Below are positions 1 to 64,000 of a stretch of DNA of 64,000 nt, piece after piece. The stretch lies in assembly GCA_945871915.1 (NCBI GenBank), contig CAMBXO010000001.1, positions 1 to 64,000 of the forward strand. The letters run 5' to 3'. The translations under genes and the position numbers were made by a program. Numbering within the stretch: the stretch's first letter is position 1; the number at the start of each line of letters is the position of its first letter. The notes under the pieces are model-generated. The model saw nothing but the letters and a program-made list of their open reading frames with translations. It ran no database searches and was not told the origin of the DNA. Origin of the DNA: Singulisphaera sp. GP187 (GTDB taxonomy: Bacteria > Planctomycetota > Phycisphaerae > Phycisphaerales > SM1A02).

Positions 1-4
1 CGAA

Positions 5-1300
5 TCACTTCTTGCCTCCACCGCCGCCCACGTTTTCAATCATGGAGACCAGTGGCATAAAGAGTGCCAGCACAATGCCGCCGATGATGCCTCCAAGCAC
101 CACCACCATGAATGGCTCGAGCAGACTCAGCAGACCGCCGACGGCCACATCCACTTCTTCGTCATAGTTGTCTGCGATCTTTGTAAGCATCACATCCATG
201 TCGCCGGTTTCTTCACCCACGTCGATCATGTTCACCACCAGCGAATCCACCACTTTGCTTTCTCGCAATGGCGCCGCAAAATTTTCTCCCTCTCGAATGC
301 TGTCATGCACTCGATTGAGAGCCCGTTCAAACACATAGTTGCCACAGGTATCCCGTGTAATCAGCACCGCCTCCAGAATGGGAACACCCGCCGACACCAG
401 CGTGCCGAGCGTTCGCGTGAATCGAGCCACCACCGTTTTCTGTGTCAGCGTGCCAATACCCGGGAGCTTCAGAATGATCATGTCGATCGCCTTGCGACCA
501 AACGATGTCTTACGAAGTAATTTGAATGTAAAGAAGACGATGAACGGAAACGCCATCACCCAGATCACGCCGGGCACGGTCTGCTCCTTGGTGTAGGTGC
601 CTGCGATCCACTTACTTCCATCCATCAGCACCAGCGTTGGCAGCGGAAGTTTGACACCGAAGTCCTTGAAGATCTCCTGAAACTTTGGAATCACGAAATA
701 CATGATGCCGGTCACGATCGCCACGGCGATACCAATGACGCAGACGGGGTAGATCATGGCGCCCTTGATGCGGCGTTTCAGTCGCTCGCCCTTTTCCATG
801 AAATCCGCCAAACGCTGCAAGATGACATCCAGCACACCACCCACTTCACCGGCGGCCACCATCTTGCAATACAGGCGATCGAATGCCTTGGGGTGCATGG
901 CAAAACTTTCACTGAGCGTGTTGCCGGTTTCCACATCTTCACAAACTTTGCCTAGCACCGACTTCATCTTGCCAGGCTTTTGCTGCTGCTCCAGAATCTG
1001 CAGCGACCGCAGCAAGGGCAGACCTGCGTCCTGCAGCGTGCTGAGTTGGCGCGTGAAAAGCGTGATGGTCTTGTTCGCCACGCCACCTGGCATGCTGAAA
1101 CTGAATCCCTTTTTCTTTTTCTTGGCGGCTGCGGCTTTGGGGGCCTCACCCTTTTTGCCGCCCTTCTGCTCCCGAACCGAAGTTGGAAAGAACCCATCCG
1201 CGCGAAGCTTCTTGATGAGCTCCTCACTGCTGGCTGCCTCCTGCGTTCCCTTTTCAGGTTTGCCGGCGGCATTCATGGCTTCGTAGGCGTAGGTGGGCAT
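5..1300 (-). CDS. pilC: Type IV pilus / type II secretion platform protein (PilC/GspF family)
   Basis: Polytopic inner-membrane platform protein, expected to couple the cytoplasmic ATPases encoded just upstream to pilin or pseudopilin assembly. The product is 431 residues, close to the family's usual ~400. A Lys/Ala-rich linker (five lysines at 60-64) precedes two GspF-type repeats at about 78-200 and 283-405. Hydrophobic segments lie near 183-205, 245-262 and 395-418, and the tail is glycine-rich. The ATG start has AAGGAT about 10 bases upstream. It is the last gene of a four-gene minus-strand set with two GspE/PilB ATPases and PilT, which favours a pilus over a pure secretion role. No pilin or secretin gene is in view, so PilC versus GspF cannot be settled. 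Confidence 0.93.
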   Translation of the reverse strand: MPTYAYEAMNAAGKPEKGTQEAASSEELIKKLRADGFFPTSVREQKGGKKGEAPKAAAAKKKKKGFSFSMPGGVANKTITLFTRQLSTLQDAGLPLLRSLQILEQQQKPGKMKSVLGKVCEDVETGNTLSESFAMHPKAFDRLYCKMVAAGEVGGVLDVILQRLADFMEKGERLKRRIKGAMIYPVCVIGIAVAIVTGIMYFVIPKFQEIFKDFGVKLPLPTLVLMDGSKWIAGTYTKEQTVPGVIWVMAFPFIVFFTFKLLRKTSFGRKAIDMIILKLPGIGTLTQKTVVARFTRTLGTLVSAGVPILEAVLITRDTCGNYVFERALNRVHDSIREGENFAAPLRESKVVDSLVVNMIDVGEETGDMDVMLTKIADNYDEEVDVAVGGLLSLLEPFMVVVLGGIIGGIVLALFMPLVSMIENVGGGGGKK

Positions 1301-1332
1301 CGTGGTGGCGATCCTTTATGAAGCAGCACGGA

Positions 1333-3120
1333 TCATTCGTCGTCCAAGGTCTCCCGCACAATCTCGTCGATGGTGGTCTGTCCGTCGTAAATGGCGAGCA
1401 GCCCGGACTCACGAAGTGTTCGCATACCTCGTTTGCGGCACTCGGATCGCAGGACTGAGGTGTTGGCTTGCGCCATGATCAGTTCTCGAAGCGTGTCGTC
1501 AAGCACCATAATTTCAAAGAGAGCCAATCGCCCGCGATATCCGCTCTTGGTGCAATGGTTGCAACCCTTCCCACGGAAGAAGGTGCGACCTTGCACATGC
1601 TCAGGCTTGAGAGCCAGTTCCATCAACTGCTCCTCGGACGGAACAAATTCTTCCTTGCATTTCAGACAGATTCGACGAGCCAGTCGCTGCGCCACGATCG
1701 CTTCAAGCGTGGCGGTAAGCAAGAAGGTTTCGACGCCAAGATCAACCAGTCGCAAAATGGTGCTCGGCGCATCATTGGTGTGAAGCGTGGTAAAGACCAA
1801 GTGACCAGTCAGACTTGCCTGAATGGCAATCTGCGCCGTTTCCAGATCGCGGACTTCACCCACCAGAATGATGTCGGGGTCTTGTCGCAAGAAACTTCGA
1901 AGCAATCTGGCGAAGGTGAGTTCCTGATCGACATTCACCTGACACTGCACCATGCCTTCCATGTCGTACTCGACAGGATCTTCGGCGGTGAGCAACTTGG
2001 TGTCCGGAGTATTGAGTTCATTCAATGCGGCATACAGCGTGGTGGTCTTGCCGCTGCCCGTTGGTCCAGTCACCACAACGATGCCGTTGGGTTTATTAAT
2101 GAGCACCCGCATCTTCTCAAGGTCGTCGTCGCGAAGACCGATTCGGTCAAGACTCAGCTGCACATTGCCTCGATCGAGAACTCGCATGACCACGCTTTCA
2201 CCAAACATGGTGGGAAGCACGGCAACACGAAGGTCGATGGGCGAACCATCGAGGTTCAGTTCCACGCGACCGTCTTGAGGCACGCGGCGCTCGGCAATGT
2301 CCAGCTTTGCCATGACCTTGATGCGGCTGACAATGGCCATGGCCAAGGCGCGAGGTGGTGGATCCATCTCATACAACACGCCGTCGATGCGATACCGCAT
2401 CTTGAACTCATCTTCAAAGGGCTCGAAGTGAATGTCGCTGGCTTTGTTCTCAATGGCTTGCAGCAGCACATGGTTGATCAGGTTCACCACTTCATTGGAG
2501 GAGGCCGCCTGCGACAGCGTGGCCATGTCGATACTGGCACCGCGACCCTCCATCGCCTGCGCGGCCTGACTGTTCTGAAGGTCGGCATGGATCTTGGTTT
2601 CAGATTCCCTTGCCTGATAGTGCTCCTTGAGAATGGCTTCGACCTCTTCAGCAGGAACCACAACGGCAGACACCTTGAGTGGCGAAAGCAACATGCGCAC
2701 CGTGTCGACGGCTGGGAAGTTGCTTGCGGATTTCAACGCAACCACAACACGTTTGGCTACGGGATCGAAACTAATTGGAACCAGTTGTTGGGAACGAGCC
2801 ATCTCGCCCTTGATGCATGCACGCGTTGCATCGTCAATCACGCGACCCTCAAGGGTGGTGTAGGGAATCCCCATGACCGCCGCGAGGGTTCCTTGAACAT
2901 CGGAATCCGTAATCAGCCCCATGCCCACCATGATTTCGCCAAGCCGTTTGCCCTTATGGGAACTTTGCTGCAACGCCAGCGCTTCGTGAACTTGCTCCCG
3001 TGTGACCTTTCCCAACTTGGTGAGCGCGCGACCAAACCGACGTCCCTTCATTTCTTTCAGGACATAGGCCTCGTCTGCGAGGTCTGGCTTGATAGGAGTT
3101 GTCTGAATTGGTGGTGGCAT
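1333..3120 (-). CDS. GspE/PilB-type assembly ATPase, copy 1
   Basis: Hexameric AAA+-like ATPase that powers pilin or pseudopilin assembly from the cytoplasmic face. From the ATG at 3120 it is 595 residues. An N-terminal MshEN/T2SSE_N domain covers roughly 20-150. The catalytic domain has Walker A GPTGSGKT near 355, Walker B DPDIILVGEVRD and the His-box region TTLHTNDA. A GspE-type zinc-binding tetracysteine pair (CLKC and CNHC) lies near the C-terminus. A GTG at 3144 in the same frame is possible, but GGAG sits 8 bases before the ATG at 3120, so I prefer that. It lies between pilT and pilC on the same strand. It is a paralogue of the ATPase at 4502-6295. Confidence 0.92.
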   Translation of the reverse strand: MPPPIQTTPIKPDLADEAYVLKEMKGRRFGRALTKLGKVTREQVHEALALQQSSHKGKRLGEIMVGMGLITDSDVQGTLAAVMGIPYTTLEGRVIDDATRACIKGEMARSQQLVPISFDPVAKRVVVALKSASNFPAVDTVRMLLSPLKVSAVVVPAEEVEAILKEHYQARESETKIHADLQNSQAAQAMEGRGASIDMATLSQAASSNEVVNLINHVLLQAIENKASDIHFEPFEDEFKMRYRIDGVLYEMDPPPRALAMAIVSRIKVMAKLDIAERRVPQDGRVELNLDGSPIDLRVAVLPTMFGESVVMRVLDRGNVQLSLDRIGLRDDDLEKMRVLINKPNGIVVVTGPTGSGKTTTLYAALNELNTPDTKLLTAEDPVEYDMEGMVQCQVNVDQELTFARLLRSFLRQDPDIILVGEVRDLETAQIAIQASLTGHLVFTTLHTNDAPSTILRLVDLGVETFLLTATLEAIVAQRLARRICLKCKEEFVPSEEQLMELALKPEHVQGRTFFRGKGCNHCTKSGYRGRLALFEIMVLDDTLRELIMAQANTSVLRSECRKRGMRTLRESGLLAIYDGQTTIDEIVRETLDDE

Positions 3121-3128
3121 AGTCGAAA

Positions 3129-3132
3129 CTCC
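3129..3132 (-). promoter_or_regulatory. Ribosome binding site deciding the start of ATPase copy 1
   Basis: On the minus strand GGAG is followed by 8 bases and the ATG at 3120. The upstream in-frame GTG at 3144 has no comparable site. This favours a start 8 codons inside the longest open frame. Confidence 0.6.
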
Positions 3133-3301
3133 GAATTCCCCCACCCGAATTTGTATTCGAGCAGAATAGGCGTTGTTGTTTCAAAAAGGGCAGAAATTCA
3201 ATGCGACAGTGAAACTACACAAGGAATGCACCCGCGAAAGTGGGTCGATGTTTCTCCGCTTTCACTCGGCGTCAGGGCGGCCAATGGCATGCAGATAGGT
3301 C

Positions 3302-4459
3302 TCATCCACCCATGTCTTCGAGTTCACTTCTGGCCAGCTGGACCCCGCTCTTTCGGACTCTTTCGGAGAGTTCACCTGGGTTTCTGGCCTTGTCAACCAT
3401 CTCCTCGGCCGAAATCAAGCCCTTGGAGTAGATGCTCCATAAGTGCTCGTCCAGCAACTGCATGCCAAACTTCTTTCCAGTTTGAATCGCGGAATCGATT
3501 CGGAAGGTCTTATTTTCTCGGATCAGGTTTGAAATAGCCGGAGTGACGACCAGGAACTCGTATGCGGCCAGTCGGCCTGGTTTGTCGGACCTTGCCAAGA
3601 GCACCTGACTAAGCACCGCCAGCAAGCTCGAGGAAAGCTGCACGCGAACCTGTTCCTGTTGGGCCACAGGGAAGGCGTCAATGATGCGGTTGATGGTTCC
3701 GGAGGCACCGGTGGTGTGCAGAGTTCCAAAGACAAGGTGGCCAGTTTCGGCCGCCTTGATGGCCGCCTCGATCGTTTCAAGGTCTCTCATTTCACCCACC
3801 AGAATCACGTCGGGGTTCTGCCGCAGCGCGCGGCGGAGTGCCTCAGAAAAACTCGGCACATCTGCCAGCTGTCCCACTTCTCGCTGATTGATGATCCCCC
3901 GCTTGTGCGGATGGTAATACTCGATCGGGTCTTCAACCGTGATGATGTGCCGCTCGTAATTGACATTCACTTCGTCGATCATGGTGGCCAGCGTGGTGGT
4001 CTTGCCGCATCCGGTTGGACCGGTGACAAGAAAGAGACCTCGCGGCCTACGAATGAGATCTTTCACAATGCCTGGAAGGCCAAGCACATCAAATGGAAGC
4101 AAGCGGTTGGGAATCAAGCGAAGCACCATGGCAACGCAACCCTTTTGCCGAAACACGCTCACGCGGAACCGAGCGGCGTCACTGAAACTAAATCCAAAGT
4201 CCGTTCCGCCCCGCTCCTGGAATTCCGCCTGATTCTTTTCTGGCGTGATCGACTTCATCAAAGCCATCGTGTCGTCAGCATCAAGAATCTTGGTCTGCAG
4301 ATTGCGAAGCCGGCCGTGCAATCGAATGGTTGGCGGCCGACCGATTGTGATGTGAAGATCGGAGGCGTCCTGCTTCACCACCACATCGAGCAGCCGGTCG
4401 ATTTGCACCGTGCTTCCCTTATTGGTTGGCGACGAACCGCCAGCTTCAGATGAACTCAT
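3302..4459 (-). CDS. pilT: Pilus retraction ATPase PilT
   Basis: Hexameric ATPase that depolymerises type IV pili (twitching, DNA uptake). It is 385 residues, slightly longer than the usual ~345-380. It has an N-terminal PAS-like region with the family motif DASDLHITIGRPP, Walker A GPTGCGKTT near 148 and Walker B VILVGEMRDLET. The PilT C-terminal signature AISNLIRE is one change from the typical AIRNLIRE. It lacks the zinc tetracysteine found in both neighbouring assembly ATPases, as expected for the retraction class. It sits between the two PilB-like genes on the same strand, with about 40 bases from the upstream gene. Its presence is the best argument that this set builds a retractable pilus. 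Confidence 0.93.
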   Translation of the reverse strand: MSSSEAGGSSPTNKGSTVQIDRLLDVVVKQDASDLHITIGRPPTIRLHGRLRNLQTKILDADDTMALMKSITPEKNQAEFQERGGTDFGFSFSDAARFRVSVFRQKGCVAMVLRLIPNRLLPFDVLGLPGIVKDLIRRPRGLFLVTGPTGCGKTTTLATMIDEVNVNYERHIITVEDPIEYYHPHKRGIINQREVGQLADVPSFSEALRRALRQNPDVILVGEMRDLETIEAAIKAAETGHLVFGTLHTTGASGTINRIIDAFPVAQQEQVRVQLSSSLLAVLSQVLLARSDKPGRLAAYEFLVVTPAISNLIRENKTFRIDSAIQTGKKFGMQLLDEHLWSIYSKGLISAEEMVDKARNPGELSERVRKSGVQLARSELEDMGG

Positions 4460-4501
4460 GGGAATGTTTCCTTGTGGGTGAAGTCAAATCGTTTGCATGG
4501 C

Positions 4502-6295
4502 TTACACAGCCATTTCGGTTGTTGGGTCAAAGCCCTCAATCTGTGCGAATTTGGCGATCTCCTCTGGCGTGGTCATGCCCTTGAGAATCTTCAAGCGTCC
4601 GTCGCCAAGCAGGCCACGCATTCCGCCGCGTACAGCCGCTGCACGAAGTTTGCTGATGCCGCTTCGCTCAAACGCAAGATGCCGAATCTCGCTGTTCATC
4701 ACCATCATTTCGTAAATGCCTCGCCGACCGCGATAGCCAACTTGGCCGCACTCTCGGCACCCCTTGGGACCCATGACCCGATCACGCTCCATTTCGCTGA
4801 CGCCAACGATACGAAGCAGTTTGGAATCCACATCGGGATCAGGGCCACGACACTTCTGGCAAAGAATGCGAACGAGACGCTGCGCCAGCACCGCCTGAAT
4901 ACTGCTGGCCACCAAGAATGGCTTCACGCCCATGTCAATCAGACGCGTGATGGCACTGGGTGCATCATTGGTGTGCAACGTGCTAAACACAAGGTGCCCC
5001 GTGAGTGCCGCTTGAATGGCAATATCCGCCACCTCGCGGTCTCGAATTTCACCCACCAGAATAATGTTGGGTGCCTGGCGAAGCATGCTCTTAAGAATCG
5101 CCGGGAAGGTGAGCCCAATGGCATCACGAACTTGCACCTGATTGATGCCCTTGAAGTTGTACTCAACGGGGTCTTCCGCAGTGATGATCTTGCGGTCGGG
5201 GCGATTCAATGTGTCCAGCGCCGAATAGAGCGTGGTGGTCTTGCCACTACCAGTGGGTCCCGTCACAAGGAAAATGCCATTGGGGCGGCGAATGATCTTG
5301 TTGAACACATCCAGCGTGTCGGCCTCAAGTCCAAGATTGATCAAACCAATTCGAACGCTGTCAGGCCGCAGAATTCGAAGCACCACGCTTTCACCATGGG
5401 AGGCCGGACAGGTGCTTACTCGAAAGTCCACATGGTCCACCATGGTCTGTCCAGCAGGATCAAGTTTCTCTTTTCCCGCGGCATCCAGCATGGGAATGGG
5501 CATCTTGATACGACCGTCCTGCGGAATGCGCCGCTCCGCCATGTTCACACCGGCCATCAGTTTGAGTCGAGCCAGAATGGCGGACTGATTGACCTTAGGG
5601 AGTTTGTCAATGATCTGACACTCGCCGTCGATGCGATACCGCAAAAGAACAAATTGCTTCATCGGCTCAAAGTGAATATCGCTGGCTCGGTTCTGCACAG
5701 CGGTCTGAATAATGTTGCGAACCATTCGCACAATTTCGCCTTCGCTCTGTCCAGTTTCTTGGTCAATGCTCGCCTTACTTCGGTCCACACTCGTGTCCAT
5801 GCTGTTGGCGGTCAGGTCACCGAGTTCCTTTTTGACGAGCGGTTTGGCAATGGTGGCTCCAGCCCGATCACCTTCTAGGAAATATGAAATCTGCTCCTTG
5901 GTTCCAATGGCCGTGTCGATTTCTGCACCTAAGCGAAACCGAAGCATGTCCAACAATTCAACATCCATCGGGTCATGAATGAGCAACTTCAGCCGACCGC
6001 CACTCTTGGAAAGCGGCAAGACCAAATGTTTACGGGAAATTTCTTCTGGAATCAGAGTGACATCCACCCGCTTGTGATCTTCGGCACTCTGCAGGTTGAG
6101 ATATTCCATGCCAAATTGGGTCGCCAAACCCTTGGCAATATCCACGGCGCTGCACGCAGCCATTTCAATGAGCACTTCACCTACTCGCTTGCCCGTTCCC
6201 TTGGCCTGTTCAAGAGCCGTTTTGACCTTGTCTTCAGTCACCACGTTCGCGGCCACAAGAATTTCACCGAGTTTCTGTCGAAGCTTGCGTGCCAC
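4502..6295 (-). CDS. GspE/PilB-type assembly ATPase, copy 2
   Basis: Second pilus/secretion assembly ATPase, 597 residues from a GTG start at 6295. The N-terminal MshEN-type domain begins ARKLRQKLGEILVAANVV. The catalytic domain has Walker A GPTGSGKTT near 348, Walker B IILVGEIRD and a CQKC...CREC zinc motif near the C-terminus. The frame stays open to a TTG at 6364, but GAGGAG lies 6 bases before the GTG at 6295 and homologues start at this point, so the shorter form is chosen. It is first in the minus-strand set (copy 2, pilT, copy 1, pilC) and divergent from coaB, with 92 bases between the starts. Two assembly ATPases with one platform protein suggests either heteromeric use or one shared platform. 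Confidence 0.92.
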   Translation of the reverse strand: MARKLRQKLGEILVAANVVTEDKVKTALEQAKGTGKRVGEVLIEMAACSAVDIAKGLATQFGMEYLNLQSAEDHKRVDVTLIPEEISRKHLVLPLSKSGGRLKLLIHDPMDVELLDMLRFRLGAEIDTAIGTKEQISYFLEGDRAGATIAKPLVKKELGDLTANSMDTSVDRSKASIDQETGQSEGEIVRMVRNIIQTAVQNRASDIHFEPMKQFVLLRYRIDGECQIIDKLPKVNQSAILARLKLMAGVNMAERRIPQDGRIKMPIPMLDAAGKEKLDPAGQTMVDHVDFRVSTCPASHGESVVLRILRPDSVRIGLINLGLEADTLDVFNKIIRRPNGIFLVTGPTGSGKTTTLYSALDTLNRPDRKIITAEDPVEYNFKGINQVQVRDAIGLTFPAILKSMLRQAPNIILVGEIRDREVADIAIQAALTGHLVFSTLHTNDAPSAITRLIDMGVKPFLVASSIQAVLAQRLVRILCQKCRGPDPDVDSKLLRIVGVSEMERDRVMGPKGCRECGQVGYRGRRGIYEMMVMNSEIRHLAFERSGISKLRAAAVRGGMRGLLGDGRLKILKGMTTPEEIAKFAQIEGFDPTTEMAV

Positions 6296-6301
6296 CAAAT
6301 G

Positions 6302-6307
6302 CTCCTC
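6302..6307 (-). promoter_or_regulatory. Strong ribosome binding site for the GTG start at 6295
   Basis: GAGGAG on the minus strand, 6 bases before the GTG start of the second PilB-like ATPase. It decides the start against the upstream TTG at 6364. Confidence 0.7.
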
Positions 6308-6387
6308 ATGCTGGGGTGTGAACTGCGAGGGGCTTAGTATGCGTGAGCGTGCGCCACCCCGCAACTGATGCCCGAACCAACCTGCCG

Positions 6388-7056
6388 ATGACGAGCCCTA
6401 CTCCCCTTCGCGCTTTGGTCACCCTTGGCCCCACGCACGAGTCTGTGGATGCGGTTCGTTTCATAGGCAATCGCTCAAGTGGCCGCATGGGAACTGAGAT
6501 CGCTCGCGCGCTGCAACAAGCCGGATGCGATGTGCAGGTTCTGGCTGGGCCGTGCCAGCCTGCAGGAATGGATTCGCTGAACAAGATCGTCCGGTTCCGT
6601 TGTGCGGCGGAGCTCAAGGCCCTTCTTGAAGTGCATTGGCCTTCACACGATCTTTTGATCATGGCGGCTGCTGTGGCGGACTGGAAACCGGCCAACCAAG
6701 TGCAGGGAAAGATGCGAAGGCAATCGGCCACGCTCTCGCTTTCACTGGAACCGGTACCGGAGATTCTGGGTTCGCTCACTACACGCCCCAATCAATTCAT
6801 TGTCGGATTTGCGCTGGAGCCTTCAGATGAATTGCTTTCTTCTGCTCGCGACAAATTGCAGCGAAAGCGAGCCGATTGCGTTGTGGCCAACCCGCTGGAA
6901 ACCATGGACGCAGACCTGATCGCGGCCACGCTTCTGTGGCCGGAGGGACGCGTGGAACGCCCCGGCGATGGCTCGCCCTGGAGCAAGCAAGCGTGTGCCG
7001 GGTGGCTGTGCGAGCGTTTTGTTCCGGCAGCGATCGCCAAACGATGTGGTGGGTAG
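6388..7056 (+). CDS. coaB: Phosphopantothenate-cysteine ligase (CoaB domain protein)
   Basis: Joins 4'-phosphopantothenate and cysteine in coenzyme A synthesis. The product is 222 residues and contains only the CoaB half of the usual ~400-residue CoaBC protein. The dinucleotide-fold start LVTLGPTHESVDAVRFIGNR and SSGRMG match the CoaB nucleotide/dimer region. AAAVADWKP and GKMRRQ correspond to the conserved substrate-binding and Lys-containing loops. No flavin-dependent CoaC decarboxylase domain is attached or adjacent in this window. The ATG at 6388 is chosen because the family begins here. The nearest same-strand gene is gnd, 32 bases downstream. CoaB function is well supported; the location of CoaC is unknown. 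Confidence 0.88.
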   Translation: MTSPTPLRALVTLGPTHESVDAVRFIGNRSSGRMGTEIARALQQAGCDVQVLAGPCQPAGMDSLNKIVRFRCAAELKALLEVHWPSHDLLIMAAAVADWKPANQVQGKMRRQSATLSLSLEPVPEILGSLTTRPNQFIVGFALEPSDELLSSARDKLQRKRADCVVANPLETMDADLIAATLLWPEGRVERPGDGSPWSKQACAGWLCERFVPAAIAKRCGG

Positions 7057-7088
7057 ACTCGCCACCCCAACATGCAAGGAGCCACTCG

Positions 7089-8111
7089 ATGAAAATTGGA
7101 ATGATCGGTCTTGGACGAATGGGTGCCAACATGACGCTTCGACTTTTAAAGGCCGGGCACAACGTAGTGGTGTGGGACATGAACGCCAATGCCGTCAAAG
7201 AACTCGCCGGGCAAGGCGCTACGCCAGCAGCGGACATGAAGGATCTTGTTGCGAAACTCGATGCTCCACGCTCCGTGTGGATGATGATTCCAACCGCCTT
7301 TGTGGACGAGACCATTGGGAAACTTGCACCGCTGATGTCCAAAGGTGATTGCCTGATTGATGGCGGCAATAGTTATTACAAAGATGACATTCGCCGTTCC
7401 AAAGAATTGGCCGCCAAGGGGCTGGCGTATGTAGATGTTGGAACCAGTGGCGGTGTCTGGGGACTTGAGCGTGGCTATTGCCAGATGATCGGCGGACCCA
7501 AAGATGCAGTGACGCGGTTGGACCCCATCTTTCGGGCACTGGCACCTGGAAAGGGATCTATTGACGCGACTCCGGGGCGAGGTGCGCGAGCTGGCACCAG
7601 TGAGCAGGGTTACTTGCATTGTGGCGAAGCCGGCGGCGGCCACTTTGTGAAGATGGTTCACAATGGCATTGAGTACGGTCTGATGGCTTCGTATGCCGAA
7701 GGCATGAACATTCTCAAGAACGCAAATATCGGCAAGGCCAAGCGTGACATGGACGCTGAAACCACTCCGCTTCGAGAACCCGAGGCCTATCAATACGACT
7801 TTGATCTTGGCGAAGTGGCAGAAGTGTGGCGGCGTGGAAGTGTGATTGCCAGTTGGCTTCTGGATCTCACTGCGGCATCACTGGCCAAGGACCCGCAACT
7901 GGCGAACTTCAACGGCCGCGTGAGCGATTCGGGCGAGGGTCGGTGGACCATCGAGGCCGCGATTGACGAGGGAGTTCCGGCCCATGTGTTGACCGCGGCG
8001 TTGTATGAACGCTTCAGCAGTCGTGGCAACGCCATGTTTGCTGACAAGATTTGTTCAGCGATGCGGTTTGAGTTTGGCGGACACCACGAAAAACCTTCTG
8101 GCGCTCACTGA
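7089..8111 (+). CDS. gnd: 6-phosphogluconate dehydrogenase, decarboxylating (short form)
   Basis: Converts 6-phosphogluconate to ribulose 5-phosphate and CO2 in the oxidative pentose phosphate pathway. It is 340 residues, the short class often NAD-preferring, rather than the ~470-residue form. The Rossmann motif GLGRMGANM is at the N-terminus, GTSGGVWGLERGYCQMIGG is in the middle, and the catalytic region GGGHFVKMVHNGIEYGLM carries the active Lys and His-Asn pair. The ATG follows AAGGAG with 7 bases spacing. The G6PDH gene is 22 bases downstream, so the two oxidative steps are encoded together. A 6-phosphogluconolactonase gene is not present next to them. Confidence 0.95.
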   Translation: MKIGMIGLGRMGANMTLRLLKAGHNVVVWDMNANAVKELAGQGATPAADMKDLVAKLDAPRSVWMMIPTAFVDETIGKLAPLMSKGDCLIDGGNSYYKDDIRRSKELAAKGLAYVDVGTSGGVWGLERGYCQMIGGPKDAVTRLDPIFRALAPGKGSIDATPGRGARAGTSEQGYLHCGEAGGGHFVKMVHNGIEYGLMASYAEGMNILKNANIGKAKRDMDAETTPLREPEAYQYDFDLGEVAEVWRRGSVIASWLLDLTAASLAKDPQLANFNGRVSDSGEGRWTIEAAIDEGVPAHVLTAALYERFSSRGNAMFADKICSAMRFEFGGHHEKPSGAH

Positions 8112-8133
8112 AACACAACTGAGGTGACTCCCT

Positions 8134-9525
8134 ATGCCTGACAGCACTCCATGCGATGCTCTTGTCTTGTTTGGCGCCACGGGCGACCTGGCGCACAAAA
8201 AGACGTTCGACACCATTCAGGCTCTTATCCAACGAGGCCAACTGAAGAGTCCGGTGATTGGCGTGGCAAAGAGCGGCATGACGAAAGAGCAGTTGCTCGA
8301 TCGAGCCAAGGAAGGCATTACCACCTTTGGGCGAGGCGTGGATGCGGCGGCCTTTGCGCAGTTTGCGGCAAACTTTCAGTATGTGGATGGCGACTATGCC
8401 GACTTGAATACCTTTACAAAACTCCGGGCGGCACTCGGTGGAGCCAAGCGACCGCTGCACTATTTGGCCATTCCGCCAAGTGTCTTTGGGCTGGTGACCA
8501 CGCAACTGAAGGCCAGCGGCTGCGCCGACGGAAGCCGCATCGTGATCGAAAAACCATTTGGTCGAGATCTGCAATCGGCTCTGAAACTGAATGAGACCCT
8601 TCACGCCGTCTACGGTGAGCGGGACATTTTTCGGATTGACCACTACCTTGGCAAAGAGGCGACCCAGAATATTTTGTTCACACGGTTCGCCAACGCATTC
8701 CTCGAACCACTGTGGAATCGCAGCCACATCAACCAGATCCAGATCACCATGGCGGAGGACTTTGGCGTTCAGGGTCGAGGTCGCTTTTACGAGGGCGCCG
8801 GATGCCTGCGAGATGTGATTGAGAATCACCTGATGCAGGTGGTTGGGTTCCTTTGCATGGAACCGCCCTTCTGGCCAGACATGGATCGCGTTCGAGATGA
8901 ACAAATCAAATTGTTCCGCGCCATTCGCACGCTCGGCGCCAACGATGTGGTGCGTGGGCAGTTTGATGGGTATCTGAAAGAAGAGGGTGTCGCACCCAAC
9001 AGCCAGGTGGAAACATTTGCGGCAGTGCGGCTGCACATCGACAATTGGAGATGGGAAGGCGTGCCGATTTACCTTCGAGCTGGCAAGTGCATGCCCATGA
9101 CGGCCACCGAGGTTCGCGTGGAGTTCCATCGCCCCCCCTGCGTGGTGTTTCCAAATGAACAGACACCGCCTCGAAATTCTTGGCGATTTCTGTTGAGCCC
9201 TCGAATTGAAATCGGCATGAACCTGCAAGTGAAAGCGGATGGCGAACGCATGGTTGGGCAATCGCTTGAATTGAAGGCCGTGGATCAGCAACCAGATGAA
9301 ATGACCCCGTACGAGCGATTGCTTGGCGATGCGTTGCGTGGCGATCAAACGCTCTTTGCCCGCCAGGATGTGGTGGAAGAGGCGTGGCGCATTGTGGATC
9401 CAATTCTTGGAAGCGTGGTGCCAGTGCATCGCTATGCCAAGGGCATGTGGGGTCCCGAAGTGGTCAATGAGATCCTGCTTCCAGATGGCGGCTGGCATGC
9501 ACCGTTGCTTTCCGGAACTGGTTGA
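8134..9525 (+). CDS. zwf: Glucose-6-phosphate 1-dehydrogenase
   Basis: Oxidises glucose 6-phosphate to 6-phosphogluconolactone with NAD(P). It is 463 residues, near the family norm (~450-500). The N-terminal nucleotide-binding motif is [14 protein letters not shown], with EKPFGRDL near 140. The diagnostic substrate/catalytic segment [15 protein letters not shown] carries the active His and Lys. The C-terminal G6PD domain contains [11 protein letters not shown]. It is cotranscribed with gnd (22-base gap), and a tRNA gene follows 21 bases after its stop. Confidence 0.96.
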
Positions 9526-9546
9526 TCGACGGCTACGCTAGGACAA

Positions 9547-9631
9547 GGGACTGTGGCGGAACAGCAGACGCAGCGGCCTTAAAAGCCGCGGCCGGGAAAC
9601 CGGCGTGTGGGTGCAACTCCCACCGGTCCCA
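9547..9631 (+). tRNA. tRNA-Leu (anticodon UAA)
   Basis: Class II tRNA of 85 bases, CCA not encoded. The acceptor GGGACTG pairs with CGGTCCC (one G-T pair) and the discriminator is A. The anticodon stem GCGGC/GCCGC closes a CTTAAAA loop, giving TAA at 9580-9582. The long variable arm GCCGG-GAAA-CCGGC is typical of leucine tRNAs. The T-stem GTGGG/CCCAC closes a loop TGCAACT instead of TTCRANY. The D-loop GAACAGCAGA lacks the usual GG pair. Both departures affect the contact between the two loops, so they look coordinated. It reads UUA/UUG. Confidence 0.9.
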
Positions 9632-9738
9632 TTGCCTGCGATGGTGAGGCGGCGAACACATAGTCCGTACTGCTTAACGGAAGCTCCCGCCGTTTCAAGA
9701 TTCTGCTTTCCATCCACGCTTTGCGTAGAATCGCGGCC

Positions 9739-11520
9739 ATGCGTCAGGAAGTTCCCTCGGTCAATCAACCGTCCAGTCAGCAGCACCACGGGTGGGATCG
9801 ATTGATGGTGGCCGTGGTGTCGGACGCCGATTGGTGCAGTTGCCTTGTAAGGGATGCGTGCGACCCCAAGGATTACGAACTTCGACTTGTTCCGCCCAAT
9901 GAGCGGGCTTGGCAACGGATCTCAAATCTTTCGCCCTCGGTTGTGGCCGTCGATATTTCTGGCGGCGAGAGTGAAGCCTTTCAGTTACTTCGTGCGCTGA
10001 ATACAAATCAGGAAACCGAGGCCATTCCGGTGATTGCCATGGCCGCGGCGTCCGACGCGCTGCTGCGGGCAGCGGCCTTTGCTGCTGGTGTTGAAGATTT
10101 TGTCCACCGAGGAACAGACCCTGAAGAACTTCGATCTCGCATGCGAACGCTGAGTCGTCTTTCCAATGCCGTGGCTCGCTCGATTGATGCGGAGGCGTCA
10201 CTTCAACGAATGAAGTTGCGACTTCGAGAACGAGAACGGCAATTGGAGGAGTCCGGTCGCCTGGCGCATCATCTGAGAGAGAGCAATCAGTCCGACAGCA
10301 AAGAGCATCAGACCCGCGTGGAGGGCATGGTGCAAGTGGGCTTGGATCTGAACAAGGTGCAGGACTTTCATGTGTTGATGGATCGCATTCTCAGCGAGGC
10401 TCGTCACTTGACCCATGCGGAGGCCGGAACCATTTTTATGCGCGAGGCCAAGAATCTGCGCTTTGCCTATGCGCAGAATGACACACTTGCCAGTCAAGGG
10501 GTTGAGTCACCACGATTCAATACCTACACCCTGCCTGTGAGTGATCATTCCATTGCGGGATGGGTCGGTGCCAGCGGCGAAACGGTCAACATTGCCGATG
10601 CGTACGCCATTGATCCAACGGCCCCCTATCGATTTGATCCAAGCTTTGATCGCATGAGCGGATACAGAACGCGCAGCGTGCTGGCCATGCCGTTGCGAAC
10701 CAGTTTGGGGCAAACAGTTGGCGTGCTGCAAATGCTCAATGCGGTGGATGATCGGGGCCGACCGCGTGACCGGTTTCATGAAACAGATCAGGCCATGCTG
10801 GGGCACTTTGCAAGCATGGCCACGGTGGCCATTGAAAGAACGCAGCTCACGGAGAGCCTGATTGTTCCGTTGCTGCGGCTGGCGGAATTGAATGATCCAT
10901 CGGAGACCGGGCAGCACATTGAGCGCGTGGCTGGATATTCGACCGCGCTGTTTGAGGAATGGGCAAGGCGTCGTGGTCTCGATGGCCCGGCCTTTGAACG
11001 ACAGAGGGATCGCCTTCGCATTGCTGCCAAATTGCACGATGTTGGCAAAGTGGGTGTCGACAAAAATGTGCTTCGACAGAAACGGCGATTGACACCCAGT
11101 GAATTTGAACAGGTGAAATTGCATGTGCTCCGCGGCGCGTATTGCTTTTTGGACTTCAACACGGAGTTCACCGAGGCCGCTCGCGAGGTGGTGCTGAATC
11201 ACCACGAACGCTGGGATGGCAAGGGCTACCCCGGCCATGTGGATGTGAATGGCTTGCCGATTCCCGATCCACGAACGGGCACACCACGGGTTGGCGGAAA
11301 GGTGGGAGACGAGATCCCCCTGTTCGCTCGCGTGGTGGGTCTTGCCGATGTCTTTGACGCACTCTCCAGTGCCCGCTGTTATAAGGAAGCATGGCCGGAG
11401 CGACGCGTTCTGGACACCATTCGAAGCGAATCTGGAAAGCATTTCGACCCTGAACTGGTGGAAATCTTTTTCACCCGGCTTGGCTCCATTCGCGAACTCA
11501 GAGATGCCCACCCCGGCTAA
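9739..11520 (+). CDS. GAF / HD-GYP protein, probable cyclic-di-GMP phosphodiesterase
   Basis: Predicted soluble signalling protein of 593 residues. About 18-140 resembles a receiver: the Asp of VVAVDIS is kept, but the usual Lys position reads FVHRGT, so phosphorylation is doubtful. A charged coiled coil (~150-195) leads into a GAF domain (~205-370). The HD-GYP domain has KLHDVGKVGVDK, LNHHERWDGKGYP and GLADVFDALSS, so the metal ligands and the GYP signature are intact. HD-GYP proteins hydrolyse c-di-GMP to pGpG or GMP. The ATG at 9739 is preferred over a TTG at 9721. It precedes the Wsp-like genes by 46 bases on the same strand and is probably cotranscribed. A link to that pathway is inference. 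Confidence 0.88.
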   Translation: MRQEVPSVNQPSSQQHHGWDRLMVAVVSDADWCSCLVRDACDPKDYELRLVPPNERAWQRISNLSPSVVAVDISGGESEAFQLLRALNTNQETEAIPVIAMAAASDALLRAAAFAAGVEDFVHRGTDPEELRSRMRTLSRLSNAVARSIDAEASLQRMKLRLRERERQLEESGRLAHHLRESNQSDSKEHQTRVEGMVQVGLDLNKVQDFHVLMDRILSEARHLTHAEAGTIFMREAKNLRFAYAQNDTLASQGVESPRFNTYTLPVSDHSIAGWVGASGETVNIADAYAIDPTAPYRFDPSFDRMSGYRTRSVLAMPLRTSLGQTVGVLQMLNAVDDRGRPRDRFHETDQAMLGHFASMATVAIERTQLTESLIVPLLRLAELNDPSETGQHIERVAGYSTALFEEWARRRGLDGPAFERQRDRLRIAAKLHDVGKVGVDKNVLRQKRRLTPSEFEQVKLHVLRGAYCFLDFNTEFTEAAREVVLNHHERWDGKGYPGHVDVNGLPIPDPRTGTPRVGGKVGDEIPLFARVVGLADVFDALSSARCYKEAWPERRVLDTIRSESGKHFDPELVEIFFTRLGSIRELRDAHPG

Positions 11521-11566
11521 CGGTTGAATAGGTGTTTCCACCGATGCGTGATCCGGGTCGTGCGGC

Positions 11567-12082
11567 ATGTCCGGTTATTCTGCTTCGATGCAGGCGTTGA
11601 GATTTACCATTGGCAAGCAGAGTCTGGCCGTCGATCTTCGTTGGATTCGCGAAGTGTGTCCCTTCGTTCACATTCGATCGCTTCCGCACTCGCCCGCATG
11701 GTTGCGAGGGCTGGTGGACTATCACGGGCAATTGCTTCCGGTGCTCGATGGGGGTGTGTTGCTTGGCAGTGAGCCGGTGGATCAAAAGATCGGCGCTCGC
11801 ATTCTGCTGCTGCACGGGCCAATGTCAGATGAGCCAGGAGCGATGACCGCACAGTATGGACTTCTGGTGGATTCCGTTGATTGCCTGCAGCAGATTGACC
11901 GCGCGGACGCGTGGACGGCTCGCGAAGGTCTTCCGGGACTTCCATTCTTGAAAGACGTGATCAATGTTGCCTCCGGTTCAGTCATGGTGTTGGATGCGGC
12001 TCAACTGGCAAGCCTGCACGCCAATGTGCTGCAAGGACACGCCGTGGATGGCCAGCGACTTTCCCTAACGAGTCAACCGTGA
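11567..12082 (+). CDS. CheW-type scaffold protein (WspB position)
   Basis: CheW adaptor of 171 residues that would tether the CheA-type kinase to receptors. The CheW fold starts at about residue 8 (MQALRFTIGKQSLAVDL), with LRGLVDYHGQLLPVLDGG as the conserved core. An in-frame ATG at 11588 would give a start like many CheW proteins, and neither candidate has a clear ribosome binding site. The stop overlaps the CheR start by 4 bases. First of two CheW genes flanking the methyltransferase, exactly as WspB and WspD flank WspC in Pseudomonas wsp operons. Confidence 0.88.
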   Translation: MSGYSASMQALRFTIGKQSLAVDLRWIREVCPFVHIRSLPHSPAWLRGLVDYHGQLLPVLDGGVLLGSEPVDQKIGARILLLHGPMSDEPGAMTAQYGLLVDSVDCLQQIDRADAWTAREGLPGLPFLKDVINVASGSVMVLDAAQLASLHANVLQGHAVDGQRLSLTSQP

Positions 12083-13263
12083 GTGGATTGTCAGATTGGT
12101 TTCAGGCGAAGTGGAGTTTGGACTCCTCGGTGGTGGTGCAAGCAGAGGCTGAAGCCAAGCGGCGTGCACAGGGTTGGGCTCAACACGATCACCATTACTT
12201 GGAACGCCTGAAATCCGATCCATCGGAGGCGGAGGCTGTCTTGGCTACGGTGATTCCGCCAGAGTCGTGGCTGTTCCGACAGCCGGCATCGTTTGAGTTC
12301 ATTCGAGCGTGGCTTGCGGCACGATCGAATCAACCAGTTCGCATGTTGAGCTTGGGGTGCGCTCGCGGCGCCGAGGCGTATTCACTTGCCGCCACAGCAG
12401 CCAGTCTGGGGCGAACGGCCGCCAACACCGAAATTGTTGCGATCGATCTGCATGCTGGGCACTTGGCGGCGGCCGCACGCGGCACCTGCCAACCCTTGGC
12501 GCAACGAAGCCCGCTGCCGGAGTGGGCGGCGGCATGGTTTCTGCCGGACACCAGTGGCGACATTCGCCTTCGCGATGAGGCACTCAACATGATTTGCTGG
12601 AAACAGGGCGACATTCTGAAAGACACTTCCATTGGTGTCGCGGACATTGTGATGTGCCGCAATGTTGCGATCTATCTTTCCGAAACTGCACGCAAGGAAC
12701 TTGGCAAGCGACTCTCCACCATGGTGAAACCCGATGGCGTGTTGTGCCTTGGACATGCGGATCCTCAGGCGTTGTGGAAGGATTCGTTTGTCAGCGCCGC
12801 GCAAACCGGAGGATTTGTTTTTGTGCCTCGCACTGCTGCGGTGAAACACCCAGAACCCGTTGCCACGGTTACTCGCCGACCACCAATCGTGGCCCCACTC
12901 GAACATGCGAAGCCCGCCCCACTGCCTGCCGTCGTACGCGCACCCGCCGCCCGTGATGACTTAATTGAAATTCAATCGCTTGCTGATCAAGGTGCCTTGC
13001 TGGAGGCAGCGGCCCGATTGGAACACGTGCTTGCCGCTGATGGTTTGCGGGCAGCAGGATGGTCACTGCTTGGATCGATCCGACTTGGGCAGAACCGAGA
13101 CGCGGACGCTGAAGAGTGCTTTCGTAAGGTGGTGTACCTTGCTCCCGAGGATCCCTTGTCGCTCTTACAGTTAAGCGAGTTGGCTCAGCGACGAGGTGAT
13201 GTTCACACCGCAGATCGAATGCGGCTTCGAGCAGCGCGTGCTGTCACGAAGGAGGCGTCATGA
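12079..13263 (+). CDS. CheR-type receptor methyltransferase with TPR tail (WspC-like)
   Basis: S-adenosylmethionine-dependent methyltransferase that would methylate chemoreceptor glutamates. 394 residues from a GTG that overlaps the upstream CheW stop by 4 bases. The N-terminal helical part is short. IPPESWLFRQPASFEFI and the SAM loop MLSLGCARGAEAYSLA (normally SxxCSTGEEPYS) are recognisable, followed by DIVMCRNVAIYLSE. After about residue 290 there is a Pro/Ala linker, then tetratricopeptide-like helices to the end. A CheR with C-terminal TPRs is the WspC architecture. No methyl-accepting receptor gene is present in the window, so its substrate must lie elsewhere or be absent. Confidence 0.87.
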   Translation: MSGLSDWFQAKWSLDSSVVVQAEAEAKRRAQGWAQHDHHYLERLKSDPSEAEAVLATVIPPESWLFRQPASFEFIRAWLAARSNQPVRMLSLGCARGAEAYSLAATAASLGRTAANTEIVAIDLHAGHLAAAARGTCQPLAQRSPLPEWAAAWFLPDTSGDIRLRDEALNMICWKQGDILKDTSIGVADIVMCRNVAIYLSETARKELGKRLSTMVKPDGVLCLGHADPQALWKDSFVSAAQTGGFVFVPRTAAVKHPEPVATVTRRPPIVAPLEHAKPAPLPAVVRAPAARDDLIEIQSLADQGALLEAAARLEHVLAADGLRAAGWSLLGSIRLGQNRDADAEECFRKVVYLAPEDPLSLLQLSELAQRRGDVHTADRMRLRAARAVTKEAS

Positions 13264-13871
13264 GCGGCGATGTTCACCAACCTTCCATGCCAGCCGTTTC
13301 ACCAGATTCTTCTTCCAGCGCCCTTGCGGCGACCGGTCGATCGATGGGGCGAGGAAAACTTTCTGACGCGGCGGTGGCCGAGCAAACGCAATCCCTTGCG
13401 CAGCCACTTGAACAAGAACAGGCGGCAAGCATTTCGCTTCTGTGCTTTCGAGTTGCCAATGAACGGTTTGCGTTGCCGGCACCCTGCGTTGAGCGGGTAT
13501 TTCTGGTTCCGGTCATCCGCCGAATTCCCCACCGCAATCGCCCCGCATTTCGAGGCATGGTGGCTCACGAAGGCGAGATTCTGCTGATGGGATCGCTTGA
13601 GCGACTTCTGAATTTGGAGAGCCCTGTCACCACGGACCCAGCCAAAGCGCGCGCCGTGCTGCTGGCCCCCGCCGGGCGCGGCTGGGCTTTTGAAGTGAAT
13701 CAAATTGACGGCGTGGTGCAGGTGAAGGAAACAGATCTTCGCGCTCCGCCAAGCACCGTGGCTCGCGGACTTGGAAGTGCCACACGATGTCTTGTGCAGT
13801 TGCCCGGTGGCGACGCATCCGTGCTCGACCCTGATGTGCTTCGACAGGGATGGGAGGCAGCCATCGTATGA
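13260..13871 (+). CDS. CheW-type scaffold protein with N-terminal extension (WspD-like)
   Basis: Second CheW adaptor of the cluster, 203 residues. A low-complexity Ser/Ala/Gln-rich extension of about 55 residues precedes a CheW domain (SLLCFRVANERFALPAP, FRGMVAHEGEILLMGSLERL, AFEVNQIDGVVQVKETDLR). WspD proteins carry the same kind of N-terminal extension. The ATG overlaps the CheR stop by 4 bases, and its own stop overlaps the CheA start by 4 bases, implying translational coupling and matched amounts. Confidence 0.88.
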   Translation: MSGDVHQPSMPAVSPDSSSSALAATGRSMGRGKLSDAAVAEQTQSLAQPLEQEQAASISLLCFRVANERFALPAPCVERVFLVPVIRRIPHRNRPAFRGMVAHEGEILLMGSLERLLNLESPVTTDPAKARAVLLAPAGRGWAFEVNQIDGVVQVKETDLRAPPSTVARGLGSATRCLVQLPGGDASVLDPDVLRQGWEAAIV

Positions 13872-16141
13872 GTGGATTCGGTGGACTGGATCTTTTTGAA
13901 CTCTTCAAGAGCGAAGTGGAAACCCACAGCGCTGCGCTGAATGTTGGACTGTTGCAACTGGAGGCCAATGTCAACGACCCGGTTCCGATTGAGGCGTTGA
14001 TGCGAGCGGCCCATTCCATCAAGGGCGCTGCCCGCGTGGTTGGTATTGACTTGGCCGTCACGCTGGCACATGAAATGGAAGACGCCATGGTGCGGGTGCA
14101 GAAGAATCAGGAGGCGTGCAGCCCTATTCGAGTGGATCAACTTTTGCAGGCGACCGATCTTCTTACACAACTCACCGGGATTACGGAAGCTGACGTTGCC
14201 GCGTGGAGCGGAGACAAGACGGCTGAAGTGAATGCCCTCGTGACCGCACTTGCTACGCCGATCACATCGAGCATGGTTGCTCCCGCGCCGGCGATCACCA
14301 TGGTGACACAGCCGGTCACGCTGGATGTTCCCGCCGCACAGCGAATTGGATCCGTTCCTGAAAAACCACCGGAGACCATTCTGACCCCCCGCCATGCAGA
14401 GGGCCCAACGGGTGATGCCAGAACCGTCCGAGTGAATGCGGACAATCTGGATCGCATGATGCGGCTTGCGGGCGAGAGCATGGTTGAGGGGCGGCGCTAT
14501 CGACAGGTTCAAACGAGTTTGCTGGATCTCAAGAACCGTTTGCGTGGCGCGCGAAACCTTTTGGAAACAGAATCTCAACAACAATCCGCGGGCGATGTGC
14601 AGGAGGCTCATCATCAGATTGTTGAACTTGAGACGGTCCTTCAGCAGCACCGTGGAATGCTTGAGGCCACCTTTCGCCGGACGGAAGAAGTTGGAACGCG
14701 CCTGTACCACGAAGTGATCGGCAGTCGCATGCGGCCCTTTGGTGATGCCACCGCTGGGTTCCCTCGCATGGTGCGGGATCTGGCCAAACGCCTCGGCAAG
14801 CAGGTTCGATTTGAAGTGGAAGGCACCAACACGCCAGTCGATCGAGACATTCTTGCTCGGCTCGATGCGCCGCTGAATCACATTCTTCGCAATGCGATGG
14901 ATCATGGTGTGGAGGGTCCGCAGGCAAGGACCGCCGCCGGGAAATCGGAGAGTGCGTCGCTGCGTCTTGAGGCGCGTCACCACGCAGGCATGTTGGAGAT
15001 TCGGATCCGGGATGATGGAAACGGCATTGATCCGGAGCGCATTCGAACCAAGGTGGTGGAGCGAAGGTTGCAATCCGAGCCAGTGGCCAAGGGGCTTGGA
15101 CGGGCGGAATTGCTTGAGTTCTTGTTTCTCCCTGGATTTTCGACTGCCGCAGCGGTCACCGAGGTGAGCGGACGCGGGGTGGGTTTGGATGTGGTGCATC
15201 AGACCATGCGAGATCTTGGTGGAACGGTGCGTGTGGAAAGCGAAATGGGCCGTGGCACCACCTTTGTCATGAGCCTGCCCATTACCTTGAGCGTGATTCG
15301 CGCGGCCCTTGTTCAGATCTTTGGTGAAACCATTGCCTTTCCGCTTGCACGGATCGAGCGCATTGTGCGGACGGATCGTGAGAGTCTTCGCAGCACCGAG
15401 GGACGATTGCAATGCGATCTTGACGGACACGCCATCGGCGTGCTGCGAGCCAGTGAACTTCTTGACCTTGACGGCGAGGTCAAGAATCAGAGCGATCAGG
15501 TCAGCCTGCTGGTGATTGGCGGCGAACACGATCGCTGCGCGCTGATGGTGGATGGGTTCCTTGGGGAACGCGATCTGGTGGTGCGACCGATGGATGCTCG
15601 ATTGGGTCGTGTACCTCATGTGGCGGCAGCGGCCATTGATGACGATGGACTTCCGCTTTTAGTGATGGATGTGGAAGACCTTTTGGTTTCCATTCGCCGT
15701 GGGCTTGGAGAGGGCGCCATCCGTGGCGTGTCCAGCCAACGACTTGCGGGCGCTACGAGTCACCGCAAACGCGTGCTGGTGGCCGACGACAGCATTACCG
15801 TTCGAGAAGTGGAGCGGCAGATGCTGCGGAGAATGGGATTCGATGTTGAAGTGGCGGTGGATGGCGTGGACGCATGGAATCAACTCAGCGCCGGATCGTT
15901 TGACTTGCTGGTGACCGATGTGGATATGCCCCGAATGAACGGCATTGAGTTGGTCCGAACGCTTCGACGCGATCCCCGATGGACCAATCTTCCCGTGGCG
16001 ATTGTGAGTTACAAGGATCGAGCCGAAGATCGCGCCGCTGGCCTAGCAGCCGGTGCCAACGCGTATCTCACCAAGGGCTCGTTTCAGGATCAGACATTTA
16101 TTTCCACCATCACCGACCTTGTCGGACAGCCCTCCACGTGA
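13868..16141 (+). CDS. Hybrid CheA histidine kinase with C-terminal receiver (WspE-like)
   Basis: Chemosensory kinase of 757 residues. The Hpt domain has phosphoacceptor His49 in AAHSIKGAARVVG. After a linker to about 185 come the dimerisation helices (~195-290) and the HATPase with IRDDGNGID and VSGRGVGLDVV. A CheW-like regulatory domain (~480-610) follows, then a receiver at ~635-757 with ADDS acid pair and phosphoacceptor Asp in VTDVDMP. CheA with a fused receiver is the WspE architecture, where the receiver acts as a phosphate sink. ATGA overlap with the upstream CheW gene and GTGA overlap with cheB. Expected targets are the CheB-like protein and the REC-phosphatase downstream. Confidence 0.93.
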   Translation: MSGFGGLDLFELFKSEVETHSAALNVGLLQLEANVNDPVPIEALMRAAHSIKGAARVVGIDLAVTLAHEMEDAMVRVQKNQEACSPIRVDQLLQATDLLTQLTGITEADVAAWSGDKTAEVNALVTALATPITSSMVAPAPAITMVTQPVTLDVPAAQRIGSVPEKPPETILTPRHAEGPTGDARTVRVNADNLDRMMRLAGESMVEGRRYRQVQTSLLDLKNRLRGARNLLETESQQQSAGDVQEAHHQIVELETVLQQHRGMLEATFRRTEEVGTRLYHEVIGSRMRPFGDATAGFPRMVRDLAKRLGKQVRFEVEGTNTPVDRDILARLDAPLNHILRNAMDHGVEGPQARTAAGKSESASLRLEARHHAGMLEIRIRDDGNGIDPERIRTKVVERRLQSEPVAKGLGRAELLEFLFLPGFSTAAAVTEVSGRGVGLDVVHQTMRDLGGTVRVESEMGRGTTFVMSLPITLSVIRAALVQIFGETIAFPLARIERIVRTDRESLRSTEGRLQCDLDGHAIGVLRASELLDLDGEVKNQSDQVSLLVIGGEHDRCALMVDGFLGERDLVVRPMDARLGRVPHVAAAAIDDDGLPLLVMDVEDLLVSIRRGLGEGAIRGVSSQRLAGATSHRKRVLVADDSITVREVERQMLRRMGFDVEVAVDGVDAWNQLSAGSFDLLVTDVDMPRMNGIELVRTLRRDPRWTNLPVAIVSYKDRAEDRAAGLAAGANAYLTKGSFQDQTFISTITDLVGQPST

Positions 16142-17160
16142 ACATTGCTCTGGTCAACGATCTTCCACTTGCCCTAGAGGCTTTGCGCCGAGCCGTTGCC
16201 ATGCTTCCGGGTGCAGTCGTGGTCTGGACGGCCATGAATGGTGAAGAAGCCATCCATGCGTGTCATCGCGTGCGGCCCGATCTGATTTTGATGGACATGA
16301 TCATGCCGGTCATGGACGGCGTGGAAGCAACGCGCCGCATTATGAAGGAGTGCCCCTGCCCCATTCTTGTGGTGACCGCCACCGTGACTGGCAATGCCAC
16401 ACGCGTGTATGAAGCCTTGGGTGCCGGTGCGGTGGATGCAATCGAAACACCAACGCTTACCTCCACCGAAGGAGCCGAGCGATTGTGTCGACGCATCGAA
16501 GCCATTGGTCGTTATTCACGCCGAGTTGACGCCACAACGCACATTGGGTTGCCCACTCGCACCAAAGGTGTGGCCACCACGGCCTCGCGGCTGGTGCTGA
16601 TTGGTTCAAGCACCGGTGGTCCGCAGGCTCTTGCCACCATTCTGAAATCTTGGGCGAGGCCCATTCCGTTTGCTGCGGTGGTGGTGCAACACTTGGATCC
16701 AACATTTGTTCCGGGTCTTGCGGAGTGGCTTTCGAGAGATTCAGCTCACAATGTCCAAGTGGCCAAGGCAGGCATGGTGCCCGCACCGGGAACGATTTGG
16801 ATGGCGATGGGGCCAAAGCACTTGGTCTTTGATTCCGCGGGCCGCTTGTGCAATCGCGAACCTGATCCGCACGACTTGCATGTACCCAGTGTGAATGCGC
16901 TCTTTCAAAGTGCTGCTGAATCCGGCCTTTCGCCCGGTGCGGCGGCCCTGCTTACCGGCATGGGAAGCGATGGAGCCACCGGACTGCTTCAACTGAAAAC
17001 GGCTGGCTGGACCACCATTGCACAAGATCAGGCAAGTAGTGTGGTGTGGGGCATGCCTGGAGCGGCCACTCGCCTTCACGCAGCAACTCGTACTCTTCCA
17101 CTCCACTCGATCGGTGCCACACTCTATACGGCGTGCACCATGAAACCTCGCACACCATGA
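16138..17160 (+). CDS. CheB-type receptor methylesterase (WspF-like)
   Basis: Response-regulator methylesterase, 340 residues from a GTG overlapping the kinase stop. The receiver begins MNIALVNDLPLALEALRRA with phosphoacceptor Asp in LMDMIMPVMDG. The usual receiver Lys is replaced in DAIETPTL. The ND pair and this TP motif match my memory of Pseudomonas WspF rather than classical CheB. The esterase domain keeps the catalytic triad: Ser in GSSTGGP, His in VVVQHLDP and Asp in GMGSDGA. It removes receptor methyl groups when phosphorylated, giving adaptation. The stop overlaps the next gene by 4 bases. Confidence 0.92.
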   Translation: MNIALVNDLPLALEALRRAVAMLPGAVVVWTAMNGEEAIHACHRVRPDLILMDMIMPVMDGVEATRRIMKECPCPILVVTATVTGNATRVYEALGAGAVDAIETPTLTSTEGAERLCRRIEAIGRYSRRVDATTHIGLPTRTKGVATTASRLVLIGSSTGGPQALATILKSWARPIPFAAVVVQHLDPTFVPGLAEWLSRDSAHNVQVAKAGMVPAPGTIWMAMGPKHLVFDSAGRLCNREPDPHDLHVPSVNALFQSAAESGLSPGAAALLTGMGSDGATGLLQLKTAGWTTIAQDQASSVVWGMPGAATRLHAATRTLPLHSIGATLYTACTMKPRTP

Positions 17161-18347
17161 TGACTCCTTCCATCGCGTCCACAAAGTCCATCGAAGTTCC
17201 CACCGTCATTCTGTTGGTGGATGACCAGCCCATCATCGCCGCAGCCGTATACAAGATGATTGCGAGTCATAAGGAATGGGCGTTTCATTTCTGCGCCGAG
17301 CCACTGCAAGCAGTCGCCAAGGCATTGGAATTGAAACCCACCGTCATTCTGCAGGATCTTGTGATGCCCGGAATGGATGGCTTAGATCTGGTGAAGGCCT
17401 ATCGAGCAGAATCATCGCTTCGAGAAACGCCATTGATTGTGCTGTCATCAAAGGAAGAAGCCACCACCAAGGCTGCGGCGTTTGCACTGGGCGCCAATGA
17501 TTATCTTGTAAAACTTCCTGATCCCGTTGAGTTGGTCGCTCGCATCCGGCATCACTCAGATGGCTTCAAAGCAACGCTTGAACGCAATGCGGCCTTTGCT
17601 GCACTGGCTGCGAGTGAGCGCCATTTGCAAGAGGAGAACCGCCGCGCTGCCGACTATGTCCGCAGTTTGCTTCCAGCACCACTCACGGAAGGCCCCGCCA
17701 CAACGCAGTGGCGATTCGTTCCCAGCGAAAGCCTTGGAGGCGATGCCTTTGGATACCACTGGCTTGATGCATCGAGATTGGCCGTGTATTTGCTGGATGT
17801 CTGTGGTCACGGCGTTGGCCCTGCGCTGCTTGGAGTGAGCGCGATGAATGTGATCAGTTCCAATGCAATTCCCAATTGTGATATGGGCAATCCCGCCGCA
17901 GTGCTGGAAGGGCTCAACGTTCTCTTTCCAATGGAGAAGCACAATGAGATGTTCTTCACGCTGTGGTACGGGGTGCTGAATGTCGAAACGGGCAATTTAA
18001 AATGGAGCGGCGGATCGCATCCACCCACACTTTTGTATGCACCCGATGGATCCATGACCACGCTGATTTCGCAAGGGTTGATGGTGGGCGCGGCTCTTGG
18101 GATTCCCTACGAGACTTCAGAGGTGACCGTGCAGCGAGGATCACGGCTGGTGCTGTATAGCGATGGCATTTACGAATTAGAAAAACCTGACGGGCACTTT
18201 GCCTCGCTTGAAGAATTTACGGACGCCGCAAAGGATTGCACCGGTGCACAAGACGACCTCGACACAATCTTGAAGCATGCTCGCACGGTCCAAGTCTCGA
18301 ACAACTTCAAAGATGATGTGAGTCTGCTTGAAGTGCGTTACGGCTAA
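17157..18347 (+). CDS. WspR-like receiver fused to PP2C/SpoIIE-type serine phosphatase
   Basis: Response regulator of 396 residues. The receiver (~15-135) has LLVDDQP, phosphoacceptor Asp67 in VILQDLVMPGMDGL, and GANDYLVKLPDPVELVARI. These segments closely match what I recall of the Pseudomonas WspR receiver. A short coiled coil (~140-170) follows, and then a SpoIIE/RsbU-type phosphatase instead of GGDEF, with LGGDAFG, LLDVCGHGVGPAL, GGSHPP and LVLYSDGIYE giving the metal-binding aspartates. Such phosphatases act on phosphoserine anti-sigma antagonists of the STAS type. It overlaps the CheB-like gene by 4 bases and ends the cluster, converging on the Gfo/Idh/MocA gene. Regulation by the upstream kinase is inferred from operon position. 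Confidence 0.92.
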   Translation: MMTPSIASTKSIEVPTVILLVDDQPIIAAAVYKMIASHKEWAFHFCAEPLQAVAKALELKPTVILQDLVMPGMDGLDLVKAYRAESSLRETPLIVLSSKEEATTKAAAFALGANDYLVKLPDPVELVARIRHHSDGFKATLERNAAFAALAASERHLQEENRRAADYVRSLLPAPLTEGPATTQWRFVPSESLGGDAFGYHWLDASRLAVYLLDVCGHGVGPALLGVSAMNVISSNAIPNCDMGNPAAVLEGLNVLFPMEKHNEMFFTLWYGVLNVETGNLKWSGGSHPPTLLYAPDGSMTTLISQGLMVGAALGIPYETSEVTVQRGSRLVLYSDGIYELEKPDGHFASLEEFTDAAKDCTGAQDDLDTILKHARTVQVSNNFKDDVSLLEVRYG

Positions 18348-18366
18348 GCACGTCAACCGCCGTTTG

Positions 18367-19683
18367 TTACGCAGTCGCTTTCTTGCCGGGCCGTCGAATG
18401 CTTGCAACGGGCGGGGCAGCATCCATCGCGACCAACGGCGGCGAGAGATTCTCGCGATTCTCAAGCACATCCTTCCATGTCACGGCCTGTCCGGTGTAAG
18501 CCGCCATGCGTCCCATGAGACCAAGGCGACAACTCTGCACCATCCAATCGCCGTCATCGATGCGAGGCCCCGATCGAATGGCTTTGAAAAGTTCATCGTG
18601 TTCCGTCTGATACATGTCAGGCTTGGGTGCCGAGGCCGGGTAATGCCACGCCGCCGGCCCAGTCAGTCGATGCGTGCCGTTCCATCCATTCACAAAGGCT
18701 CGGCCCCGTGTTCCCATGAGCGTGTCCACATTCTCATTGAAACAATTGGGGTACTGCCGCCACATCAGCGTGGCTCGGCGGTCGTTGGGCCACTCATAGA
18801 CCACGGCGTAATGGTCATACACATCGCCTCGTTCTGGAATGTCTTCACGCACGGCGCGGCCACCCACGGCGGTGCATCGCATGGGCGGCTCATTGCCAAA
18901 GGCCCAGTTGATCTTGTCAAGACTGTGAACGGCTTGCTCCATGACAAAATCACCTGAGAGCCAGACCATGTGTTGCCAGTTTCGAATCTGAAACTCCATG
19001 TCACTCCACTCTGGCTTTCGCACCTGCACCCCAAGCGGCGAACTCAGGTAATCGCTGTGCATGGCCACCACTTCGCCGATTGCTCCATCGGCGATGCGGC
19101 GAAAGGTTTCTCGTTCTGGTGCACTCCGCCGCCAGCAAAAGCCGCTCACCATGTTCAGGCTTCGTGTTCGAGCATTCTTCACCGCCTCGATCACTTGCGA
19201 AGCGCCGTGACCATCTACAAACATGGGCTTCTCGCAGAACACATGTAGATTGGCCTCCACCGCCGCGGCCAGATGTTGCGGCCGAAAGAAAGGTGGAGCC
19301 GCCAGGATGGCAACCTGCACACCACTTTGGCAAGCCCTCGTGGCTCCGTCGAAACCGCTGAATCGCCGCTCAGGTGCCACCTGCACTCTTGCCGTATGCG
19401 GACCCTTGTTCAATTCCGCAAGCGAACTCTCGATGCAATCCGGAAAGGCATCTGCCATGGCCCACATCTGAACGCCGGGATCGGCCTGCAACGCCTGCAT
19501 CGCGGCACCTGTGCCACGACCGCCACACCCGATGAGCGCAACTTTGATGACATCGTTGGAACCGACTGGAGTGACAGCGTGTGCTGTGCGAGCCAATGGT
19601 GCCACCACTACCGCCCCCACAGCGGCCATAGCACGACTTAAAAACACGCGTCGATCAGCCAGCCGTTGAGGCTGGCCACTCAT
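18367..19683 (-). CDS. Tat-exported Gfo/Idh/MocA family oxidoreductase
   Basis: NAD(P)-dependent sugar oxidoreductase-like protein, 438 residues. The N-terminal twin-arginine signal (DRRVFLSRAMAAVG..., AHA cleavage region) predicts folded export. The Rossmann motif is VALIGCGGRGTGAA, followed by the family's FCEKPMFVDG segment (EKP motif) and a C-terminal alpha/beta domain. Tat-exported members are abundant in planctomycetes and usually have unknown substrates. It lies 3 bases after the stop of the dockerin protein upstream and is last in the minus-strand secreted-protein set. It converges on the REC-phosphatase gene with only 19 bases between stops and no terminator-like hairpin there. Confidence 0.9.
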   Translation of the reverse strand: MSGQPQRLADRRVFLSRAMAAVGAVVVAPLARTAHAVTPVGSNDVIKVALIGCGGRGTGAAMQALQADPGVQMWAMADAFPDCIESSLAELNKGPHTARVQVAPERRFSGFDGATRACQSGVQVAILAAPPFFRPQHLAAAVEANLHVFCEKPMFVDGHGASQVIEAVKNARTRSLNMVSGFCWRRSAPERETFRRIADGAIGEVVAMHSDYLSSPLGVQVRKPEWSDMEFQIRNWQHMVWLSGDFVMEQAVHSLDKINWAFGNEPPMRCTAVGGRAVREDIPERGDVYDHYAVVYEWPNDRRATLMWRQYPNCFNENVDTLMGTRGRAFVNGWNGTHRLTGPAAWHYPASAPKPDMYQTEHDELFKAIRSGPRIDDGDWMVQSCRLGLMGRMAAYTGQAVTWKDVLENRENLSPPLVAMDAAPPVASIRRPGKKATA

Positions 19684-19686
19684 AAT

Positions 19687-21960
19687 TCAACCGATGAGCA
19701 GAAGAAGGTAGGAGACATCGCCGGAGTCTACATCGCCACTTCCGTCAAGATCGCCGGCACACCCTGGGCACGGTCCAAAGTCCAGAAGAATCATCGAGAG
19801 ATCGCTGCTGGTGACCAGTCCGTCGCCATCGAGATCGCCTTCGACCATGTTCGGGCATTCAAATTCATAGACACCAAGATCGTCGATAGCGGCATCCACC
19901 ACGGAATCGCTGCCAAGATCTCTTGCAATAAACCGCAACTTCACGGTTCCATTCGTGGAGGCCAGGAAATCTGCCACACGAAATCGCTTGGTGACCCAGG
20001 CATTCTTGTTCTCGGTTACCAACTCCATCTGCACCCATGTGGAGCCGCCATTTCCAGAAATCTGAATCGGCATGGAATCGGAATTGCCATTACTGCCAGT
20101 GTTGTTGCTGTACCAGCGAGAATAATTGACATAGGGATCGGTCATGCCCGCAACGGAATAACTCGGCGAAGTCAGTGTGGTGGATCCGCCGTCGAGATCG
20201 GAACTTGCTGCCCCCCCACCTGGCGGACCATTGCCGGTAATCCAGCACTTGGTGCCTGTTGGCGTGTGATCATCGGCCGGTTGAGCAGCATTGGCCGATG
20301 GATCGAGCAACTGCCAGGTGCCGGCATACGCGGTGTCACCGACGCCGTTGACTACCCAGCCCGTTGACACTTCAGCAAGGTCCACCGACTTTTGCGTATA
20401 CGACGAAACCGCGAATGAATGACTTGGCTCGCCATTGGGATACGAAACGCTGCTGCCATCCGAAATGAAAGCCTCAATGGACCATTCGATTTCAACACCG
20501 CACTCAACTTGTGGACCGATCGCCGTCCATTCATTTCCCGAACCGTGCGTCATCGGTGTGGTGGTGGACACGCCGTCGATTGTGGTGTGCAACACCACCC
20601 CACCAGCCGCAATCGAATATCCGTCGACCGGCACAATCTGAGTCACCAGTTCTTGTCCGCGAGGATCAAACATGTCTGGTTCACCATCTGGGAAACTGAT
20701 GTCCACTGGTTCCGGACCGACCTTCCACACAAAGAGGCCTCGCTCAATGTCCGATCCGAGCACAGTGCCAGAGGGAAGGAACGGATAATTACTCCACAAG
20801 CCATTGAAGCTGGCCGCCGGAAGGTTGTCGTCCTCTGGATGCGTGTCAAACCATGCAACCTCAACCAGATTGCTTGGGTTGGTGCGATCAAAGATTCGTA
20901 ATCCGCTGGTGTAATTGCTGCAAAGCAACCGGTTGCCAAGCACATATTCATTGTGATCGATGGACTTCACGCCGGTGGTGTAGGTGCCCGCAGCGACTGG
21001 CGCCGCAAGATTGGAAAGATTGACAATGCGACCGATGTTGTACAGGCCTCGATTGCCTTCATCGAGTTCATCATTGATGTACCCATATTGAAAGTCCGGA
21101 CTCACCCACATCTGGTGACAGAAATTCGCGTTGGCATAGGTGAACCGACCAATCGTGGTGATGCTCGCCTTGTTGGTCATGTCCAAGATGTCAACGCCGG
21201 TATCCGTCTGCCCGCCATTGAATCCGCCACATGCAAAGAACACCTCTTTGCCGGCGTAGGGACCGGTGGTGTAATTCACCACCAATCCATCGTGGGTGTA
21301 TTTGGGATTCCACGAGGACACCAAGGTGGGAAGCAGTGGATTGGGTTCCAAGTTGTACACCCGAACACCCTGACTGCCACCGCCCATGCGGTAGAGGTAT
21401 CCAGTTTGCTCATTGATGATCATGGTGTGCGTGGATGGAGTTGCGGCGGTTGAGGCAACCGTGGCGGCCAGCGTGACCACACCGTTATCAATCTGTGAAA
21501 GATCGAAGACTTGAATCCCACCGCCGCCTTCGCTGACGGCATAGGCATACGTTTTGTAGGTCTTCACATTGCGCCACATGCTGGTGGGACCTGCAATAAA
21601 TTTCACAATGCGCGAGGAACTTGGATTGGTCACTTCAACAAATCCGGTTCCCGCGGAGAGGCCCATAAGCGCGTACTCACGGCCCGATGGGCTGACATAA
21701 CCCCACACATCGTTTCCGCTGGTATTGGCTGCGTTAAAGGTGTTCACTGGAAACCACGCCATCAACCGAACACCGTCGCTGCGGAAGGTGGTTGTGGACT
21801 TTTCAAGAGAGCTGCCTTGCTCGTCGGCCAGCCACACGGGACCGATGAATGGACCCTTGAAATCCTTGGCTTTGGGATCACCTTCGTGAGCTGTGGCCAC
21901 AAGACTTGCAAGCAGGATGCACGACAACACCGAAGTGGAACGAAATCGAAGTGGAATCAT
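19687..21960 (-). CDS. Secreted choice-of-anchor-B protein with dockerin-type C-terminus, copy 1
   Basis: Large exported protein of 757 residues with a signal peptide (hydrophobic SVLSCILLASLVATA then HEGDPKAKDF). The long LVIVD-type propeller region (to ~400) has repeated segments such as YAYAVSEGGGGIQVFDLSQI and SIDHNEYVLGNRLLCSNYTSG, matching choice-of-anchor-B proteins. A middle beta-domain and a jelly-roll-like region (~530-700) follow. The last ~50 residues hold two EF-hand calcium loops (DLDGDGLVTSSDL and DLDGSGDVDSGDV) separated by FGPCPGC, the GC-type dockerin of Phycisphaerales. It is a tandem paralogue of the gene 8 bases upstream. Role unknown; surface attachment is likely. Confidence 0.85.
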   Translation of the reverse strand: MIPLRFRSTSVLSCILLASLVATAHEGDPKAKDFKGPFIGPVWLADEQGSSLEKSTTTFRSDGVRLMAWFPVNTFNAANTSGNDVWGYVSPSGREYALMGLSAGTGFVEVTNPSSSRIVKFIAGPTSMWRNVKTYKTYAYAVSEGGGGIQVFDLSQIDNGVVTLAATVASTAATPSTHTMIINEQTGYLYRMGGGSQGVRVYNLEPNPLLPTLVSSWNPKYTHDGLVVNYTTGPYAGKEVFFACGGFNGGQTDTGVDILDMTNKASITTIGRFTYANANFCHQMWVSPDFQYGYINDELDEGNRGLYNIGRIVNLSNLAAPVAAGTYTTGVKSIDHNEYVLGNRLLCSNYTSGLRIFDRTNPSNLVEVAWFDTHPEDDNLPAASFNGLWSNYPFLPSGTVLGSDIERGLFVWKVGPEPVDISFPDGEPDMFDPRGQELVTQIVPVDGYSIAAGGVVLHTTIDGVSTTTPMTHGSGNEWTAIGPQVECGVEIEWSIEAFISDGSSVSYPNGEPSHSFAVSSYTQKSVDLAEVSTGWVVNGVGDTAYAGTWQLLDPSANAAQPADDHTPTGTKCWITGNGPPGGGAASSDLDGGSTTLTSPSYSVAGMTDPYVNYSRWYSNNTGSNGNSDSMPIQISGNGGSTWVQMELVTENKNAWVTKRFRVADFLASTNGTVKLRFIARDLGSDSVVDAAIDDLGVYEFECPNMVEGDLDGDGLVTSSDLSMILLDFGPCPGCAGDLDGSGDVDSGDVSYLLLLIG

Positions 21961-21968
21961 GAGTGGGA

Positions 21969-24242
21969 TTAACCTAACAGCAATAGGAGATACGCGACGT
22001 CGCCAAAGTCAACGGTGCCGCTGGCATCAAGGTCGCTGGAACAATTTGGACAAGGCCCAAAGTCCAGCAAGACAAAGGCAAGGTCACTGGTGGTCACGAG
22101 ACCGTCCCCGTCAAGGTCGCCCTCAACTGGACAACTGGTCTCGCTCACTTGAAGATCGTCAATCGCAGCCTCCACAACGGAGCCGCTGCCAAGATCGCGA
22201 GCAATAAATCGAAGTTTGATGGTGCCATTGGTGGAGGCAAGAAAGTCATTCACTCGGAAGGACTTCGAAACCCATTCTCCAGCATTTTCGGTGACCAGTT
22301 CCAACTGCACCCACGAAGACCCTCCGTTGCCAGAGATCTGAATTGGCATGGAGTCGTTGTTGGGGTCGGCTCCCATGGAATTGCTGTACCACCGAAAGTA
22401 ATTCACGCTTGGATCCGTCATGCCGCCAAGGGAATAGGCAGGCGAAGTCAATGTGGTGGTGCCGCCATCCACATCCGCCGCGCCAAGACTTCCACCGACG
22501 AGACCTGCACCGGTGACCCAGCACCTTGCCCCGCTGGATGAATGATCATTCTCAGGCTGTGCACTGGTTCCAACGGGATCTGCCTGTGTCCAAATGCCGA
22601 GTGTGGCATTGTCGCCGGTCAATCCCACCACCCACCCGGTCGAAATCTCACATGGGTCATCAACCGCAATCACGGTTCCGCTTCCACTGACAGCCAGATT
22701 GGATCCAGACGGTGGCACTTGGACGGAGGTGCCATCAGAAACAAACACTTCAATCGTCCAACTCACGGTCTCACCACACACCGTCGAAGGAGAAACCGCT
22801 GCCCACAGATTGCCGTCTTCTTGCGCCATCTGTGTATCGGTGGTCACACCATCCACAGTGGTTTGAAGCACGACGCCGCCGGCACCCACCGACATGCCTG
22901 CGATCGGAATCACTTCAACGGCGACCCGCTGACCGCGAGGATCAAACATTTCGGGCTCGCCTTCCGGAAATGAAATGCTGACCGGCTCAGGCCCAAGACG
23001 CCAGACGAAGAGACCTCGCTCGATATCCGAACCAAGAATTGTTCCCGATGGAAGGTAGGGAAAGTTGCTCCAGAGTCCGTTGAAGGTTGCGCCCGTACTC
23101 GCGTCATCATTGGGGTAGGTATCAAACCACGCCACTTGCGACGGTGCATTGCCGCTGGTGATGTCAAAGACTCGAAGGCCCGTGGTGTAGTTGCTGCAGA
23201 AGAGTTTGTTGCCCTTCACATACTCGTTGTGATCAATCGAATTCAGTCCGGTGTTGTAGGTGCCTGCGGAAACCGGCGCGGCCAGATTGCTGACATCCAC
23301 AATGCGACCAACCGCGTAAATGCCCCGGTTGTCCTCGTCAAGTTCATCATTGATGTAGGCGTAGTGGCGATCTTCGCTCAGCCACACCTGATGGCAATAA
23401 TTTGCATTGGTGTAGGTGTAGCGACCAAGCACGGTAATCGCAGCCTTGTTGGTGACATCCAGAATGTCCATGCCGGTATCGGTGGAACCGCCATTCAAAC
23501 CACCACACGCAAAGAAAATTTCCTTGCCCGCGTAGGGACCAGTTTCGTAGTTGTAGACGACACCATCATGCGTGTACTTGGGATTCCATGAGGCCACGAG
23601 CGCGGGTTGCGCTGGATTGGTGTTGAGGTTGTAAATCCGAAGCCCGCTGCTGCCACCGCCCATGCGATAGAGGTAGCCAGTCTTCTCATTGATGATCATG
23701 GTGTGCGTTGCAGGAGTGGCGGCCGCCGCGCCGACACTTGGCAACTCCGTCACAACACCGTTATCGATTTGCGATAGATCAAACACCTGAATGCCGCCGC
23801 CGCCTTCACTGACTGCATAGGCGTAGGTCTTGTAGGTCTTGATGTTTCGCCACATGCTGGTGGGACCGGTGATGAATTTCACAATCGCCGATGACCCCGG
23901 GTTGGTCACTTCAACAAATCCGGTTCCATTGGACAAACCCATCAAGGCATATTCACGACCCGACGCACTGACGTACCCCCACACATCGTTGCCACTGGTA
24001 TTGACCGCGGCGAAAGTGTTTGCAGGAAACCACGCCATCAGCCGCACGCCGCTACTGGCAAATGGACTGCTCGCCTTCTCAAGCGTTGAGCCTTGCTCAT
24101 CGGCCAGCCATGCTGGACCAACGACCGCTCCCTTGAAGTCGCGTGCCTTCGGGTCACTCTCGTGGGCCACCGCCAGCAGCGCCCCCATGAAAGCGGCAAC
24201 AGCGGCGAAAGTTTGAAATCGAATTTTTGGAATCGTGAACAA
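21969..24242 (-). CDS. Secreted choice-of-anchor-B protein with dockerin-type C-terminus, copy 2
   Basis: Paralogue of the downstream gene with the same order of domains: signal peptide, LVIVD-like propeller, beta-domains and a two-loop dockerin tail (DLDGDGLVTTSDL, FGPCPNC, DLDASGTVDFGDV). I choose the TTG at 24242, with TAAGGA 8 bases upstream. This start gives MFTIPKIRFQTFAAVAAFMG, a clean signal peptide, and exactly 757 residues, the same length as copy 1. A longer frame from 24422 or an ATG at 24269 would put an implausible basic leader before the signal. The 120 bases before it separate it from the peroxidase gene on the same strand. Confidence 0.85.
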   Translation of the reverse strand: MFTIPKIRFQTFAAVAAFMGALLAVAHESDPKARDFKGAVVGPAWLADEQGSTLEKASSPFASSGVRLMAWFPANTFAAVNTSGNDVWGYVSASGREYALMGLSNGTGFVEVTNPGSSAIVKFITGPTSMWRNIKTYKTYAYAVSEGGGGIQVFDLSQIDNGVVTELPSVGAAAATPATHTMIINEKTGYLYRMGGGSSGLRIYNLNTNPAQPALVASWNPKYTHDGVVYNYETGPYAGKEIFFACGGLNGGSTDTGMDILDVTNKAAITVLGRYTYTNANYCHQVWLSEDRHYAYINDELDEDNRGIYAVGRIVDVSNLAAPVSAGTYNTGLNSIDHNEYVKGNKLFCSNYTTGLRVFDITSGNAPSQVAWFDTYPNDDASTGATFNGLWSNFPYLPSGTILGSDIERGLFVWRLGPEPVSISFPEGEPEMFDPRGQRVAVEVIPIAGMSVGAGGVVLQTTVDGVTTDTQMAQEDGNLWAAVSPSTVCGETVSWTIEVFVSDGTSVQVPPSGSNLAVSGSGTVIAVDDPCEISTGWVVGLTGDNATLGIWTQADPVGTSAQPENDHSSSGARCWVTGAGLVGGSLGAADVDGGTTTLTSPAYSLGGMTDPSVNYFRWYSNSMGADPNNDSMPIQISGNGGSSWVQLELVTENAGEWVSKSFRVNDFLASTNGTIKLRFIARDLGSGSVVEAAIDDLQVSETSCPVEGDLDGDGLVTTSDLAFVLLDFGPCPNCSSDLDASGTVDFGDVAYLLLLLG

Positions 24243-24250
24243 TTCGTGGG

Positions 24251-24256
24251 TCCTTA
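24251..24256 (-). promoter_or_regulatory. Ribosome binding site for the TTG start at 24242
   Basis: TAAGGA on the minus strand with 8 bases to the TTG. It supports a non-ATG start that restores a normal signal peptide and the same length as the tandem paralogue. Confidence 0.6.
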
Positions 24257-24360
24257 CTGAGCCTTCCATGGCACTCTGCCGACAACACGGCATCACATCG
24301 GATGCACGCCCCCGCAAGCCATCATGAACCGATTCCCGCTGTTTGGGAAGCATTTTTTTT

Positions 24361-25563
24361 TTATTTTTTGTCTGATTGTGAAGTTTCCTGCGGCGCACCG
24401 CCCTTCGGATCGCCCGTTTCACTCTGTTTTGGAAGCGATCCCTGAAGGCTGTTCAGAAACGAAACCAAATCGGCCTGCTCTTGAGCCGTGAAATTGAGGG
24501 GTTGCAACACGGTTTCTGAGTGATGATCAAGGTTTGTTGCACCCTGAAGCGTGTTATAGAAATCAATCACCGCCTCAAGGGATGCCAATTGACCCAAATG
24601 CATGAAGGGCGGAGACGCCGCCGCAGTGCGAAGCGACGGAGTCCGGAAACTACCCCAAGTTGTGCCCTCTGGAGCAGTTGATCGAGTGATTTTGGCTTGT
24701 GAACCCTCCGGCGCGTCGCTGTGAGAGCCAGCGGCATTGAACGGATCCTTTCGAATCTTCTCGATCCCCTGAAGGCGACCTCGATCCGTTGGAGCCGCGC
24801 CATCGGCTTGCGGAACACCGATCAAATGAAATTCGCCATCCGAAAGTGTTGGCCCCGCATGGCAACGAACGCAGTCCGCTTTGCCAACAAACAGAATCGC
24901 GCCACGCTTGGACGCAGCGTTGAAGAAGTCCGTTGGAGCTTCGTTGCCAGTCCGAAGTTGCGCGAGCCAACGATCAAAGGGTGCAGGCCCGGTGACCAAG
25001 CGCCGCTCAAAGGCAGCGATCGCTTTGCCAAGGTTGGCGCACGCCGTCATCACGCGAGGATCGTCCTGCCCCTGCGGCATCGGGCCAAAGATTTTTTCGT
25101 AGTTGATCCTGAGTTCTGGAATCGAAGCGACGCGCCCCACAAGTTCTTGATGCGTCAGACCCATCTCACGGGGATTGGTGAATGGATGCAACGCCTGACT
25201 CCAAAGTGAATCGGCGCTGCCATCCCATGTCAGCCATCGCTGATACGCAGCATTCAGAATGCTGGGTGTGTGACGAGTCCCGACTTCGATCCCTTTGGCA
25301 AGTGGTTGGCCATCTGAGAATGCGCGATCCGGTTGATGACATGTTGCACAACTGACTTCGTTGTTTTTGGAGAGTCGTTTGTCATAGAACAACACTCGCC
25401 CGAATTCGGCAGCCTTGGGATCGTCGCTGTAACGATTGGTGGGGTCCTGCGGAACGGCTGGCAAGGGTCCAAGTTTTAAAAGGCGAGCCCGAATGGAAGG
25501 CGAAAGATCTTCGCCCGCCGTGCATGCGACGAGCATGGCCACCAGCAAAGGTGCACCGATCAT
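24361..25563 (-). CDS. Di-haem cytochrome c peroxidase / MauG-family lipoprotein
   Basis: Periplasmic di-haem protein of 400 residues. The N-terminal lipobox LLVAMLVAC predicts lipid anchoring at Cys14. Two c-type haem motifs are visible: CATCH in the N-terminal domain and CVRCH in the C-terminal domain. FGRVLFYDKRLS, TPSILNAAYQRWLTWDG and LHPFTNPREMG are typical of the CcpA/MauG superfamily. It could reduce hydrogen peroxide or perform a MauG-like oxidation; the sequence does not decide. The ATG overlaps the stop of the NHL-propeller gene upstream by 4 bases, so the two are translationally coupled. The C-terminal ~20 residues are polar and low in complexity. Confidence 0.9.
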   Translation of the reverse strand: MIGAPLLVAMLVACTAGEDLSPSIRARLLKLGPLPAVPQDPTNRYSDDPKAAEFGRVLFYDKRLSKNNEVSCATCHQPDRAFSDGQPLAKGIEVGTRHTPSILNAAYQRWLTWDGSADSLWSQALHPFTNPREMGLTHQELVGRVASIPELRINYEKIFGPMPQGQDDPRVMTACANLGKAIAAFERRLVTGPAPFDRWLAQLRTGNEAPTDFFNAASKRGAILFVGKADCVRCHAGPTLSDGEFHLIGVPQADGAAPTDRGRLQGIEKIRKDPFNAAGSHSDAPEGSQAKITRSTAPEGTTWGSFRTPSLRTAAASPPFMHLGQLASLEAVIDFYNTLQGATNLDHHSETVLQPLNFTAQEQADLVSFLNSLQGSLPKQSETGDPKGGAPQETSQSDKK

Positions 25564-27656
25564 TCAATCTCCAAGGAGCATTGAGATCGGCGAATGCGGC
25601 CGTCGGGCCACGCCAAGTCGAAGGCAAGTTCCCATCGACCCGGCATATGCAGCAGCATCGGTTCCACCTTCCAGCACCCGGTCGAAGTTGGCGTAATGAC
25701 CGGTTGCACATTCATGCCATGACCATGATGTGGCATGGTGCAATCCACAAGGAGAGACACATTCTGAAGTGGCGCACCTGCAGCATCGACCGCGGTGACC
25801 TGCATGGCAAATGGTTCGCCTCGAGGAATCGCGCCGCCGGTTGTCCATTTCAATTGGCCACCTGAAAGAAGCGGCAACGAACCCGAACCTTCCAATGCGA
25901 GATCTCGATTCCGTTGGCGGAGCGATTGCTCGCGAGCGATATCTTCGGCGGAGGGTGCCAACGACGGCGGCGATTTGTCCTTGGCACGACTCTTACTCAG
26001 CGTGAAAGTGGCTTGCCATGCGCCATCGGCGCCAAATCGCTGGAGACGATGATTGCCGTAATCCGAAATCCAGATGGGGCCGGTTCCACCACCTGCTAAG
26101 CGACCTGGCAGCCACAGCTCGCCATCTTTGACTGCCTCCAAACCATTGAACCGTTGCGACTGTTCACGGGGCGCCACCACGGCGGACATTTCTTCGCCTT
26201 GTGCATTCACTCGCAGAAGCGAATCTTTGGCAGCGTCACTCACGATAAAGTGATCACCAGCGGCAACCGCCCCGCGGGGATCCACCGCCACCATCGTGAG
26301 CGGAACAAAAAGTGCCTGACCAGAATCTCGACGCTCGATGCCGTTGTTCCAAAGGAGAAGCAACCGCCCCTGTGCATCCACACTGGCCGCACGCAGCGGG
26401 TCACTTCCATTGCGAGGTCTCGCTGCACGAGCATCACGCTGAAATGTTCCAAGCGACTGCGTGGTCCATGCGACGGATCCATCGACAAACGCCACGCCGA
26501 TGCGTTGACCGTCTTGCACCAGGTCACACCCGGCAACTTCGGGAATGCCGGCTTCATTGCGGGCAACTCGCAGCGGAATGCCCTCACTGAGTCGGGCCAT
26601 AAAGGAGTCAAACTGGACTGGTGCTTTGGGATCGCGGCGAAGTTCCCACCGTTCAAGCCGATCCCCTAATTCGTCGAGCACCCACACGGCACTGCCATCG
26701 GATTCACACAAGACCGAGACGGGCTGACGAAACACTCCGGGGCGATCACCCGTTCCACCAAATGTGGCGACATGTGCCGGCGGATTGTTTCGTGAATCCC
26801 ACACCACCACGCATCCGCTTTCGGGTTCCCATGCCGCCACCACATCACCACCAACAGACAGATCTTCGCCGAAGTGGCTGTTCACTCCATCTTTGCTTGG
26901 CATGGGCGGTGCAGGCTGGATCGGTTCCGCTGCACCGCGAGGGCGAAAGATCTGCACGCGACGCTCGAATGGTTCTGCGATGGCGATGCGACCGCTTGCG
27001 GATTCCATCGCGATGCTGGTGGGGTAATGAATTCGGCCCTCGCCCTCGCGGGGACGCACGGCATGAAATCCAAAGATGTCGCGAAATCCGCCCTGCCAAT
27101 CAAGCCGTGTGACACGGTGATTCAGTCGATCGGTGATCAGCGGGCCTCCGGAGTCAAAGGCGATTCCTGAGGGGGCAACGAATTGACCGGGGAAAAAGCC
27201 TCGCTCGCCGCAAACTCGGATGTCGTCTTGGTCCACTCGAATCACGCGTGCGTTGCCGGTGTCGGCAATCCACAGAACACCCGACGGGTCGACGGCGGCG
27301 GCTTCGGGGGCCAACAGGCGACCGCATGGCCACGCCGCGCCAGTGACAAGATTCTGTGTGGCACCGCGTTGGACGGCGACATGATGATGCACCCTGTCCG
27401 CAACCACGGTCGAGTCACGCGTCACTCGATCCACTCGGCCGGGTGCAAGTGAGGTGCGGGACCCGTCGGGCTCAATGCGAATCAATCCCTCACGACCTGC
27501 GGCGATTAGCAGTCGGCCTTGCGAGTCAAATCCAACCTCCATCGGTTCAGCAACGCCAGCAATAGTGGTCTCAAAGACATAAGGTTGCTGAGCCAACGCC
27601 GGCGCGGCGAAGGCCAGAATCAGGGCGACGAGGTGTCGTCGGTGATGAAGCCGCAT
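25560..27656 (-). CDS. Exported NHL-repeat beta-propeller protein
   Basis: 698 residues from the ATG at 27656, which directly gives a signal peptide (LVALILAFAAPALA then QQPYVFE). Multiple NHL-type blades follow, for example PSGVLWIADTGNARVIRVD, GIAFDSGGPLITDRLNHRVTRLD and PIWISDYGNHRLQRFG, forming one or two propellers. The last ~100 residues look like a separate beta-domain with GRWELAFDLAWPDG. Overlap of 4 bases with the downstream di-haem peroxidase suggests a functional pair in the periplasm. It is divergent from the NhaD-like antiporter, with 63 bases between the starts. Function otherwise unknown. Confidence 0.82.
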   Translation of the reverse strand: MRLHHRRHLVALILAFAAPALAQQPYVFETTIAGVAEPMEVGFDSQGRLLIAAGREGLIRIEPDGSRTSLAPGRVDRVTRDSTVVADRVHHHVAVQRGATQNLVTGAAWPCGRLLAPEAAAVDPSGVLWIADTGNARVIRVDQDDIRVCGERGFFPGQFVAPSGIAFDSGGPLITDRLNHRVTRLDWQGGFRDIFGFHAVRPREGEGRIHYPTSIAMESASGRIAIAEPFERRVQIFRPRGAAEPIQPAPPMPSKDGVNSHFGEDLSVGGDVVAAWEPESGCVVVWDSRNNPPAHVATFGGTGDRPGVFRQPVSVLCESDGSAVWVLDELGDRLERWELRRDPKAPVQFDSFMARLSEGIPLRVARNEAGIPEVAGCDLVQDGQRIGVAFVDGSVAWTTQSLGTFQRDARAARPRNGSDPLRAASVDAQGRLLLLWNNGIERRDSGQALFVPLTMVAVDPRGAVAAGDHFIVSDAAKDSLLRVNAQGEEMSAVVAPREQSQRFNGLEAVKDGELWLPGRLAGGGTGPIWISDYGNHRLQRFGADGAWQATFTLSKSRAKDKSPPSLAPSAEDIAREQSLRQRNRDLALEGSGSLPLLSGGQLKWTTGGAIPRGEPFAMQVTAVDAAGAPLQNVSLLVDCTMPHHGHGMNVQPVITPTSTGCWKVEPMLLHMPGRWELAFDLAWPDGRIRRSQCSLEIE

Positions 27657-27719
27657 GCCGCAACGGTAGTCGCCCACACCGGCACACGCAACGCCATTCT
27701 TTCGGTTACACAACAGGCC

Positions 27720-29174
27720 ATGCATCCGCCGGCCTCCGGTCCTTCGTCAAGAATTCAACGTTTCACGCTTGGAGTTGGGGCGTTGTTCGTGGGCGTATTC
27801 GTTCTGATGGCTCTTGCTGGAACCCGGCAACCAGTGCCAGAAATGAATTCGCTGATTTCCTCTCAGACAGATTGGGTGATCGGCAGTCTGCCATTTGTGT
27901 TGTTGCTTACGGCCATGGCCGTTCTGCCGCTCATTCCCCAAGTTGAGATGTGGTGGGAACGCAACGCCACCAAGTTGTTGGTGAGCGGGATTCTTGGACT
28001 GCTGACCCTTGCATGGATTGCATGGCGAACCGGAACCCCAACGGCATGCGTTGCCGCCAGCCATGCGGTGCACGAGTATGTGCCGTTTCTTGTTCTTCTG
28101 TTTTCCCTTTACATGATTTCGGGTGGAGTTCACGTGGCTGGGCGCGTTCGTGCATCAACCACATGCAATGCGCTGGTTCTTTTTATCGGGGCTGTGCTCG
28201 CAAATGTGCTGGGCACCACCGGTGCAAGCGTGCTGTTGATCCGCCCCCTGCTACGGTCGAACGCGCACCGTCAGCACCGGGTGCATACGGTTGTGTTCTT
28301 TATTTTTCTTGTCAGCAATGTGGGTGGGTGTCTGTTGCCCATCGGAGATCCGCCTCTCTTTCTTGGATTTCTGCGAGGCGTTCCCTTCTTGTGGACACTC
28401 TCACTGTGGAAGGCGTGGCTTCTTGCGGTTGGATTGCTGCTGGCGTTGTACGTTGCCGTCGATCTCTGGATGCAACGGCATGATCGAACCACTGCGGTCG
28501 ATGAGGTTCCGGATCCTGTCAAGCTGCATGGATGGCCAAGCATTGTGTTGCTCGGCGTGGCCGTGGCCGTGGTGGGATGCATTGGACCGGACAGACCTAT
28601 TCCGGGGTGCACATGGACTCCGCCGGAATTTCTGAGAGAGGGGCTGCTGCTTCTCCTTGCGGGCATCAGCGTGATGGCCTCGCCGTGGAGCGAGCGAGTG
28701 CGACAGGGATTTTCTTCAACGCCCATCGTGGAAGTGGCGGCCTTGTTCGTTGGAATTTTTCTCACGATGCAAGTACCGCTCGCCGTTCTGGGTGCGAAGG
28801 GTTCCATGCTTGGGCTGCAGCAACCCTGGCAGATGTTTTGGTGGACGGGCGGGCTGTCGAGCATTTTGGATAACGCTCCTACGTATTTGGTTTTTCTTGA
28901 GGTCGCTCGACAGGCCACTCCACAAGTTGCAGCGACCGGTTCGGTCATGCTTGCCGATGGGTCGTACCTCTCAAGTGATTTGCTGACGGGGCTCTCACTC
29001 GGAGCGGTGTTTCTTGGGGCGATGACCTACATCGGAAATGGACCAAACCTTATGGTGCGATCGATCGCGTGCAGCGAAGGCGTGAAGATGCCAGGTTTTG
29101 TTGGCTACTTTCTCTGGGCCATCGCACTCCTTCTGCCGGCCTTGGCGATCGTGCAATGGGCTTTGATTTCCTAA
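27720..29174 (+). CDS. NhaD-like sodium/proton antiporter
   Basis: Polytopic inner-membrane transporter, 484 residues with about 11-12 hydrophobic segments. ANVLGTTGASVLLIRPLL, FIFLVSNVGGCLLPIGDPP and SSILDNAPTYLVFLEVA match the ion-transporter superfamily members annotated as NhaD-type Na+/H+ antiporters. The C-terminal MTYIGNGPNLMVRSIA is also characteristic. The ATG at 27720 begins just before the first helix. In-frame upstream starts such as 27645 would overlap the divergent NHL gene. Likely role is sodium export and pH homeostasis, which fits a marine or saline habitat. No antiporter subunits or regulators are adjacent. Confidence 0.85.
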   Translation: MHPPASGPSSRIQRFTLGVGALFVGVFVLMALAGTRQPVPEMNSLISSQTDWVIGSLPFVLLLTAMAVLPLIPQVEMWWERNATKLLVSGILGLLTLAWIAWRTGTPTACVAASHAVHEYVPFLVLLFSLYMISGGVHVAGRVRASTTCNALVLFIGAVLANVLGTTGASVLLIRPLLRSNAHRQHRVHTVVFFIFLVSNVGGCLLPIGDPPLFLGFLRGVPFLWTLSLWKAWLLAVGLLLALYVAVDLWMQRHDRTTAVDEVPDPVKLHGWPSIVLLGVAVAVVGCIGPDRPIPGCTWTPPEFLREGLLLLLAGISVMASPWSERVRQGFSSTPIVEVAALFVGIFLTMQVPLAVLGAKGSMLGLQQPWQMFWWTGGLSSILDNAPTYLVFLEVARQATPQVAATGSVMLADGSYLSSDLLTGLSLGAVFLGAMTYIGNGPNLMVRSIACSEGVKMPGFVGYFLWAIALLLPALAIVQWALIS

Positions 29175-29216
29175 GCGTGCCGTCGCACGGACTGCGGGGT
29201 GACGCACGCGGGGATT

Positions 29217-29993
29217 TTATTTTGCAGGGGCCGCTGGATCAACGGCGTCTGGTCGCTTCATGGCAGCGTAGATGATGGATTGAACGGCAATGCTCTCGCC
29301 CACGACGCGCCCCACTCGTGCGCTGGCCGCATCAAGATTGGCGATGGATCCGGAATCAAGGTCTCGTTGAAAATCCATCAAGGCGTGTTCGACCGAGAGC
29401 ATCATGCTGGCTATGACGCTCCATTCATCTCTGGTATCTGGCCAGTACGGGCTGTCACGCAACATCTCCACAGGAATCCGTAACCGCCACCCCGCATCGG
29501 TCTGCACCAACGACAGTGCGCCCGCAAACACAGGCTCACCATCGAACTGCAACGAAGCGGTTCCATCACCAAGATCGGCGGTGGTGAGTTGTTGCCGTTG
29601 CGCGGTAAGCCACTCAGCGGGATCCGCCATGATGGCCACAGCAATCTGTCGCGTTGACGGGTCACGTTTGTTGAGTGCGGCGCGCATTTCTCGAGCCACC
29701 TCTCGCGGGAATTTCTCACGCAGGACCTCCGCCACGCGGAGCAATCGGGCCAGCATCTGTCCTGCCTTGGCTTTGACTTCGGCGATGGCACTGGTTTCCG
29801 TTACACCATCTTCAAAGGTGATCTCGCGAGCAGGAATCTCGATCAAGTCCGGAAGGTGCTGGGTCTGTTGAGTGCGGACCATCGCAATTGCGGAGTCAAT
29901 CACCGCATCAGGCGTGGAGGTGTCAATGTCAGATCGCTGACACCCCGCACACAGAATGGCTGCCAGCAGTGTGGCTCGTCGCATTCGCTCCAT
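29217..29993 (-). CDS. Hypothetical lipoprotein
   Basis: Not recognised. About 258 residues from the ATG at 29993; a second ATG at 29984 is equally possible. RRATLLAAILCAGC is a lipoprotein signal with the lipid-modified Cys in CAGC. The rest is soluble and mixed alpha/beta, rich in Ala, Arg and Asp. Sections such as DPAEWLTAQRQQLTTADLGDG and LVQTDAGWRLRIPVEML resemble the periplasmic folds that average a quantity over a stretch, but no family can be named. It is divergent from thiS (54 bases between starts) and convergent with the antiporter gene. Confidence 0.6.
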   Translation of the reverse strand: MERMRRATLLAAILCAGCQRSDIDTSTPDAVIDSAIAMVRTQQTQHLPDLIEIPAREITFEDGVTETSAIAEVKAKAGQMLARLLRVAEVLREKFPREVAREMRAALNKRDPSTRQIAVAIMADPAEWLTAQRQQLTTADLGDGTASLQFDGEPVFAGALSLVQTDAGWRLRIPVEMLRDSPYWPDTRDEWSVIASMMLSVEHALMDFQRDLDSGSIANLDAASARVGRVVGESIAVQSIIYAAMKRPDAVDPAAPAK

Positions 29994-30047
29994 CGTAATG
30001 GCTTCAACACGCATAGGAACCATGCATCAGTGACTACCATTGGCGAC

Positions 30048-30248
30048 ATGAAGGTGGTGCTCAATGGCGAAGTTCGGGTGGTGCAATCGTCTGGCACCGT
30101 CCAAGAATTGCTGCACGAAGTCGGTCGTGACACCGTCCCGTGCGCGGTGGAAGTGAATTGCAATCTTGTTCCAAAGAAGCAGCATGGTGTGCATCAACTG
30201 CATGAGGGTGATCGCATTGAGGTGGTGACGCTTGTAGGAGGTGGATGA
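30048..30248 (+). CDS. thiS: Sulfur carrier protein ThiS
   Basis: Ubiquitin-like sulfur carrier for thiamine thiazole synthesis, 66 residues. It begins [12 protein letters not shown] and ends in LVGGG, providing the diglycine terminus that is adenylated and converted to thiocarboxylate. [14 protein letters not shown] is the conserved C-terminal strand. The stop overlaps the thiG start by 3-4 bases, the usual thiS-thiG pairing. No TPP riboswitch can fit in the 54 bases separating it from the divergent lipoprotein gene, and none of its core sequence is visible. Confidence 0.93.
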
Positions 30249-31117
30249 TGGCTTCGATTGAGACATGCGAAACGTCCGCGATCAGGATTCCACCGTTACG
30301 AGTGGGCAGTTTTTCGCTTCAGAGCCGTCTGATTGTTGGCACCGGCAAGTATCGAGATCCGGAGCAGATGGTGGTTGCCATCGAAGCCAGTGGTGCGGAT
30401 GTGGTGACCGTTGCTGTTCGTCGCGAACGGCTTGTGGATGCACAGGGTCGATCGCTGCTTGAGGCGCTTCCACTCGATCGGCTCACCATTCTGCCCAATA
30501 CCGCCGGGTGTTTCACCGCTGAGGATGCCGTGCGCGTGGCTCGACTTGGGCGAGATGTTCTGGAACAACTTGGCAATGCGGGCGCTCGCTGGGTGAAACT
30601 GGAAGTGCTTGGAGACAAGGCCACGCTGATGCCTGATCCGGTGGGAACACTCCAGGCGTGTGCCGAACTCACCAAAGATGGCTTTGAAGTGTTGTGCTAC
30701 AGCAGTGATGATGCAATGCTGGCCAGGAGATTGCGAGATGCTGGGGCAACCAGTGTGATGCCGGCTGGTAGCCCGATCGGTTCCGGTCGAGGTGTTGCAA
30801 ATCCGGAGGCGATCGCAGTGCTGCTGCAAGTTCTGAAGGATCCAACACAGGGTGGGCAAAGCGATTTCCCGGTCATTGTGGATGCTGGTGTTGGCGTGCC
30901 AAGTGATGTCACGCTTGCGATGGAGTTGGGAGCCGATGGGGTTTTGCTGAACACCGGCATTGCACATGCAACAGATCCACATCGAATGGCGCATGCAATG
31001 AAACTGGCGTGCGCCGCTGGATATTGGGGTGCGCGATCCGGGCGTATTCCACGCAAATTGCTTGGCTCGGCGAGCAGCCCGTGGAGCGGATCATTTGTTC
31101 ACATTCCGGGGGAGTGA
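30245..31117 (+). CDS. thiG: Thiazole synthase ThiG
   Basis: TIM-barrel enzyme that makes the thiazole phosphate of thiamine from deoxyxylulose 5-phosphate, dehydroglycine and ThiS thiocarboxylate. It is 290 residues; the family is usually ~255-270, and the extra length is at the ends. [14 protein letters not shown] opens the barrel, WVKLEVLGD carries the Schiff-base Lys, and [13 protein letters not shown] and [11 protein letters not shown] are the phosphate-binding loops. ATG overlaps the thiS stop; a second ATG one codon later is possible. It converges on the aminotransferase, with a 71-base palindrome between them. Other thiamine genes are not in the window. Confidence 0.95.
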
Positions 31118-31128
31118 GAACGGGAGTA

Positions 31129-31199
31129 ATAACTAGGGACGGGGGTTGTTATTTGTCACGGCTCTGCCGTGACAAATAACAACCCCCGTCCCTAGTTAT
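31129..31199. repeat. Perfect 71-base palindrome (34-bp arms, 3-base loop)
   Basis: Arms 31129-31162 and 31166-31199 are exact reverse complements around the loop TCT. The arm begins ATAACTAGGGACGGGGGTTG and ends TGTCACGGC. It lies in the gap between convergent thiG and the aminotransferase, and its right end coincides with the last base of the aminotransferase stop codon. No T-run follows either arm, so it is not a textbook intrinsic terminator, although such a stem would stop or protect both transcripts. The outer sequence contributes stop codons in more than one frame. A REP-like or miniature mobile element, of the kind mobilised by Y1/RAYT transposases, is the most likely origin; this is inference. 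Confidence 0.9.
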
Positions 31200-32377
31200 C
31201 ACCCCACCATCAACTCACGAAGAACCGCAAGACCTTCTTGAAGCTTCGCCGGACTCGCGGCAAAACTCAATCGGAAATGTGAATCGCGTCGGCTGAACAC
31301 ATTGCCAGGAATAACCAGCACCCGATGCTTGATCGCACGCTCAACAAATTCGCTCGCAGAAATTCCAAGTCGCTCGGGAACTTTCACAAACGCATAGAAC
31401 GCCCCTCCGGGCCGCACGACGTCCGTAACACCTTCAAATGCCTTCAGCACCATGTCGCGGCGATTGGCGTAGTCGGCGATGATCGGTGAAAGATCACATC
31501 CAAAGGATGGAATCACTCCCCATTGCAATGGCGTGGGTGCACACACATAGGTGTACTGTTGCAATTTGCATATTTCCTGAATGAGCGGTGTCGGGCCTGC
31601 GGCATAACCCATACGCCATCCGGTGCATCCGTAGGCCTTTCCAAACCCACGGATCAGCAAGCACTCTTCACTCACACGGGCCGGGCTTGGACAGTGCCCA
31701 TGCTCACACGCATCAGGAAAGCAGAACTCGTCATAAATTTCATCGCTGATCAAGAGCACGCGTCGCCTGTGACAGAGATCCACAAGATCCCGAATCTCAA
31801 GTTCTGTCAGAACCGTCCCGCACGGATTGCTTGGAGAATTCACGAGCACGGCTTTGGTGCGGGGCGTGATGAGCGATTCAACACGCTCAGCGGTCAAACG
31901 AAAATCTGGATAGGTATCGCAGAGAACACACTGCGCACCAATCAACTTGGCCACTTGCGGATACATGACAAAGTACGGATCGGCCGCAATAAACTCATCT
32001 CCAGGATCCAGCACTGCCATCAGCGCAAGCATCAGCCCGCCACTTGTTCCGCTGGTCACCACGCAGTCTAAATCCGCGCTGGGCCCCTTCCACCCAACAT
32101 CGGCAGCCAAATATTCCCACACGGCCCGTAGCAAGTCAGGGATTCCCTGCGTCACGGAATAGCCATTGCGATGTTCACGCACAGCATGTGTGGTCGCTTC
32201 AAGCATGGCCTGCGGAACATGAAAGTCAGGCTGACCGATCGAAAGATTGATCGGGTCCTTCATGCGAGCAGCAAGATCAAAGACTCGCCGGATGCCGGAA
32301 CTGTCGATCGATTGACTCCGCGCAGAAATGAGCCGCTCCATCGCAAGTCGTGGCATGGACTCCGAACCACCTTGCAT
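31199..32377 (-). CDS. Pyridoxal phosphate-dependent aminotransferase (class I/II, AspC-like)
   Basis: Fold-type I aminotransferase, 392 residues. INLSIGQPDFHVPQAM is the N-terminal substrate-binding region. VVTSGTSGGLMLAL corresponds to the PLP phosphate loop. VNSPSNPCGTVL carries the conserved Asn, SDEIYDEF the Asp and Tyr, and RGFGKAYGCTGWRMGY the Schiff-base Lys. The arginine near SFAASPAK in the C-terminus fits the alpha-carboxylate contact. It probably acts on aspartate or another common amino acid; the sequence does not fix the donor. Starts at 32377 and 32356 are both possible. The gene's stop abuts the 71-base palindrome. Confidence 0.9.
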   Translation of the reverse strand: MQGGSESMPRLAMERLISARSQSIDSSGIRRVFDLAARMKDPINLSIGQPDFHVPQAMLEATTHAVREHRNGYSVTQGIPDLLRAVWEYLAADVGWKGPSADLDCVVTSGTSGGLMLALMAVLDPGDEFIAADPYFVMYPQVAKLIGAQCVLCDTYPDFRLTAERVESLITPRTKAVLVNSPSNPCGTVLTELEIRDLVDLCHRRRVLLISDEIYDEFCFPDACEHGHCPSPARVSEECLLIRGFGKAYGCTGWRMGYAAGPTPLIQEICKLQQYTYVCAPTPLQWGVIPSFGCDLSPIIADYANRRDMVLKAFEGVTDVVRPGGAFYAFVKVPERLGISASEFVERAIKHRVLVIPGNVFSRRDSHFRLSFAASPAKLQEGLAVLRELMVG

Positions 32378-32383
32378 GCGGTG

Positions 32384-32719
32384 CTACTTCTTCTTAGCGG
32401 CTGGCTTGGCGGCCGCAGCGGCTGCCGGCTTACCACCAGCGGCTGCCGGCTTACCACCAGCGGCTGCCGGCTTCGCACCTGCCGTTGCCGCAGCAGCGAC
32501 AGGCTTACCGTCTGCACCAACTTCATCGGCCTTCTTGGCAGCCTTCTTACCAGCCACAGCCTTGATGGAACGAACCTTGACCAGATTCAAGGCTGAACGG
32601 GATTTTGGATCGAAGCCGGACTCAAGCGTGAGCTTGGCAATGCGCTCAGCGCGAGTCAGCACATTGCGATGCTGATTGAGGGCTCCGGACTGGGTCTTCA
32701 GACTTGAATGAATGCTCAT
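32384..32719 (-). CDS. Small basic protein of the PVC superphylum type, with Ala/Lys-rich tail
   Basis: 111 residues. The N-terminal half (MSIHSSLKTQSG, HRNVLTRAERIAKL, SALNLVKVRSIK) matches a short, highly conserved basic protein found in planctomycetes, verrucomicrobia and chlamydiae, which has been suggested to be ribosome-associated. The family member usually ends near residue 60. Here a further ~50 residues are almost only Ala, Lys, Pro and Gly, like the tail of a histone H1-like protein, built from a 7-residue repeat (PAAAGGK). Nucleic-acid binding is the natural inference. It lies 6 bases upstream of the aminotransferase gene on the same strand. Confidence 0.8.
   Translation of the reverse strand: MSIHSSLKTQSGALNQHRNVLTRAERIAKLTLESGFDPKSRSALNLVKVRSIKAVAGKKAAKKADEVGADGKPVAAAATAGAKPAAAGGKPAAAGGKPAAAAAAKPAAKKK
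32417..32473 (-). repeat. 21-bp tandem repeat, 2.7 copies, inside the small basic protein gene
   Basis: Unit of 21 bases at 32417-32437 and 32438-32458, with a partial third to 32473. It is in frame and encodes the heptad repeat of Pro, Ala, Gly and Lys in the protein tail. Exact unit copies point to recent slippage, so length variation between strains is expected. Confidence 0.85.
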
Positions 32720-32773
32720 GGGTGTCGTGTGGGGTGAAAAGTTCCGAACGAAAGAAAGTGCCGGGCATCGTGC

Positions 32774-33478
32774 CTAGCGGAAAAGTTCTAAGTAGGCATC
32801 CGAGAAATCTCGATTGCCTTTGGTCTTCGCTTTCCAGCGTTGACCGGCGGTCTTGATCCGTGCCTCAAGTTTCTGTCCGTCCTCTGACTTGCGGGCTTCG
32901 CTATTGGCCAAGCCGGGCAGAACAATGATTTTGCGGAATTTAGGATTATGGTCGAGAACGAGGTGCGCATCAAGCCCTTCGGCACGACAGAACGCCAACA
33001 TGGGCTCTGCACCCTCGTCAGAAGGGCGTGCAATAACAAAATAATTCACCCCCTTCAGCCGCGGCTCCCCCTGGGAACCCTGCGTTGACATGGGGTCATT
33101 TCCCGCGGCGGGTTCCACATTTGCCCTGGCAGCTTCAACTCGAGGCGACGTGGTCGTCACCACTGCGGTTGAGGGCAGCGATGGAGCAGAGGTCAAGGGA
33201 TCTCGGACATCTTGCATTGTTGCACGCGCCGTGTCCTGTCCTACTCGTTGCGTGAGGCCTGCGGCCCAGCCGGCACTTTTCCCGCGGCCATAGCCAAAGG
33301 CATAAGCGATGACCGCCACCACCAACACTCCAACTCCCAGCAGCCAGAGAAATCCAAGTGGAATGCGGAGCGAACGCATGGCGGACGACACAAACGGTGA
33401 GGCCATGGGTGCCGCCGCTTCACCGCCTGGGTGACTGCGTGCAAGTTCGTAGAGCGTGGGCAAACCGCGTCGTCGCAT
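32774..33478 (-). CDS. Hypothetical single-pass membrane protein, possibly SPOR-like C-terminus
   Basis: Not assigned to a named family. 234 residues: a cytoplasmic N-terminus (RRRGLPTLYELARS), a transmembrane helix at about 38-62 (PLGFLWLLGVGVLVVAVIAY), a Thr/Ser/Pro-rich linker, and a folded C-terminal domain of about 95 residues starting GVNYFVIARPSDEG. The alternation of strands with RKIIVLPGL recalls small peptidoglycan-binding domains such as SPOR, but the match is weak. It lies 9 bases after the start-side gene acpS on the same strand, so likely cotranscribed. A role at the cell envelope is possible. Confidence 0.65.
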   Translation of the reverse strand: MRRRGLPTLYELARSHPGGEAAAPMASPFVSSAMRSLRIPLGFLWLLGVGVLVVAVIAYAFGYGRGKSAGWAAGLTQRVGQDTARATMQDVRDPLTSAPSLPSTAVVTTTSPRVEAARANVEPAAGNDPMSTQGSQGEPRLKGVNYFVIARPSDEGAEPMLAFCRAEGLDAHLVLDHNPKFRKIIVLPGLANSEARKSEDGQKLEARIKTAGQRWKAKTKGNRDFSDAYLELFR

Positions 33479-33487
33479 GGCCGCATC

Positions 33488-33913
33488 CTACCTAGAAAGA
33501 TTTGGCGGCTGGCATCTGCCCGCAAGCACGCTTGCCATCGCCGCATGATCGGTATGCGTAAGGCTAATGCGCCACGCCGTAATGCCCTGCTCGATCGCCA
33601 CGGCAGCAAGTTGTCCATGCACACGCAACGAAGGTGATCCATCCGCTTCATGCACCACTTCGGCATCCGTCCACGCAATGCCGCTTCGCCACCCGGTCCC
33701 CATTGCTTTCATGGCCGCTTCCTTTGCAGCAAAGCGTGCGGCATACCGCTCGGCTCGGCGCTTGCCGCCCGCGTCCGCATAGGAGCGTTCGGTGGCGGTG
33801 AACACCCGTTCAAGAAATCGATCGCCGTGTTCAGCGAGCATGCGATCCACTCGTGCCACCTCAATGAGATCCACACCGTGCCCCACCACAATCATTCCTG
33901 TGTGATCGATCAT
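33488..33913 (-). CDS. acpS: Holo-[acyl-carrier-protein] synthase
   Basis: Transfers 4'-phosphopantetheine from CoA to acyl carrier protein. 141 residues from the ATG at 33913, which overlaps the stop of the upstream gene by 4 bases. The Mg-binding start GHGVDLIEVARVDRM and the catalytic segment RYAARFAAKEAAMKAMGTG (Phe-x-x-Lys-Glu-Ala) are both intact. SLTHTDHAAMASVLA is the C-terminal strand. Frames opening further upstream only read through the neighbour and are not used. Its length is typical of the AcpS class. Confidence 0.94.
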   Translation of the reverse strand: MIDHTGMIVVGHGVDLIEVARVDRMLAEHGDRFLERVFTATERSYADAGGKRRAERYAARFAAKEAAMKAMGTGWRSGIAWTDAEVVHEADGSPSLRVHGQLAAVAIEQGITAWRISLTHTDHAAMASVLAGRCQPPNLSR

Positions 33914-34695
33914 GCGGCTTGATCTCCCGCCCGTGTTGGCAGCAATGCGTTCCATCGAGCAATGCAGAGTGGCACCTGACTGGCCGCATGACTCCACTCT
34001 CGGCAATCAATCACAGGCAGACCTTGAAACCCTGCAACGTCTAAGGCGACTCGATAGGACAAGGCATCCAATCGTGCACCGTCAGGATCGCCAATCGGGC
34101 CTCGCATTCCGTTTGTAAAAAGATCAACAATTCTCGCCGCAGCAAGATGCCCCGCGGCTTCCATGACCGCCTTCGATGGATCAGACTTCTTGGCAAGCAC
34201 CGCCGCAGGATCGATACCCGCCTGCCGACTATCTGCACCAGCACGCCACGAGGAAAAGTCCGCAAGAGGCACCCCTCGTCGAGCGGCTTCGTGAAGAATG
34301 GCCGCCACAATTTCATCCGCGCCCTGTTCTGGCAAACACATGCACACGGGAACCCGATCCAAACACTCCGCCAACACAAGGCACCCTCGCACCACTTCGA
34401 GACAATGCTCAACTTGGGATGGATCGGTCAACCGTTCCATGGGAATGAAACAGTCAATGCCGCTGGCGCACAAGCCTCGCCGACGAAGGCTGGCTTGCAC
34501 ATCTCGTTGAGCACTGACACCAAGTTCACGGGGACGAAGTGACGCATCGCTTGCATCCAGTTGCACGCCGACCACACCAAGCCGAGCCACCACATCAAAT
34601 GAAGCGGGTGCCGAGCCAAGTGGCATGATGGTGACTCCAAGCGGCAGCGCTCTCTCGTGCATTGACTGTGCAGGGTACTGCACAGATGCAGCCAT
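33910..34695 (-). CDS. TIM-barrel protein, sugar phosphate isomerase/epimerase-like
   Basis: 261 residues from the ATG at 34695, or 250 from the ATG at 34662, where the first strand (LPLGVTIMPLG) begins more naturally. Neither start has a strong ribosome binding site. The pattern VVGVQLDASDASLRPRELG, ASGIDCFIPMERL, VPVCMCLPEQG and RLDALSYRVALDVAG suggests the xylose isomerase-like barrel shared by AP endonuclease 2 and sugar epimerases. Few of the expected metal ligands can be identified, so catalysis is uncertain. It is divergent from nth (16 bases between the outer starts) and overlaps acpS. Confidence 0.6.
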   Translation of the reverse strand: MAASVQYPAQSMHERALPLGVTIMPLGSAPASFDVVARLGVVGVQLDASDASLRPRELGVSAQRDVQASLRRRGLCASGIDCFIPMERLTDPSQVEHCLEVVRGCLVLAECLDRVPVCMCLPEQGADEIVAAILHEAARRGVPLADFSSWRAGADSRQAGIDPAAVLAKKSDPSKAVMEAAGHLAAARIVDLFTNGMRGPIGDPDGARLDALSYRVALDVAGFQGLPVIDCREWSHAASQVPLCIARWNALLPTRAGDQAA

Positions 34696-34711
34696 CTTCT
34701 AGCATGGCAGC

Positions 34712-35452
34712 ATGGTTGCCTCGATGCCTCGTCGCAAGACCTCCGCACAGATTCGCCGAGCGGCTGAGCTGTTTTCAGCGTTGCGGAAAACCTATCCGGC
34801 GGCTTGCTGTGCGCTCCATTGGAAACAGCCGCACGAACTTTTGATCGCCACCATGTTGAGCGCACAGGCAACCGATGTCAGTGTGAACAAAGCAACCCCT
34901 GCTTTGTTCAAAGCCTTTCCAACCGTTGCGGCGTTTGCGGAATCCTCCGTGGAAGACATTGCGCCCTTTCTTCGCACGCTGAATTTCTGGCGAACCAAAG
35001 CTCGGGCGGTTTACGAGAGCCTGCGCACCTTGCACACTCGCTTTCACGGAACGGTTCCCAATTGCATGGAGGACCTGCTTTCCCTGCGAGGGGTCGCCCG
35101 AAAGACTGCCAATGTTGTTCTTGGGAATGCATTCAACATTCAGGAAGGCGTTGTGGTGGATACGCATGTTGCGAGGCTTTCCAAACGAATGGGGCTCACA
35201 CGCCACACGGATCCAATCCATGTGGAACAAGATCTCATGGGATTGTTTCCACAAGAACACTGGTGCGAACTCAGCCATCTGCTCATTGAGCATGGGCGCC
35301 GTGTCTGCAAAGCTCGCGGAAACACCTGTTCGCAAGATCCGGTGTGCCGAAAGTTCTGCCGTGAATCCAAAACGGTCACCCGGTCGAAGGCTTCGCCGTC
35401 GAAGACTCGTCGACCGCCAGTTCGGCAACGCCCATGCCGCCGAAACGGCTAA
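34712..35452 (+). CDS. nth: Endonuclease III (DNA glycosylase/AP lyase)
   Basis: Base-excision repair glycosylase for oxidised pyrimidines, 246 residues versus ~211 in E. coli. The helix-hairpin-helix LRGVARKTANVVLGNAF holds the catalytic Lys, and VVDTHVARLSKRMG the catalytic Asp. The four cluster cysteines are present at 199, 206, 212 and 216, but spaced C-x6-C-x5-C-x3-C instead of C-x6-C-x2-C-x5-C. A basic tail of about 28 residues (SKTVTRSKASPSKTRRPPVR...) follows. Its last 77 bases overlap, antisense, the 3' end of the lipoprotein gene. An ATG at 34724 is an alternative start. Confidence 0.93.
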   Translation: MVASMPRRKTSAQIRRAAELFSALRKTYPAACCALHWKQPHELLIATMLSAQATDVSVNKATPALFKAFPTVAAFAESSVEDIAPFLRTLNFWRTKARAVYESLRTLHTRFHGTVPNCMEDLLSLRGVARKTANVVLGNAFNIQEGVVVDTHVARLSKRMGLTRHTDPIHVEQDLMGLFPQEHWCELSHLLIEHGRRVCKARGNTCSQDPVCRKFCRESKTVTRSKASPSKTRRPPVRQRPCRRNG

Positions 35453-36926
35453 CCCACGCGACACCACCGCCCGTTCGCAGCGGGTAAAGCCAAATAACCG
35501 GCCCGGGAATTCGCATCGAGGCCACCACCTCAATGGCTAAGGTGCTTTCTTTGCGATTCTGCTTTGCAGTTTCATCCTCATCATTCGCCAGAAGCTCCAT
35601 CGACCCTCGACGCAAGACCGAAATGCCCTCGGAGTGACCGACCCACAAGTCGCCGTCCACGGCCACCACCGTTGAAATCCATCCTTGATTCGGCGGCGAC
35701 CACTTTGCTTTGCCGTCGGCTCCCTCAAGAATGAGCACGCGTGACTCATCCGGTGTTTCCTCTTTGCCGTCGCCATCATCAATGCGCCCCGTGGCCCACG
35801 CAACGGTCGCTCGCCGCTCAGGAACTTGTGTGAGCGGAGTCGTCCTGTCTGAAATGGTTGCCTTGCCTCGAATGGGGTAGAGCCAAAAACCCTCCACACT
35901 TCCTGCCATCACACGCCGCCCGTCAAAGACGGATTGATCGAGCCGACCCGGCTCCCGTTGCACATCTGTAAATTCGTCTCCAGCACCATCTCGGTCCTCG
36001 TGAAGCCGGTACACCGCGCGACCGAATGACCCCACCACTGCAAAGAGATTGGCAGTCAACGGCGCAAGATCACGCGCCCCCTTGATCTTGACATATTCCA
36101 CATCGTGCAATCCACCATCCCGCAGCGACCAACTGGTCATGTCGGTGTCGGTGATCACCCAGAGCCGGTCTTGCGAAAGTCGCATCGCACGCACGGAGCC
36201 GCGAATCACGTGGCCCACGCGCTCTCGCAAGTCTGAGCCCATCAAACCCACAGTCGCGCCTTCGGTGGCCTGCAGCACAAATGCAAACCCGCCCTTGAGA
36301 CCAGCTTCATCTGGAAGCGTTGCAAGCATGGAGGCTGCACCAAGAAAGCGACCATCCGCAAGGCAGCGGATTCGTCGCCCAACCACGGCCGCCAAGCCTT
36401 GCGATGTGGCCACCACATCTCGTGCCACCGCAGCATCGGAAAGAAATCGAATGCCGTCACTGGCTCGCACCACGCCGCCATCACCTGCAATGAACAATTC
36501 ATTGCCCACCATTGAAAGCGTGCGAGGACGAATCCCCAGCGCATCGCTCTCCACTCGATCAATCAGCATGGGGGCTCGCGGAACACCAAGATCCCACCGC
36601 ACCACCGCGTCACCATCCACCACGCCAACAAGGTCACCCCGCCACTCCCGTAGATCGACAACCGCACCGGTTTCACCTCGGGGCCCCGCATTCTCAGTTC
36701 GAGCGGGCTTGCCGCCTCGCCCCTCAAGCACCAGAAGTTTGGGTCCGTGACCGACATACCACACGCGGTCTCGCACCAGCACACAGTCATGCGATCCTCC
36801 GACATGATCCGTGACGCGCGGAATCCGCAACCTTCGATCGCTGCGATCCTCCTTGATGTAGGTGTTGTCAAAGCATCCGCCGAGCAAGGAGAGTGCAAGA
36901 AGCGTTGCAGGAAGGAGCCGAGCCAT
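35376..36926 (-). CDS. Hypothetical lipoprotein with beta-propeller-like body
   Basis: 516 residues from the ATG at 36926, which places a lipoprotein signal first (LLPATLLALSLLGGC, lipid Cys at 18). Frames opening further upstream would run into the divergent TPR gene. The body is rich in repeated strand patterns such as VWYVGHGPKLLVLEG, LVGVVDGDAVVRWDLG, LFIAGDGGVVRASDG and LWVITDTDMTSWSLRDGG, typical of propeller blades. I cannot name a family. The C-terminus is encoded antisense to the end of nth over 77 bases. Likely periplasmic or outer-membrane attached. Confidence 0.7.
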   Translation of the reverse strand: MARLLPATLLALSLLGGCFDNTYIKEDRSDRRLRIPRVTDHVGGSHDCVLVRDRVWYVGHGPKLLVLEGRGGKPARTENAGPRGETGAVVDLREWRGDLVGVVDGDAVVRWDLGVPRAPMLIDRVESDALGIRPRTLSMVGNELFIAGDGGVVRASDGIRFLSDAAVARDVVATSQGLAAVVGRRIRCLADGRFLGAASMLATLPDEAGLKGGFAFVLQATEGATVGLMGSDLRERVGHVIRGSVRAMRLSQDRLWVITDTDMTSWSLRDGGLHDVEYVKIKGARDLAPLTANLFAVVGSFGRAVYRLHEDRDGAGDEFTDVQREPGRLDQSVFDGRRVMAGSVEGFWLYPIRGKATISDRTTPLTQVPERRATVAWATGRIDDGDGKEETPDESRVLILEGADGKAKWSPPNQGWISTVVAVDGDLWVGHSEGISVLRRGSMELLANDEDETAKQNRKESTLAIEVVASMRIPGPVIWLYPLRTGGGVAWVSRFGGMGVAELAVDESSTAKPSTG

Positions 36927-36983
36927 GGTGAGTAAAAAGGTAGTGCCTTCGCCCGAGTCGTGCATGGGGGATACGCTGCGGCG

Positions 36984-37304
36984 ATGCCCGCTCCAACGCG
37001 AATGGAAACCCTTCGTCAGATGCTGCAGAAAGAGCCCAATGATGGGTTTTGTCTGTATGGCATTGCGCAGGAGTTTGCCAAAGCGGATCAATTGGAAGAA
37101 GCCGTCGTGTGGTTTGAAAAAGTGCTCGCCGTGGAGCCGCTGCATGGTTATGCAGCCTTTCATATGGCCAAAGCATTGGATCGACTTGGCAGAACACCGC
37201 AGGCGATTGCAATGTTGCATCAGGGAATCCATGCGGCGAGCCAATCGGGCGACACCAAAGCGTTGAACGAGTTGCGCGGATTTCTAGATGAGTTGACGCC
37301 ATGA
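36984..37304 (+). CDS. Small tetratricopeptide-repeat protein
   Basis: 106 residues with two or three TPR helices pairs: NDGFCLYGIAQEFAKADQLEEA, then VLAVEPLHGYAAFHMAKALDRLG with the TPR consensus positions. No signal peptide or other domain. It resembles the N-terminal half of the TPR-YggX protein at 41494-42141 (METLRQMLQKEPNDGF compares with SNFERMAQADPSNEMA), so the two are probably related modules. The stop overlaps recX by 4 bases. A start at 37002 is also possible. It is the first gene of a plus-strand run. Confidence 0.78.
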   Translation: MPAPTRMETLRQMLQKEPNDGFCLYGIAQEFAKADQLEEAVVWFEKVLAVEPLHGYAAFHMAKALDRLGRTPQAIAMLHQGIHAASQSGDTKALNELRGFLDELTP

Positions 37305-37924
37305 CGCCTGTGCCAACCATCGAGGGAATCTTGACCGATGCCAAAGATCCCTCCATGGTGCGGCTCTGCGTGGCGGGTGCACGCATTGGTCCGCTACGCC
37401 GCGACGACGCGATTCGACTTGGCGCACGGGAGGGCAGCCGTTGGACCAAGGCATTGGCCACACATGTGAAGGCTCTGGCGTGCGATGTGGCGTGCAGGGC
37501 GGACGCGTTGAAACGACTTGGTCATCGGGATCTCTCCCAAACACTCTTGATGCACCGATTGACACGCAAGTGGGGCGAGCCTGCGGCCAGTCGCGTGGTG
37601 GCATCGCTGGTACGAGATGGATGGGTGAACGATGCCGCGTATGCACGCAGTCGCGTGGAGGCCCTTCAACGCGTGTCGCCAATGAGTGCAGAAGGCTTGC
37701 AGCAGCGGCTCCAAGAAGAAGGTGTCGCAGAGAGTCTTGCTCACTCCGTTGCCAACACTTCGTTCGATCCGGCGGCAGTGCATCGGACCGTGCGTGCATG
37801 GAAGAAGCAGCGTCGCAGTGCACTCTGGATTTCAAAGCGGCTGAGTCAGCGTGGCTTTGACATGGATACCATCGCATCGGCTCTTCAACGAGCCGGCATC
37901 GCATGCGACTTCGATTCCACCTAA
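37301..37924 (+). CDS. recX: Regulatory protein RecX
   Basis: Modulator that caps RecA filaments. 207 residues with the three-helix repeat structure of the family: RADALKRLGHRDLSQTLLMHRL, GWVNDAAYARSRVEALQR with the conserved W-x-N/D-D-x-x-Y-A, and SALWISKRLSQRGFDMDTIASAL. An N-terminal extension of about 50 residues precedes the first repeat, as in some planctomycete members. ATG overlaps the TPR gene by 4 bases. recA is not in the window. The stop lies 22 bases inside the next gene's start, so translation is coupled. Confidence 0.88.
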   Translation: MTPVPTIEGILTDAKDPSMVRLCVAGARIGPLRRDDAIRLGAREGSRWTKALATHVKALACDVACRADALKRLGHRDLSQTLLMHRLTRKWGEPAASRVVASLVRDGWVNDAAYARSRVEALQRVSPMSAEGLQQRLQEEGVAESLAHSVANTSFDPAAVHRTVRAWKKQRRSALWISKRLSQRGFDMDTIASALQRAGIACDFDST

Positions 37925-38454
37925 CTTTTGCTGTTGCGGTCGCCACCTTGGCTTGCATGCAGAGGTGCGTGAATGACTCCGACACGCTGTATGGAGCAGG
38001 AACCGACTCGCTACCAGACCTATCGCCTTCTGAAACGGCTCCCGCGCGTTCTTCCACTGGTCCAAGCGTTCAAAGTTTGGATCGCCGCAATTGGACAACG
38101 GTGGTGATCGACTCGCCACGAGGACAGGTGGAGCATCAACCAACCTATGGCGAACTGCTGGTCTTGAACGGTCAATCGGCTCGCGATGGGGACACCTTTC
38201 CCACGGTGGAGAGTGCCATGCAGTTGGGTTCATCCATTGACCATGCCGCAGCGGACGGCGCGGTCGAATTCGCTTGGCCCGCGGTCTTGATGGTGGTGGC
38301 GCCAGCTCGAATGTGTTTCGGCATGCCACCGTGGCTCACCGTGCAATCTCCGCAGCAGGCCAGTGGAATGATGCCGCCCATCCAGACCCGTGACAACGAA
38401 ACCCTGTGGGTGTGGGTTGCGGTTCCGACTTCTGGAGAGGCCCGCACGCCATGA
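37903..38454 (+). CDS. Hypothetical lipoprotein
   Basis: Not recognised. 183 residues starting inside the end of recX (22-base overlap). LTFAVAVATLAC is a lipoprotein signal with the lipid-modified Cys at position 18. A short acidic, Ser/Pro-rich linker precedes a compact domain with WTTVVIDSPRGQVEHQPTYGELLVL. The C-terminal part has many Met and Trp (MCFGMPPWLTVQ, ETLWVWVAVPTSG). Its stop overlaps the rhodanese gene by 4 bases. Conserved order with the neighbours would be the best clue to function. Confidence 0.6.
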   Translation: MRLRFHLTFAVAVATLACMQRCVNDSDTLYGAGTDSLPDLSPSETAPARSSTGPSVQSLDRRNWTTVVIDSPRGQVEHQPTYGELLVLNGQSARDGDTFPTVESAMQLGSSIDHAAADGAVEFAWPAVLMVVAPARMCFGMPPWLTVQSPQQASGMMPPIQTRDNETLWVWVAVPTSGEARTP

Positions 38455-38834
38455 CTGCACTCGATGATCGTGGCTTGCCCCACGGAATGCATGTGAACAC
38501 CGAATTGGAAATCACACCACGCGATTTGCATGCCATGCGAAGTCGACGCGAAGCGGTCACGGTGGTGGATGTTCGCACGCACGCTGAACGGGCCATCGCT
38601 CGTCTGCCCGACTGCGTGCACATTCCGCTTGACGAACTGCCCAACCGCATCGATGAACTTGCAGAACATCACAACTCATTCGTAGTCACTTTGTGCGAGC
38701 GGGGTCGTCGCAGCCTTCGAGCGGCAGACATTCTGCGAGGTGGCGGGCTGCAGCGCGTGCGCAGTCTCGCCGGCGGCATTCAACTTTGGGCTATCGACAT
38801 CGATCCCTCCGTGGCCACCAAACCAACATGTTGA
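38451..38834 (+). CDS. Rhodanese-domain protein
   Basis: Single-domain sulfurtransferase-like protein, 127 residues. ITPRDLHAMRSRREAVTVVDVRTHAE is the N-terminal part with the usual DVR. The active-site loop CERGRRS has the catalytic Cys in a CxxGxR arrangement. GGIQLWAIDIDP closes the fold. Such proteins move sulfane sulfur or act as redox carriers; the partner is unknown. It overlaps the preceding lipoprotein gene by 4 bases and cdsA by 7 bases. Confidence 0.87.
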   Translation: MTALDDRGLPHGMHVNTELEITPRDLHAMRSRREAVTVVDVRTHAERAIARLPDCVHIPLDELPNRIDELAEHHNSFVVTLCERGRRSLRAADILRGGGLQRVRSLAGGIQLWAIDIDPSVATKPTC

Positions 38835-39685
38835 AAGTTCGACTGCCCGTTGGTGCGGCATTGATTGCGTTGCTGGCAACGCTGCTGTGGCTGGATTTTC
38901 AATGGCAAGGCAGCAGAGCGGCGTGGCTTGAAACTGGTCACATTCCAGGCGGATTTCTGCTTGCACTCTTTGGGATGGTGGTCCTTGTGCCTTGCATGGT
39001 CTTGGAACTCACGCGACTGCTTCGTGCTGGTGGCGTTCGGGTATGGCCTGTTCTTTTTTCAATGCCCATTTCGTTGGCTGCGTTTGCAACCGTGGCGCTT
39101 CATGGTTGGCACATGGACGCATGGGCCCGCCCCGCGGCCATCATCATGCTCATCGGTCTGGTGCCCGCGATCGCGGCGCTGATTCACGGAAACCCTGCGA
39201 AAGGATTGGCGGAGATCGGACGATGGATCTTGGTTGGTGGATGGATCGGCGCCCTGCCGGCGTGCTGGATCGCTTTGCGGGCTCACTCGCCGTGGTGGGT
39301 CTTGGTGGCCGCCGTCTTAGCTGTGAAATGCAATGACATCGGCGCGTACTTCGCCGGATCAATCCGAGGCCGGAACCCGATGGCTCTGTGGATTTCGCCT
39401 CACAAGACATGGGAGGGATTTGCCGGTGGTGCACTCTGCAGCATTGCAGCGGGCGCATGGGTGGGCTCGCAGATTCCAGCGGGAGTCATGATGGGTGTGA
39501 TGTTTGGAGTGAGTATTGCCATTCTTGGGCCATTCGGAGATCTTTTTGAAAGCGTCCTCAAGCGTCAAGCCGGTGCCAAAGACTCCGGGAATGCGATTCC
39601 TGGCATGGGCGGCGTACTGGATGTGCTCGACAGCCTGCTTCCAACGGCCCCGGCCGCCCTGTGGCTTCTGGCTCCCGCAAATTGA
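38828..39685 (+). CDS. cdsA: Phosphatidate cytidylyltransferase
   Basis: Membrane enzyme making CDP-diacylglycerol for phospholipid synthesis. 285 residues with about eight hydrophobic helices. The signature region is present: NDIGAYFAGSIRGRN, SPHKTWEGFAGG, GDLFESVLKRQAGAKDSG and PGMGGVLDVLDSLLPT. In this last block the textbook His and Arg are Met and Val, a variant I recall in other lineages. The ATG at 38828 overlaps the rhodanese stop, and the frame upstream is only read-through. It is followed after 65 bases by the zinc-ribbon gene. Confidence 0.93.
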   Translation: MLKVRLPVGAALIALLATLLWLDFQWQGSRAAWLETGHIPGGFLLALFGMVVLVPCMVLELTRLLRAGGVRVWPVLFSMPISLAAFATVALHGWHMDAWARPAAIIMLIGLVPAIAALIHGNPAKGLAEIGRWILVGGWIGALPACWIALRAHSPWWVLVAAVLAVKCNDIGAYFAGSIRGRNPMALWISPHKTWEGFAGGALCSIAAGAWVGSQIPAGVMMGVMFGVSIAILGPFGDLFESVLKRQAGAKDSGNAIPGMGGVLDVLDSLLPTAPAALWLLAPAN

Positions 39686-39750
39686 TTTTCGCCACACCGT
39701 TGAAGTGGGCGGATGCGTGTACCCTGTCCCACCCACATGGAGACCCCCGC

Positions 39751-40506
39751 ATGAGTCTGCTGCAGCAGTTGCTCGCACTTCACCGCGTTGATGTGCAGGT
39801 CCGTTCGCTTCGCTCGCGCCTAGCACAGGCCGATCACTACCTTGCGACTCAGCAGAAACAACTCGACGATCTGGTGGCTCAACGAGGCGATGTGGAATTG
39901 CAGAAGAAGCAGTTGCAGGCGCATGTGGCCAACATGGAAATGGAATCCAAGGGGATCAGCGACCGCGTTGCCAGATTGCGAAGCGATTTGAATCAGAGTG
40001 CCAACACCAAGCAATACAACGCGGTCTTGCAGGAAATGAAGTCGGTTGAATTACAAAAAGACGAATTGGACGAGCAGACGCTGGCCCAGATGGAGCGACT
40101 CGAACAAATTGCCAAACGGGTCGCCGACTTTGAAACTGTGATTTCGGACCGCCAGTCTCTGCGCGAGAAGGCACTTGCAGAACGCGAAGAACGGCATCGA
40201 GATACCGCCGAGCGACTGGGCGAACTTGAGCGGGAACGAGCCACAGCGGCTGGCCTTGTTCCAGCCGACTCCATGGTTCGCTTTGATGAAGTGGCCGAAA
40301 TGCATGATGGTGAAGCCATGAGCGAAGTGGAAGTCATCAGTGCAAGGCACCGCGAATATTCGTGTAGCGCCTGCAACACCGAGATTCCATTTGCGGTGTA
40401 CGCACGGCTGCTCGGTGAGGGTGGCGGCATTGTGCAGTGTGTGAACTGCCATCGCATTCTGCACTTGCCAGCCGAAGCAGAAGCGACCGCAACAAAAAAG
40501 CGGTAA
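39751..40506 (+). CDS. Coiled-coil protein with C4-type zinc ribbon
   Basis: 251 residues. A long antiparallel coiled coil (~1-185) starts LLQQLLALHRVDVQVRSLRS and is very rich in Gln, Glu, Arg and Leu. The C-terminal zinc ribbon has CSACNTEIP and CVNCHRILH, two CxxC pairs. This is the CT398/zf-RING_7-type family found across bacteria, whose chlamydial member has been linked to flagellar and sigma-54 proteins; the role here is unknown. GGAG lies a few bases upstream of the ATG. Converges on pyrD, 39 bases between stops. Confidence 0.85.
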   Translation: MSLLQQLLALHRVDVQVRSLRSRLAQADHYLATQQKQLDDLVAQRGDVELQKKQLQAHVANMEMESKGISDRVARLRSDLNQSANTKQYNAVLQEMKSVELQKDELDEQTLAQMERLEQIAKRVADFETVISDRQSLREKALAEREERHRDTAERLGELERERATAAGLVPADSMVRFDEVAEMHDGEAMSEVEVISARHREYSCSACNTEIPFAVYARLLGEGGGIVQCVNCHRILHLPAEAEATATKKR

Positions 40507-40545
40507 CGCTCAAGACGCTCACTTTGCTTTGATTCGTTTGTGCCG

Positions 40546-41493
40546 TCAGTGCGTGGACGACTGCATCGTGCCAACCAATTCAGAAATCGACCGGACACCT
40601 TGCCGCTGGCACCACGCGGCGAGTCCTTGTGCCACGCGTTGTGGCGTGGACGGATCCACCATCATGGCCGTTCCCATGCCGACGGCGGAAGCACCCGCAA
40701 CAATCAATTCAGCGGCATCACGCCAATCCATCACACCACCAAGACCGATGATGGGAACGCGTGCATGGCTGGCCACCTGCCGGTGCACCTCATACACAAT
40801 CCGCACCACAATGGGGTGAATGCCGGGGCCGGACAATCCACCGCTGCCGCGACTCAGTGTGGGCGTTCGTGAATCCGGATCGATCTGCATGCCGGGAAAG
40901 GTGTTGCAGAGTGTCAGCGCGTTCGCACCCGCTTCAACGGCGGCCGCGGCGGCTCGTACCGGATCTCCGTCAGGCGGAAGTTTGACCAGCAGCGATCCGC
41001 ACTTCACAGAGCCTCGAACAGCTTTCACCAATTCACCGAGCAACGACGAATCGGAACCAAAGTGGCAGCCGTCTGAAGTGTTGGGGCAACTCACATTCAA
41101 TTCAAGTGCTTGCACTCCGGCTTGCTCCATGCTGACCGCCACTGCAACGAACTCCTGGATGGATCCACCTGCGATGGAACCAATCACGTGGCATGGCAGC
41201 GTTCCGATGCGCGGTGCGTGACTCTGCACAAAGGCTTCCACACCTGGGTTGGCAAGGCCGATCGCATTCAACATGCCCGCTCTGGTTTCCACCACGCGCC
41301 ACGGCGCGTGACCCTGCCGAGGCTGCGGCGTGATGCTCTTGGTGGTGATCGCACCAAGCCATCGCAGGTCGCTCACTTCGCCGAGTTCATCGAGGACACC
41401 GCATGTACCCGCGGCGCCCACCAGTGGCGTGTGCAGGGGCAACGCCGCAAGGCGAGTGTGCAGGATCGAGGATGGTCCAGAGTTGCGAAACAC
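40546..41493 (-). CDS. pyrD: Dihydroorotate dehydrogenase (class 1)
   Basis: FMN enzyme oxidising dihydroorotate to orotate in pyrimidine synthesis. 315 residues from a GTG placed directly after the upstream gene's TGA. LVGAAGTCGVLDELG and TTKSITPQPRQG open the barrel, followed by the conserved NAIGLANPG. LELNVSCPNTSDG carries the class 1 catalytic Cys rather than the Ser of class 2. IIGLGGVMDWRDAAELIVAGASAVGMGTA is the phosphate-binding region (positions ~245-275). Class 1B enzymes need PyrK, and no pyrK is adjacent here. It is last in the seven-gene minus-strand run. Confidence 0.93.
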   Translation of the reverse strand: MFRNSGPSSILHTRLAALPLHTPLVGAAGTCGVLDELGEVSDLRWLGAITTKSITPQPRQGHAPWRVVETRAGMLNAIGLANPGVEAFVQSHAPRIGTLPCHVIGSIAGGSIQEFVAVAVSMEQAGVQALELNVSCPNTSDGCHFGSDSSLLGELVKAVRGSVKCGSLLVKLPPDGDPVRAAAAAVEAGANALTLCNTFPGMQIDPDSRTPTLSRGSGGLSGPGIHPIVVRIVYEVHRQVASHARVPIIGLGGVMDWRDAAELIVAGASAVGMGTAMMVDPSTPQRVAQGLAAWCQRQGVRSISELVGTMQSSTH

Positions 41494-42141
41494 TCAGCCG
41501 CTCTTGGCAGCGGCCGCTTCGCCACGGATTTGGGCGAGAACTTCTGGATCAAGACCGAGATATTCGTGCATGTGTTGGTCGTACACCTCTTGGTCGTGAT
41601 CACGCGAAAAGTCCAGACGCAATTCGTTGATGACCTTGGTGCCCTGCCCGATCCACGCAGTCCAAGTTTCGGCGCTGATGTTCTTGTGAATCCATGCACC
41701 AACGGGCCCTCGAAATGGCGGTGCAGTTAATTGCTTTCCGGGGCGGCCGGTGCGAGTGCAGACGAACGCACCAGCAGTTGCCTGTGCATCGGTCGTCGCT
41801 GGAGTGGCTTCACATGCAGGTGGTTCCCGACCCATGCTTCGAAGCAGATCCGCCATCGCCTGCTGCGGCATGCGGTCACCCTTACTCGCCGCCATCGTGA
41901 ACCCCTTGGTCAGAGTCACCACGGCCTTGTCCACCCAACCCGCTTTCAACTGCGCCTGCCCGCATAGTTGCCATGCCTTGCTCATATGAGGCGCCAGTTC
42001 AAGACATTTTTCAAGGCTTTGCGCGGCTTCGGCAAAGCGATCAGATTGCAAATACGCATTGCCCAAACTGAAATGCGCCATCTCGTTGGATGGATCCGCT
42101 TGTGCCATGCGTTCGAAATTAGAGATCCGATCCGTATTCAT
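41494..42141 (-). CDS. TPR-YggX fusion, probable iron-trafficking / oxidative damage protection protein
   Basis: 215 residues. Residues ~1-110 form two or three TPR units (MAHFSLGNAYLQSDRFAEAAQSL, MSKAWQLCGQAQLKAG). Residues ~135-205 match YggX: FVCTRTGRPGKQL, GAWIHKNISAETWTAWIGQG, TKVINELRLDF, VYDQHMHEYLGL. YggX is usually a free ~90-residue protein with one N-terminal Cys that protects Fe-S clusters; here Cys is kept in FVCTRTG. Fusion to TPR suggests docking to a partner. The stop TGA is followed at once by the pyrD GTG. pyrD class 1B-type enzymes use Fe-S partners, but a link is speculation. Confidence 0.85.
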   Translation of the reverse strand: MNTDRISNFERMAQADPSNEMAHFSLGNAYLQSDRFAEAAQSLEKCLELAPHMSKAWQLCGQAQLKAGWVDKAVVTLTKGFTMAASKGDRMPQQAMADLLRSMGREPPACEATPATTDAQATAGAFVCTRTGRPGKQLTAPPFRGPVGAWIHKNISAETWTAWIGQGTKVINELRLDFSRDHDQEVYDQHMHEYLGLDPEVLAQIRGEAAAAKSG

Positions 42142-42176
42142 GGCTCCATCATAGGAGAGAGCCGCCGACCGCTGCA

Positions 42177-44264
42177 TCATGCACCGATCGATGATCCGGC
42201 TGAGGCTTGCTTGGTCGGCCGTTTGGGTAGCGGTTGACCTGCAGAGTTGCCGACAAAGCGAGCATGCGCCGCCGGCTCGAATGGGAAGGATTGCATCGCC
42301 TGTCGGTGATAGACCCACCACTCCATCAACAACAGGGCAACCGCCAATCCGATCAGCCACGGCCAGAGGTCCAACGTGGAGAGCCCACCAACATCTCGAG
42401 TGACGGTCTCGCCTCCAACGTTGAGTGTCGTGGCCGCAGCCACATCGCACTCCTGTGAATCCATCAAGTTGACGGCGATCCACTGTTCACGCGGCGTTCC
42501 ATCGGCGGAAACCCACTCCAATTTGTAACTGCCTGCTCGTCGCGCCGGCCCCCACGACGCTTCACCCTCTCGCATCACCATGGGAGTCGCAACGCCGCCC
42601 GGAGGTGTGATGGTGGGCGTGCGATCGATTTGTGAAAGCCGGGCTCGAATCATGGCGCCAGGTTCAAGCGGTTCTTCACTCGAACCATCGGCCATACTGG
42701 AAAGCAGATCGATGGCCTGCGCTGTGAAGTTGACAAACCCTCTCTGAAAGGGCCAGTTGGAGTCGCCCGGAAGAAAGGTAACCACGATCGCAAATCCGGA
42801 ACCGGTAGAACCCGCCACGACCAGCGGCGAAGTCTGCCCCTGCACCAGCGTTCGCCAGCCGCTTTGCACCGCCACTCGGTTGGCTTGCTGAATGACCAGT
42901 TCATTCAGATTGCACTGTCGCAGCGCCGGGTGTTCACCACGGACGCTTTGCACAAAGTCTCGCCCCGGTTCCCCAAATGGATGAAGACCTGCCAGTGAAG
43001 GAATGGATCCAAAGTGAAGCCAACGCCCATGATCCATGGACTTTGGTGACTGACCAACACTCAGCACCACATCGAATCCATCGGCCCATCTGGGGTCTTT
43101 GGCGATCGCCGAGTTGGCGGCGGAAAGATCGAGTCGCATCACGGAACCGGGTGCGAGCGCACTCACCAAAGCCTCAAGCGAATCGTCGTGACCAATCACG
43201 GCAAGCGTCAGCGGTTTGGAGGCTCGCACACTGATAAAACCCCGATCATCTGCGGTCAAGGCATCACTTGGCGAAAGGGAGACTTCGAGCAACCGCTGAC
43301 CAAGTGTTGAGAGACCGCCAAAGAGAATTCGTTTCTCTCCGGCCACGTGGATTTCGCCACGCAACGAACTGCTTGGAACGACAACTGGCGCAGGCGTGGA
43401 GGCCAGCAACACACCATCACTGCGAAGTTCAACCTCGCGAGAGACTGATGCAGCGTTAAAGTTTCGAATGGCCGCAAAGGTTTGGATGGCTGAGGGATCC
43501 TCCGCTCCACGCTCGCAACCCACCGCCGCAAAGCCCGAGTTCGTTGTGGACTCACTGCCCACTCGCGTCCACACCATGCGTTCGCCGGCTCGCAATCGAG
43601 CGTGGTCAAGGTCGTGCAACTTTCCATCGCTGAACAATTCGAGCACCAGTGGCTGCGAAGCCTTCGGTGGCTCGTCTTCACCTGTTCGTTGTTCTTGATA
43701 CGCGCGCGCCAATTCGAGAGCCGGTTCAAGCAGTGACCCCTCATCGGTCGGAGCAATCGCCGAAATGGCGTGACGCACTCGGCTGGCATCACGGGTGAAG
43801 GGCGTCCGCACCTCCGCACCCTGCGAGATAGAGATCACCATGATTTCGGGTGCCTCAACAGCAAAGAGTCCACCGCCCTGAAGCGATTGAACGCGCGACA
43901 CCGCCAGAGCCTTGGCTTCGTTCAATCGTGAACCGCCATCACTGGCATCCAGCGTGTTCATGCTTGCCGAACAATCCACCACCATCACAACGCGAGCCCC
44001 TTGCAAACCCCATCCACGCACGGTGGGTTGTGCAATGGCCAGAGCAAGCAGCAGCAGCAGCAGCAATTGCATGAACAGAAGCAGGCTTGGTCGAATGCGT
44101 TGAAAGGGCGCATTGGCTCGAATGTCTTCCGTGCGGCCGACCCATGGAAGCGTGCTACTGATGACTCTCCGCGTTCGCCTGAGCCGCAAAAAGTAAAGAG
44201 CCACAAGCGGCACCACCACGCTTGCAAAGAGCAGCACGCCAGCAAGTGGTGACAACAGATTCAT
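42177..44264 (-). CDS. BatA-like membrane protein with vWA domain
   Basis: 695 residues. The N-terminal two-helix BatA segment (LSPLAGVLLFASVVVPLVALYFLRLRR, SLLLFMQLLLLLLLALAIAQ) is followed by a vWA domain with a MIDAS (DCSASMN). A long periplasmic beta-rich region follows, then a final transmembrane helix near the C-terminus (LWPWLIGLAVALLLMEWWVY) and a short tail. A GCA-rich run at about 44043-44067 encodes the poly-Leu helix. ATGA overlap with the DUF58 gene; 35 bases before the TPR-YggX gene. Part of the MoxR/DUF58/vWA cluster, presumably acting in envelope protein maturation. Confidence 0.85.
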   Translation of the reverse strand: MNLLSPLAGVLLFASVVVPLVALYFLRLRRTRRVISSTLPWVGRTEDIRANAPFQRIRPSLLLFMQLLLLLLLALAIAQPTVRGWGLQGARVVMVVDCSASMNTLDASDGGSRLNEAKALAVSRVQSLQGGGLFAVEAPEIMVISISQGAEVRTPFTRDASRVRHAISAIAPTDEGSLLEPALELARAYQEQRTGEDEPPKASQPLVLELFSDGKLHDLDHARLRAGERMVWTRVGSESTTNSGFAAVGCERGAEDPSAIQTFAAIRNFNAASVSREVELRSDGVLLASTPAPVVVPSSSLRGEIHVAGEKRILFGGLSTLGQRLLEVSLSPSDALTADDRGFISVRASKPLTLAVIGHDDSLEALVSALAPGSVMRLDLSAANSAIAKDPRWADGFDVVLSVGQSPKSMDHGRWLHFGSIPSLAGLHPFGEPGRDFVQSVRGEHPALRQCNLNELVIQQANRVAVQSGWRTLVQGQTSPLVVAGSTGSGFAIVVTFLPGDSNWPFQRGFVNFTAQAIDLLSSMADGSSEEPLEPGAMIRARLSQIDRTPTITPPGGVATPMVMREGEASWGPARRAGSYKLEWVSADGTPREQWIAVNLMDSQECDVAAATTLNVGGETVTRDVGGLSTLDLWPWLIGLAVALLLMEWWVYHRQAMQSFPFEPAAHARFVGNSAGQPLPKRPTKQASAGSSIGA

Positions 44265-45166
44265 TGCAGCAACCCGCCCTTTCGAAGCGAGTCCAACATC
44301 AGGCGCGGCACATCCACCGTGGTGTCCACAGCAAGAAACCGTACGCCCAATCTGGTGCACACCCGTCGAAGCGATGCGTTGTGGTCCTGGAGTTTCATTC
44401 GCCGCTCTCGCAGCATGGCTTCGCTGATGGTCACTTCCACTTCGTGTGCATCTTCAATGTCCACCAGCCTCAGATCACCCACAATTCCATGAGCTGATGG
44501 GTCGATTTCTTCCGGAGCCAAGACCTGCAGAACAAAGAGATCCCACCCGTGCGAGACCAAGGCCTGAATTCCGCTTTCGATTCCATCACGCACCAACGCA
44601 TCCGTGAGCAGGACGGCCACTCCGCGACCTTGTCGACCCGAGGCTGCCGCTTGACAGCCCTTCTGAAAATCAAGCGACCCCGATGGCGTGCGGCTCAACA
44701 GCCATGAAGCCGCTTCACTGGCTTTCGATCGGCCTCGCAATCCCGCGAGCCGCTGGCAACCGTCACCCTGCATCATGGCCAGCGTGACTCGATGATGATT
44801 CACCAATCCAACAAATCCAATCGCCATGGCGATTCGCCGCGCCACATCAAACTTGGACGGAGTTCCAAAACCCATACTGGCACTCTGGTCCACCAGCACC
44901 ATCACGCTTAAATCTTCTTCCTCAAGAAACAGTCTGAGAAAGAGTCGCTCGATCCGTCCATAAATGTTCCAGTCAACAAATCGAAGATCATCGCCAGGCG
45001 CGTACGGACGAAAATCAGCAAATTCCAAACCCTGCCCTCGCTGACGACTTCGCCGCTGGCCCTGTCGATTGCCCCGCAGAATGCGGCGACTGATGACATC
45101 AAGGCGATCAAGCGCCGCAACAAGGGGTGCATCGAGCAATTGATCCATGCGTCCAAGCGAACTCAT
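44261..45166 (-). CDS. DUF58 domain protein
   Basis: Cytoplasmic protein of 301 residues. The DUF58 signature is clear: LEFADFRPYAPGDDLRFVDWNIYGR. It is followed by a vWA-like segment with VLVDQSASMGFG, giving a partial MIDAS. DUF58 proteins are always found with MoxR ATPases and are thought to be their vWA-type partners. 4-base overlaps with both neighbours, MoxR upstream and the BatA-like gene downstream, indicate coupled translation. Confidence 0.9.
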   Translation of the reverse strand: MSSLGRMDQLLDAPLVAALDRLDVISRRILRGNRQGQRRSRQRGQGLEFADFRPYAPGDDLRFVDWNIYGRIERLFLRLFLEEEDLSVMVLVDQSASMGFGTPSKFDVARRIAMAIGFVGLVNHHRVTLAMMQGDGCQRLAGLRGRSKASEAASWLLSRTPSGSLDFQKGCQAAASGRQGRGVAVLLTDALVRDGIESGIQALVSHGWDLFVLQVLAPEEIDPSAHGIVGDLRLVDIEDAHEVEVTISEAMLRERRMKLQDHNASLRRVCTRLGVRFLAVDTTVDVPRLMLDSLRKGGLLQ

Positions 45167-46182
45167 GGAGCCTCCAGGGGAAGTGTGGTGATCAAGTGCT
45201 GCACGACACCATCCGCGTCGATGCGGTCGGCTTCGGCTTCAAAGGAGAATTGCAAACGATGTCGCAGCGCCGGAAGGGCCACGGCTCGAACATCCTCAAT
45301 CGACAACGCATACCGGCCCGCCAGCAGCGCTCGCACCTTGCCTAACGACAGCAACGCCTGTGCACCTCTGGGACCTGCACCGATGCGAATCCATCGCTGC
45401 GTTCGAGGGGCAGCAAACGGACTCGACGGTTGCGAGGAGAGTGTGAGCCGAATCGCCCAATCACGAACATGCGGCGCGACGGCAACTTGCCGTGCAAGCT
45501 GTTGCATCTGAAGCAGCCTCTCTGCTGTGATCACCTGTTGGACCAGGGGAAGCGCCGCCACCGTGGTTCGCCGAACGATTTCAGCCAGAGCCTCTCGATC
45601 CGGCATGGGCACCACCACCTTGGCAAGAAATCGATCCAGTTGCGCTTCGGGCAGTGCATAGGTGCCTTCTTGTTCGATTGGATTCTGTGTCGCCAACACC
45701 AAGAAGGGCCGCTTGAGCGAATGGGTAACACCATCGACGCTCACACTTCGCTCCTGCATGGCTTCCAGTAAGGCACTTTGACTGCGTGGAGACGCTCGAT
45801 TGATCTCGTCCACCAGCAACACCTGACAAAAAATTGGGCCCGGACGAAATTGCCGAACCCTGTGACCCGTCACAGGATCATCCATCAATATTGGGGTGCC
45901 CAACACATCGGCGGGCATGAGATCGGGTGTGCATTGAATTCGGCCGGTCTTCAATCCAGCGGCATGTGCAAGCGTGCGAACCAGCAGCGTTTTGCCAAGT
46001 CCGGGCACACCCTCAACCAGAACATGGCCGTCTGCGAGCAAACACCAGAGGCATTGTTCAAGCGTTCCACCTAATCCCACCACGCAACTCTGAATGGCTT
46101 CCATCCATGCCGTGGCGTGCCGGCGAAATTCTTCGCATGCAGCCTCCGCGTCGTGGGTCATCAGCGTGGAATCAGAATTCAC
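45163..46182 (-). CDS. MoxR-family AAA+ ATPase
   Basis: AAA+ chaperone of 339 residues. Walker A is LVEGVPGLGKTLL, Walker B VLLVDEINRASPRSQSALLEAM and sensor 1 ATQNPIEQEGTYALPEAQLDRF, all typical of MoxR. The C-terminal lid is complete. MoxR ATPases work with vWA-domain partners to insert or activate metal-centre or envelope complexes; the target here is unknown. Starts at 46182 and 46161 are possible, and the former overlaps the upstream gene by 4 bases. Downstream overlap with the DUF58 gene. Confidence 0.95.
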   Translation of the reverse strand: MNSDSTLMTHDAEAACEEFRRHATAWMEAIQSCVVGLGGTLEQCLWCLLADGHVLVEGVPGLGKTLLVRTLAHAAGLKTGRIQCTPDLMPADVLGTPILMDDPVTGHRVRQFRPGPIFCQVLLVDEINRASPRSQSALLEAMQERSVSVDGVTHSLKRPFLVLATQNPIEQEGTYALPEAQLDRFLAKVVVPMPDREALAEIVRRTTVAALPLVQQVITAERLLQMQQLARQVAVAPHVRDWAIRLTLSSQPSSPFAAPRTQRWIRIGAGPRGAQALLSLGKVRALLAGRYALSIEDVRAVALPALRHRLQFSFEAEADRIDADGVVQHLITTLPLEAP

Positions 46183-49100
46183 AACGAACCCCTTTCACGG
46201 CGAGCCCGTCGCTTGGCTTCTCGAAGGCGACCCAAGGGCGAGTCATCCAAAGGACTTTCATCCAGCGGCTCCACATTTGGCGAAGGTGCGACTTCGGTTG
46301 CTGGAGAATCGGTTTCTCTCGAATCCGTTTCCGAAACCGTTCCATGCGATGTGGTGGTTGGCAAGGAAGCACCGCTGCGAACCGGTTCCAGAATTTCGCC
46401 TCTGGCTCGACGCCGGGCCTGCCGCCATGCGGCGGTCAGACGAACGGTGTCCTTGGTTGAATCCGCCGGTCGCCGCGTCGGCCACTCAAGTGACAGTCGC
46501 CGAGTGGCAACATCCAGAACAAACATCGCAGCGGCAAGCATGATGCACGCATCCCATGTCTGTCGCAGCGACTCCGGTATGGGAAGCCCGTTGGTTTCGA
46601 AAAGTTCAACCGCAGGATCGCCAATGGAAAGAACCCTTCCACCGGTTCGCCTGGCGATGGATTCCAATTTGGATTGATCGGCAAGCACGGTGCGAAACTC
46701 CGGTGGATACGGAACGCTAACGGACGCCTGCGTGAAGACCGGGCGAGTGGATCCCACCATACCCATCGCCGCATTCACCACAAAGGCACCCGCTTGATTC
46801 AGTTCAAAGCGGCCCGTCCATCGCCCCGGAGCAACTTGGCGCAAGGCCAGTCGCTGCACGCTTCCGTCTGGTTGCAAGACTCGGCCCTCGGCACTCTCAG
46901 CGGTGAGTGTGGACGCTCCGCTGGTTTCAAGTTCCACTACCGCGATGGAACCATCCACTCGCGTTCGAATGGAAATGTCGCTGGGTGCGGTGGGTCGGAG
47001 CAACCATCGCACCATGCCTCCAACAAATGGCTGAAATCCGCTCCATGATCCCCAGTCGGGCGTCCACTTTCCTGCCAGATCGGTGGTGCACGCCGCCGCG
47101 CGACCCAAGCCATGATTCCACCACGCCACAAGCGGATCGGGCGGATCGTTTGGACTCACCAATCCCGTGACAGCTGGTTCACTCCGCGGACCGGTGATGA
47201 CATAACCACGGAGAGGAGGGAAAGCCGTGGCGCCTCGCAACCACTCCATGGAATTCACCAGCGCGGGTGTGACAGGTGTTCCTTCCCAGACAAGTGACCT
47301 TCGCACAATCTGCGCTTCCTTGATCAAGATCTGCGGAACCGACACCCGGCTTTGCTCATCCTTCACCGAATAAAAACGACCGTTGCCGATTCGTGCAAGC
47401 CGTGCCAGCAAACCGTCCGCAGCACTATCACCAATTGAAACCGTGGACAGCGACATGTCTCGATTGGCCATGTCCGAGGCAATGGCAAACCCCGTTCCCG
47501 GATCGCCAGCAGTTTGCCCATCCGTAAGCACAATGGCGTGACGAGTGAGAGAACGACTGTTTCCAAGTTGCTCGGCCGCAGCCTGTAACGCTGGAAATAA
47601 ATTGGTTCCACCACCGGATTCAATGGAGCGAATTCGCCGTTCGATGGCTGGCATGTCATGGCATGTGGTCAAGGGCACCACCACTTCAAACGATCCGCTG
47701 AAAGCAATCACCGTCACTTCATCCGAAGGGGTCAAACCCGCCACGGCTTTAATGGCCGCTTCGCACGCCATCTGCTGTTGCGACACAGTCGTGCCCGCAA
47801 TGCGGGCGCTCATACTGCCTGACGCGTCGATGATCAGCGCCAGCGCTCCACTAGGAAGTCTTCGCTCCTGCGGCGGATTCATTTCGACCGGAATGGCTTT
47901 GGCCGTTTCACTTTCACTCCAACCACCGGCACCGAAACTTCGGTCGCCACCCACCATCCACAATCCGCAGCCCATGTCATGCACACTGGCTCGCAACGCT
48001 CGATCGGTTTCCGCATCCAGATTCCATCGGGCCACATTGTTCAGCACAATGGCATCAAAGCCTGCGGCGGCAACATGAGAAGCCAATCCATCCGAAGGTG
48101 TGACCTGCACCTCCATGCGAGAGGCGCGGATGGCTTGCACCAATGCATCCGCACTGCCGTCGTCATCCACCACCAGCACTCGGCCATCTCCGGCAACAAA
48201 GGTAATGGATGAGCCATGATCATTCTCCGAAATCGCGTCCTGTGCTGGATCCGTCGGTTCAAAGAAAGCCTGCACGCGGACTGCTCCGGAGCGATCCATT
48301 GGCAACGGGATGACATACGCGTTGGGGCCGCCCGCAAGGGTGAGGCGAAGACCGTCCGATGAGGACTGAGGATCAAGGTCGACCACTCGATCATCCACAC
48401 GAAGATGCAGTCGCCCCTGTGCCGCTGCGGTGCTCCGAAGGATCACTCGTGCATCAATCATTTGCCCGCGTCGTGCACGAGAGGGTGTATGAATGGATTC
48501 CACCATCACATCCGCCTTAGCCGCGGGGTGCATGACCGCGACATCGATCGGAATGCCCAGAGCCGCCGCCTGCTCGACCACTTCTTCGGAGTGCCCCTCG
48601 GTCTCCACGCCATCACTCAACAGCAGAATGCGATTGATGGTGTCCGAAGGAAGCATGGCCAACGCCGTGCGAAGACCCGCAGCAAGATTGCTTGCGGCAC
48701 TCTCTCCGGCGTGATGGGTGAGTTGAAGGTTGGCCGCGGTAGACGGCAACGCATGAATCTCCGCGTGGCGAGCCACGGTCACCACTCCAATTCGATCGAT
48801 CTCATTGGTTCGTTGACCCCAGAGTTGTTGCAACCAATGCTGGGCTTGCTCCCTTAATTCCTGCGAAACGGATCGACTGGCATCGGCGACCACCACCACA
48901 CTCACTCCGTCGCACCGACGCGCCAGCGATGGCCGTGCAAGCCCAACCGCAAGCAGTGCAAGAACGATCGACCGAACGACCAGCGATGCGATGGCGCGGG
49001 GCCGTCCCACGCTTGCGATGGATTTCCATGCAAGCCACCCCACCGGAATCAGCGTGACGAGCAGCACCAGCCACTCAGGTCGCTCGAAGGACATTCGCAC
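46179..49100 (-). CDS. Large membrane protein with two vWA domains and a GATase-like domain
   Basis: 973 residues. Two N-terminal transmembrane helices (~8-25 and 38-58), a first vWA domain with DASRSVS near 72, a long beta region, then a GATase1-like domain around 305-400 (GRVLVVDDDGSADALVQAI, GLWMVGGDRSFGAGGW). A second vWA domain follows with a full MIDAS (DASGSMS near 423, ESGGGTNLFPAL, DGQTAGDPG). After about 800 there is one helix (CIMLAAAMFVLDVA) and a charged Arg/Glu/Ser tail. It is common in planctomycetes beside MoxR. Its start at 49100 lies 38 bases after the previous gene. Confidence 0.85.
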   Translation of the reverse strand: MRMSFERPEWLVLLVTLIPVGWLAWKSIASVGRPRAIASLVVRSIVLALLAVGLARPSLARRCDGVSVVVVADASRSVSQELREQAQHWLQQLWGQRTNEIDRIGVVTVARHAEIHALPSTAANLQLTHHAGESAASNLAAGLRTALAMLPSDTINRILLLSDGVETEGHSEEVVEQAAALGIPIDVAVMHPAAKADVMVESIHTPSRARRGQMIDARVILRSTAAAQGRLHLRVDDRVVDLDPQSSSDGLRLTLAGGPNAYVIPLPMDRSGAVRVQAFFEPTDPAQDAISENDHGSSITFVAGDGRVLVVDDDGSADALVQAIRASRMEVQVTPSDGLASHVAAAGFDAIVLNNVARWNLDAETDRALRASVHDMGCGLWMVGGDRSFGAGGWSESETAKAIPVEMNPPQERRLPSGALALIIDASGSMSARIAGTTVSQQQMACEAAIKAVAGLTPSDEVTVIAFSGSFEVVVPLTTCHDMPAIERRIRSIESGGGTNLFPALQAAAEQLGNSRSLTRHAIVLTDGQTAGDPGTGFAIASDMANRDMSLSTVSIGDSAADGLLARLARIGNGRFYSVKDEQSRVSVPQILIKEAQIVRRSLVWEGTPVTPALVNSMEWLRGATAFPPLRGYVITGPRSEPAVTGLVSPNDPPDPLVAWWNHGLGRAAACTTDLAGKWTPDWGSWSGFQPFVGGMVRWLLRPTAPSDISIRTRVDGSIAVVELETSGASTLTAESAEGRVLQPDGSVQRLALRQVAPGRWTGRFELNQAGAFVVNAAMGMVGSTRPVFTQASVSVPYPPEFRTVLADQSKLESIARRTGGRVLSIGDPAVELFETNGLPIPESLRQTWDACIMLAAAMFVLDVATRRLSLEWPTRRPADSTKDTVRLTAAWRQARRRARGEILEPVRSGASLPTTTSHGTVSETDSRETDSPATEVAPSPNVEPLDESPLDDSPLGRLREAKRRARRERGSL

Positions 49101-49138
49101 GATGAGAATCTACCCCGCAGGAAGGACGGCAGATGGAA

Positions 49139-50827
49139 TCATGGCCGTGCGCCCGCGGCGCTTGGCGTGGTCAGCGTTCGTTTCCATTGCTCAAAGTAGC
49201 GCTTGTGCGCTGCTTGGTATCGAGTGGGCACCGGATCTTCTTCACTGCCTTCTTCTAAGCCCGCTTCCACTTTGGCGGCAACGGCTTGCAACTGCTGTGT
49301 GGACGCGGTGGCGGTGGCACCCTGTCCACGAACAAAATCACGAGCAACGATCTGGTCCAATGGGTCGCCGTCACCAGCAGACTCTTGCGACTCGGGCACG
49401 GTGCCGTCGGCGATTTCCTTCGTTTGGCCATCCGTCTTGGGGGCGCCGCCTTGCCCACCTTGCGTTCCACCCGCACCACTCGTTCCCGCTCCACGGGCAA
49501 CTGATTTTTTCTGCCAAGGCATGGACCAACCCATGCTGGATGCGTTCTTGCACTCACTCATCGCCGAGCTCAGTGTGCGCTGCATTCTTTGCTGCGCCGC
49601 AGCACGCGAAAGATTCTTCTGCGCCGAACTCATGGAGCCTGGCTTGGCGGTGCGAAGGTCGTTGGCAACGCTTCGACACTGCTCGGAAGCCTTGGCGTTG
49701 GCTTGCATCTGATTCTTCAACGCTTCCTTTTGTTGTGGCGAAAGAGATGTGTTCTTGTCGATGGCCTTGGCTGCTTCGGCGGGATTGGAAGCCAGCGAGG
49801 GATCCATGCCCGCCTTGGACAATGCGTCGCGACTTGCAGCGTTGCTTTGGCCAATCTGCTCGATGGCATGGGCCAGTTTCTCCATCGCTCGCATGGCAGC
49901 CGCCGACGTTGTGGGATCGCTACTGTTCGCCGCCTCGGCAAGTTTTTTCAACTGATCCATCGCCGCTTCTATTTCACCAGTCTTGAGGGCTTGGGAAAGT
50001 TCCGTGGCACGATCGTCCAACTCCGGCATGGTGGCCAAGAGATCTCGAAACGCTTTGGATTGAAGCGCGTCAGGCGAATTCATTTCCTGTTCCAAGCGTT
50101 CTTCAAGCGCCGCCGCTCGCTGACTTGCCTGGGCTTCACGAGTGGCTGGATCCCCCTCCGACTGCTGGGCTTTCAGTTCTTCAGCGTGAATGGATGCGAG
50201 CAACGCTTCCAGATTCTCTTTGGTTTGGGGATCGGCTTCTAGAGTTTGAATGGCCTTGGCAATCCCCGCATTCAATTGTTCAGCATGCGACTGCTGTTTC
50301 GACGGATCCGCAGCGGGCACTCCAGTTGGAGTGGTCTCCGTTGCAGGTCGAACCGGCAGCAACCATGCGGCCAATAGAACCGCAACAATCGCTGCAGGAA
50401 TCCACGGGGTACTGCTCGGCCAGACGATTGGAAACACTTGGCGAGCCATGTCGCTTCGACCACGTTCCCCCGCCACTCGCTGGCCATCTTGGACTGCGGC
50501 AACTGAGAACGCATCGGTCCTTCGTTGAAGCGTGAGCGAGGTTGCCATACGCCCGTCCAGTTGCAATCGCTCATCCAATTGAATTGCCGCAGACAGAAGC
50601 GAGACGCTCGAGTGCCGACGGAGCAGCACCCGCACCGTGCAACCGAACGTGACAACCGCCACACCGACCGCCGTGGACAATCCACTGTGACCGTTCACTC
50701 GTGCCGCAATGATTGAAACGATCGCTGCACCACACGCCAACACCAGTGCTGGCGCCACCACTCGCAACCACCTTTGCAGACGGAGGCGACGCTGCACCTG
50801 GGTTGCCAGACGCACGACGGCTTGCAT
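49139..50827 (-). CDS. Membrane-anchored coiled-coil protein, DUF4175-like
   Basis: 562 residues from the ATG at 50827. Two N-terminal hydrophobic helices (VVAPALVLACGAAIVSII and STAVGVAVVTFGCTVRVLL) and a third near 155 (WIPAAIVAVLLAAWLLPV) are followed by an Ala/Gln/Glu-rich helical body to ~490. A Gly-rich linker and a C-terminal segment ending QAAHKRYFEQWKRTLTTP close the protein. The layout resembles DUF4175-type proteins found with MoxR/vWA genes. Promoter for the cluster probably lies in the 48 bases between this start and the divergent gene at 50876. Confidence 0.72.
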   Translation of the reverse strand: MQAVVRLATQVQRRLRLQRWLRVVAPALVLACGAAIVSIIAARVNGHSGLSTAVGVAVVTFGCTVRVLLRRHSSVSLLSAAIQLDERLQLDGRMATSLTLQRRTDAFSVAAVQDGQRVAGERGRSDMARQVFPIVWPSSTPWIPAAIVAVLLAAWLLPVRPATETTPTGVPAADPSKQQSHAEQLNAGIAKAIQTLEADPQTKENLEALLASIHAEELKAQQSEGDPATREAQASQRAAALEERLEQEMNSPDALQSKAFRDLLATMPELDDRATELSQALKTGEIEAAMDQLKKLAEAANSSDPTTSAAAMRAMEKLAHAIEQIGQSNAASRDALSKAGMDPSLASNPAEAAKAIDKNTSLSPQQKEALKNQMQANAKASEQCRSVANDLRTAKPGSMSSAQKNLSRAAAQQRMQRTLSSAMSECKNASSMGWSMPWQKKSVARGAGTSGAGGTQGGQGGAPKTDGQTKEIADGTVPESQESAGDGDPLDQIVARDFVRGQGATATASTQQLQAVAAKVEAGLEEGSEEDPVPTRYQAAHKRYFEQWKRTLTTPSAAGARP

Positions 50828-50875
50828 GCCGCTAAGGATAGTCGCCCCACACACATTCCCGTTAGAATTCTTGCA

Positions 50876-51619
50876 ATGCATCCACTCCCGTACGGACTTG
50901 CACTGTTCCTTGCACTTTCTGCATGGGCTCAAGACCCCGCCAGCACCACAGATCGCCTGAAGTTTCTTGAAAGCGAGAATGCCCGCTTGACCAAGGAACT
51001 TGAAGCCGCGCATCGTCGCATTCAGGAACTGGACAACAATGGAGTGGCGGTTTCGCCACCCACCACCACCCACGAACTTGGCCCAGATCCATGGGGCAAT
51101 CCATTGGCTGCCATGCGAACCATCAAGAACAAATTTCGGGCTGATGTGCAAGGCAAGGGTCAATCCATTCCCGATGCAACTTCGGACAGCAAAGTGGTGC
51201 AGTCGTACCGTCGAGTGGCCGAAAAGTGGATCGAAGCCAACGCCAAATTCCGGCAGCCGATCGAATGGCGCATTGAAGTGATCGAGGCATCCATTGTCTC
51301 CACCAATCCAAAGGAGTTTGAGTTTCGAGCCCATGTCCTGCGAAGCGATGACGTGCGTGTTGGTTCCGGTTTCGCCTTTCGCATGCCTGCCGCAGCCGTG
51401 CCGGATCTGGTGCCGTCGCGTGCCGCCGGCACATGGCTGCTTTCAGCGGACCTTGGTGCACACTTCAAGCTCAAGGCTGAGGCAACACAAACGGATCGTG
51501 CGAATCCCTTTGGTGAAATGCCGCTGATCGCACCGCAGGTGGAGTGCGACTTGCGTTACACCGTTCGGTCGCTTCGACCAGATACCAAGTCAACCACGCC
51601 TGCTGCCAAGCCGGCGTGA
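50876..51619 (+). CDS. Exported coiled-coil protein of unknown function
   Basis: 247 residues from the ATG at 50876, giving a signal peptide (LPYGLALFLALSAWA, then QDPAST). A short coiled coil (RLKFLESENARLTKELEAAHRR) is followed by a linker and a beta-rich domain with IEWRIEVIEASIVSTNPKEF. No family recognised. Frames opening upstream of this ATG would overlap the divergent DUF4175-like gene. It is followed after 57 bases by feoA. Confidence 0.7.
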   Translation: MHPLPYGLALFLALSAWAQDPASTTDRLKFLESENARLTKELEAAHRRIQELDNNGVAVSPPTTTHELGPDPWGNPLAAMRTIKNKFRADVQGKGQSIPDATSDSKVVQSYRRVAEKWIEANAKFRQPIEWRIEVIEASIVSTNPKEFEFRAHVLRSDDVRVGSGFAFRMPAAAVPDLVPSRAAGTWLLSADLGAHFKLKAEATQTDRANPFGEMPLIAPQVECDLRYTVRSLRPDTKSTTPAAKPA

Positions 51620-51676
51620 TTCGTTGCACTTTGCAATTGATACGCAGCGTCCAACCCCCTATGATCCATTGACTCC

Positions 51677-51955
51677 ATGGAAGAAAACCGTCAGCAATCT
51701 GAACGACCTCGCATTCCACTCACTCAATTGGGTCGTGGTCAGCGGGCGAGGTTGGATTCCGGATGCATGGCAGGTTTGCCAGAGAATGATCAGTGCCTCT
51801 TGCGTGCAATGGGTGTGCACGAACATTGCGAACTTCGCGTGTGCAAGCCGGGCGAACCCTGCATTATTCAAGTGGAACGAACACGCGTCGGGCTCAGCGG
51901 CCCGGTGGCCAATCGGCTCATGGTGACGCCCTGCGACGGCTCTGGAGCCTGCTGA
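51677..51955 (+). CDS. feoA: Ferrous iron transport protein A
   Basis: Small SH3-like accessory of the FeoB ferrous iron transporter, 92 residues. IPLTQLGRGQRARLDSG is the first strand pair, and LRAMGVHEHCELRVC the conserved second region. An N-terminal tail of ~12 polar residues precedes it. The stop is followed one base later by the feoB ATG, so they are translationally coupled. Confidence 0.9.
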   Translation: MEENRQQSERPRIPLTQLGRGQRARLDSGCMAGLPENDQCLLRAMGVHEHCELRVCKPGEPCIIQVERTRVGLSGPVANRLMVTPCDGSGAC

Positions 51956-51956
51956 G

Positions 51957-53978
51957 ATGGCGGTGGTATCCCAAGGAACGCCCCGTGCATCTGGCACGGC
52001 AGCGCGACCATTGCGTGCTGCGTTCCTAGGCCAACCCAACACCGGAAAGACCACACTGTTCAATCGCATGTGCGGGGTGCGAGCACGCACCGCCAATTTG
52101 CCAGGAACAACAGTTGAGAGTCGCGTGGGTGTAACGGTTGTGCGTGGAACGGAATTGGAAGTGATGGACTTGCCCGGCACCTACGGTTTGCATTTGGAAC
52201 TTCCAGAGAGTCGATTGTGCCGAGAGTGCATCGAGGGTCGCATTGGTGATTGTGCGCCGGATGTGGTGGTACTGGTAGCTGATGCAACCAATCTGGCTCG
52301 CTCGCTTCGCTTTGCGGTACAGGCGCTTCACCGAAAGTTGCCCTGTGTTGTGGCGATCACGCTGGCGGATGAGTCGCGCCGCAAGGGACTGAGTGTGGAT
52401 GCCCTTCGACTCGAACAGCTTCTGGGATGCCCGGTCTGTATTACCAGTGGTCGAACAGGCGAAGGGACGGAGGCGCTGGCCATACAAGCCTTAGAGGTTG
52501 CTCGAAAGGGAATTTCCGCTTCGGAATTTGCACAACGACTCACCCTTTTGCCGCCTGCAGAAAACAATGAGGCGATCGCTGCATGGTGCGATGCAGCCAT
52601 GCGTGACAGTGTTGGTGGACTGCATGCGATCCGCTCTGATGCGTTGACGGATCGGGTGGACGCGGCTCTTTCACATCCCGTTTCGGGTACCGCCGTCTTT
52701 GTCATGGTCATGGCCCTGCTCTTTGCCTCCATTTTTTGGCTGGCAAAGTTTCCAATGGATGGCATCGACTGGATCTTTACCAATCTCGGCGGACTTCTCA
52801 ACAGTGTGCTCCCCGACGGCGCCCTTCGCGGTCTGATTGTGGATGGTGTCGTGGGCGGTGTAGCGGGCACCGTGGTGTTTCTTCCGCAAATTGCGTTGCT
52901 CTTCTTTCTTCTGAGCCTGCTTGAGGACAGCGGGTACTTGGCTCGCGCTGCCTTTGCGGCCGATCGCTTTCTTCGCCGCTTTGGTTTGCCGGGTCAAGCG
53001 TTTGTGCCGCTTCTCTCCAGCCATGCTTGCGCCTTGCCGGGGATCATGAGCACACGGCTCATTCCAGATTCGCGAGATCGAATTGCCACCATCCTTGTGG
53101 CGCCGTTCATGAGTTGTACGGCACGCCTTCCGGTGTATGTGTTATTGATTTCACTTTTGTTTGCAGACAAACCGTGGCTCGCGGGGTTGGCCTTCCTCGG
53201 TTGCTATGCGGTCGGTGCGCTGGCTGGCTTGCTGAGTGCCCTGCTGGTGCGCCGAACAATTCTTCGAGGACCCGCTCGTGCGATGATGCTGGAATTGCCG
53301 CCCTATCGCCGGCCGAGTCTCTCGACAGCATTGTGGATGACCGTGGATCGCTCGCGACTTTTCCTCAAGAATGCTGGCTCGGTCATCCTTGCTATTTGCG
53401 TCGCCATGTGGTGGCTGAGTGCCTACCCGCGCGCCGAACCAACAGCCGAAGTGATGGCCATGACCGCAACGGCTCAATCGCTTCGCGACACGAAGGCACT
53501 CGATGGGCTCGCACAGGCGGCGGTGCTGGAAGTGAAAGCAGAGATGGCCATGGCGGAAGCGCAGCAGATTCAGAGTTTCGCCGGTCGGCTTGGGCAAACC
53601 GTGCAGCCCGTGTTTGCACCACTTGGCTTTGATCACCAACTGACCGTGGCCACGCTGACCAGTTTTCTTGCAAGAGAAGTGTTCGTCAGCACGCTCACCA
53701 TTCTCAACAGCGTGGACGAAAGCGATGAACGGGCCGTGATCGATCAAATCGCCCAAGCACGACGCGTGGATGGAACGCCTCTCTTTACGGTGTCCACTTC
53801 GGCATCATTGCTGGTGTTCTTTATTCTGGCCATGCAGTGCCTGCCCACGCTGGCGCTGGTGCATCGAGAGACGGGCTCGTGGAAATGGCCAGCCTTACAA
53901 TTTGTGTGGATGACCGGCCTTGCATGGACGATGGCGTTTGCAGTGCGGTGGACTTTATTGAACATGGGAGTGGCCTGA
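51957..53978 (+). CDS. feoB: Ferrous iron transporter B
   Basis: Inner-membrane Fe2+ transporter with an N-terminal G-domain, 673 residues. G1 is GQPNTGKTT, and G3 is DLPGTYGLHLE. The G4 motif, usually NMxD, is TLAD at 135-138, so the Asn that selects guanine is absent. Two Gate domains follow (VVFLPQIALLFFLLSLLEDSGYLARAAF, LLSSHACALPGIMSTR) with the conserved Cys/Ser channel residues, and a C-terminal helix. A helical insert (~500-540) is Ala/Glu/Met-rich. It overlaps a small Cys-rich gene downstream by 1 base. Confidence 0.93.
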   Translation: MAVVSQGTPRASGTAARPLRAAFLGQPNTGKTTLFNRMCGVRARTANLPGTTVESRVGVTVVRGTELEVMDLPGTYGLHLELPESRLCRECIEGRIGDCAPDVVVLVADATNLARSLRFAVQALHRKLPCVVAITLADESRRKGLSVDALRLEQLLGCPVCITSGRTGEGTEALAIQALEVARKGISASEFAQRLTLLPPAENNEAIAAWCDAAMRDSVGGLHAIRSDALTDRVDAALSHPVSGTAVFVMVMALLFASIFWLAKFPMDGIDWIFTNLGGLLNSVLPDGALRGLIVDGVVGGVAGTVVFLPQIALLFFLLSLLEDSGYLARAAFAADRFLRRFGLPGQAFVPLLSSHACALPGIMSTRLIPDSRDRIATILVAPFMSCTARLPVYVLLISLLFADKPWLAGLAFLGCYAVGALAGLLSALLVRRTILRGPARAMMLELPPYRRPSLSTALWMTVDRSRLFLKNAGSVILAICVAMWWLSAYPRAEPTAEVMAMTATAQSLRDTKALDGLAQAAVLEVKAEMAMAEAQQIQSFAGRLGQTVQPVFAPLGFDHQLTVATLTSFLAREVFVSTLTILNSVDESDERAVIDQIAQARRVDGTPLFTVSTSASLLVFFILAMQCLPTLALVHRETGSWKWPALQFVWMTGLAWTMAFAVRWTLLNMGVA

Positions 53979-54184
53979 TGCCATGGACTGACTGGCAATT
54001 CTGGACCGTCACCGTTGCAGCATTGATCGCGGCATGGTGTGTGGTTCGCCCCTTCATTCCCTCCAAGCGCCCGCCCGCATCGTGCCCCGGTTGCCCGTCC
54101 GCAGAGGCTTCGAAGAAACCACGCGAGACAACGCTGACCATTGACGGCGGTCCGATTCGCCCACTCGAACAACCGAAGGCTTAA
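53978..54184 (+). CDS. FeoB-associated small Cys-rich membrane protein
   Basis: 68 residues. A single N-terminal membrane helix (DWQFWTVTVAALIAAWCVV) is followed by a Pro-rich cytoplasmic tail with SCPGCPS and a polar end. Small single-helix proteins with a CxxC motif placed directly after feoB are a known FeoB-associated type. Its ATG overlaps the feoB stop by 1 base, consistent with a third subunit of the transporter. The CxxC could bind iron or act in redox gating. Confidence 0.75.
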   Translation: MPWTDWQFWTVTVAALIAAWCVVRPFIPSKRPPASCPGCPSAEASKKPRETTLTIDGGPIRPLEQPKA

Positions 54185-54212
54185 GCCCTTGGCGTTGGAG
54201 CCATTCCAATCC

Positions 54213-55475
54213 ATGGAATCGACGCACCACACACATCCGCTGATTGTGATTGGAGCCGGCGCAGCGGGCTTGATGACGGCCATTCATGCGGGGCGAGGTG
54301 GTGTGCAGGGAGTCCTTGCGTTGGATGGTTCTCGCGCCATCGGAATAAAAATTCTGGTCGCCGGCGGCGGGCGTTGCAATGTCACCCATCACTCGGTTCA
54401 CGAACGCGACTTTGCCGGCTCCACGCCAGCTTCCATTCGTCGCGTGCTCAACCGTTTCACCGCCACCCACTGCGTGCAGTTCTTCGCCGATCTGGGTGTG
54501 GAATTGAAGCAAGAAGACACGGGGAAACTCTTTCCCGTAACGGATGATGCTCACACCGTGCTTGATGCACTGCTTCGAGCCGCACGCCAAGCGGGCGTTC
54601 AATTGCGTCACCCCCAGCGAGTGCAAAATGTGCAGGTGCTTCCGTCAGGCGAGTTCCAGATTCACAGCGATGGGACGGTCTTGCGTGCGGATCGCGTGGT
54701 TCTGGCAACTGGTGGCCGCAGTTTGCCAAAGAGCGGTTCAGACGGTGCGGGATTGGCCATCGCCACCAGTCTTGGGCATTCTCTGACGCCGCACATGATT
54801 CCCTCTCTCGTTCCGTTGTTGCTGCACGAGGGGCATTGGTTGCGAAGTCTTTCGGGAGTTTCTGCGCCGGTTGAATTGAAAATTGTGAGTGGCCAAGGCA
54901 AACGACTCCACAGTTGTCGCGGTGCGATGCTCTGCACCCACTTTGGAATCTCAGGCCCGGTGACGCTGGACATCTCTCGCCACTGGACTTTGCACCAGGC
55001 GCAGGATGCCTCGTCTCGCTTGCAAGCAAATTTCCTGCCAGACATGACCGAGGAAAGCGTCGATCGTTGGTTGCTTGCCGGGACTGGTCGCACGGTTCTG
55101 TCTCGCCTGCGCGAGTCATTCCCAGATCGGTTGGCCAAGGGTCTGCTCGCTGAAGCCGCCATCGACGCCGATGCCACCACACAGGGAATCGACCGAACGC
55201 TTCGACGCGAATTGGTGCGGACCCTGACCGCACTGGAACTTCCGGTTGTTGGGGATCGTGGTTTCATCCACGCCGAAGCAACGGCCGGAGGCGTTCCCTT
55301 AAAGGAGATCCATCTTGAAACCATGGAGAGCCGAGTGCACCGAGGGCTGTATGTGGTAGGCGAAATACTGGATGTGGATGGGCGGATCGGCGGATTTAAC
55401 TTTCAATGGGCGTGGTCCAGTGGCTTTGTTGCGGGAACTGCTGTGGCCAAGCGTGTTGCGGAAAGTCGAGCCTGA
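54213..55475 (+). CDS. FAD-dependent oxidoreductase, BaiN/HI0933 (YhiN) family
   Basis: Soluble flavoprotein of 420 residues. The FAD-binding start PLIVIGAGAAGLMTAIHAGRG is canonical. KILVAGGGRCNVTH and GRSLPKSGSDG are family landmarks. The C-terminal signature (VGEILDVDGRIGGFNFQWAWSSG) closes the FAD site. Members are widespread and their physiological substrate is usually unknown; BaiN acts on bile acids. The ATG at 54213 lies 28 bases after the previous stop. Confidence 0.88.
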   Translation: MESTHHTHPLIVIGAGAAGLMTAIHAGRGGVQGVLALDGSRAIGIKILVAGGGRCNVTHHSVHERDFAGSTPASIRRVLNRFTATHCVQFFADLGVELKQEDTGKLFPVTDDAHTVLDALLRAARQAGVQLRHPQRVQNVQVLPSGEFQIHSDGTVLRADRVVLATGGRSLPKSGSDGAGLAIATSLGHSLTPHMIPSLVPLLLHEGHWLRSLSGVSAPVELKIVSGQGKRLHSCRGAMLCTHFGISGPVTLDISRHWTLHQAQDASSRLQANFLPDMTEESVDRWLLAGTGRTVLSRLRESFPDRLAKGLLAEAAIDADATTQGIDRTLRRELVRTLTALELPVVGDRGFIHAEATAGGVPLKEIHLETMESRVHRGLYVVGEILDVDGRIGGFNFQWAWSSGFVAGTAVAKRVAESRA

Positions 55476-55505
55476 ATCGTGCCTGCGCCGATAGAGTGCA
55501 GCACC

Positions 55506-57014
55506 ATGCTTCTTCGTGCTTTCAGAGCCGCGCTCCCGGTAATCGCCCTAGCTTCCATCACCAGCGCTGCTGGGTTGCAGGACACCATTCGCGGTCTTGT
55601 GGGGTCGATGGGTCCCAAGAAAGGGATCACCTCCATCAGTATCCGTGACAGCGATGGAACCGAAGTTGTCCAGATCGCTGGAGACTCACTGGTGATGCCT
55701 GCGAGCAATCAGAAACTCCTCACCACCGGTGCTGCGTTGCGGCAACTTGGGCCAGGGTTTGTGTTTCAAACAAAGTTGTTGCGTCATGGTGACACGCTCA
55801 CGGTTGTAGGAGATGGGGATCCAGCTCTAGGCGATCCGGACATGCTCGAGCACATGACCTATACCGATGCTCAAGGTGTGCAACACACTGGGATGACCGT
55901 CGAGGCACTGCTTGGTTTATGGACGGGCGCCGTAAAGGCTGCCGGAATCACCAGCGTGAAGGAACTGGTCATCGATGATCGGGTGTTTGAACAGGGCACA
56001 TGCCATGCGGATTGGCCGGTGGATCAACTCAACGAGGCGTACTGCGCTGAAGTGGCGGGATTGAATTTTCACTTGAATCGACTGGATTTCTGGGCCATTC
56101 CCTCGGCGCGAGGCGCCACGGTGACTCGCACCGAACCCGCCTGCTCATTTGTGACCATTGCCAATAACACATCACCTGGCAAATCCAAGAACGACGGTCT
56201 GTGGATTCATCGCGAACCAGACTCCAACGCCTTTACCGTTCGTGGATTTCTGCGCAAGCCACTTGTGGCCCCCATCAGCGTGAGTGTGAGTGACCCCGCC
56301 ATGTTCTTTGGAAATCTGCTCGCGGAGCGGCTTCGCACGGTTGGTGTTTCGGTCCATCACGTTCGGCGAGAGAGTGCCGGCGCACCTGTGGCAACGGGTG
56401 CGCTGACGGGTCCAGTTTTTCGGACAACACTGCAAGCCGCCATCACTCGCTGCAATGTGGACAGCCAGAACCTGTACGCCGAGAGTCTGCTCAAGCGGCT
56501 CGGTCACGCTGCCAGCGGCGCTCCGGGAAGTTGGGAGAACGGCACCGATGCCATGGAGCGACTGGTGAGCGCACGAGTTGGCGGCGCTGCGGGTCTTGAC
56601 GCCGCGGATGGTTCCGGTCTGTCGCGGGACAATCGCCTGACCACCACCCTGATGACCGCGTGGATCAACGATTTGCTTCGGGACTCAGCGGTGTGTGATC
56701 CCTTTCTCTCCAGTCTGGCGGTGGGCGGGCAGAACGGAACGGTTCGCAAGCGATTCGGTGATCTGGATGGAAAGCTGGCTACGGTTCGCTGCAAAACGGG
56801 CTATATCGACGGCGTTAGCGCGCTCAGCGGCGTGGTGGATTGCACCAACGGCCATCGCATTGCTTTTAGCGTGATTAGCAATGGATTTGAGGGCGGAGGC
56901 GTAGCCAAGGCGAGACAACTTCAGGATGCGGTCGTGAAGGCGATCGCTCGCAACTTTGGCAAACTGCCCTCGCGTGTGGTTGCACCGGAACGGCCAGCAC
57001 TCGGCGGCGGCTAA
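55506..57014 (+). CDS. dacB: D-alanyl-D-alanine carboxypeptidase/endopeptidase, PBP4 (DacB) type
   Basis: Periplasmic penicillin-binding protein of 502 residues with a signal peptide (ALPVIALASITSAAG). The active site has SxxK at Ser67/Lys70 in MPASNQKLL, SxN in DSQNLYAESLLKRL, and KTG in RCKTGYIDG. Peptidase S13 architecture with an insertion domain between the first and second motifs. Cleaves or trims peptidoglycan cross-links, indicating a wall is made. It is 30 bases after the BaiN-type gene and converges on scpA with 7 bases between stops. Confidence 0.93.
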   Translation: MLLRAFRAALPVIALASITSAAGLQDTIRGLVGSMGPKKGITSISIRDSDGTEVVQIAGDSLVMPASNQKLLTTGAALRQLGPGFVFQTKLLRHGDTLTVVGDGDPALGDPDMLEHMTYTDAQGVQHTGMTVEALLGLWTGAVKAAGITSVKELVIDDRVFEQGTCHADWPVDQLNEAYCAEVAGLNFHLNRLDFWAIPSARGATVTRTEPACSFVTIANNTSPGKSKNDGLWIHREPDSNAFTVRGFLRKPLVAPISVSVSDPAMFFGNLLAERLRTVGVSVHHVRRESAGAPVATGALTGPVFRTTLQAAITRCNVDSQNLYAESLLKRLGHAASGAPGSWENGTDAMERLVSARVGGAAGLDAADGSGLSRDNRLTTTLMTAWINDLLRDSAVCDPFLSSLAVGGQNGTVRKRFGDLDGKLATVRCKTGYIDGVSALSGVVDCTNGHRIAFSVISNGFEGGGVAKARQLQDAVVKAIARNFGKLPSRVVAPERPALGGG

Positions 57015-57021
57015 ACGAAGG

Positions 57022-57852
57022 TCACTCTGCGGTCTGCACTGCAGAGCGAACGACTTCGGCGCGAACACTCACTTCCGCGTCGCACAATTCCAGTTCAATG
57101 GGATCACTTGGTGAGGCTTGTCGTACACGCACCCGTTGCTCTCGGGCCAACTCCAAGAGCGCCAAGAACAACCCAATGCGGTCCATGCGAGATCGACCCT
57201 CGAACACGTTTTGTAAGGTCATGCGGCGATCGATCGCCCGAGCCAGCCGATCCATCAGATCATCTTGATGCAGACCAATCGGCGTGTCGTCCATGGTGAT
57301 TGCATGCTCACCAAGTCTTGTGAAATCCACCGAGGCACTGAGCTTTTCAAACGCCTCAAGCAGATCGAGCACATGCACATCACCAAGGTCCAAATCTTTT
57401 TCACTCCACTCACTCGGTGCAGCATCCGATTCGCGTGCCTCGGCCTCCCCGCTTGCCGGCCAGCGTCGCGAGAACTCATTTCGAAGCCGATCCAGCCCGC
57501 TCGCGGCACTTCGAAATCGCTGGTACGCAAGCAACTGCCGCACCAAATCGCGTCGCGGATCTTCACCGGTTTCCGAAGGCACCAACGGGTCTTCTGCCTC
57601 GGCCCCTTCGAGTGTGGGAGCCAACATGCGACTCTTGATTTCGACCAGCGTCGCCGCCATCACCAGAAATTCGCCCGCTTGTTCCACATCCAGATTGCGT
57701 TCGTGCTCTAGCGTCTTCACATAGTGCTCTGTGATTTGCGCAATGGGGATGTCGTGAATGTCCACCTCGGCGCGACGAATCAGAAACAGTAAAAGATCCA
57801 AGGGCCCTTCGAAGGCTGCAAGGCGAACTTGATAATCCTCACCACCACGCAT
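57022..57852 (-). CDS. scpA: Segregation and condensation protein A (ScpA)
   Basis: Kleisin subunit of the bacterial SMC condensin, 276 residues. YQVRLAAFEGPLDLLLFLIRRAEVDIHDI is the conserved N-terminal helix bundle that binds SMC. A central linker with MLAPTLEGAEAEDP and a charged Asp/Glu/Ser section follows, then a C-terminal winged helix that includes FLALLELAREQRVRVRQ. scpB and smc are not adjacent. Divergent from kdsD with 50 bases between starts. Confidence 0.92.
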   Translation of the reverse strand: MRGGEDYQVRLAAFEGPLDLLLFLIRRAEVDIHDIPIAQITEHYVKTLEHERNLDVEQAGEFLVMAATLVEIKSRMLAPTLEGAEAEDPLVPSETGEDPRRDLVRQLLAYQRFRSAASGLDRLRNEFSRRWPASGEAEARESDAAPSEWSEKDLDLGDVHVLDLLEAFEKLSASVDFTRLGEHAITMDDTPIGLHQDDLMDRLARAIDRRMTLQNVFEGRSRMDRIGLFLALLELAREQRVRVRQASPSDPIELELCDAEVSVRAEVVRSAVQTAE

Positions 57853-57902
57853 GTTCGTTAGCGTAGCAAGAACACGAGGGATTCCCCTGTATCATTCCCT
57901 GC

Positions 57903-58916
57903 ATGGGCACCTCCGCGATCACTCACGAGGCACGCTTCATCGCCGACGCGCTGACTGCGGAAGCGGATGCGGTCCAGCGATTGGCTGCTCGCGTTGCCAC
58001 GGGCGGAACCGAGGCCATCGCCTTTGTGCAGACACTTGATCTTCTTGAACGGTGCGATGGATCATTGATCGTGTGCGGCATGGGCAAGTCCGGTCTGGTA
58101 GGCGCCAAGATCAGTGCAACCTTTGCCAGTTTGGGTCAGCCAAGTCTGTGGGTGCATCCCTCGGAAGCCTTGCATGGAGACCTTGGCCGAATTCGCCGTG
58201 GCGACATGGCCCTGTTACTGAGTTACAGTGGCGAGACCGAAGAAGTGGTGTCGCTGGCCAATCTTCTAAAGGCTGATGGCGTGCCTCGCGTCTCGATTAC
58301 CAAGAGTGATGCAAGCAGCGTTGCCAAAGCATGTGATTGCAGCGTGGCCCTTGGCGATATTGAAGAAGCCTGCCCGCTGAATCTGGCTCCAACTGCCAGC
58401 ACAACGGCCATGCTTGCGGTGGGCGATGCGTTGGCACTGGCTCTGGCACGGCGTCGAGACTTTAAGGCCGACGACTTTCACCGTATGCACCCTGGCGGCA
58501 TGCTCGGAGCGGGCCTGCGACCGGTGTTAGAAGCCGTTCGCTTTCGTGTGGGTCGAAATCTTCCGTGCGTGGCATCCACCGGCACGCTTGCAGAGGCGTT
58601 GAAGTTGGCCGGCGAGGCTCGTCGCGCTGGCGCGCTCATGGTGGTGGATGCCGACGGTCGACTGGTGGGACTGGTGACCGATGGTGATGTGCGCCGCCTT
58701 GTGAATGCCAAGGGTGCTGCAGCATTGACCACGCCCCTTGTGGAGTGCATGACGCGACATCCTCGAACGCTTCCTGCCGACGCGCTGGTGCGAGATGCCG
58801 TTCGTTTGGTGCGCGAACTCAGAGTGGATGAATTGCCTGTCGTCGATGGTGACGGCAAGCCGCTGGGGCTTCTAGACATTCAAGACCTTGTCGCGATGAA
58901 AGTCGTGCGGGATTAG
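57903..58916 (+). CDS. kdsD: Arabinose 5-phosphate isomerase (KdsD/KpsF/GutQ)
   Basis: Interconverts ribulose 5-phosphate and arabinose 5-phosphate for KDO, a lipopolysaccharide core sugar. 337 residues: a SIS domain (~30-180) with VCGMGKSGLVGAKISATFASLG and LSYSGETEEV, then the HRMHPGGMLG motif, and two CBS domains (~210-330). It implies a lipopolysaccharide-bearing outer membrane. A STAS gene follows with 2 bases between stop and start, so the two are cotranscribed. Confidence 0.93.
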   Translation: MGTSAITHEARFIADALTAEADAVQRLAARVATGGTEAIAFVQTLDLLERCDGSLIVCGMGKSGLVGAKISATFASLGQPSLWVHPSEALHGDLGRIRRGDMALLLSYSGETEEVVSLANLLKADGVPRVSITKSDASSVAKACDCSVALGDIEEACPLNLAPTASTTAMLAVGDALALALARRRDFKADDFHRMHPGGMLGAGLRPVLEAVRFRVGRNLPCVASTGTLAEALKLAGEARRAGALMVVDADGRLVGLVTDGDVRRLVNAKGAAALTTPLVECMTRHPRTLPADALVRDAVRLVRELRVDELPVVDGDGKPLGLLDIQDLVAMKVVRD

Positions 58917-58918
58917 CC

Positions 58919-59266
58919 ATGCAGACCTTCGTGCAAGAGCGCGATGGCGACCTCTTGATCATTGGTGCCGACGGCGGACTGAATCGAGATACCGCCCACC
59001 AGTTGATTGAAATAGTGGGACGGCATGTGGATTCCGGTGCCCAATCGATCATCGTGGATTGTTCAAAATTGCAGGTGATTTCAAGCGCCGGGATCGGAGC
59101 CCTGTTGCAACTGCACCGCGCCATGAAACACCGCGGAGCAGACGTTCGCCTTGCATGTGTCAGTGGGTTGGTGGTTCAGGCGTTACGGCTCATGCGTCTT
59201 GACGGCGTCTTTGCGATCAGTGGCGATGTGAATGCGGCCAGACTTTCTTTTCGGCCTGCCCCCTGA
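58919..59266 (+). CDS. STAS-domain protein, anti-sigma factor antagonist type
   Basis: 115 residues forming one STAS domain (SpoIIAA/RsbV-like). LIIGADGGLNRDTAHQLIEIV opens it, and IIVDCSKLQVISSAGIGALL is the characteristic Asp-x-Ser...Ser-Ser-Ala-Gly loop where the antagonist is phosphorylated. Such proteins release a sigma factor or other target when dephosphorylated by PP2C phosphatases. No anti-sigma kinase is adjacent. The REC-PP2C protein at 17157-18347 is the only such phosphatase in the window and a conceivable partner. It follows kdsD with a 2-base gap. Confidence 0.88.
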   Translation: MQTFVQERDGDLLIIGADGGLNRDTAHQLIEIVGRHVDSGAQSIIVDCSKLQVISSAGIGALLQLHRAMKHRGADVRLACVSGLVVQALRLMRLDGVFAISGDVNAARLSFRPAP

Positions 59267-59422
59267 ATCTTGTGGCGCCCAAGGCGCCCTCCACCATGGA
59301 ATGTTGCGCGGCGGGACCGGCGCGTTGCCGCAAGGTCCACATCTGTTTATTCATTCGCGCTCAACGGGCGCGTGGTCCGATGGATGAGTCGCGCCCCATC
59401 GAGCGCAGAAACGAGTGCTTCC

Positions 59423-59626
59423 ATGCAGACCAAGGACCAACTCATCGACTCCATTCAGCGCATCAATCCGGGCGCTGAGAAATCGTTTCTGCATGCCTTT
59501 GATTGGCACGCGCTACGACGCTATCTGGATCATTTGAACATCACGCTGGAGCCGCGCGGCCTTGACAGTCGCTGGAAGCGGCAAGGCGATACCGCCGCAG
59601 TCGTGTGGCGGCGGAGTGCGGCCTGA
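59423..59626 (+). CDS. Small hypothetical protein
   Basis: Not recognised. 67 residues from the ATG at 59423: mostly helical with MQTKDQLIDSIQRINPGAE, then DWHALRRYLDHLNI and a basic C-terminus (GLDSRWKRQGDTAAVVWRRS). The composition is that of a real coding stretch, with a strong terminator 36 bases after the stop, so it is probably expressed. An in-frame start further upstream (59270) would read through a stretch with little coding character. Confidence 0.62.
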   Translation: MQTKDQLIDSIQRINPGAEKSFLHAFDWHALRRYLDHLNITLEPRGLDSRWKRQGDTAAVVWRRSAA

Positions 59627-59661
59627 CCCGCCGAATCCGTCGGCACACGACCGATGCAACG

Positions 59662-59705
59662 ACTGGACGGCACATGGAGGCCCATGCCGTCCAGTTTGCT
59701 TTTTG
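59662..59705 (+). terminator. Intrinsic terminator after the 67-residue gene
   Basis: An 11-bp stem (ACTGGACGGCA at 59662-59672 with TGCCGTCCAGT at 59685-59695) and 12-base loop, followed by TTTGCTTTTT. The T-run is on the plus strand only, so it terminates the plus-strand transcript and separates it from the convergent receiver gene. Confidence 0.85.
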
Positions 59706-59721
59706 AAATAGAACGTTTCGG

Positions 59722-60201
59722 TTAGTCGTTGCGTCGTTCACGCAGCAACGCATCCACTTTGCGTTTCAGTAACCGCACTCGCAAAAGGCTCTTGACGCGA
59801 GTGGTGAGTTCCAATTTGTTCACGGGCTTGGTGAGAAAGTCATCGCAGCCACTCTCCACGCCCCGCTCAAAGTCACCAATTTCGTTCAGGGCTGTGACCA
59901 TGATCACCACCACATCCCGTGTGGCCGCCGCGTCTTTCATTCGCCGACACGCCTCAAATCCGCTCATGCGGGGCATCATGACATCCAGCAAAACAAGATC
60001 GGGGCGAAGTCGAGCCGCCATTTCAAGGGCTTCCACTCCATCATGTGCAACCTGCAACTGGCAACCCAAGGGCTCAAGCCACGCCAGCATGAGTTCCAGG
60101 TTTTGCTGATTGTCATCCACCAACAAAAGTGTTGCCGCGGCAAGGTCGCCGTCGTGCAGATCGGCATCAGCAAGTTCAGGCGATTCGCGTTCGTCGCTCA
60201 T
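59722..60201 (-). CDS. Stand-alone receiver-domain response regulator
   Basis: 159 residues with one receiver domain. An acidic N-terminal tail of ~22 residues precedes TLLLVDDNQQNLELMLAWLEPLG, phosphoacceptor Asp in LVLLDVMMPRMSGFEA, and the conserved Lys in FLTKPVNKLEL. PleD/CheY-type sequence. The C-terminus is a short basic helix (SLLRVRLLKRKVDALLRERR), possibly a partner-binding segment. It overlaps the large dehydrogenase gene by 4 bases. No kinase is adjacent, so its input is unknown. Confidence 0.9.
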   Translation of the reverse strand: MSDERESPELADADLHDGDLAAATLLLVDDNQQNLELMLAWLEPLGCQLQVAHDGVEALEMAARLRPDLVLLDVMMPRMSGFEACRRMKDAAATRDVVVIMVTALNEIGDFERGVESGCDDFLTKPVNKLELTTRVKSLLRVRLLKRKVDALLRERRND

Positions 60202-63200
60202 GATGAGGTCATCTTAGCGGGCAACGGGTTCAGAAGAATGCGAGCGGCCATCGCCACCGGATGCATGGCTTCTGCACCAGTCGCATGCGCAATCTGATGG
60301 CGACAACTGGTGCCAGGGGCGATCACGACCGCATCGGGGTTGGAACGAATCGGTGGAAAGACACTCAACTCGCCGATGCGAAGTGAAAGATCATGACGAT
60401 GCTCGGCGTATCCGAATGAACCCGCAAGGCCGCAGCATCCGGAATCGAGAACCTGCAGATGCGGTCCCACCAGTCTGCGCACCAACCCTGCACTGGTCTC
60501 CGAACCCCAGAGCGCCTTTTGATGGCAATGCGCATGCAGCAAGACAGGCTCCACCGCCGCTGGCGGAATCGCGGGTCGTTGTGGATGTTGATCCCAACGA
60601 GTATCCAGAAATTCCTCAACTAAAAATGTTTGCGTGGCCAGTGTCTGCAACGCCGTGCGATCCACGGTTGTCTTCAGATCAAGCCAATCATCCTTGATGG
60701 CGCTCACGCACGAAGGCTCTAAACCAAGCAGCGCCACCGCGTGATGTGCCCGCATGCACTCCAACACACGCGTTGCGGTGCGAGCAATAGTTTCGCGAGC
60801 CTCGGCAAGCATGCCAACGCTCAGCAAACTTCGGCCACAGCAGCCAAGATCAGGCATGACCACCCGATAGCCAAACGCTTCAAGCAATTCGACGGCCAAG
60901 TGCCCAAGATCTGTTTCGCCGTAATTCGAAAAGCAATCTGGAAACAGCACCACCACCGGTGCGTCGGTCTTTGCTTTGCAGCCTCGCCGCTTGAGCCAGC
61001 GATGCACCGCAGGTCCGTACGAGGGCAGGTGGCGATCGGGATGAAAGCCAAGTGCCGACAACATCGCGTGCCGAATCGGACCAAGAGCCATCGCCGCATT
61101 CACCACGGGCCACAGGCGAGAACCGATTCGGCTGCTGCGCCGCACTCGCCCAATCATGCGGGTGCGCCACGGAATGCGGCCAGCCTTGGCGAACCCCTGC
61201 GCGGCGAATTCAGCTTTCAATTTGCTGATGTCCACATTACTTGGGCATTCCGTCTTGCATGCCTTGCAACTCAGACAGAGATCCAGTGTTGCTTGCGTGG
61301 GGCCGTCTCGCCAATCTGCAGCCGATGACTCTGCAAACTGCCCGGTGATGGCAAGACGGAGTGCATTGCCTCGACCTCGCGTGGAGTGCCGCTCATCAAG
61401 CGTTGCACGATAGGAAGGACACATGGTTCCACCCGATTGAATTCTGCGGCAGAGCCCGGCTCCATTGCAGGCCTCCACCGCATGTTCAAAGCCTTCCTCA
61501 CGGTCGTAATGAAAGAAGGTCGCCGTTTGGCCGACCGCCACATCGTGATCTAGCGGTTTCACCCGAAGTCGCTCAACGATGGTGGATGGATTGCCCACCT
61601 GCACCAGATTGCCCGGATTCATTCGGCTCTCAGGATCAAACACCTGCTTCACATCACGCGCGGCATCGCAAATCGTTTTTCCAAGAACGCGGTCCAGCAA
61701 CGGGGTACGAAGCCGCCCGTCGCCATGCTCGCCAGACAAGGCCCCGCCGAATTGTTGAACAAGGTCCGCCACTTCGATCGCAATGGCCACCATGTCAGCG
61801 CGACCGGTTGCGGTGTGAATCTCCACCATCGGACGAATGTGCAGACACCCCACACTGGCATGTGCGTAGTACGCGGCTCGTGTGCCATGCCGCTGCACGA
61901 TTGTTCGGAAGGCCTCCACAAAGTTCGCCAACTTCGCTGGATCCACGGCGGTGTCCTCAACAAAGGTGACCGGCTTTCGCTCACCTGGAATGCCATGCAG
62001 CAAAGGCTCGCCGGCCTTTCGCAATTTCCATGCATTGGCAATCTGTGCGGGGTCTTCATGTCGCTGCATTGCCGCACCGGGGACAACGGCGGAGAGCCGA
62101 TCGAAACCACTTCGCACCGTAGCCATGGTTTCGCCTTGAAATTCCACATACATCACCGCACCAAGAGGCCCCGTTTCTGGCTTTGGAAGCACGTCGACAT
62201 ACCGCTTGTATTGCGTATGCGCGATCGCGGTTTCGATGACCACATCGTCCACCAATTCGATGGCAGACGGATGGCATGCAAGCATGGGCATCAACTGTGC
62301 CAGTGCAGCCGTCACGCTGTCAAAGGCCACGATGGCCAACCCGGTGCATGTGGGCTTGCGAACCAGTTTCACGGTGGCTGAAACAATGGTGGCCAGGGTG
62401 CCTTCGCTGCCGCACACAAGGGTTGCCAAGTTCACCTTGTCAAAAGTTCCGGGTGTCGAGCGATCCAGTTGGTCGAGCAACAGATCAAGGTTGTAGCCAT
62501 CCACATGTCGACGAATCGTTGGGATCCGTTTTCGAATCTCCTCTCGAATCGGGCGGACGATGTCAGCAAGCCGAGTCACCATGGCACGCTGGCGTGGATC
62601 ATGTTGGCATGAACCTTCCGCATAGTGAGCGGTGGAACCATCTGCAAGAACCACATCGAGCGAAAGAAGATTCTCAACCGTGCGGCCATACACCAGACTT
62701 CTGGCACCGGCGGAATTATTTCCGATCATGCCGCCAATCGTTGCGTGACTTCCGCTCGCGACATCAGGGCCGAACAGAAATCCAAGCGGTGCCAACGCCG
62801 CATTGAGTTGATCCAAGGTTACGCCGGGCTCTACGGTGGCGGTCATGGCCTTGTGATCGATGTCGCGAATTCCGCGGCAATTGGCTCCAAAGTCAAGCAT
62901 CACGGCCAGATTCACACACTGCCCTGCCAGACTGGTTCCACCGCCGCGTGGAAGCACCGGCAGTTGATGCTCGGCGCAGAATTTCAACACACTCTGTGCC
63001 GATTCGGGGCGATCCAGAATGACCACACCAATCGGTTCCACTTGATACACGCTGGCATCGGTTGCATACAACATGCGATCGTGTCGCTCAAATCGAACGT
63101 CACCCACGCCAAGCAATTTCAAACGCTCTGCAATCGAGAGCCGCCACTGTTCCTGTGAAGTCAAGAGTGGAAGCCCTATGGCTGCGATGCCAGTCGATGA

Positions 63201-63209
63201 TTGGCTCAT
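60198..63209 (-). CDS. FAD-linked and Fe-S dehydrogenase, GlcD/YdiJ type
   Basis: 1003 residues. An FAD-binding domain of the PCMH/VAO type (~45-220) has VLPRGGGTSLAGQCVNLAV and GNNSAGARSLVYG. The FAD-oxidase C-terminal part (~270-520) follows. A CxGxGxC cluster with MCPSYRATLDERHSTRGRG lies near 600, and a 4Fe-4S motif CLSCKACKTECPSNVD near 650. Two CCG-type cysteine-rich domains (PDLGCCGRSLL; LDSGCCGLAGSFG) end the protein. The arrangement is that of YdiJ/D-2-hydroxyglutarate or D-lactate dehydrogenase. Overlaps with both neighbours by 4 bases. Confidence 0.92.
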   Translation of the reverse strand: MSQSSTGIAAIGLPLLTSQEQWRLSIAERLKLLGVGDVRFERHDRMLYATDASVYQVEPIGVVILDRPESAQSVLKFCAEHQLPVLPRGGGTSLAGQCVNLAVMLDFGANCRGIRDIDHKAMTATVEPGVTLDQLNAALAPLGFLFGPDVASGSHATIGGMIGNNSAGARSLVYGRTVENLLSLDVVLADGSTAHYAEGSCQHDPRQRAMVTRLADIVRPIREEIRKRIPTIRRHVDGYNLDLLLDQLDRSTPGTFDKVNLATLVCGSEGTLATIVSATVKLVRKPTCTGLAIVAFDSVTAALAQLMPMLACHPSAIELVDDVVIETAIAHTQYKRYVDVLPKPETGPLGAVMYVEFQGETMATVRSGFDRLSAVVPGAAMQRHEDPAQIANAWKLRKAGEPLLHGIPGERKPVTFVEDTAVDPAKLANFVEAFRTIVQRHGTRAAYYAHASVGCLHIRPMVEIHTATGRADMVAIAIEVADLVQQFGGALSGEHGDGRLRTPLLDRVLGKTICDAARDVKQVFDPESRMNPGNLVQVGNPSTIVERLRVKPLDHDVAVGQTATFFHYDREEGFEHAVEACNGAGLCRRIQSGGTMCPSYRATLDERHSTRGRGNALRLAITGQFAESSAADWRDGPTQATLDLCLSCKACKTECPSNVDISKLKAEFAAQGFAKAGRIPWRTRMIGRVRRSSRIGSRLWPVVNAAMALGPIRHAMLSALGFHPDRHLPSYGPAVHRWLKRRGCKAKTDAPVVVLFPDCFSNYGETDLGHLAVELLEAFGYRVVMPDLGCCGRSLLSVGMLAEARETIARTATRVLECMRAHHAVALLGLEPSCVSAIKDDWLDLKTTVDRTALQTLATQTFLVEEFLDTRWDQHPQRPAIPPAAVEPVLLHAHCHQKALWGSETSAGLVRRLVGPHLQVLDSGCCGLAGSFGYAEHRHDLSLRIGELSVFPPIRSNPDAVVIAPGTSCRHQIAHATGAEAMHPVAMAARILLNPLPAKMTSS

Positions 63210-63940
63210 GGAGGTGTCGGAGCTGCAGTCGCATCCGGCTTTTTCTTTGCAGGCATCACATCTTCCACGCGATCCACACGGCGACGGCCCTGAATCGGGG
63301 CCTCCATCACGCCTTGCTCCATTTCAACATGCTCAAACCGCATGTTCCATGTCATGCGGCTTGTTGGCCCAACGCGTGGCCCGCTGTTGATGCAACGTTG
63401 TGCGTCGATCAACTTGGGATGCGTTCGCCCTCGAAAGGTCATCTTCCATGTTCCGCGTGGACCGATCAGGTGCGCTGTCACCGAGTCGCCCTCTCCTACT
63501 TCAATCAACGACACCTGAAGATCTCCAATTTCTGGATCAAACACTCGCAGGGCTTGCGATGGATCCGCAAGCACCAAACCCGGCTGCGGCCACGGCATCT
63601 CTGTGAAACATTCTCGCCACGCCGCAACGGCATCGCGGCCAATAGCTCGATCGACCGCGGAATCACCCTGATCGTGCGCTGCACGCAGCGATGAGCCTTG
63701 CACCACCACGGAGAGTCCACCTTGACGAAGCCCCACGCACGCGCGGCGTGCATCCCATCCAATCACACACGGCTCCGCCATGGCCACACCTTCGCGTTCC
63801 CCCTCATGAATCACCACCTGTGTCGACACCGCACACGCACTGGGTTCGTTCCGCCATGCCTGAAAGGTTTGTTGCAACTGTTGCAACAATTGAGAGTCTG
63901 CCTGCGCCACCACCACCGACAGCAGTGCGATCGCGAGCAT
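63206..63940 (-). CDS. Exported LolA-like or lipoprotein-sorting-type protein
   Basis: 244 residues from the ATG at 63940, giving a short signal peptide (MLAIALLSVVVAQA). The body has the long beta-strand pattern of LolA or of outer-membrane lipoprotein-sorting proteins: ACVGLRQGGLSVVVQGSSL, GTWKMTFRGRTHPKLID and RMTWNMRFEHVEME. The C-terminal 35 residues are Pro/Lys/Ala-rich. The match is to the fold rather than a specific family. A TTG one codon earlier is possible. The stop overlaps the dehydrogenase start by 4 bases. Confidence 0.68.
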   Translation of the reverse strand: MLAIALLSVVVAQADSQLLQQLQQTFQAWRNEPSACAVSTQVVIHEGEREGVAMAEPCVIGWDARRACVGLRQGGLSVVVQGSSLRAAHDQGDSAVDRAIGRDAVAAWRECFTEMPWPQPGLVLADPSQALRVFDPEIGDLQVSLIEVGEGDSVTAHLIGPRGTWKMTFRGRTHPKLIDAQRCINSGPRVGPTSRMTWNMRFEHVEMEQGVMEAPIQGRRRVDRVEDVMPAKKKPDATAAPTPP

Positions 63941-64000
63941 CAACCTTGAACCGGTGGTGCTTGCCCTGCAGCGGGAACCGCAGGTGCCGAATCGGCTGGA
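63940..64000 (-). CDS. C-terminal fragment of a gene cut by the window edge
   Basis: An open frame enters from the edge and ends at TGA (63940-63942), overlapping the LolA-like ATG by 1 base. The visible end reads PADSAPAVPAAGQAPPVQG, a Pro/Ala-rich tail. The 1-base overlap with the next start matches the tight packing of this strand. Identity cannot be told from 20 codons. Confidence 0.45.
   Translation of the reverse strand, partial: PADSAPAVPAAGQAPPVQG

Follow-up and report, generated by a model that had tools for sequence, protein, structure and literature searches.

The window analyzed here, a stretch of 64,000 nucleotides from a planctomycete bacterium, carries a Wsp-type (ACF-class) chemosensory array, the sole one in its genome, whose regulator in the WspR position ends in a PP2C phosphatase. 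WspR is a second-messenger enzyme, a diguanylate cyclase with a GGDEF domain; judging from the sequence, the array described here probably operates a switch of gene control rather than c-di-GMP synthesis. We propose, with a probability of roughly 0.6, that the phosphatase acts on a STAS antagonist while a paralogous HD-GYP arm operates in parallel. The output protein itself is a chimera, in which the receiver and stalk of WspR are followed by a PP2C domain of the RsbU/RssB/SiaA type.

Cluster anatomy and the output protein

The cluster occupies positions 11567-18347 of the plus strand and consists of genes for CheW, CheR-TPR, CheW, CheA-REC, CheB, and REC-PP2C, with overlapping reading frames (Table 1). 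All six genes named in the initial annotation were located, and their order and strand agree with the wspB-C-D-E-F-R layout that it had assigned. The cheW-cheR-cheW-cheA-cheB-output order on a single strand is also kept in relatives. Compared with the proteins of Pseudomonas sp. 2FG, CheA is 42.5% identical to WspE over nearly its full length, and CheB is 43% identical to WspF over the protein. The CheB receiver lacks the usual Lys and has a TP motif in its place, as does WspF, in line with the resemblance to WspF proposed earlier. Receivers of the cluster were recognized with Pfam E values of 1e-17 to 1e-24. The minus strand has a long reading frame opposite cheA (13700-15619), which we took for a shadow of the coding sequence. 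No promoter-like match was found on the plus strand from 9400 to the cluster; in the promoter and terminator scans, promoter-like sites were below chance numbers and terminator-like sites near chance.

Table 1. Features of the cluster, the gene upstream of it, and a possible substrate (positions in the window)
Feature	Coordinates	Strand	Details
REC-like/GAF/HD-GYP gene	9721..11520	+	Pfam HD_5 4.9e-23, GAF 1.4e-14, Response_reg 2.6e-7
CheW (WspB position)	11567..12082	+	Pfam CheW 5.8e-17
CheR with C-terminal TPR (WspC position)	12079..13263	+	Pfam CheR 7.8e-30; TPR matches weak, residues 308-387; GTG start at 12079 overlaps the preceding CheW stop as GTGA
CheW (WspD position)	13260..13871	+	Pfam CheW 2.1e-16
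CheA: Hpt - dimerization - HATPase - CheW - REC (WspE position)	13850..16141	+	
CheB (WspF position)	16138..17160	+	Pfam CheB_methylest 3.2e-49; GTG start at 16138, read from the sequence, overlaps the preceding CheA stop as GTGA
REC-PP2C output protein, 396 aa (WspR position)	17157..18347	+	ATG overlaps the CheB stop
WspR-type receiver and helical stalk, residues 15-171	17199..17669	+	Asp67 codon 17355-17357; D22, D23, K119
PP2C (SpoIIE/RsbU-type) phosphatase domain, residues 178-396	17688..18344	+	Pfam SpoIIE 1.3e-37
Lone STAS (anti-sigma-factor-antagonist-like), possible substrate	58919..59266	+	Pfam STAS 6.6e-15; 40 kb from the cluster

The phosphatase domain of the output protein scored 130 bits against a curated cutoff of 25. 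NCBIfam yielded no specific model for the REC-PP2C protein. The best matches in the PDB were WspR structures (3i5a, E value of 1.6e-48; 3bre, 1.8e-47), covering residues 13 to 161. PleD was the next receiver, at 3e-14, and RssB, a REC-PP2C protein, matched most of the length at 5e-24. An AlphaFold2 model built from 24 homologues had a mean pLDDT of 91.4. In this model, residues 15 to 167, comprising the receiver and stalk helix, superposed on WspR 3bre and 3i5a at 1.7 and 1.4 Å with 56 and 54% identity, respectively, and the likeness to WspR first noticed in the letters of this receiver extends to its modeled structure. The stalk helix (residues 123 to 171) is continuous with receiver helix 5 in the model. 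For the C-terminal part (residues 150 to 396), the best domain-level structural match was SiaA-PP2C, at 2.6 Å over 240 residues. The phosphorylation residues D22, D23, D67, and K119 are invariant in 24/24 homologues, as are the PP2C motif residues D196, D214, D336, D386, and D387, which are the predicted metal ligands of the family.

Over its full length, the model found its best fold match in RssB of P. aeruginosa (3f7a, E value of 6.9e-28; 3eq2, Z score of 28.4), which is described as an adaptor with an active phosphatase domain (PMC12143880). By this precedent, the phosphorylated REC-PP2C protein would bind a regulator and hand it to a protease, with catalysis secondary. We regard such an adaptor role as very unlikely: the protein scored 95.7 bits against the NCBI RssB model (Pseudomonas, NF045505), which has a cutoff of 700 bits, its receiver belongs to the WspR clade (see below), and all of the homologues retain the motif Asp residues, for which an adaptor would have no use.

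Receiver phylogeny and distribution of outputs

To place the receiver, we used an outgroup-rooted tree of 46 receivers, including 26 of Wsp type with five output types and 8 from other REC-PP2C proteins. The 26 Wsp-type receivers, that of the window among them, formed one clade with WspR (support of 100/100), as the initial annotation would have it; the 8 receivers of other REC-PP2C proteins fell outside. A grouping of all REC-PP2C receivers was rejected (p-AU of 1.5e-5). The placement inside the WspR clade agrees with that in a second tree, larger but less resolved.

Within the WspR clade, the GGDEF and hybrid-kinase receivers made up a subgroup (92/93), and PP2C receivers branched below and around it, so the tree does not mark GGDEF as the original output. 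The earlier statement that a SpoIIE/RsbU-type phosphatase has replaced GGDEF thus stands for position, since PP2C occupies the place of GGDEF, but not for direction. In the neighboring REC-HD-GYP and REC-PP2C genes of the G059/G086 type, the receivers were closest relatives (100/97). The PP2C receiver of the window grouped with an HD-GYP receiver encoded in the same genome (100/97), the latter on a long branch. Receivers of neighboring genes with different outputs can therefore be each other's closest relatives, which points to receiver duplication and subsequent output exchange.

At least five outputs are joined to the receiver-stalk cassette. GGDEF occurs in Pseudomonas, Cupriavidus, Roseomonas, and others, and hybrid histidine kinases occur in Sumerlaeota, Pedosphaera-type Verrucomicrobiota, and one planctomycete; the other outputs are PP2C, HD-GYP, and a class III nucleotide cyclase, the last encoded next to a REC-PP2C gene (L046). 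At one further locus (L203), a Wsp-type receiver is joined to a FAD/NAD-binding domain.

Distribution was surveyed in samples of 151 genomes from the order and 392 from the phylum. Full-length REC-PP2C proteins of the Wsp type were found in 30 of the 151 genomes, directly after cheB in nearly all of them. CheA was present in 29/151, and all 29 also have REC-PP2C; in the 30th (G090), CheA was not found, and the cluster lies at a contig end. The phylum sample gave 14 matches outside the order. Twelve were Wsp clusters, whole or in part, with REC-PP2C as the last gene, one ended in a REC-kinase, and one was an orphan REC-PP2C; none of the 14 was a GGDEF-terminated cluster. PP2C is the usual terminal output of Wsp clusters across the planctomycetes sampled.

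We tentatively suggest that the WspR receiver and stalk form a plug-in cassette through which one kinase family reaches at least five outputs, that the standard in Planctomycetota is a branched array acting simultaneously on protein partner switching, through PP2C, and on c-di-GMP breakdown, through HD-GYP, and that the PP2C output of this system may match or exceed GGDEF in age.

Candidate targets and proposed signal flow

Homologues located away from che genes suggest what the phosphatase may act on. In one orphan operon (L215), REC-PP2C is followed by STAS (Pfam, 2.1e-16) and an RsbW-like HATPase_c_2 protein (5.4e-20), and in a Puniceicoccaceae locus (L048), HATPase_c_2 (2.2e-27) comes directly after REC-PP2C; genes for partner switching of the Rsb type are laid out in this way. 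The proximity of STAS and/or RsbW-like genes to Wsp-type REC-PP2C genes outside che clusters supports an antagonist/anti-sigma switch. The suggestion in the initial annotation that the pathway controls such a switch is therefore upheld in the homologues but not by linkage here: the cluster has neither a STAS nor a HATPase_c_2 gene linked to it. The genome of the window has two adjacent STAS/HATPase_c_2 pairs elsewhere, and all seven cluster-bearing relatives searched have HATPase_c_2 genes with STAS beside them, again with no pair linked to the cluster. In phylogenetic profiles across the order, no STAS/HATPase pair tracked REC-PP2C, and many genomes that lack the cluster still have one pair or both. 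The lone STAS gene in the window reached 50.8 bits with TIGR00377, slightly under the cutoff, and showed no strict co-occurrence with REC-PP2C across the order.

The STAS protein could instead control c-di-GMP enzymes and not a sigma factor, as in the published precedent of SiaABCD, where a PP2C/STAS/kinase system controls a diguanylate cyclase (PMC9239204); the PP2C and HD-GYP proteins would then be two arms of one c-di-GMP circuit. The structural match to SiaA-PP2C fits such a circuit, as do the HD-GYP gene directly upstream, a Wsp-type REC-GAF-HD-GYP protein encoded elsewhere, and the three GGDEF proteins of the genome. However, a close structural match between PPM phosphatases does not reveal the substrate, no STAS-GGDEF linkage was seen, and the orphan homologues adjoin RsbW-like genes and no GGDEF gene. 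We therefore consider a SiaABC-like circuit unlikely and favor action on an antagonist of the Rsb type.

The HD and HHE..DGKGYP motifs are present in the protein encoded directly upstream. Because only 46 nt separate its gene from the first CheW gene, it is likely to belong to the same transcription unit as the cluster. It occupies the place of the chemoreceptor gene (wspA) in more distant relatives, and an HD-GYP gene is found at the same upstream place in six other loci (L035, L036, L037, L039, L041, and L042). Its receiver is degenerate, with the acidic pair and Lys lost, and the phospho-site Asp is changed to Glu in three of these loci (L037, L041, and L042). A role for this upstream protein as a phosphorylated output is unlikely, given the degenerate receiver.

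A second Wsp-type receiver in the genome is fused to GAF-HD-GYP (L114). Wsp-type receivers on HD-GYP proteins, each checked by domain match, occur in 23 of the 30 REC-PP2C genomes, this one included, versus 4 of the 121 others; in G059 and G086, a REC-HD-GYP gene lies within the operon, between cheB and REC-PP2C. The genomes behind these counts are related and do not represent independent events. Because of these two patterns, we favor a branched array in which the c-di-GMP link would be kept, with partner switching and c-di-GMP breakdown side by side. The claim that the pathway controls a switch rather than a second messenger is not supported by these findings. The same patterns could mean that c-di-GMP breakdown by an HD-GYP protein is the main output and PP2C a minor or phosphate-sink branch. 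This is quite unlikely, since PP2C, not HD-GYP, is found in 29/29 genomes with CheA, and seven genomes have PP2C without an HD-GYP partner. A separate WspR-GGDEF partner, raised earlier as the possible real output, was looked for in the genome and none was found; the receiver of the only REC-GGDEF protein is unrelated and has no phospho-acceptor Asp.

The genome (98% complete) contains three CheW domains, all inside the Wsp-type cluster, and no other CheW domain was found outside it. FliG was not found in this genome (G000) or in three relatives (G023, G057, and G045) and is present in four other relatives. With the sole CheW domains in the cluster and FliG absent, the Wsp-type array appears to be maintained where flagellar chemotaxis is unavailable. 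The cluster contains no chemoreceptor gene, although such a gene is present in the clusters L044, L045, L124, L125, L207-L210, and L212; three chemoreceptor genes lie elsewhere in the genome, and their signaling domains are related to those of Wsp clusters.

In the branched array that we favor, the two CheW proteins would couple these chemoreceptors to the CheA-REC kinase, and CheR-TPR and CheB would adapt them. The kinase would phosphorylate the WspR-type receiver at Asp67, as gene linkage and receiver homology suggest. By analogy with WspR, RsbU, and RssB, receiver dimerization may then be passed along the shared helical stalk to PP2C, switching it on. In RsbU, as compared with RssB, a dimeric helical linker drives the phosphatase switch element (PMC12143880), and we infer that the stalk of REC-PP2C may work likewise. 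Active PP2C would strip phosphate from a STAS-type antagonist, which, as the operons of the homologues suggest, would capture an RsbW-like kinase or anti-sigma protein. In the parallel arm, the same kinase probably stimulates c-di-GMP breakdown via the receiver-stalk on GAF-HD-GYP.

Comparison with known systems

The proposed pathway links chemoreceptor arrays with partner switching of the Rsb type, the connecting piece being a receiver module familiar from WspR, and it suggests a likely function for the sole chemosensory array in a lineage that yielded no FliG. The point of interest is the modular receiver-stalk cassette. Kinase type, receiver, and stalk are the same and the effector differs, a natural experiment in output swapping. 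It thus lends itself directly to asking if the stalk by itself carries the signal and which of the two, the c-di-GMP system or the phosphatase system, gave rise to the other.

The initial annotation knew of no description of this swap. A 2012 survey, in the part considered here, records CheR-TPR (ACF) clusters in which REC is joined to Ser/Thr phosphatase 2C, metal-dependent phosphatase, nucleotidyl cyclase, histidine kinase, or GGDEF (PMC3447774), so the combination as such had been recorded, without the tie to WspR. That part of the survey gives domain counts and, unlike the present analysis, neither the identity of a WspR-type cassette nor PP2C as a rule in Planctomycetota. In the open-access journal papers searched, we found no description of a WspR-type receiver on PP2C or of the planctomycete pattern. 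As far as these sources go, both are new, while REC-PP2C proteins in CheR-TPR clusters and the REC-PP2C regulators RsbY and RssB were already known.

With the Wsp system of Pseudomonas and relatives (WspA-F and WspR; ACF class), the cluster shares the B-C-D-E-F-R order, a CheR-TPR protein, and a CheA with a C-terminal REC, as well as 42% identity of CheA to WspE, 43% of CheB to WspF, and 54 to 56% of the output receiver and stalk to WspR. It differs in its output, PP2C here and GGDEF in WspR, and in that the operon of this genus has an HD-GYP gene and no chemoreceptor gene, three of the latter lying elsewhere. RssB of P. aeruginosa and RsbY of B. cereus have the same layout of REC, helical linker, and PP2C, with the full-length fold match to RssB; in contrast, neither is known to have a WspR-type receiver, nor is either connected with a chemoreceptor array. 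The hybrid kinase RsbK is the presumed partner of RsbY (PMC3231935). RssB, a sigma-S adaptor, also shows that a REC-PP2C protein can be a protease adaptor, a caution where partner switching is proposed. The PPM phosphatases RsbU, SpoIIE, and SiaA share with the output protein the PP2C fold, the motif Asp residues, and a helical linker entering the phosphatase domain, whereas the sensor part here is a WspR-type receiver.

HD-GYP and GGDEF proteins of the genome

The wspA (chemoreceptor) position of the cluster is occupied by a REC-GAF-HD-GYP gene, here as in the rest of the genus and close relatives. Pairing of a Wsp-type receiver with GAF-HD-GYP, as at L114 in the same genome, was found again in 23 of the 30 cluster-bearing genomes. 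The receiver of the REC-GGDEF protein lacks the phospho-acceptor Asp (VILLAIEL). Elsewhere in the window, the tandem paralogues look secreted, and each ends in a dockerin-like D-x-D-G repeat region.

Features in the window, its genome (L114, L126) and homologue loci
Location	Strand	Feature	Remark
Window 9721-11520		REC-GAF-HD-GYP	Receiver decayed
Window 19687-24422	-	Two tandem paralogous proteins	757 and 817 aa
L114 8276-10021	-	Wsp-type receiver-GAF-HD-GYP fusion	Genome's second Wsp-type receiver
L126 1447-2385	-	REC-GGDEF	Sole one in genome
L046 7526-10149		Receiver-class III cyclase, receiver-PP2C	Tandem outputs of Wsp-type cluster
L203 304-2340	-	Wsp-type receiver-FAD/NAD(P)-binding domain fusion	Pfam NAD_binding_9, 4.7e-30
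L215 7497-9427	-	Orphan Wsp-type REC-PP2C	Neighbors: STAS, RsbW-like genes

Wsp-type receivers and REC-PP2C genes in other settings

The FAD/NAD(P)-binding domain at L203 is an unusual output for a Wsp-type receiver. At L215, che genes are absent from the neighborhood of the REC-PP2C gene, and its row with the STAS and RsbW-like genes forms a compact system suited to mechanism tests. REC-PP2C genes also occur in chemosensory clusters of Alphaproteobacteria and Desulfarculus (L065, L067, and L071); their receivers are not Wsp-type, and the link between PP2C and chemosensory genes there is apparently a separate one.
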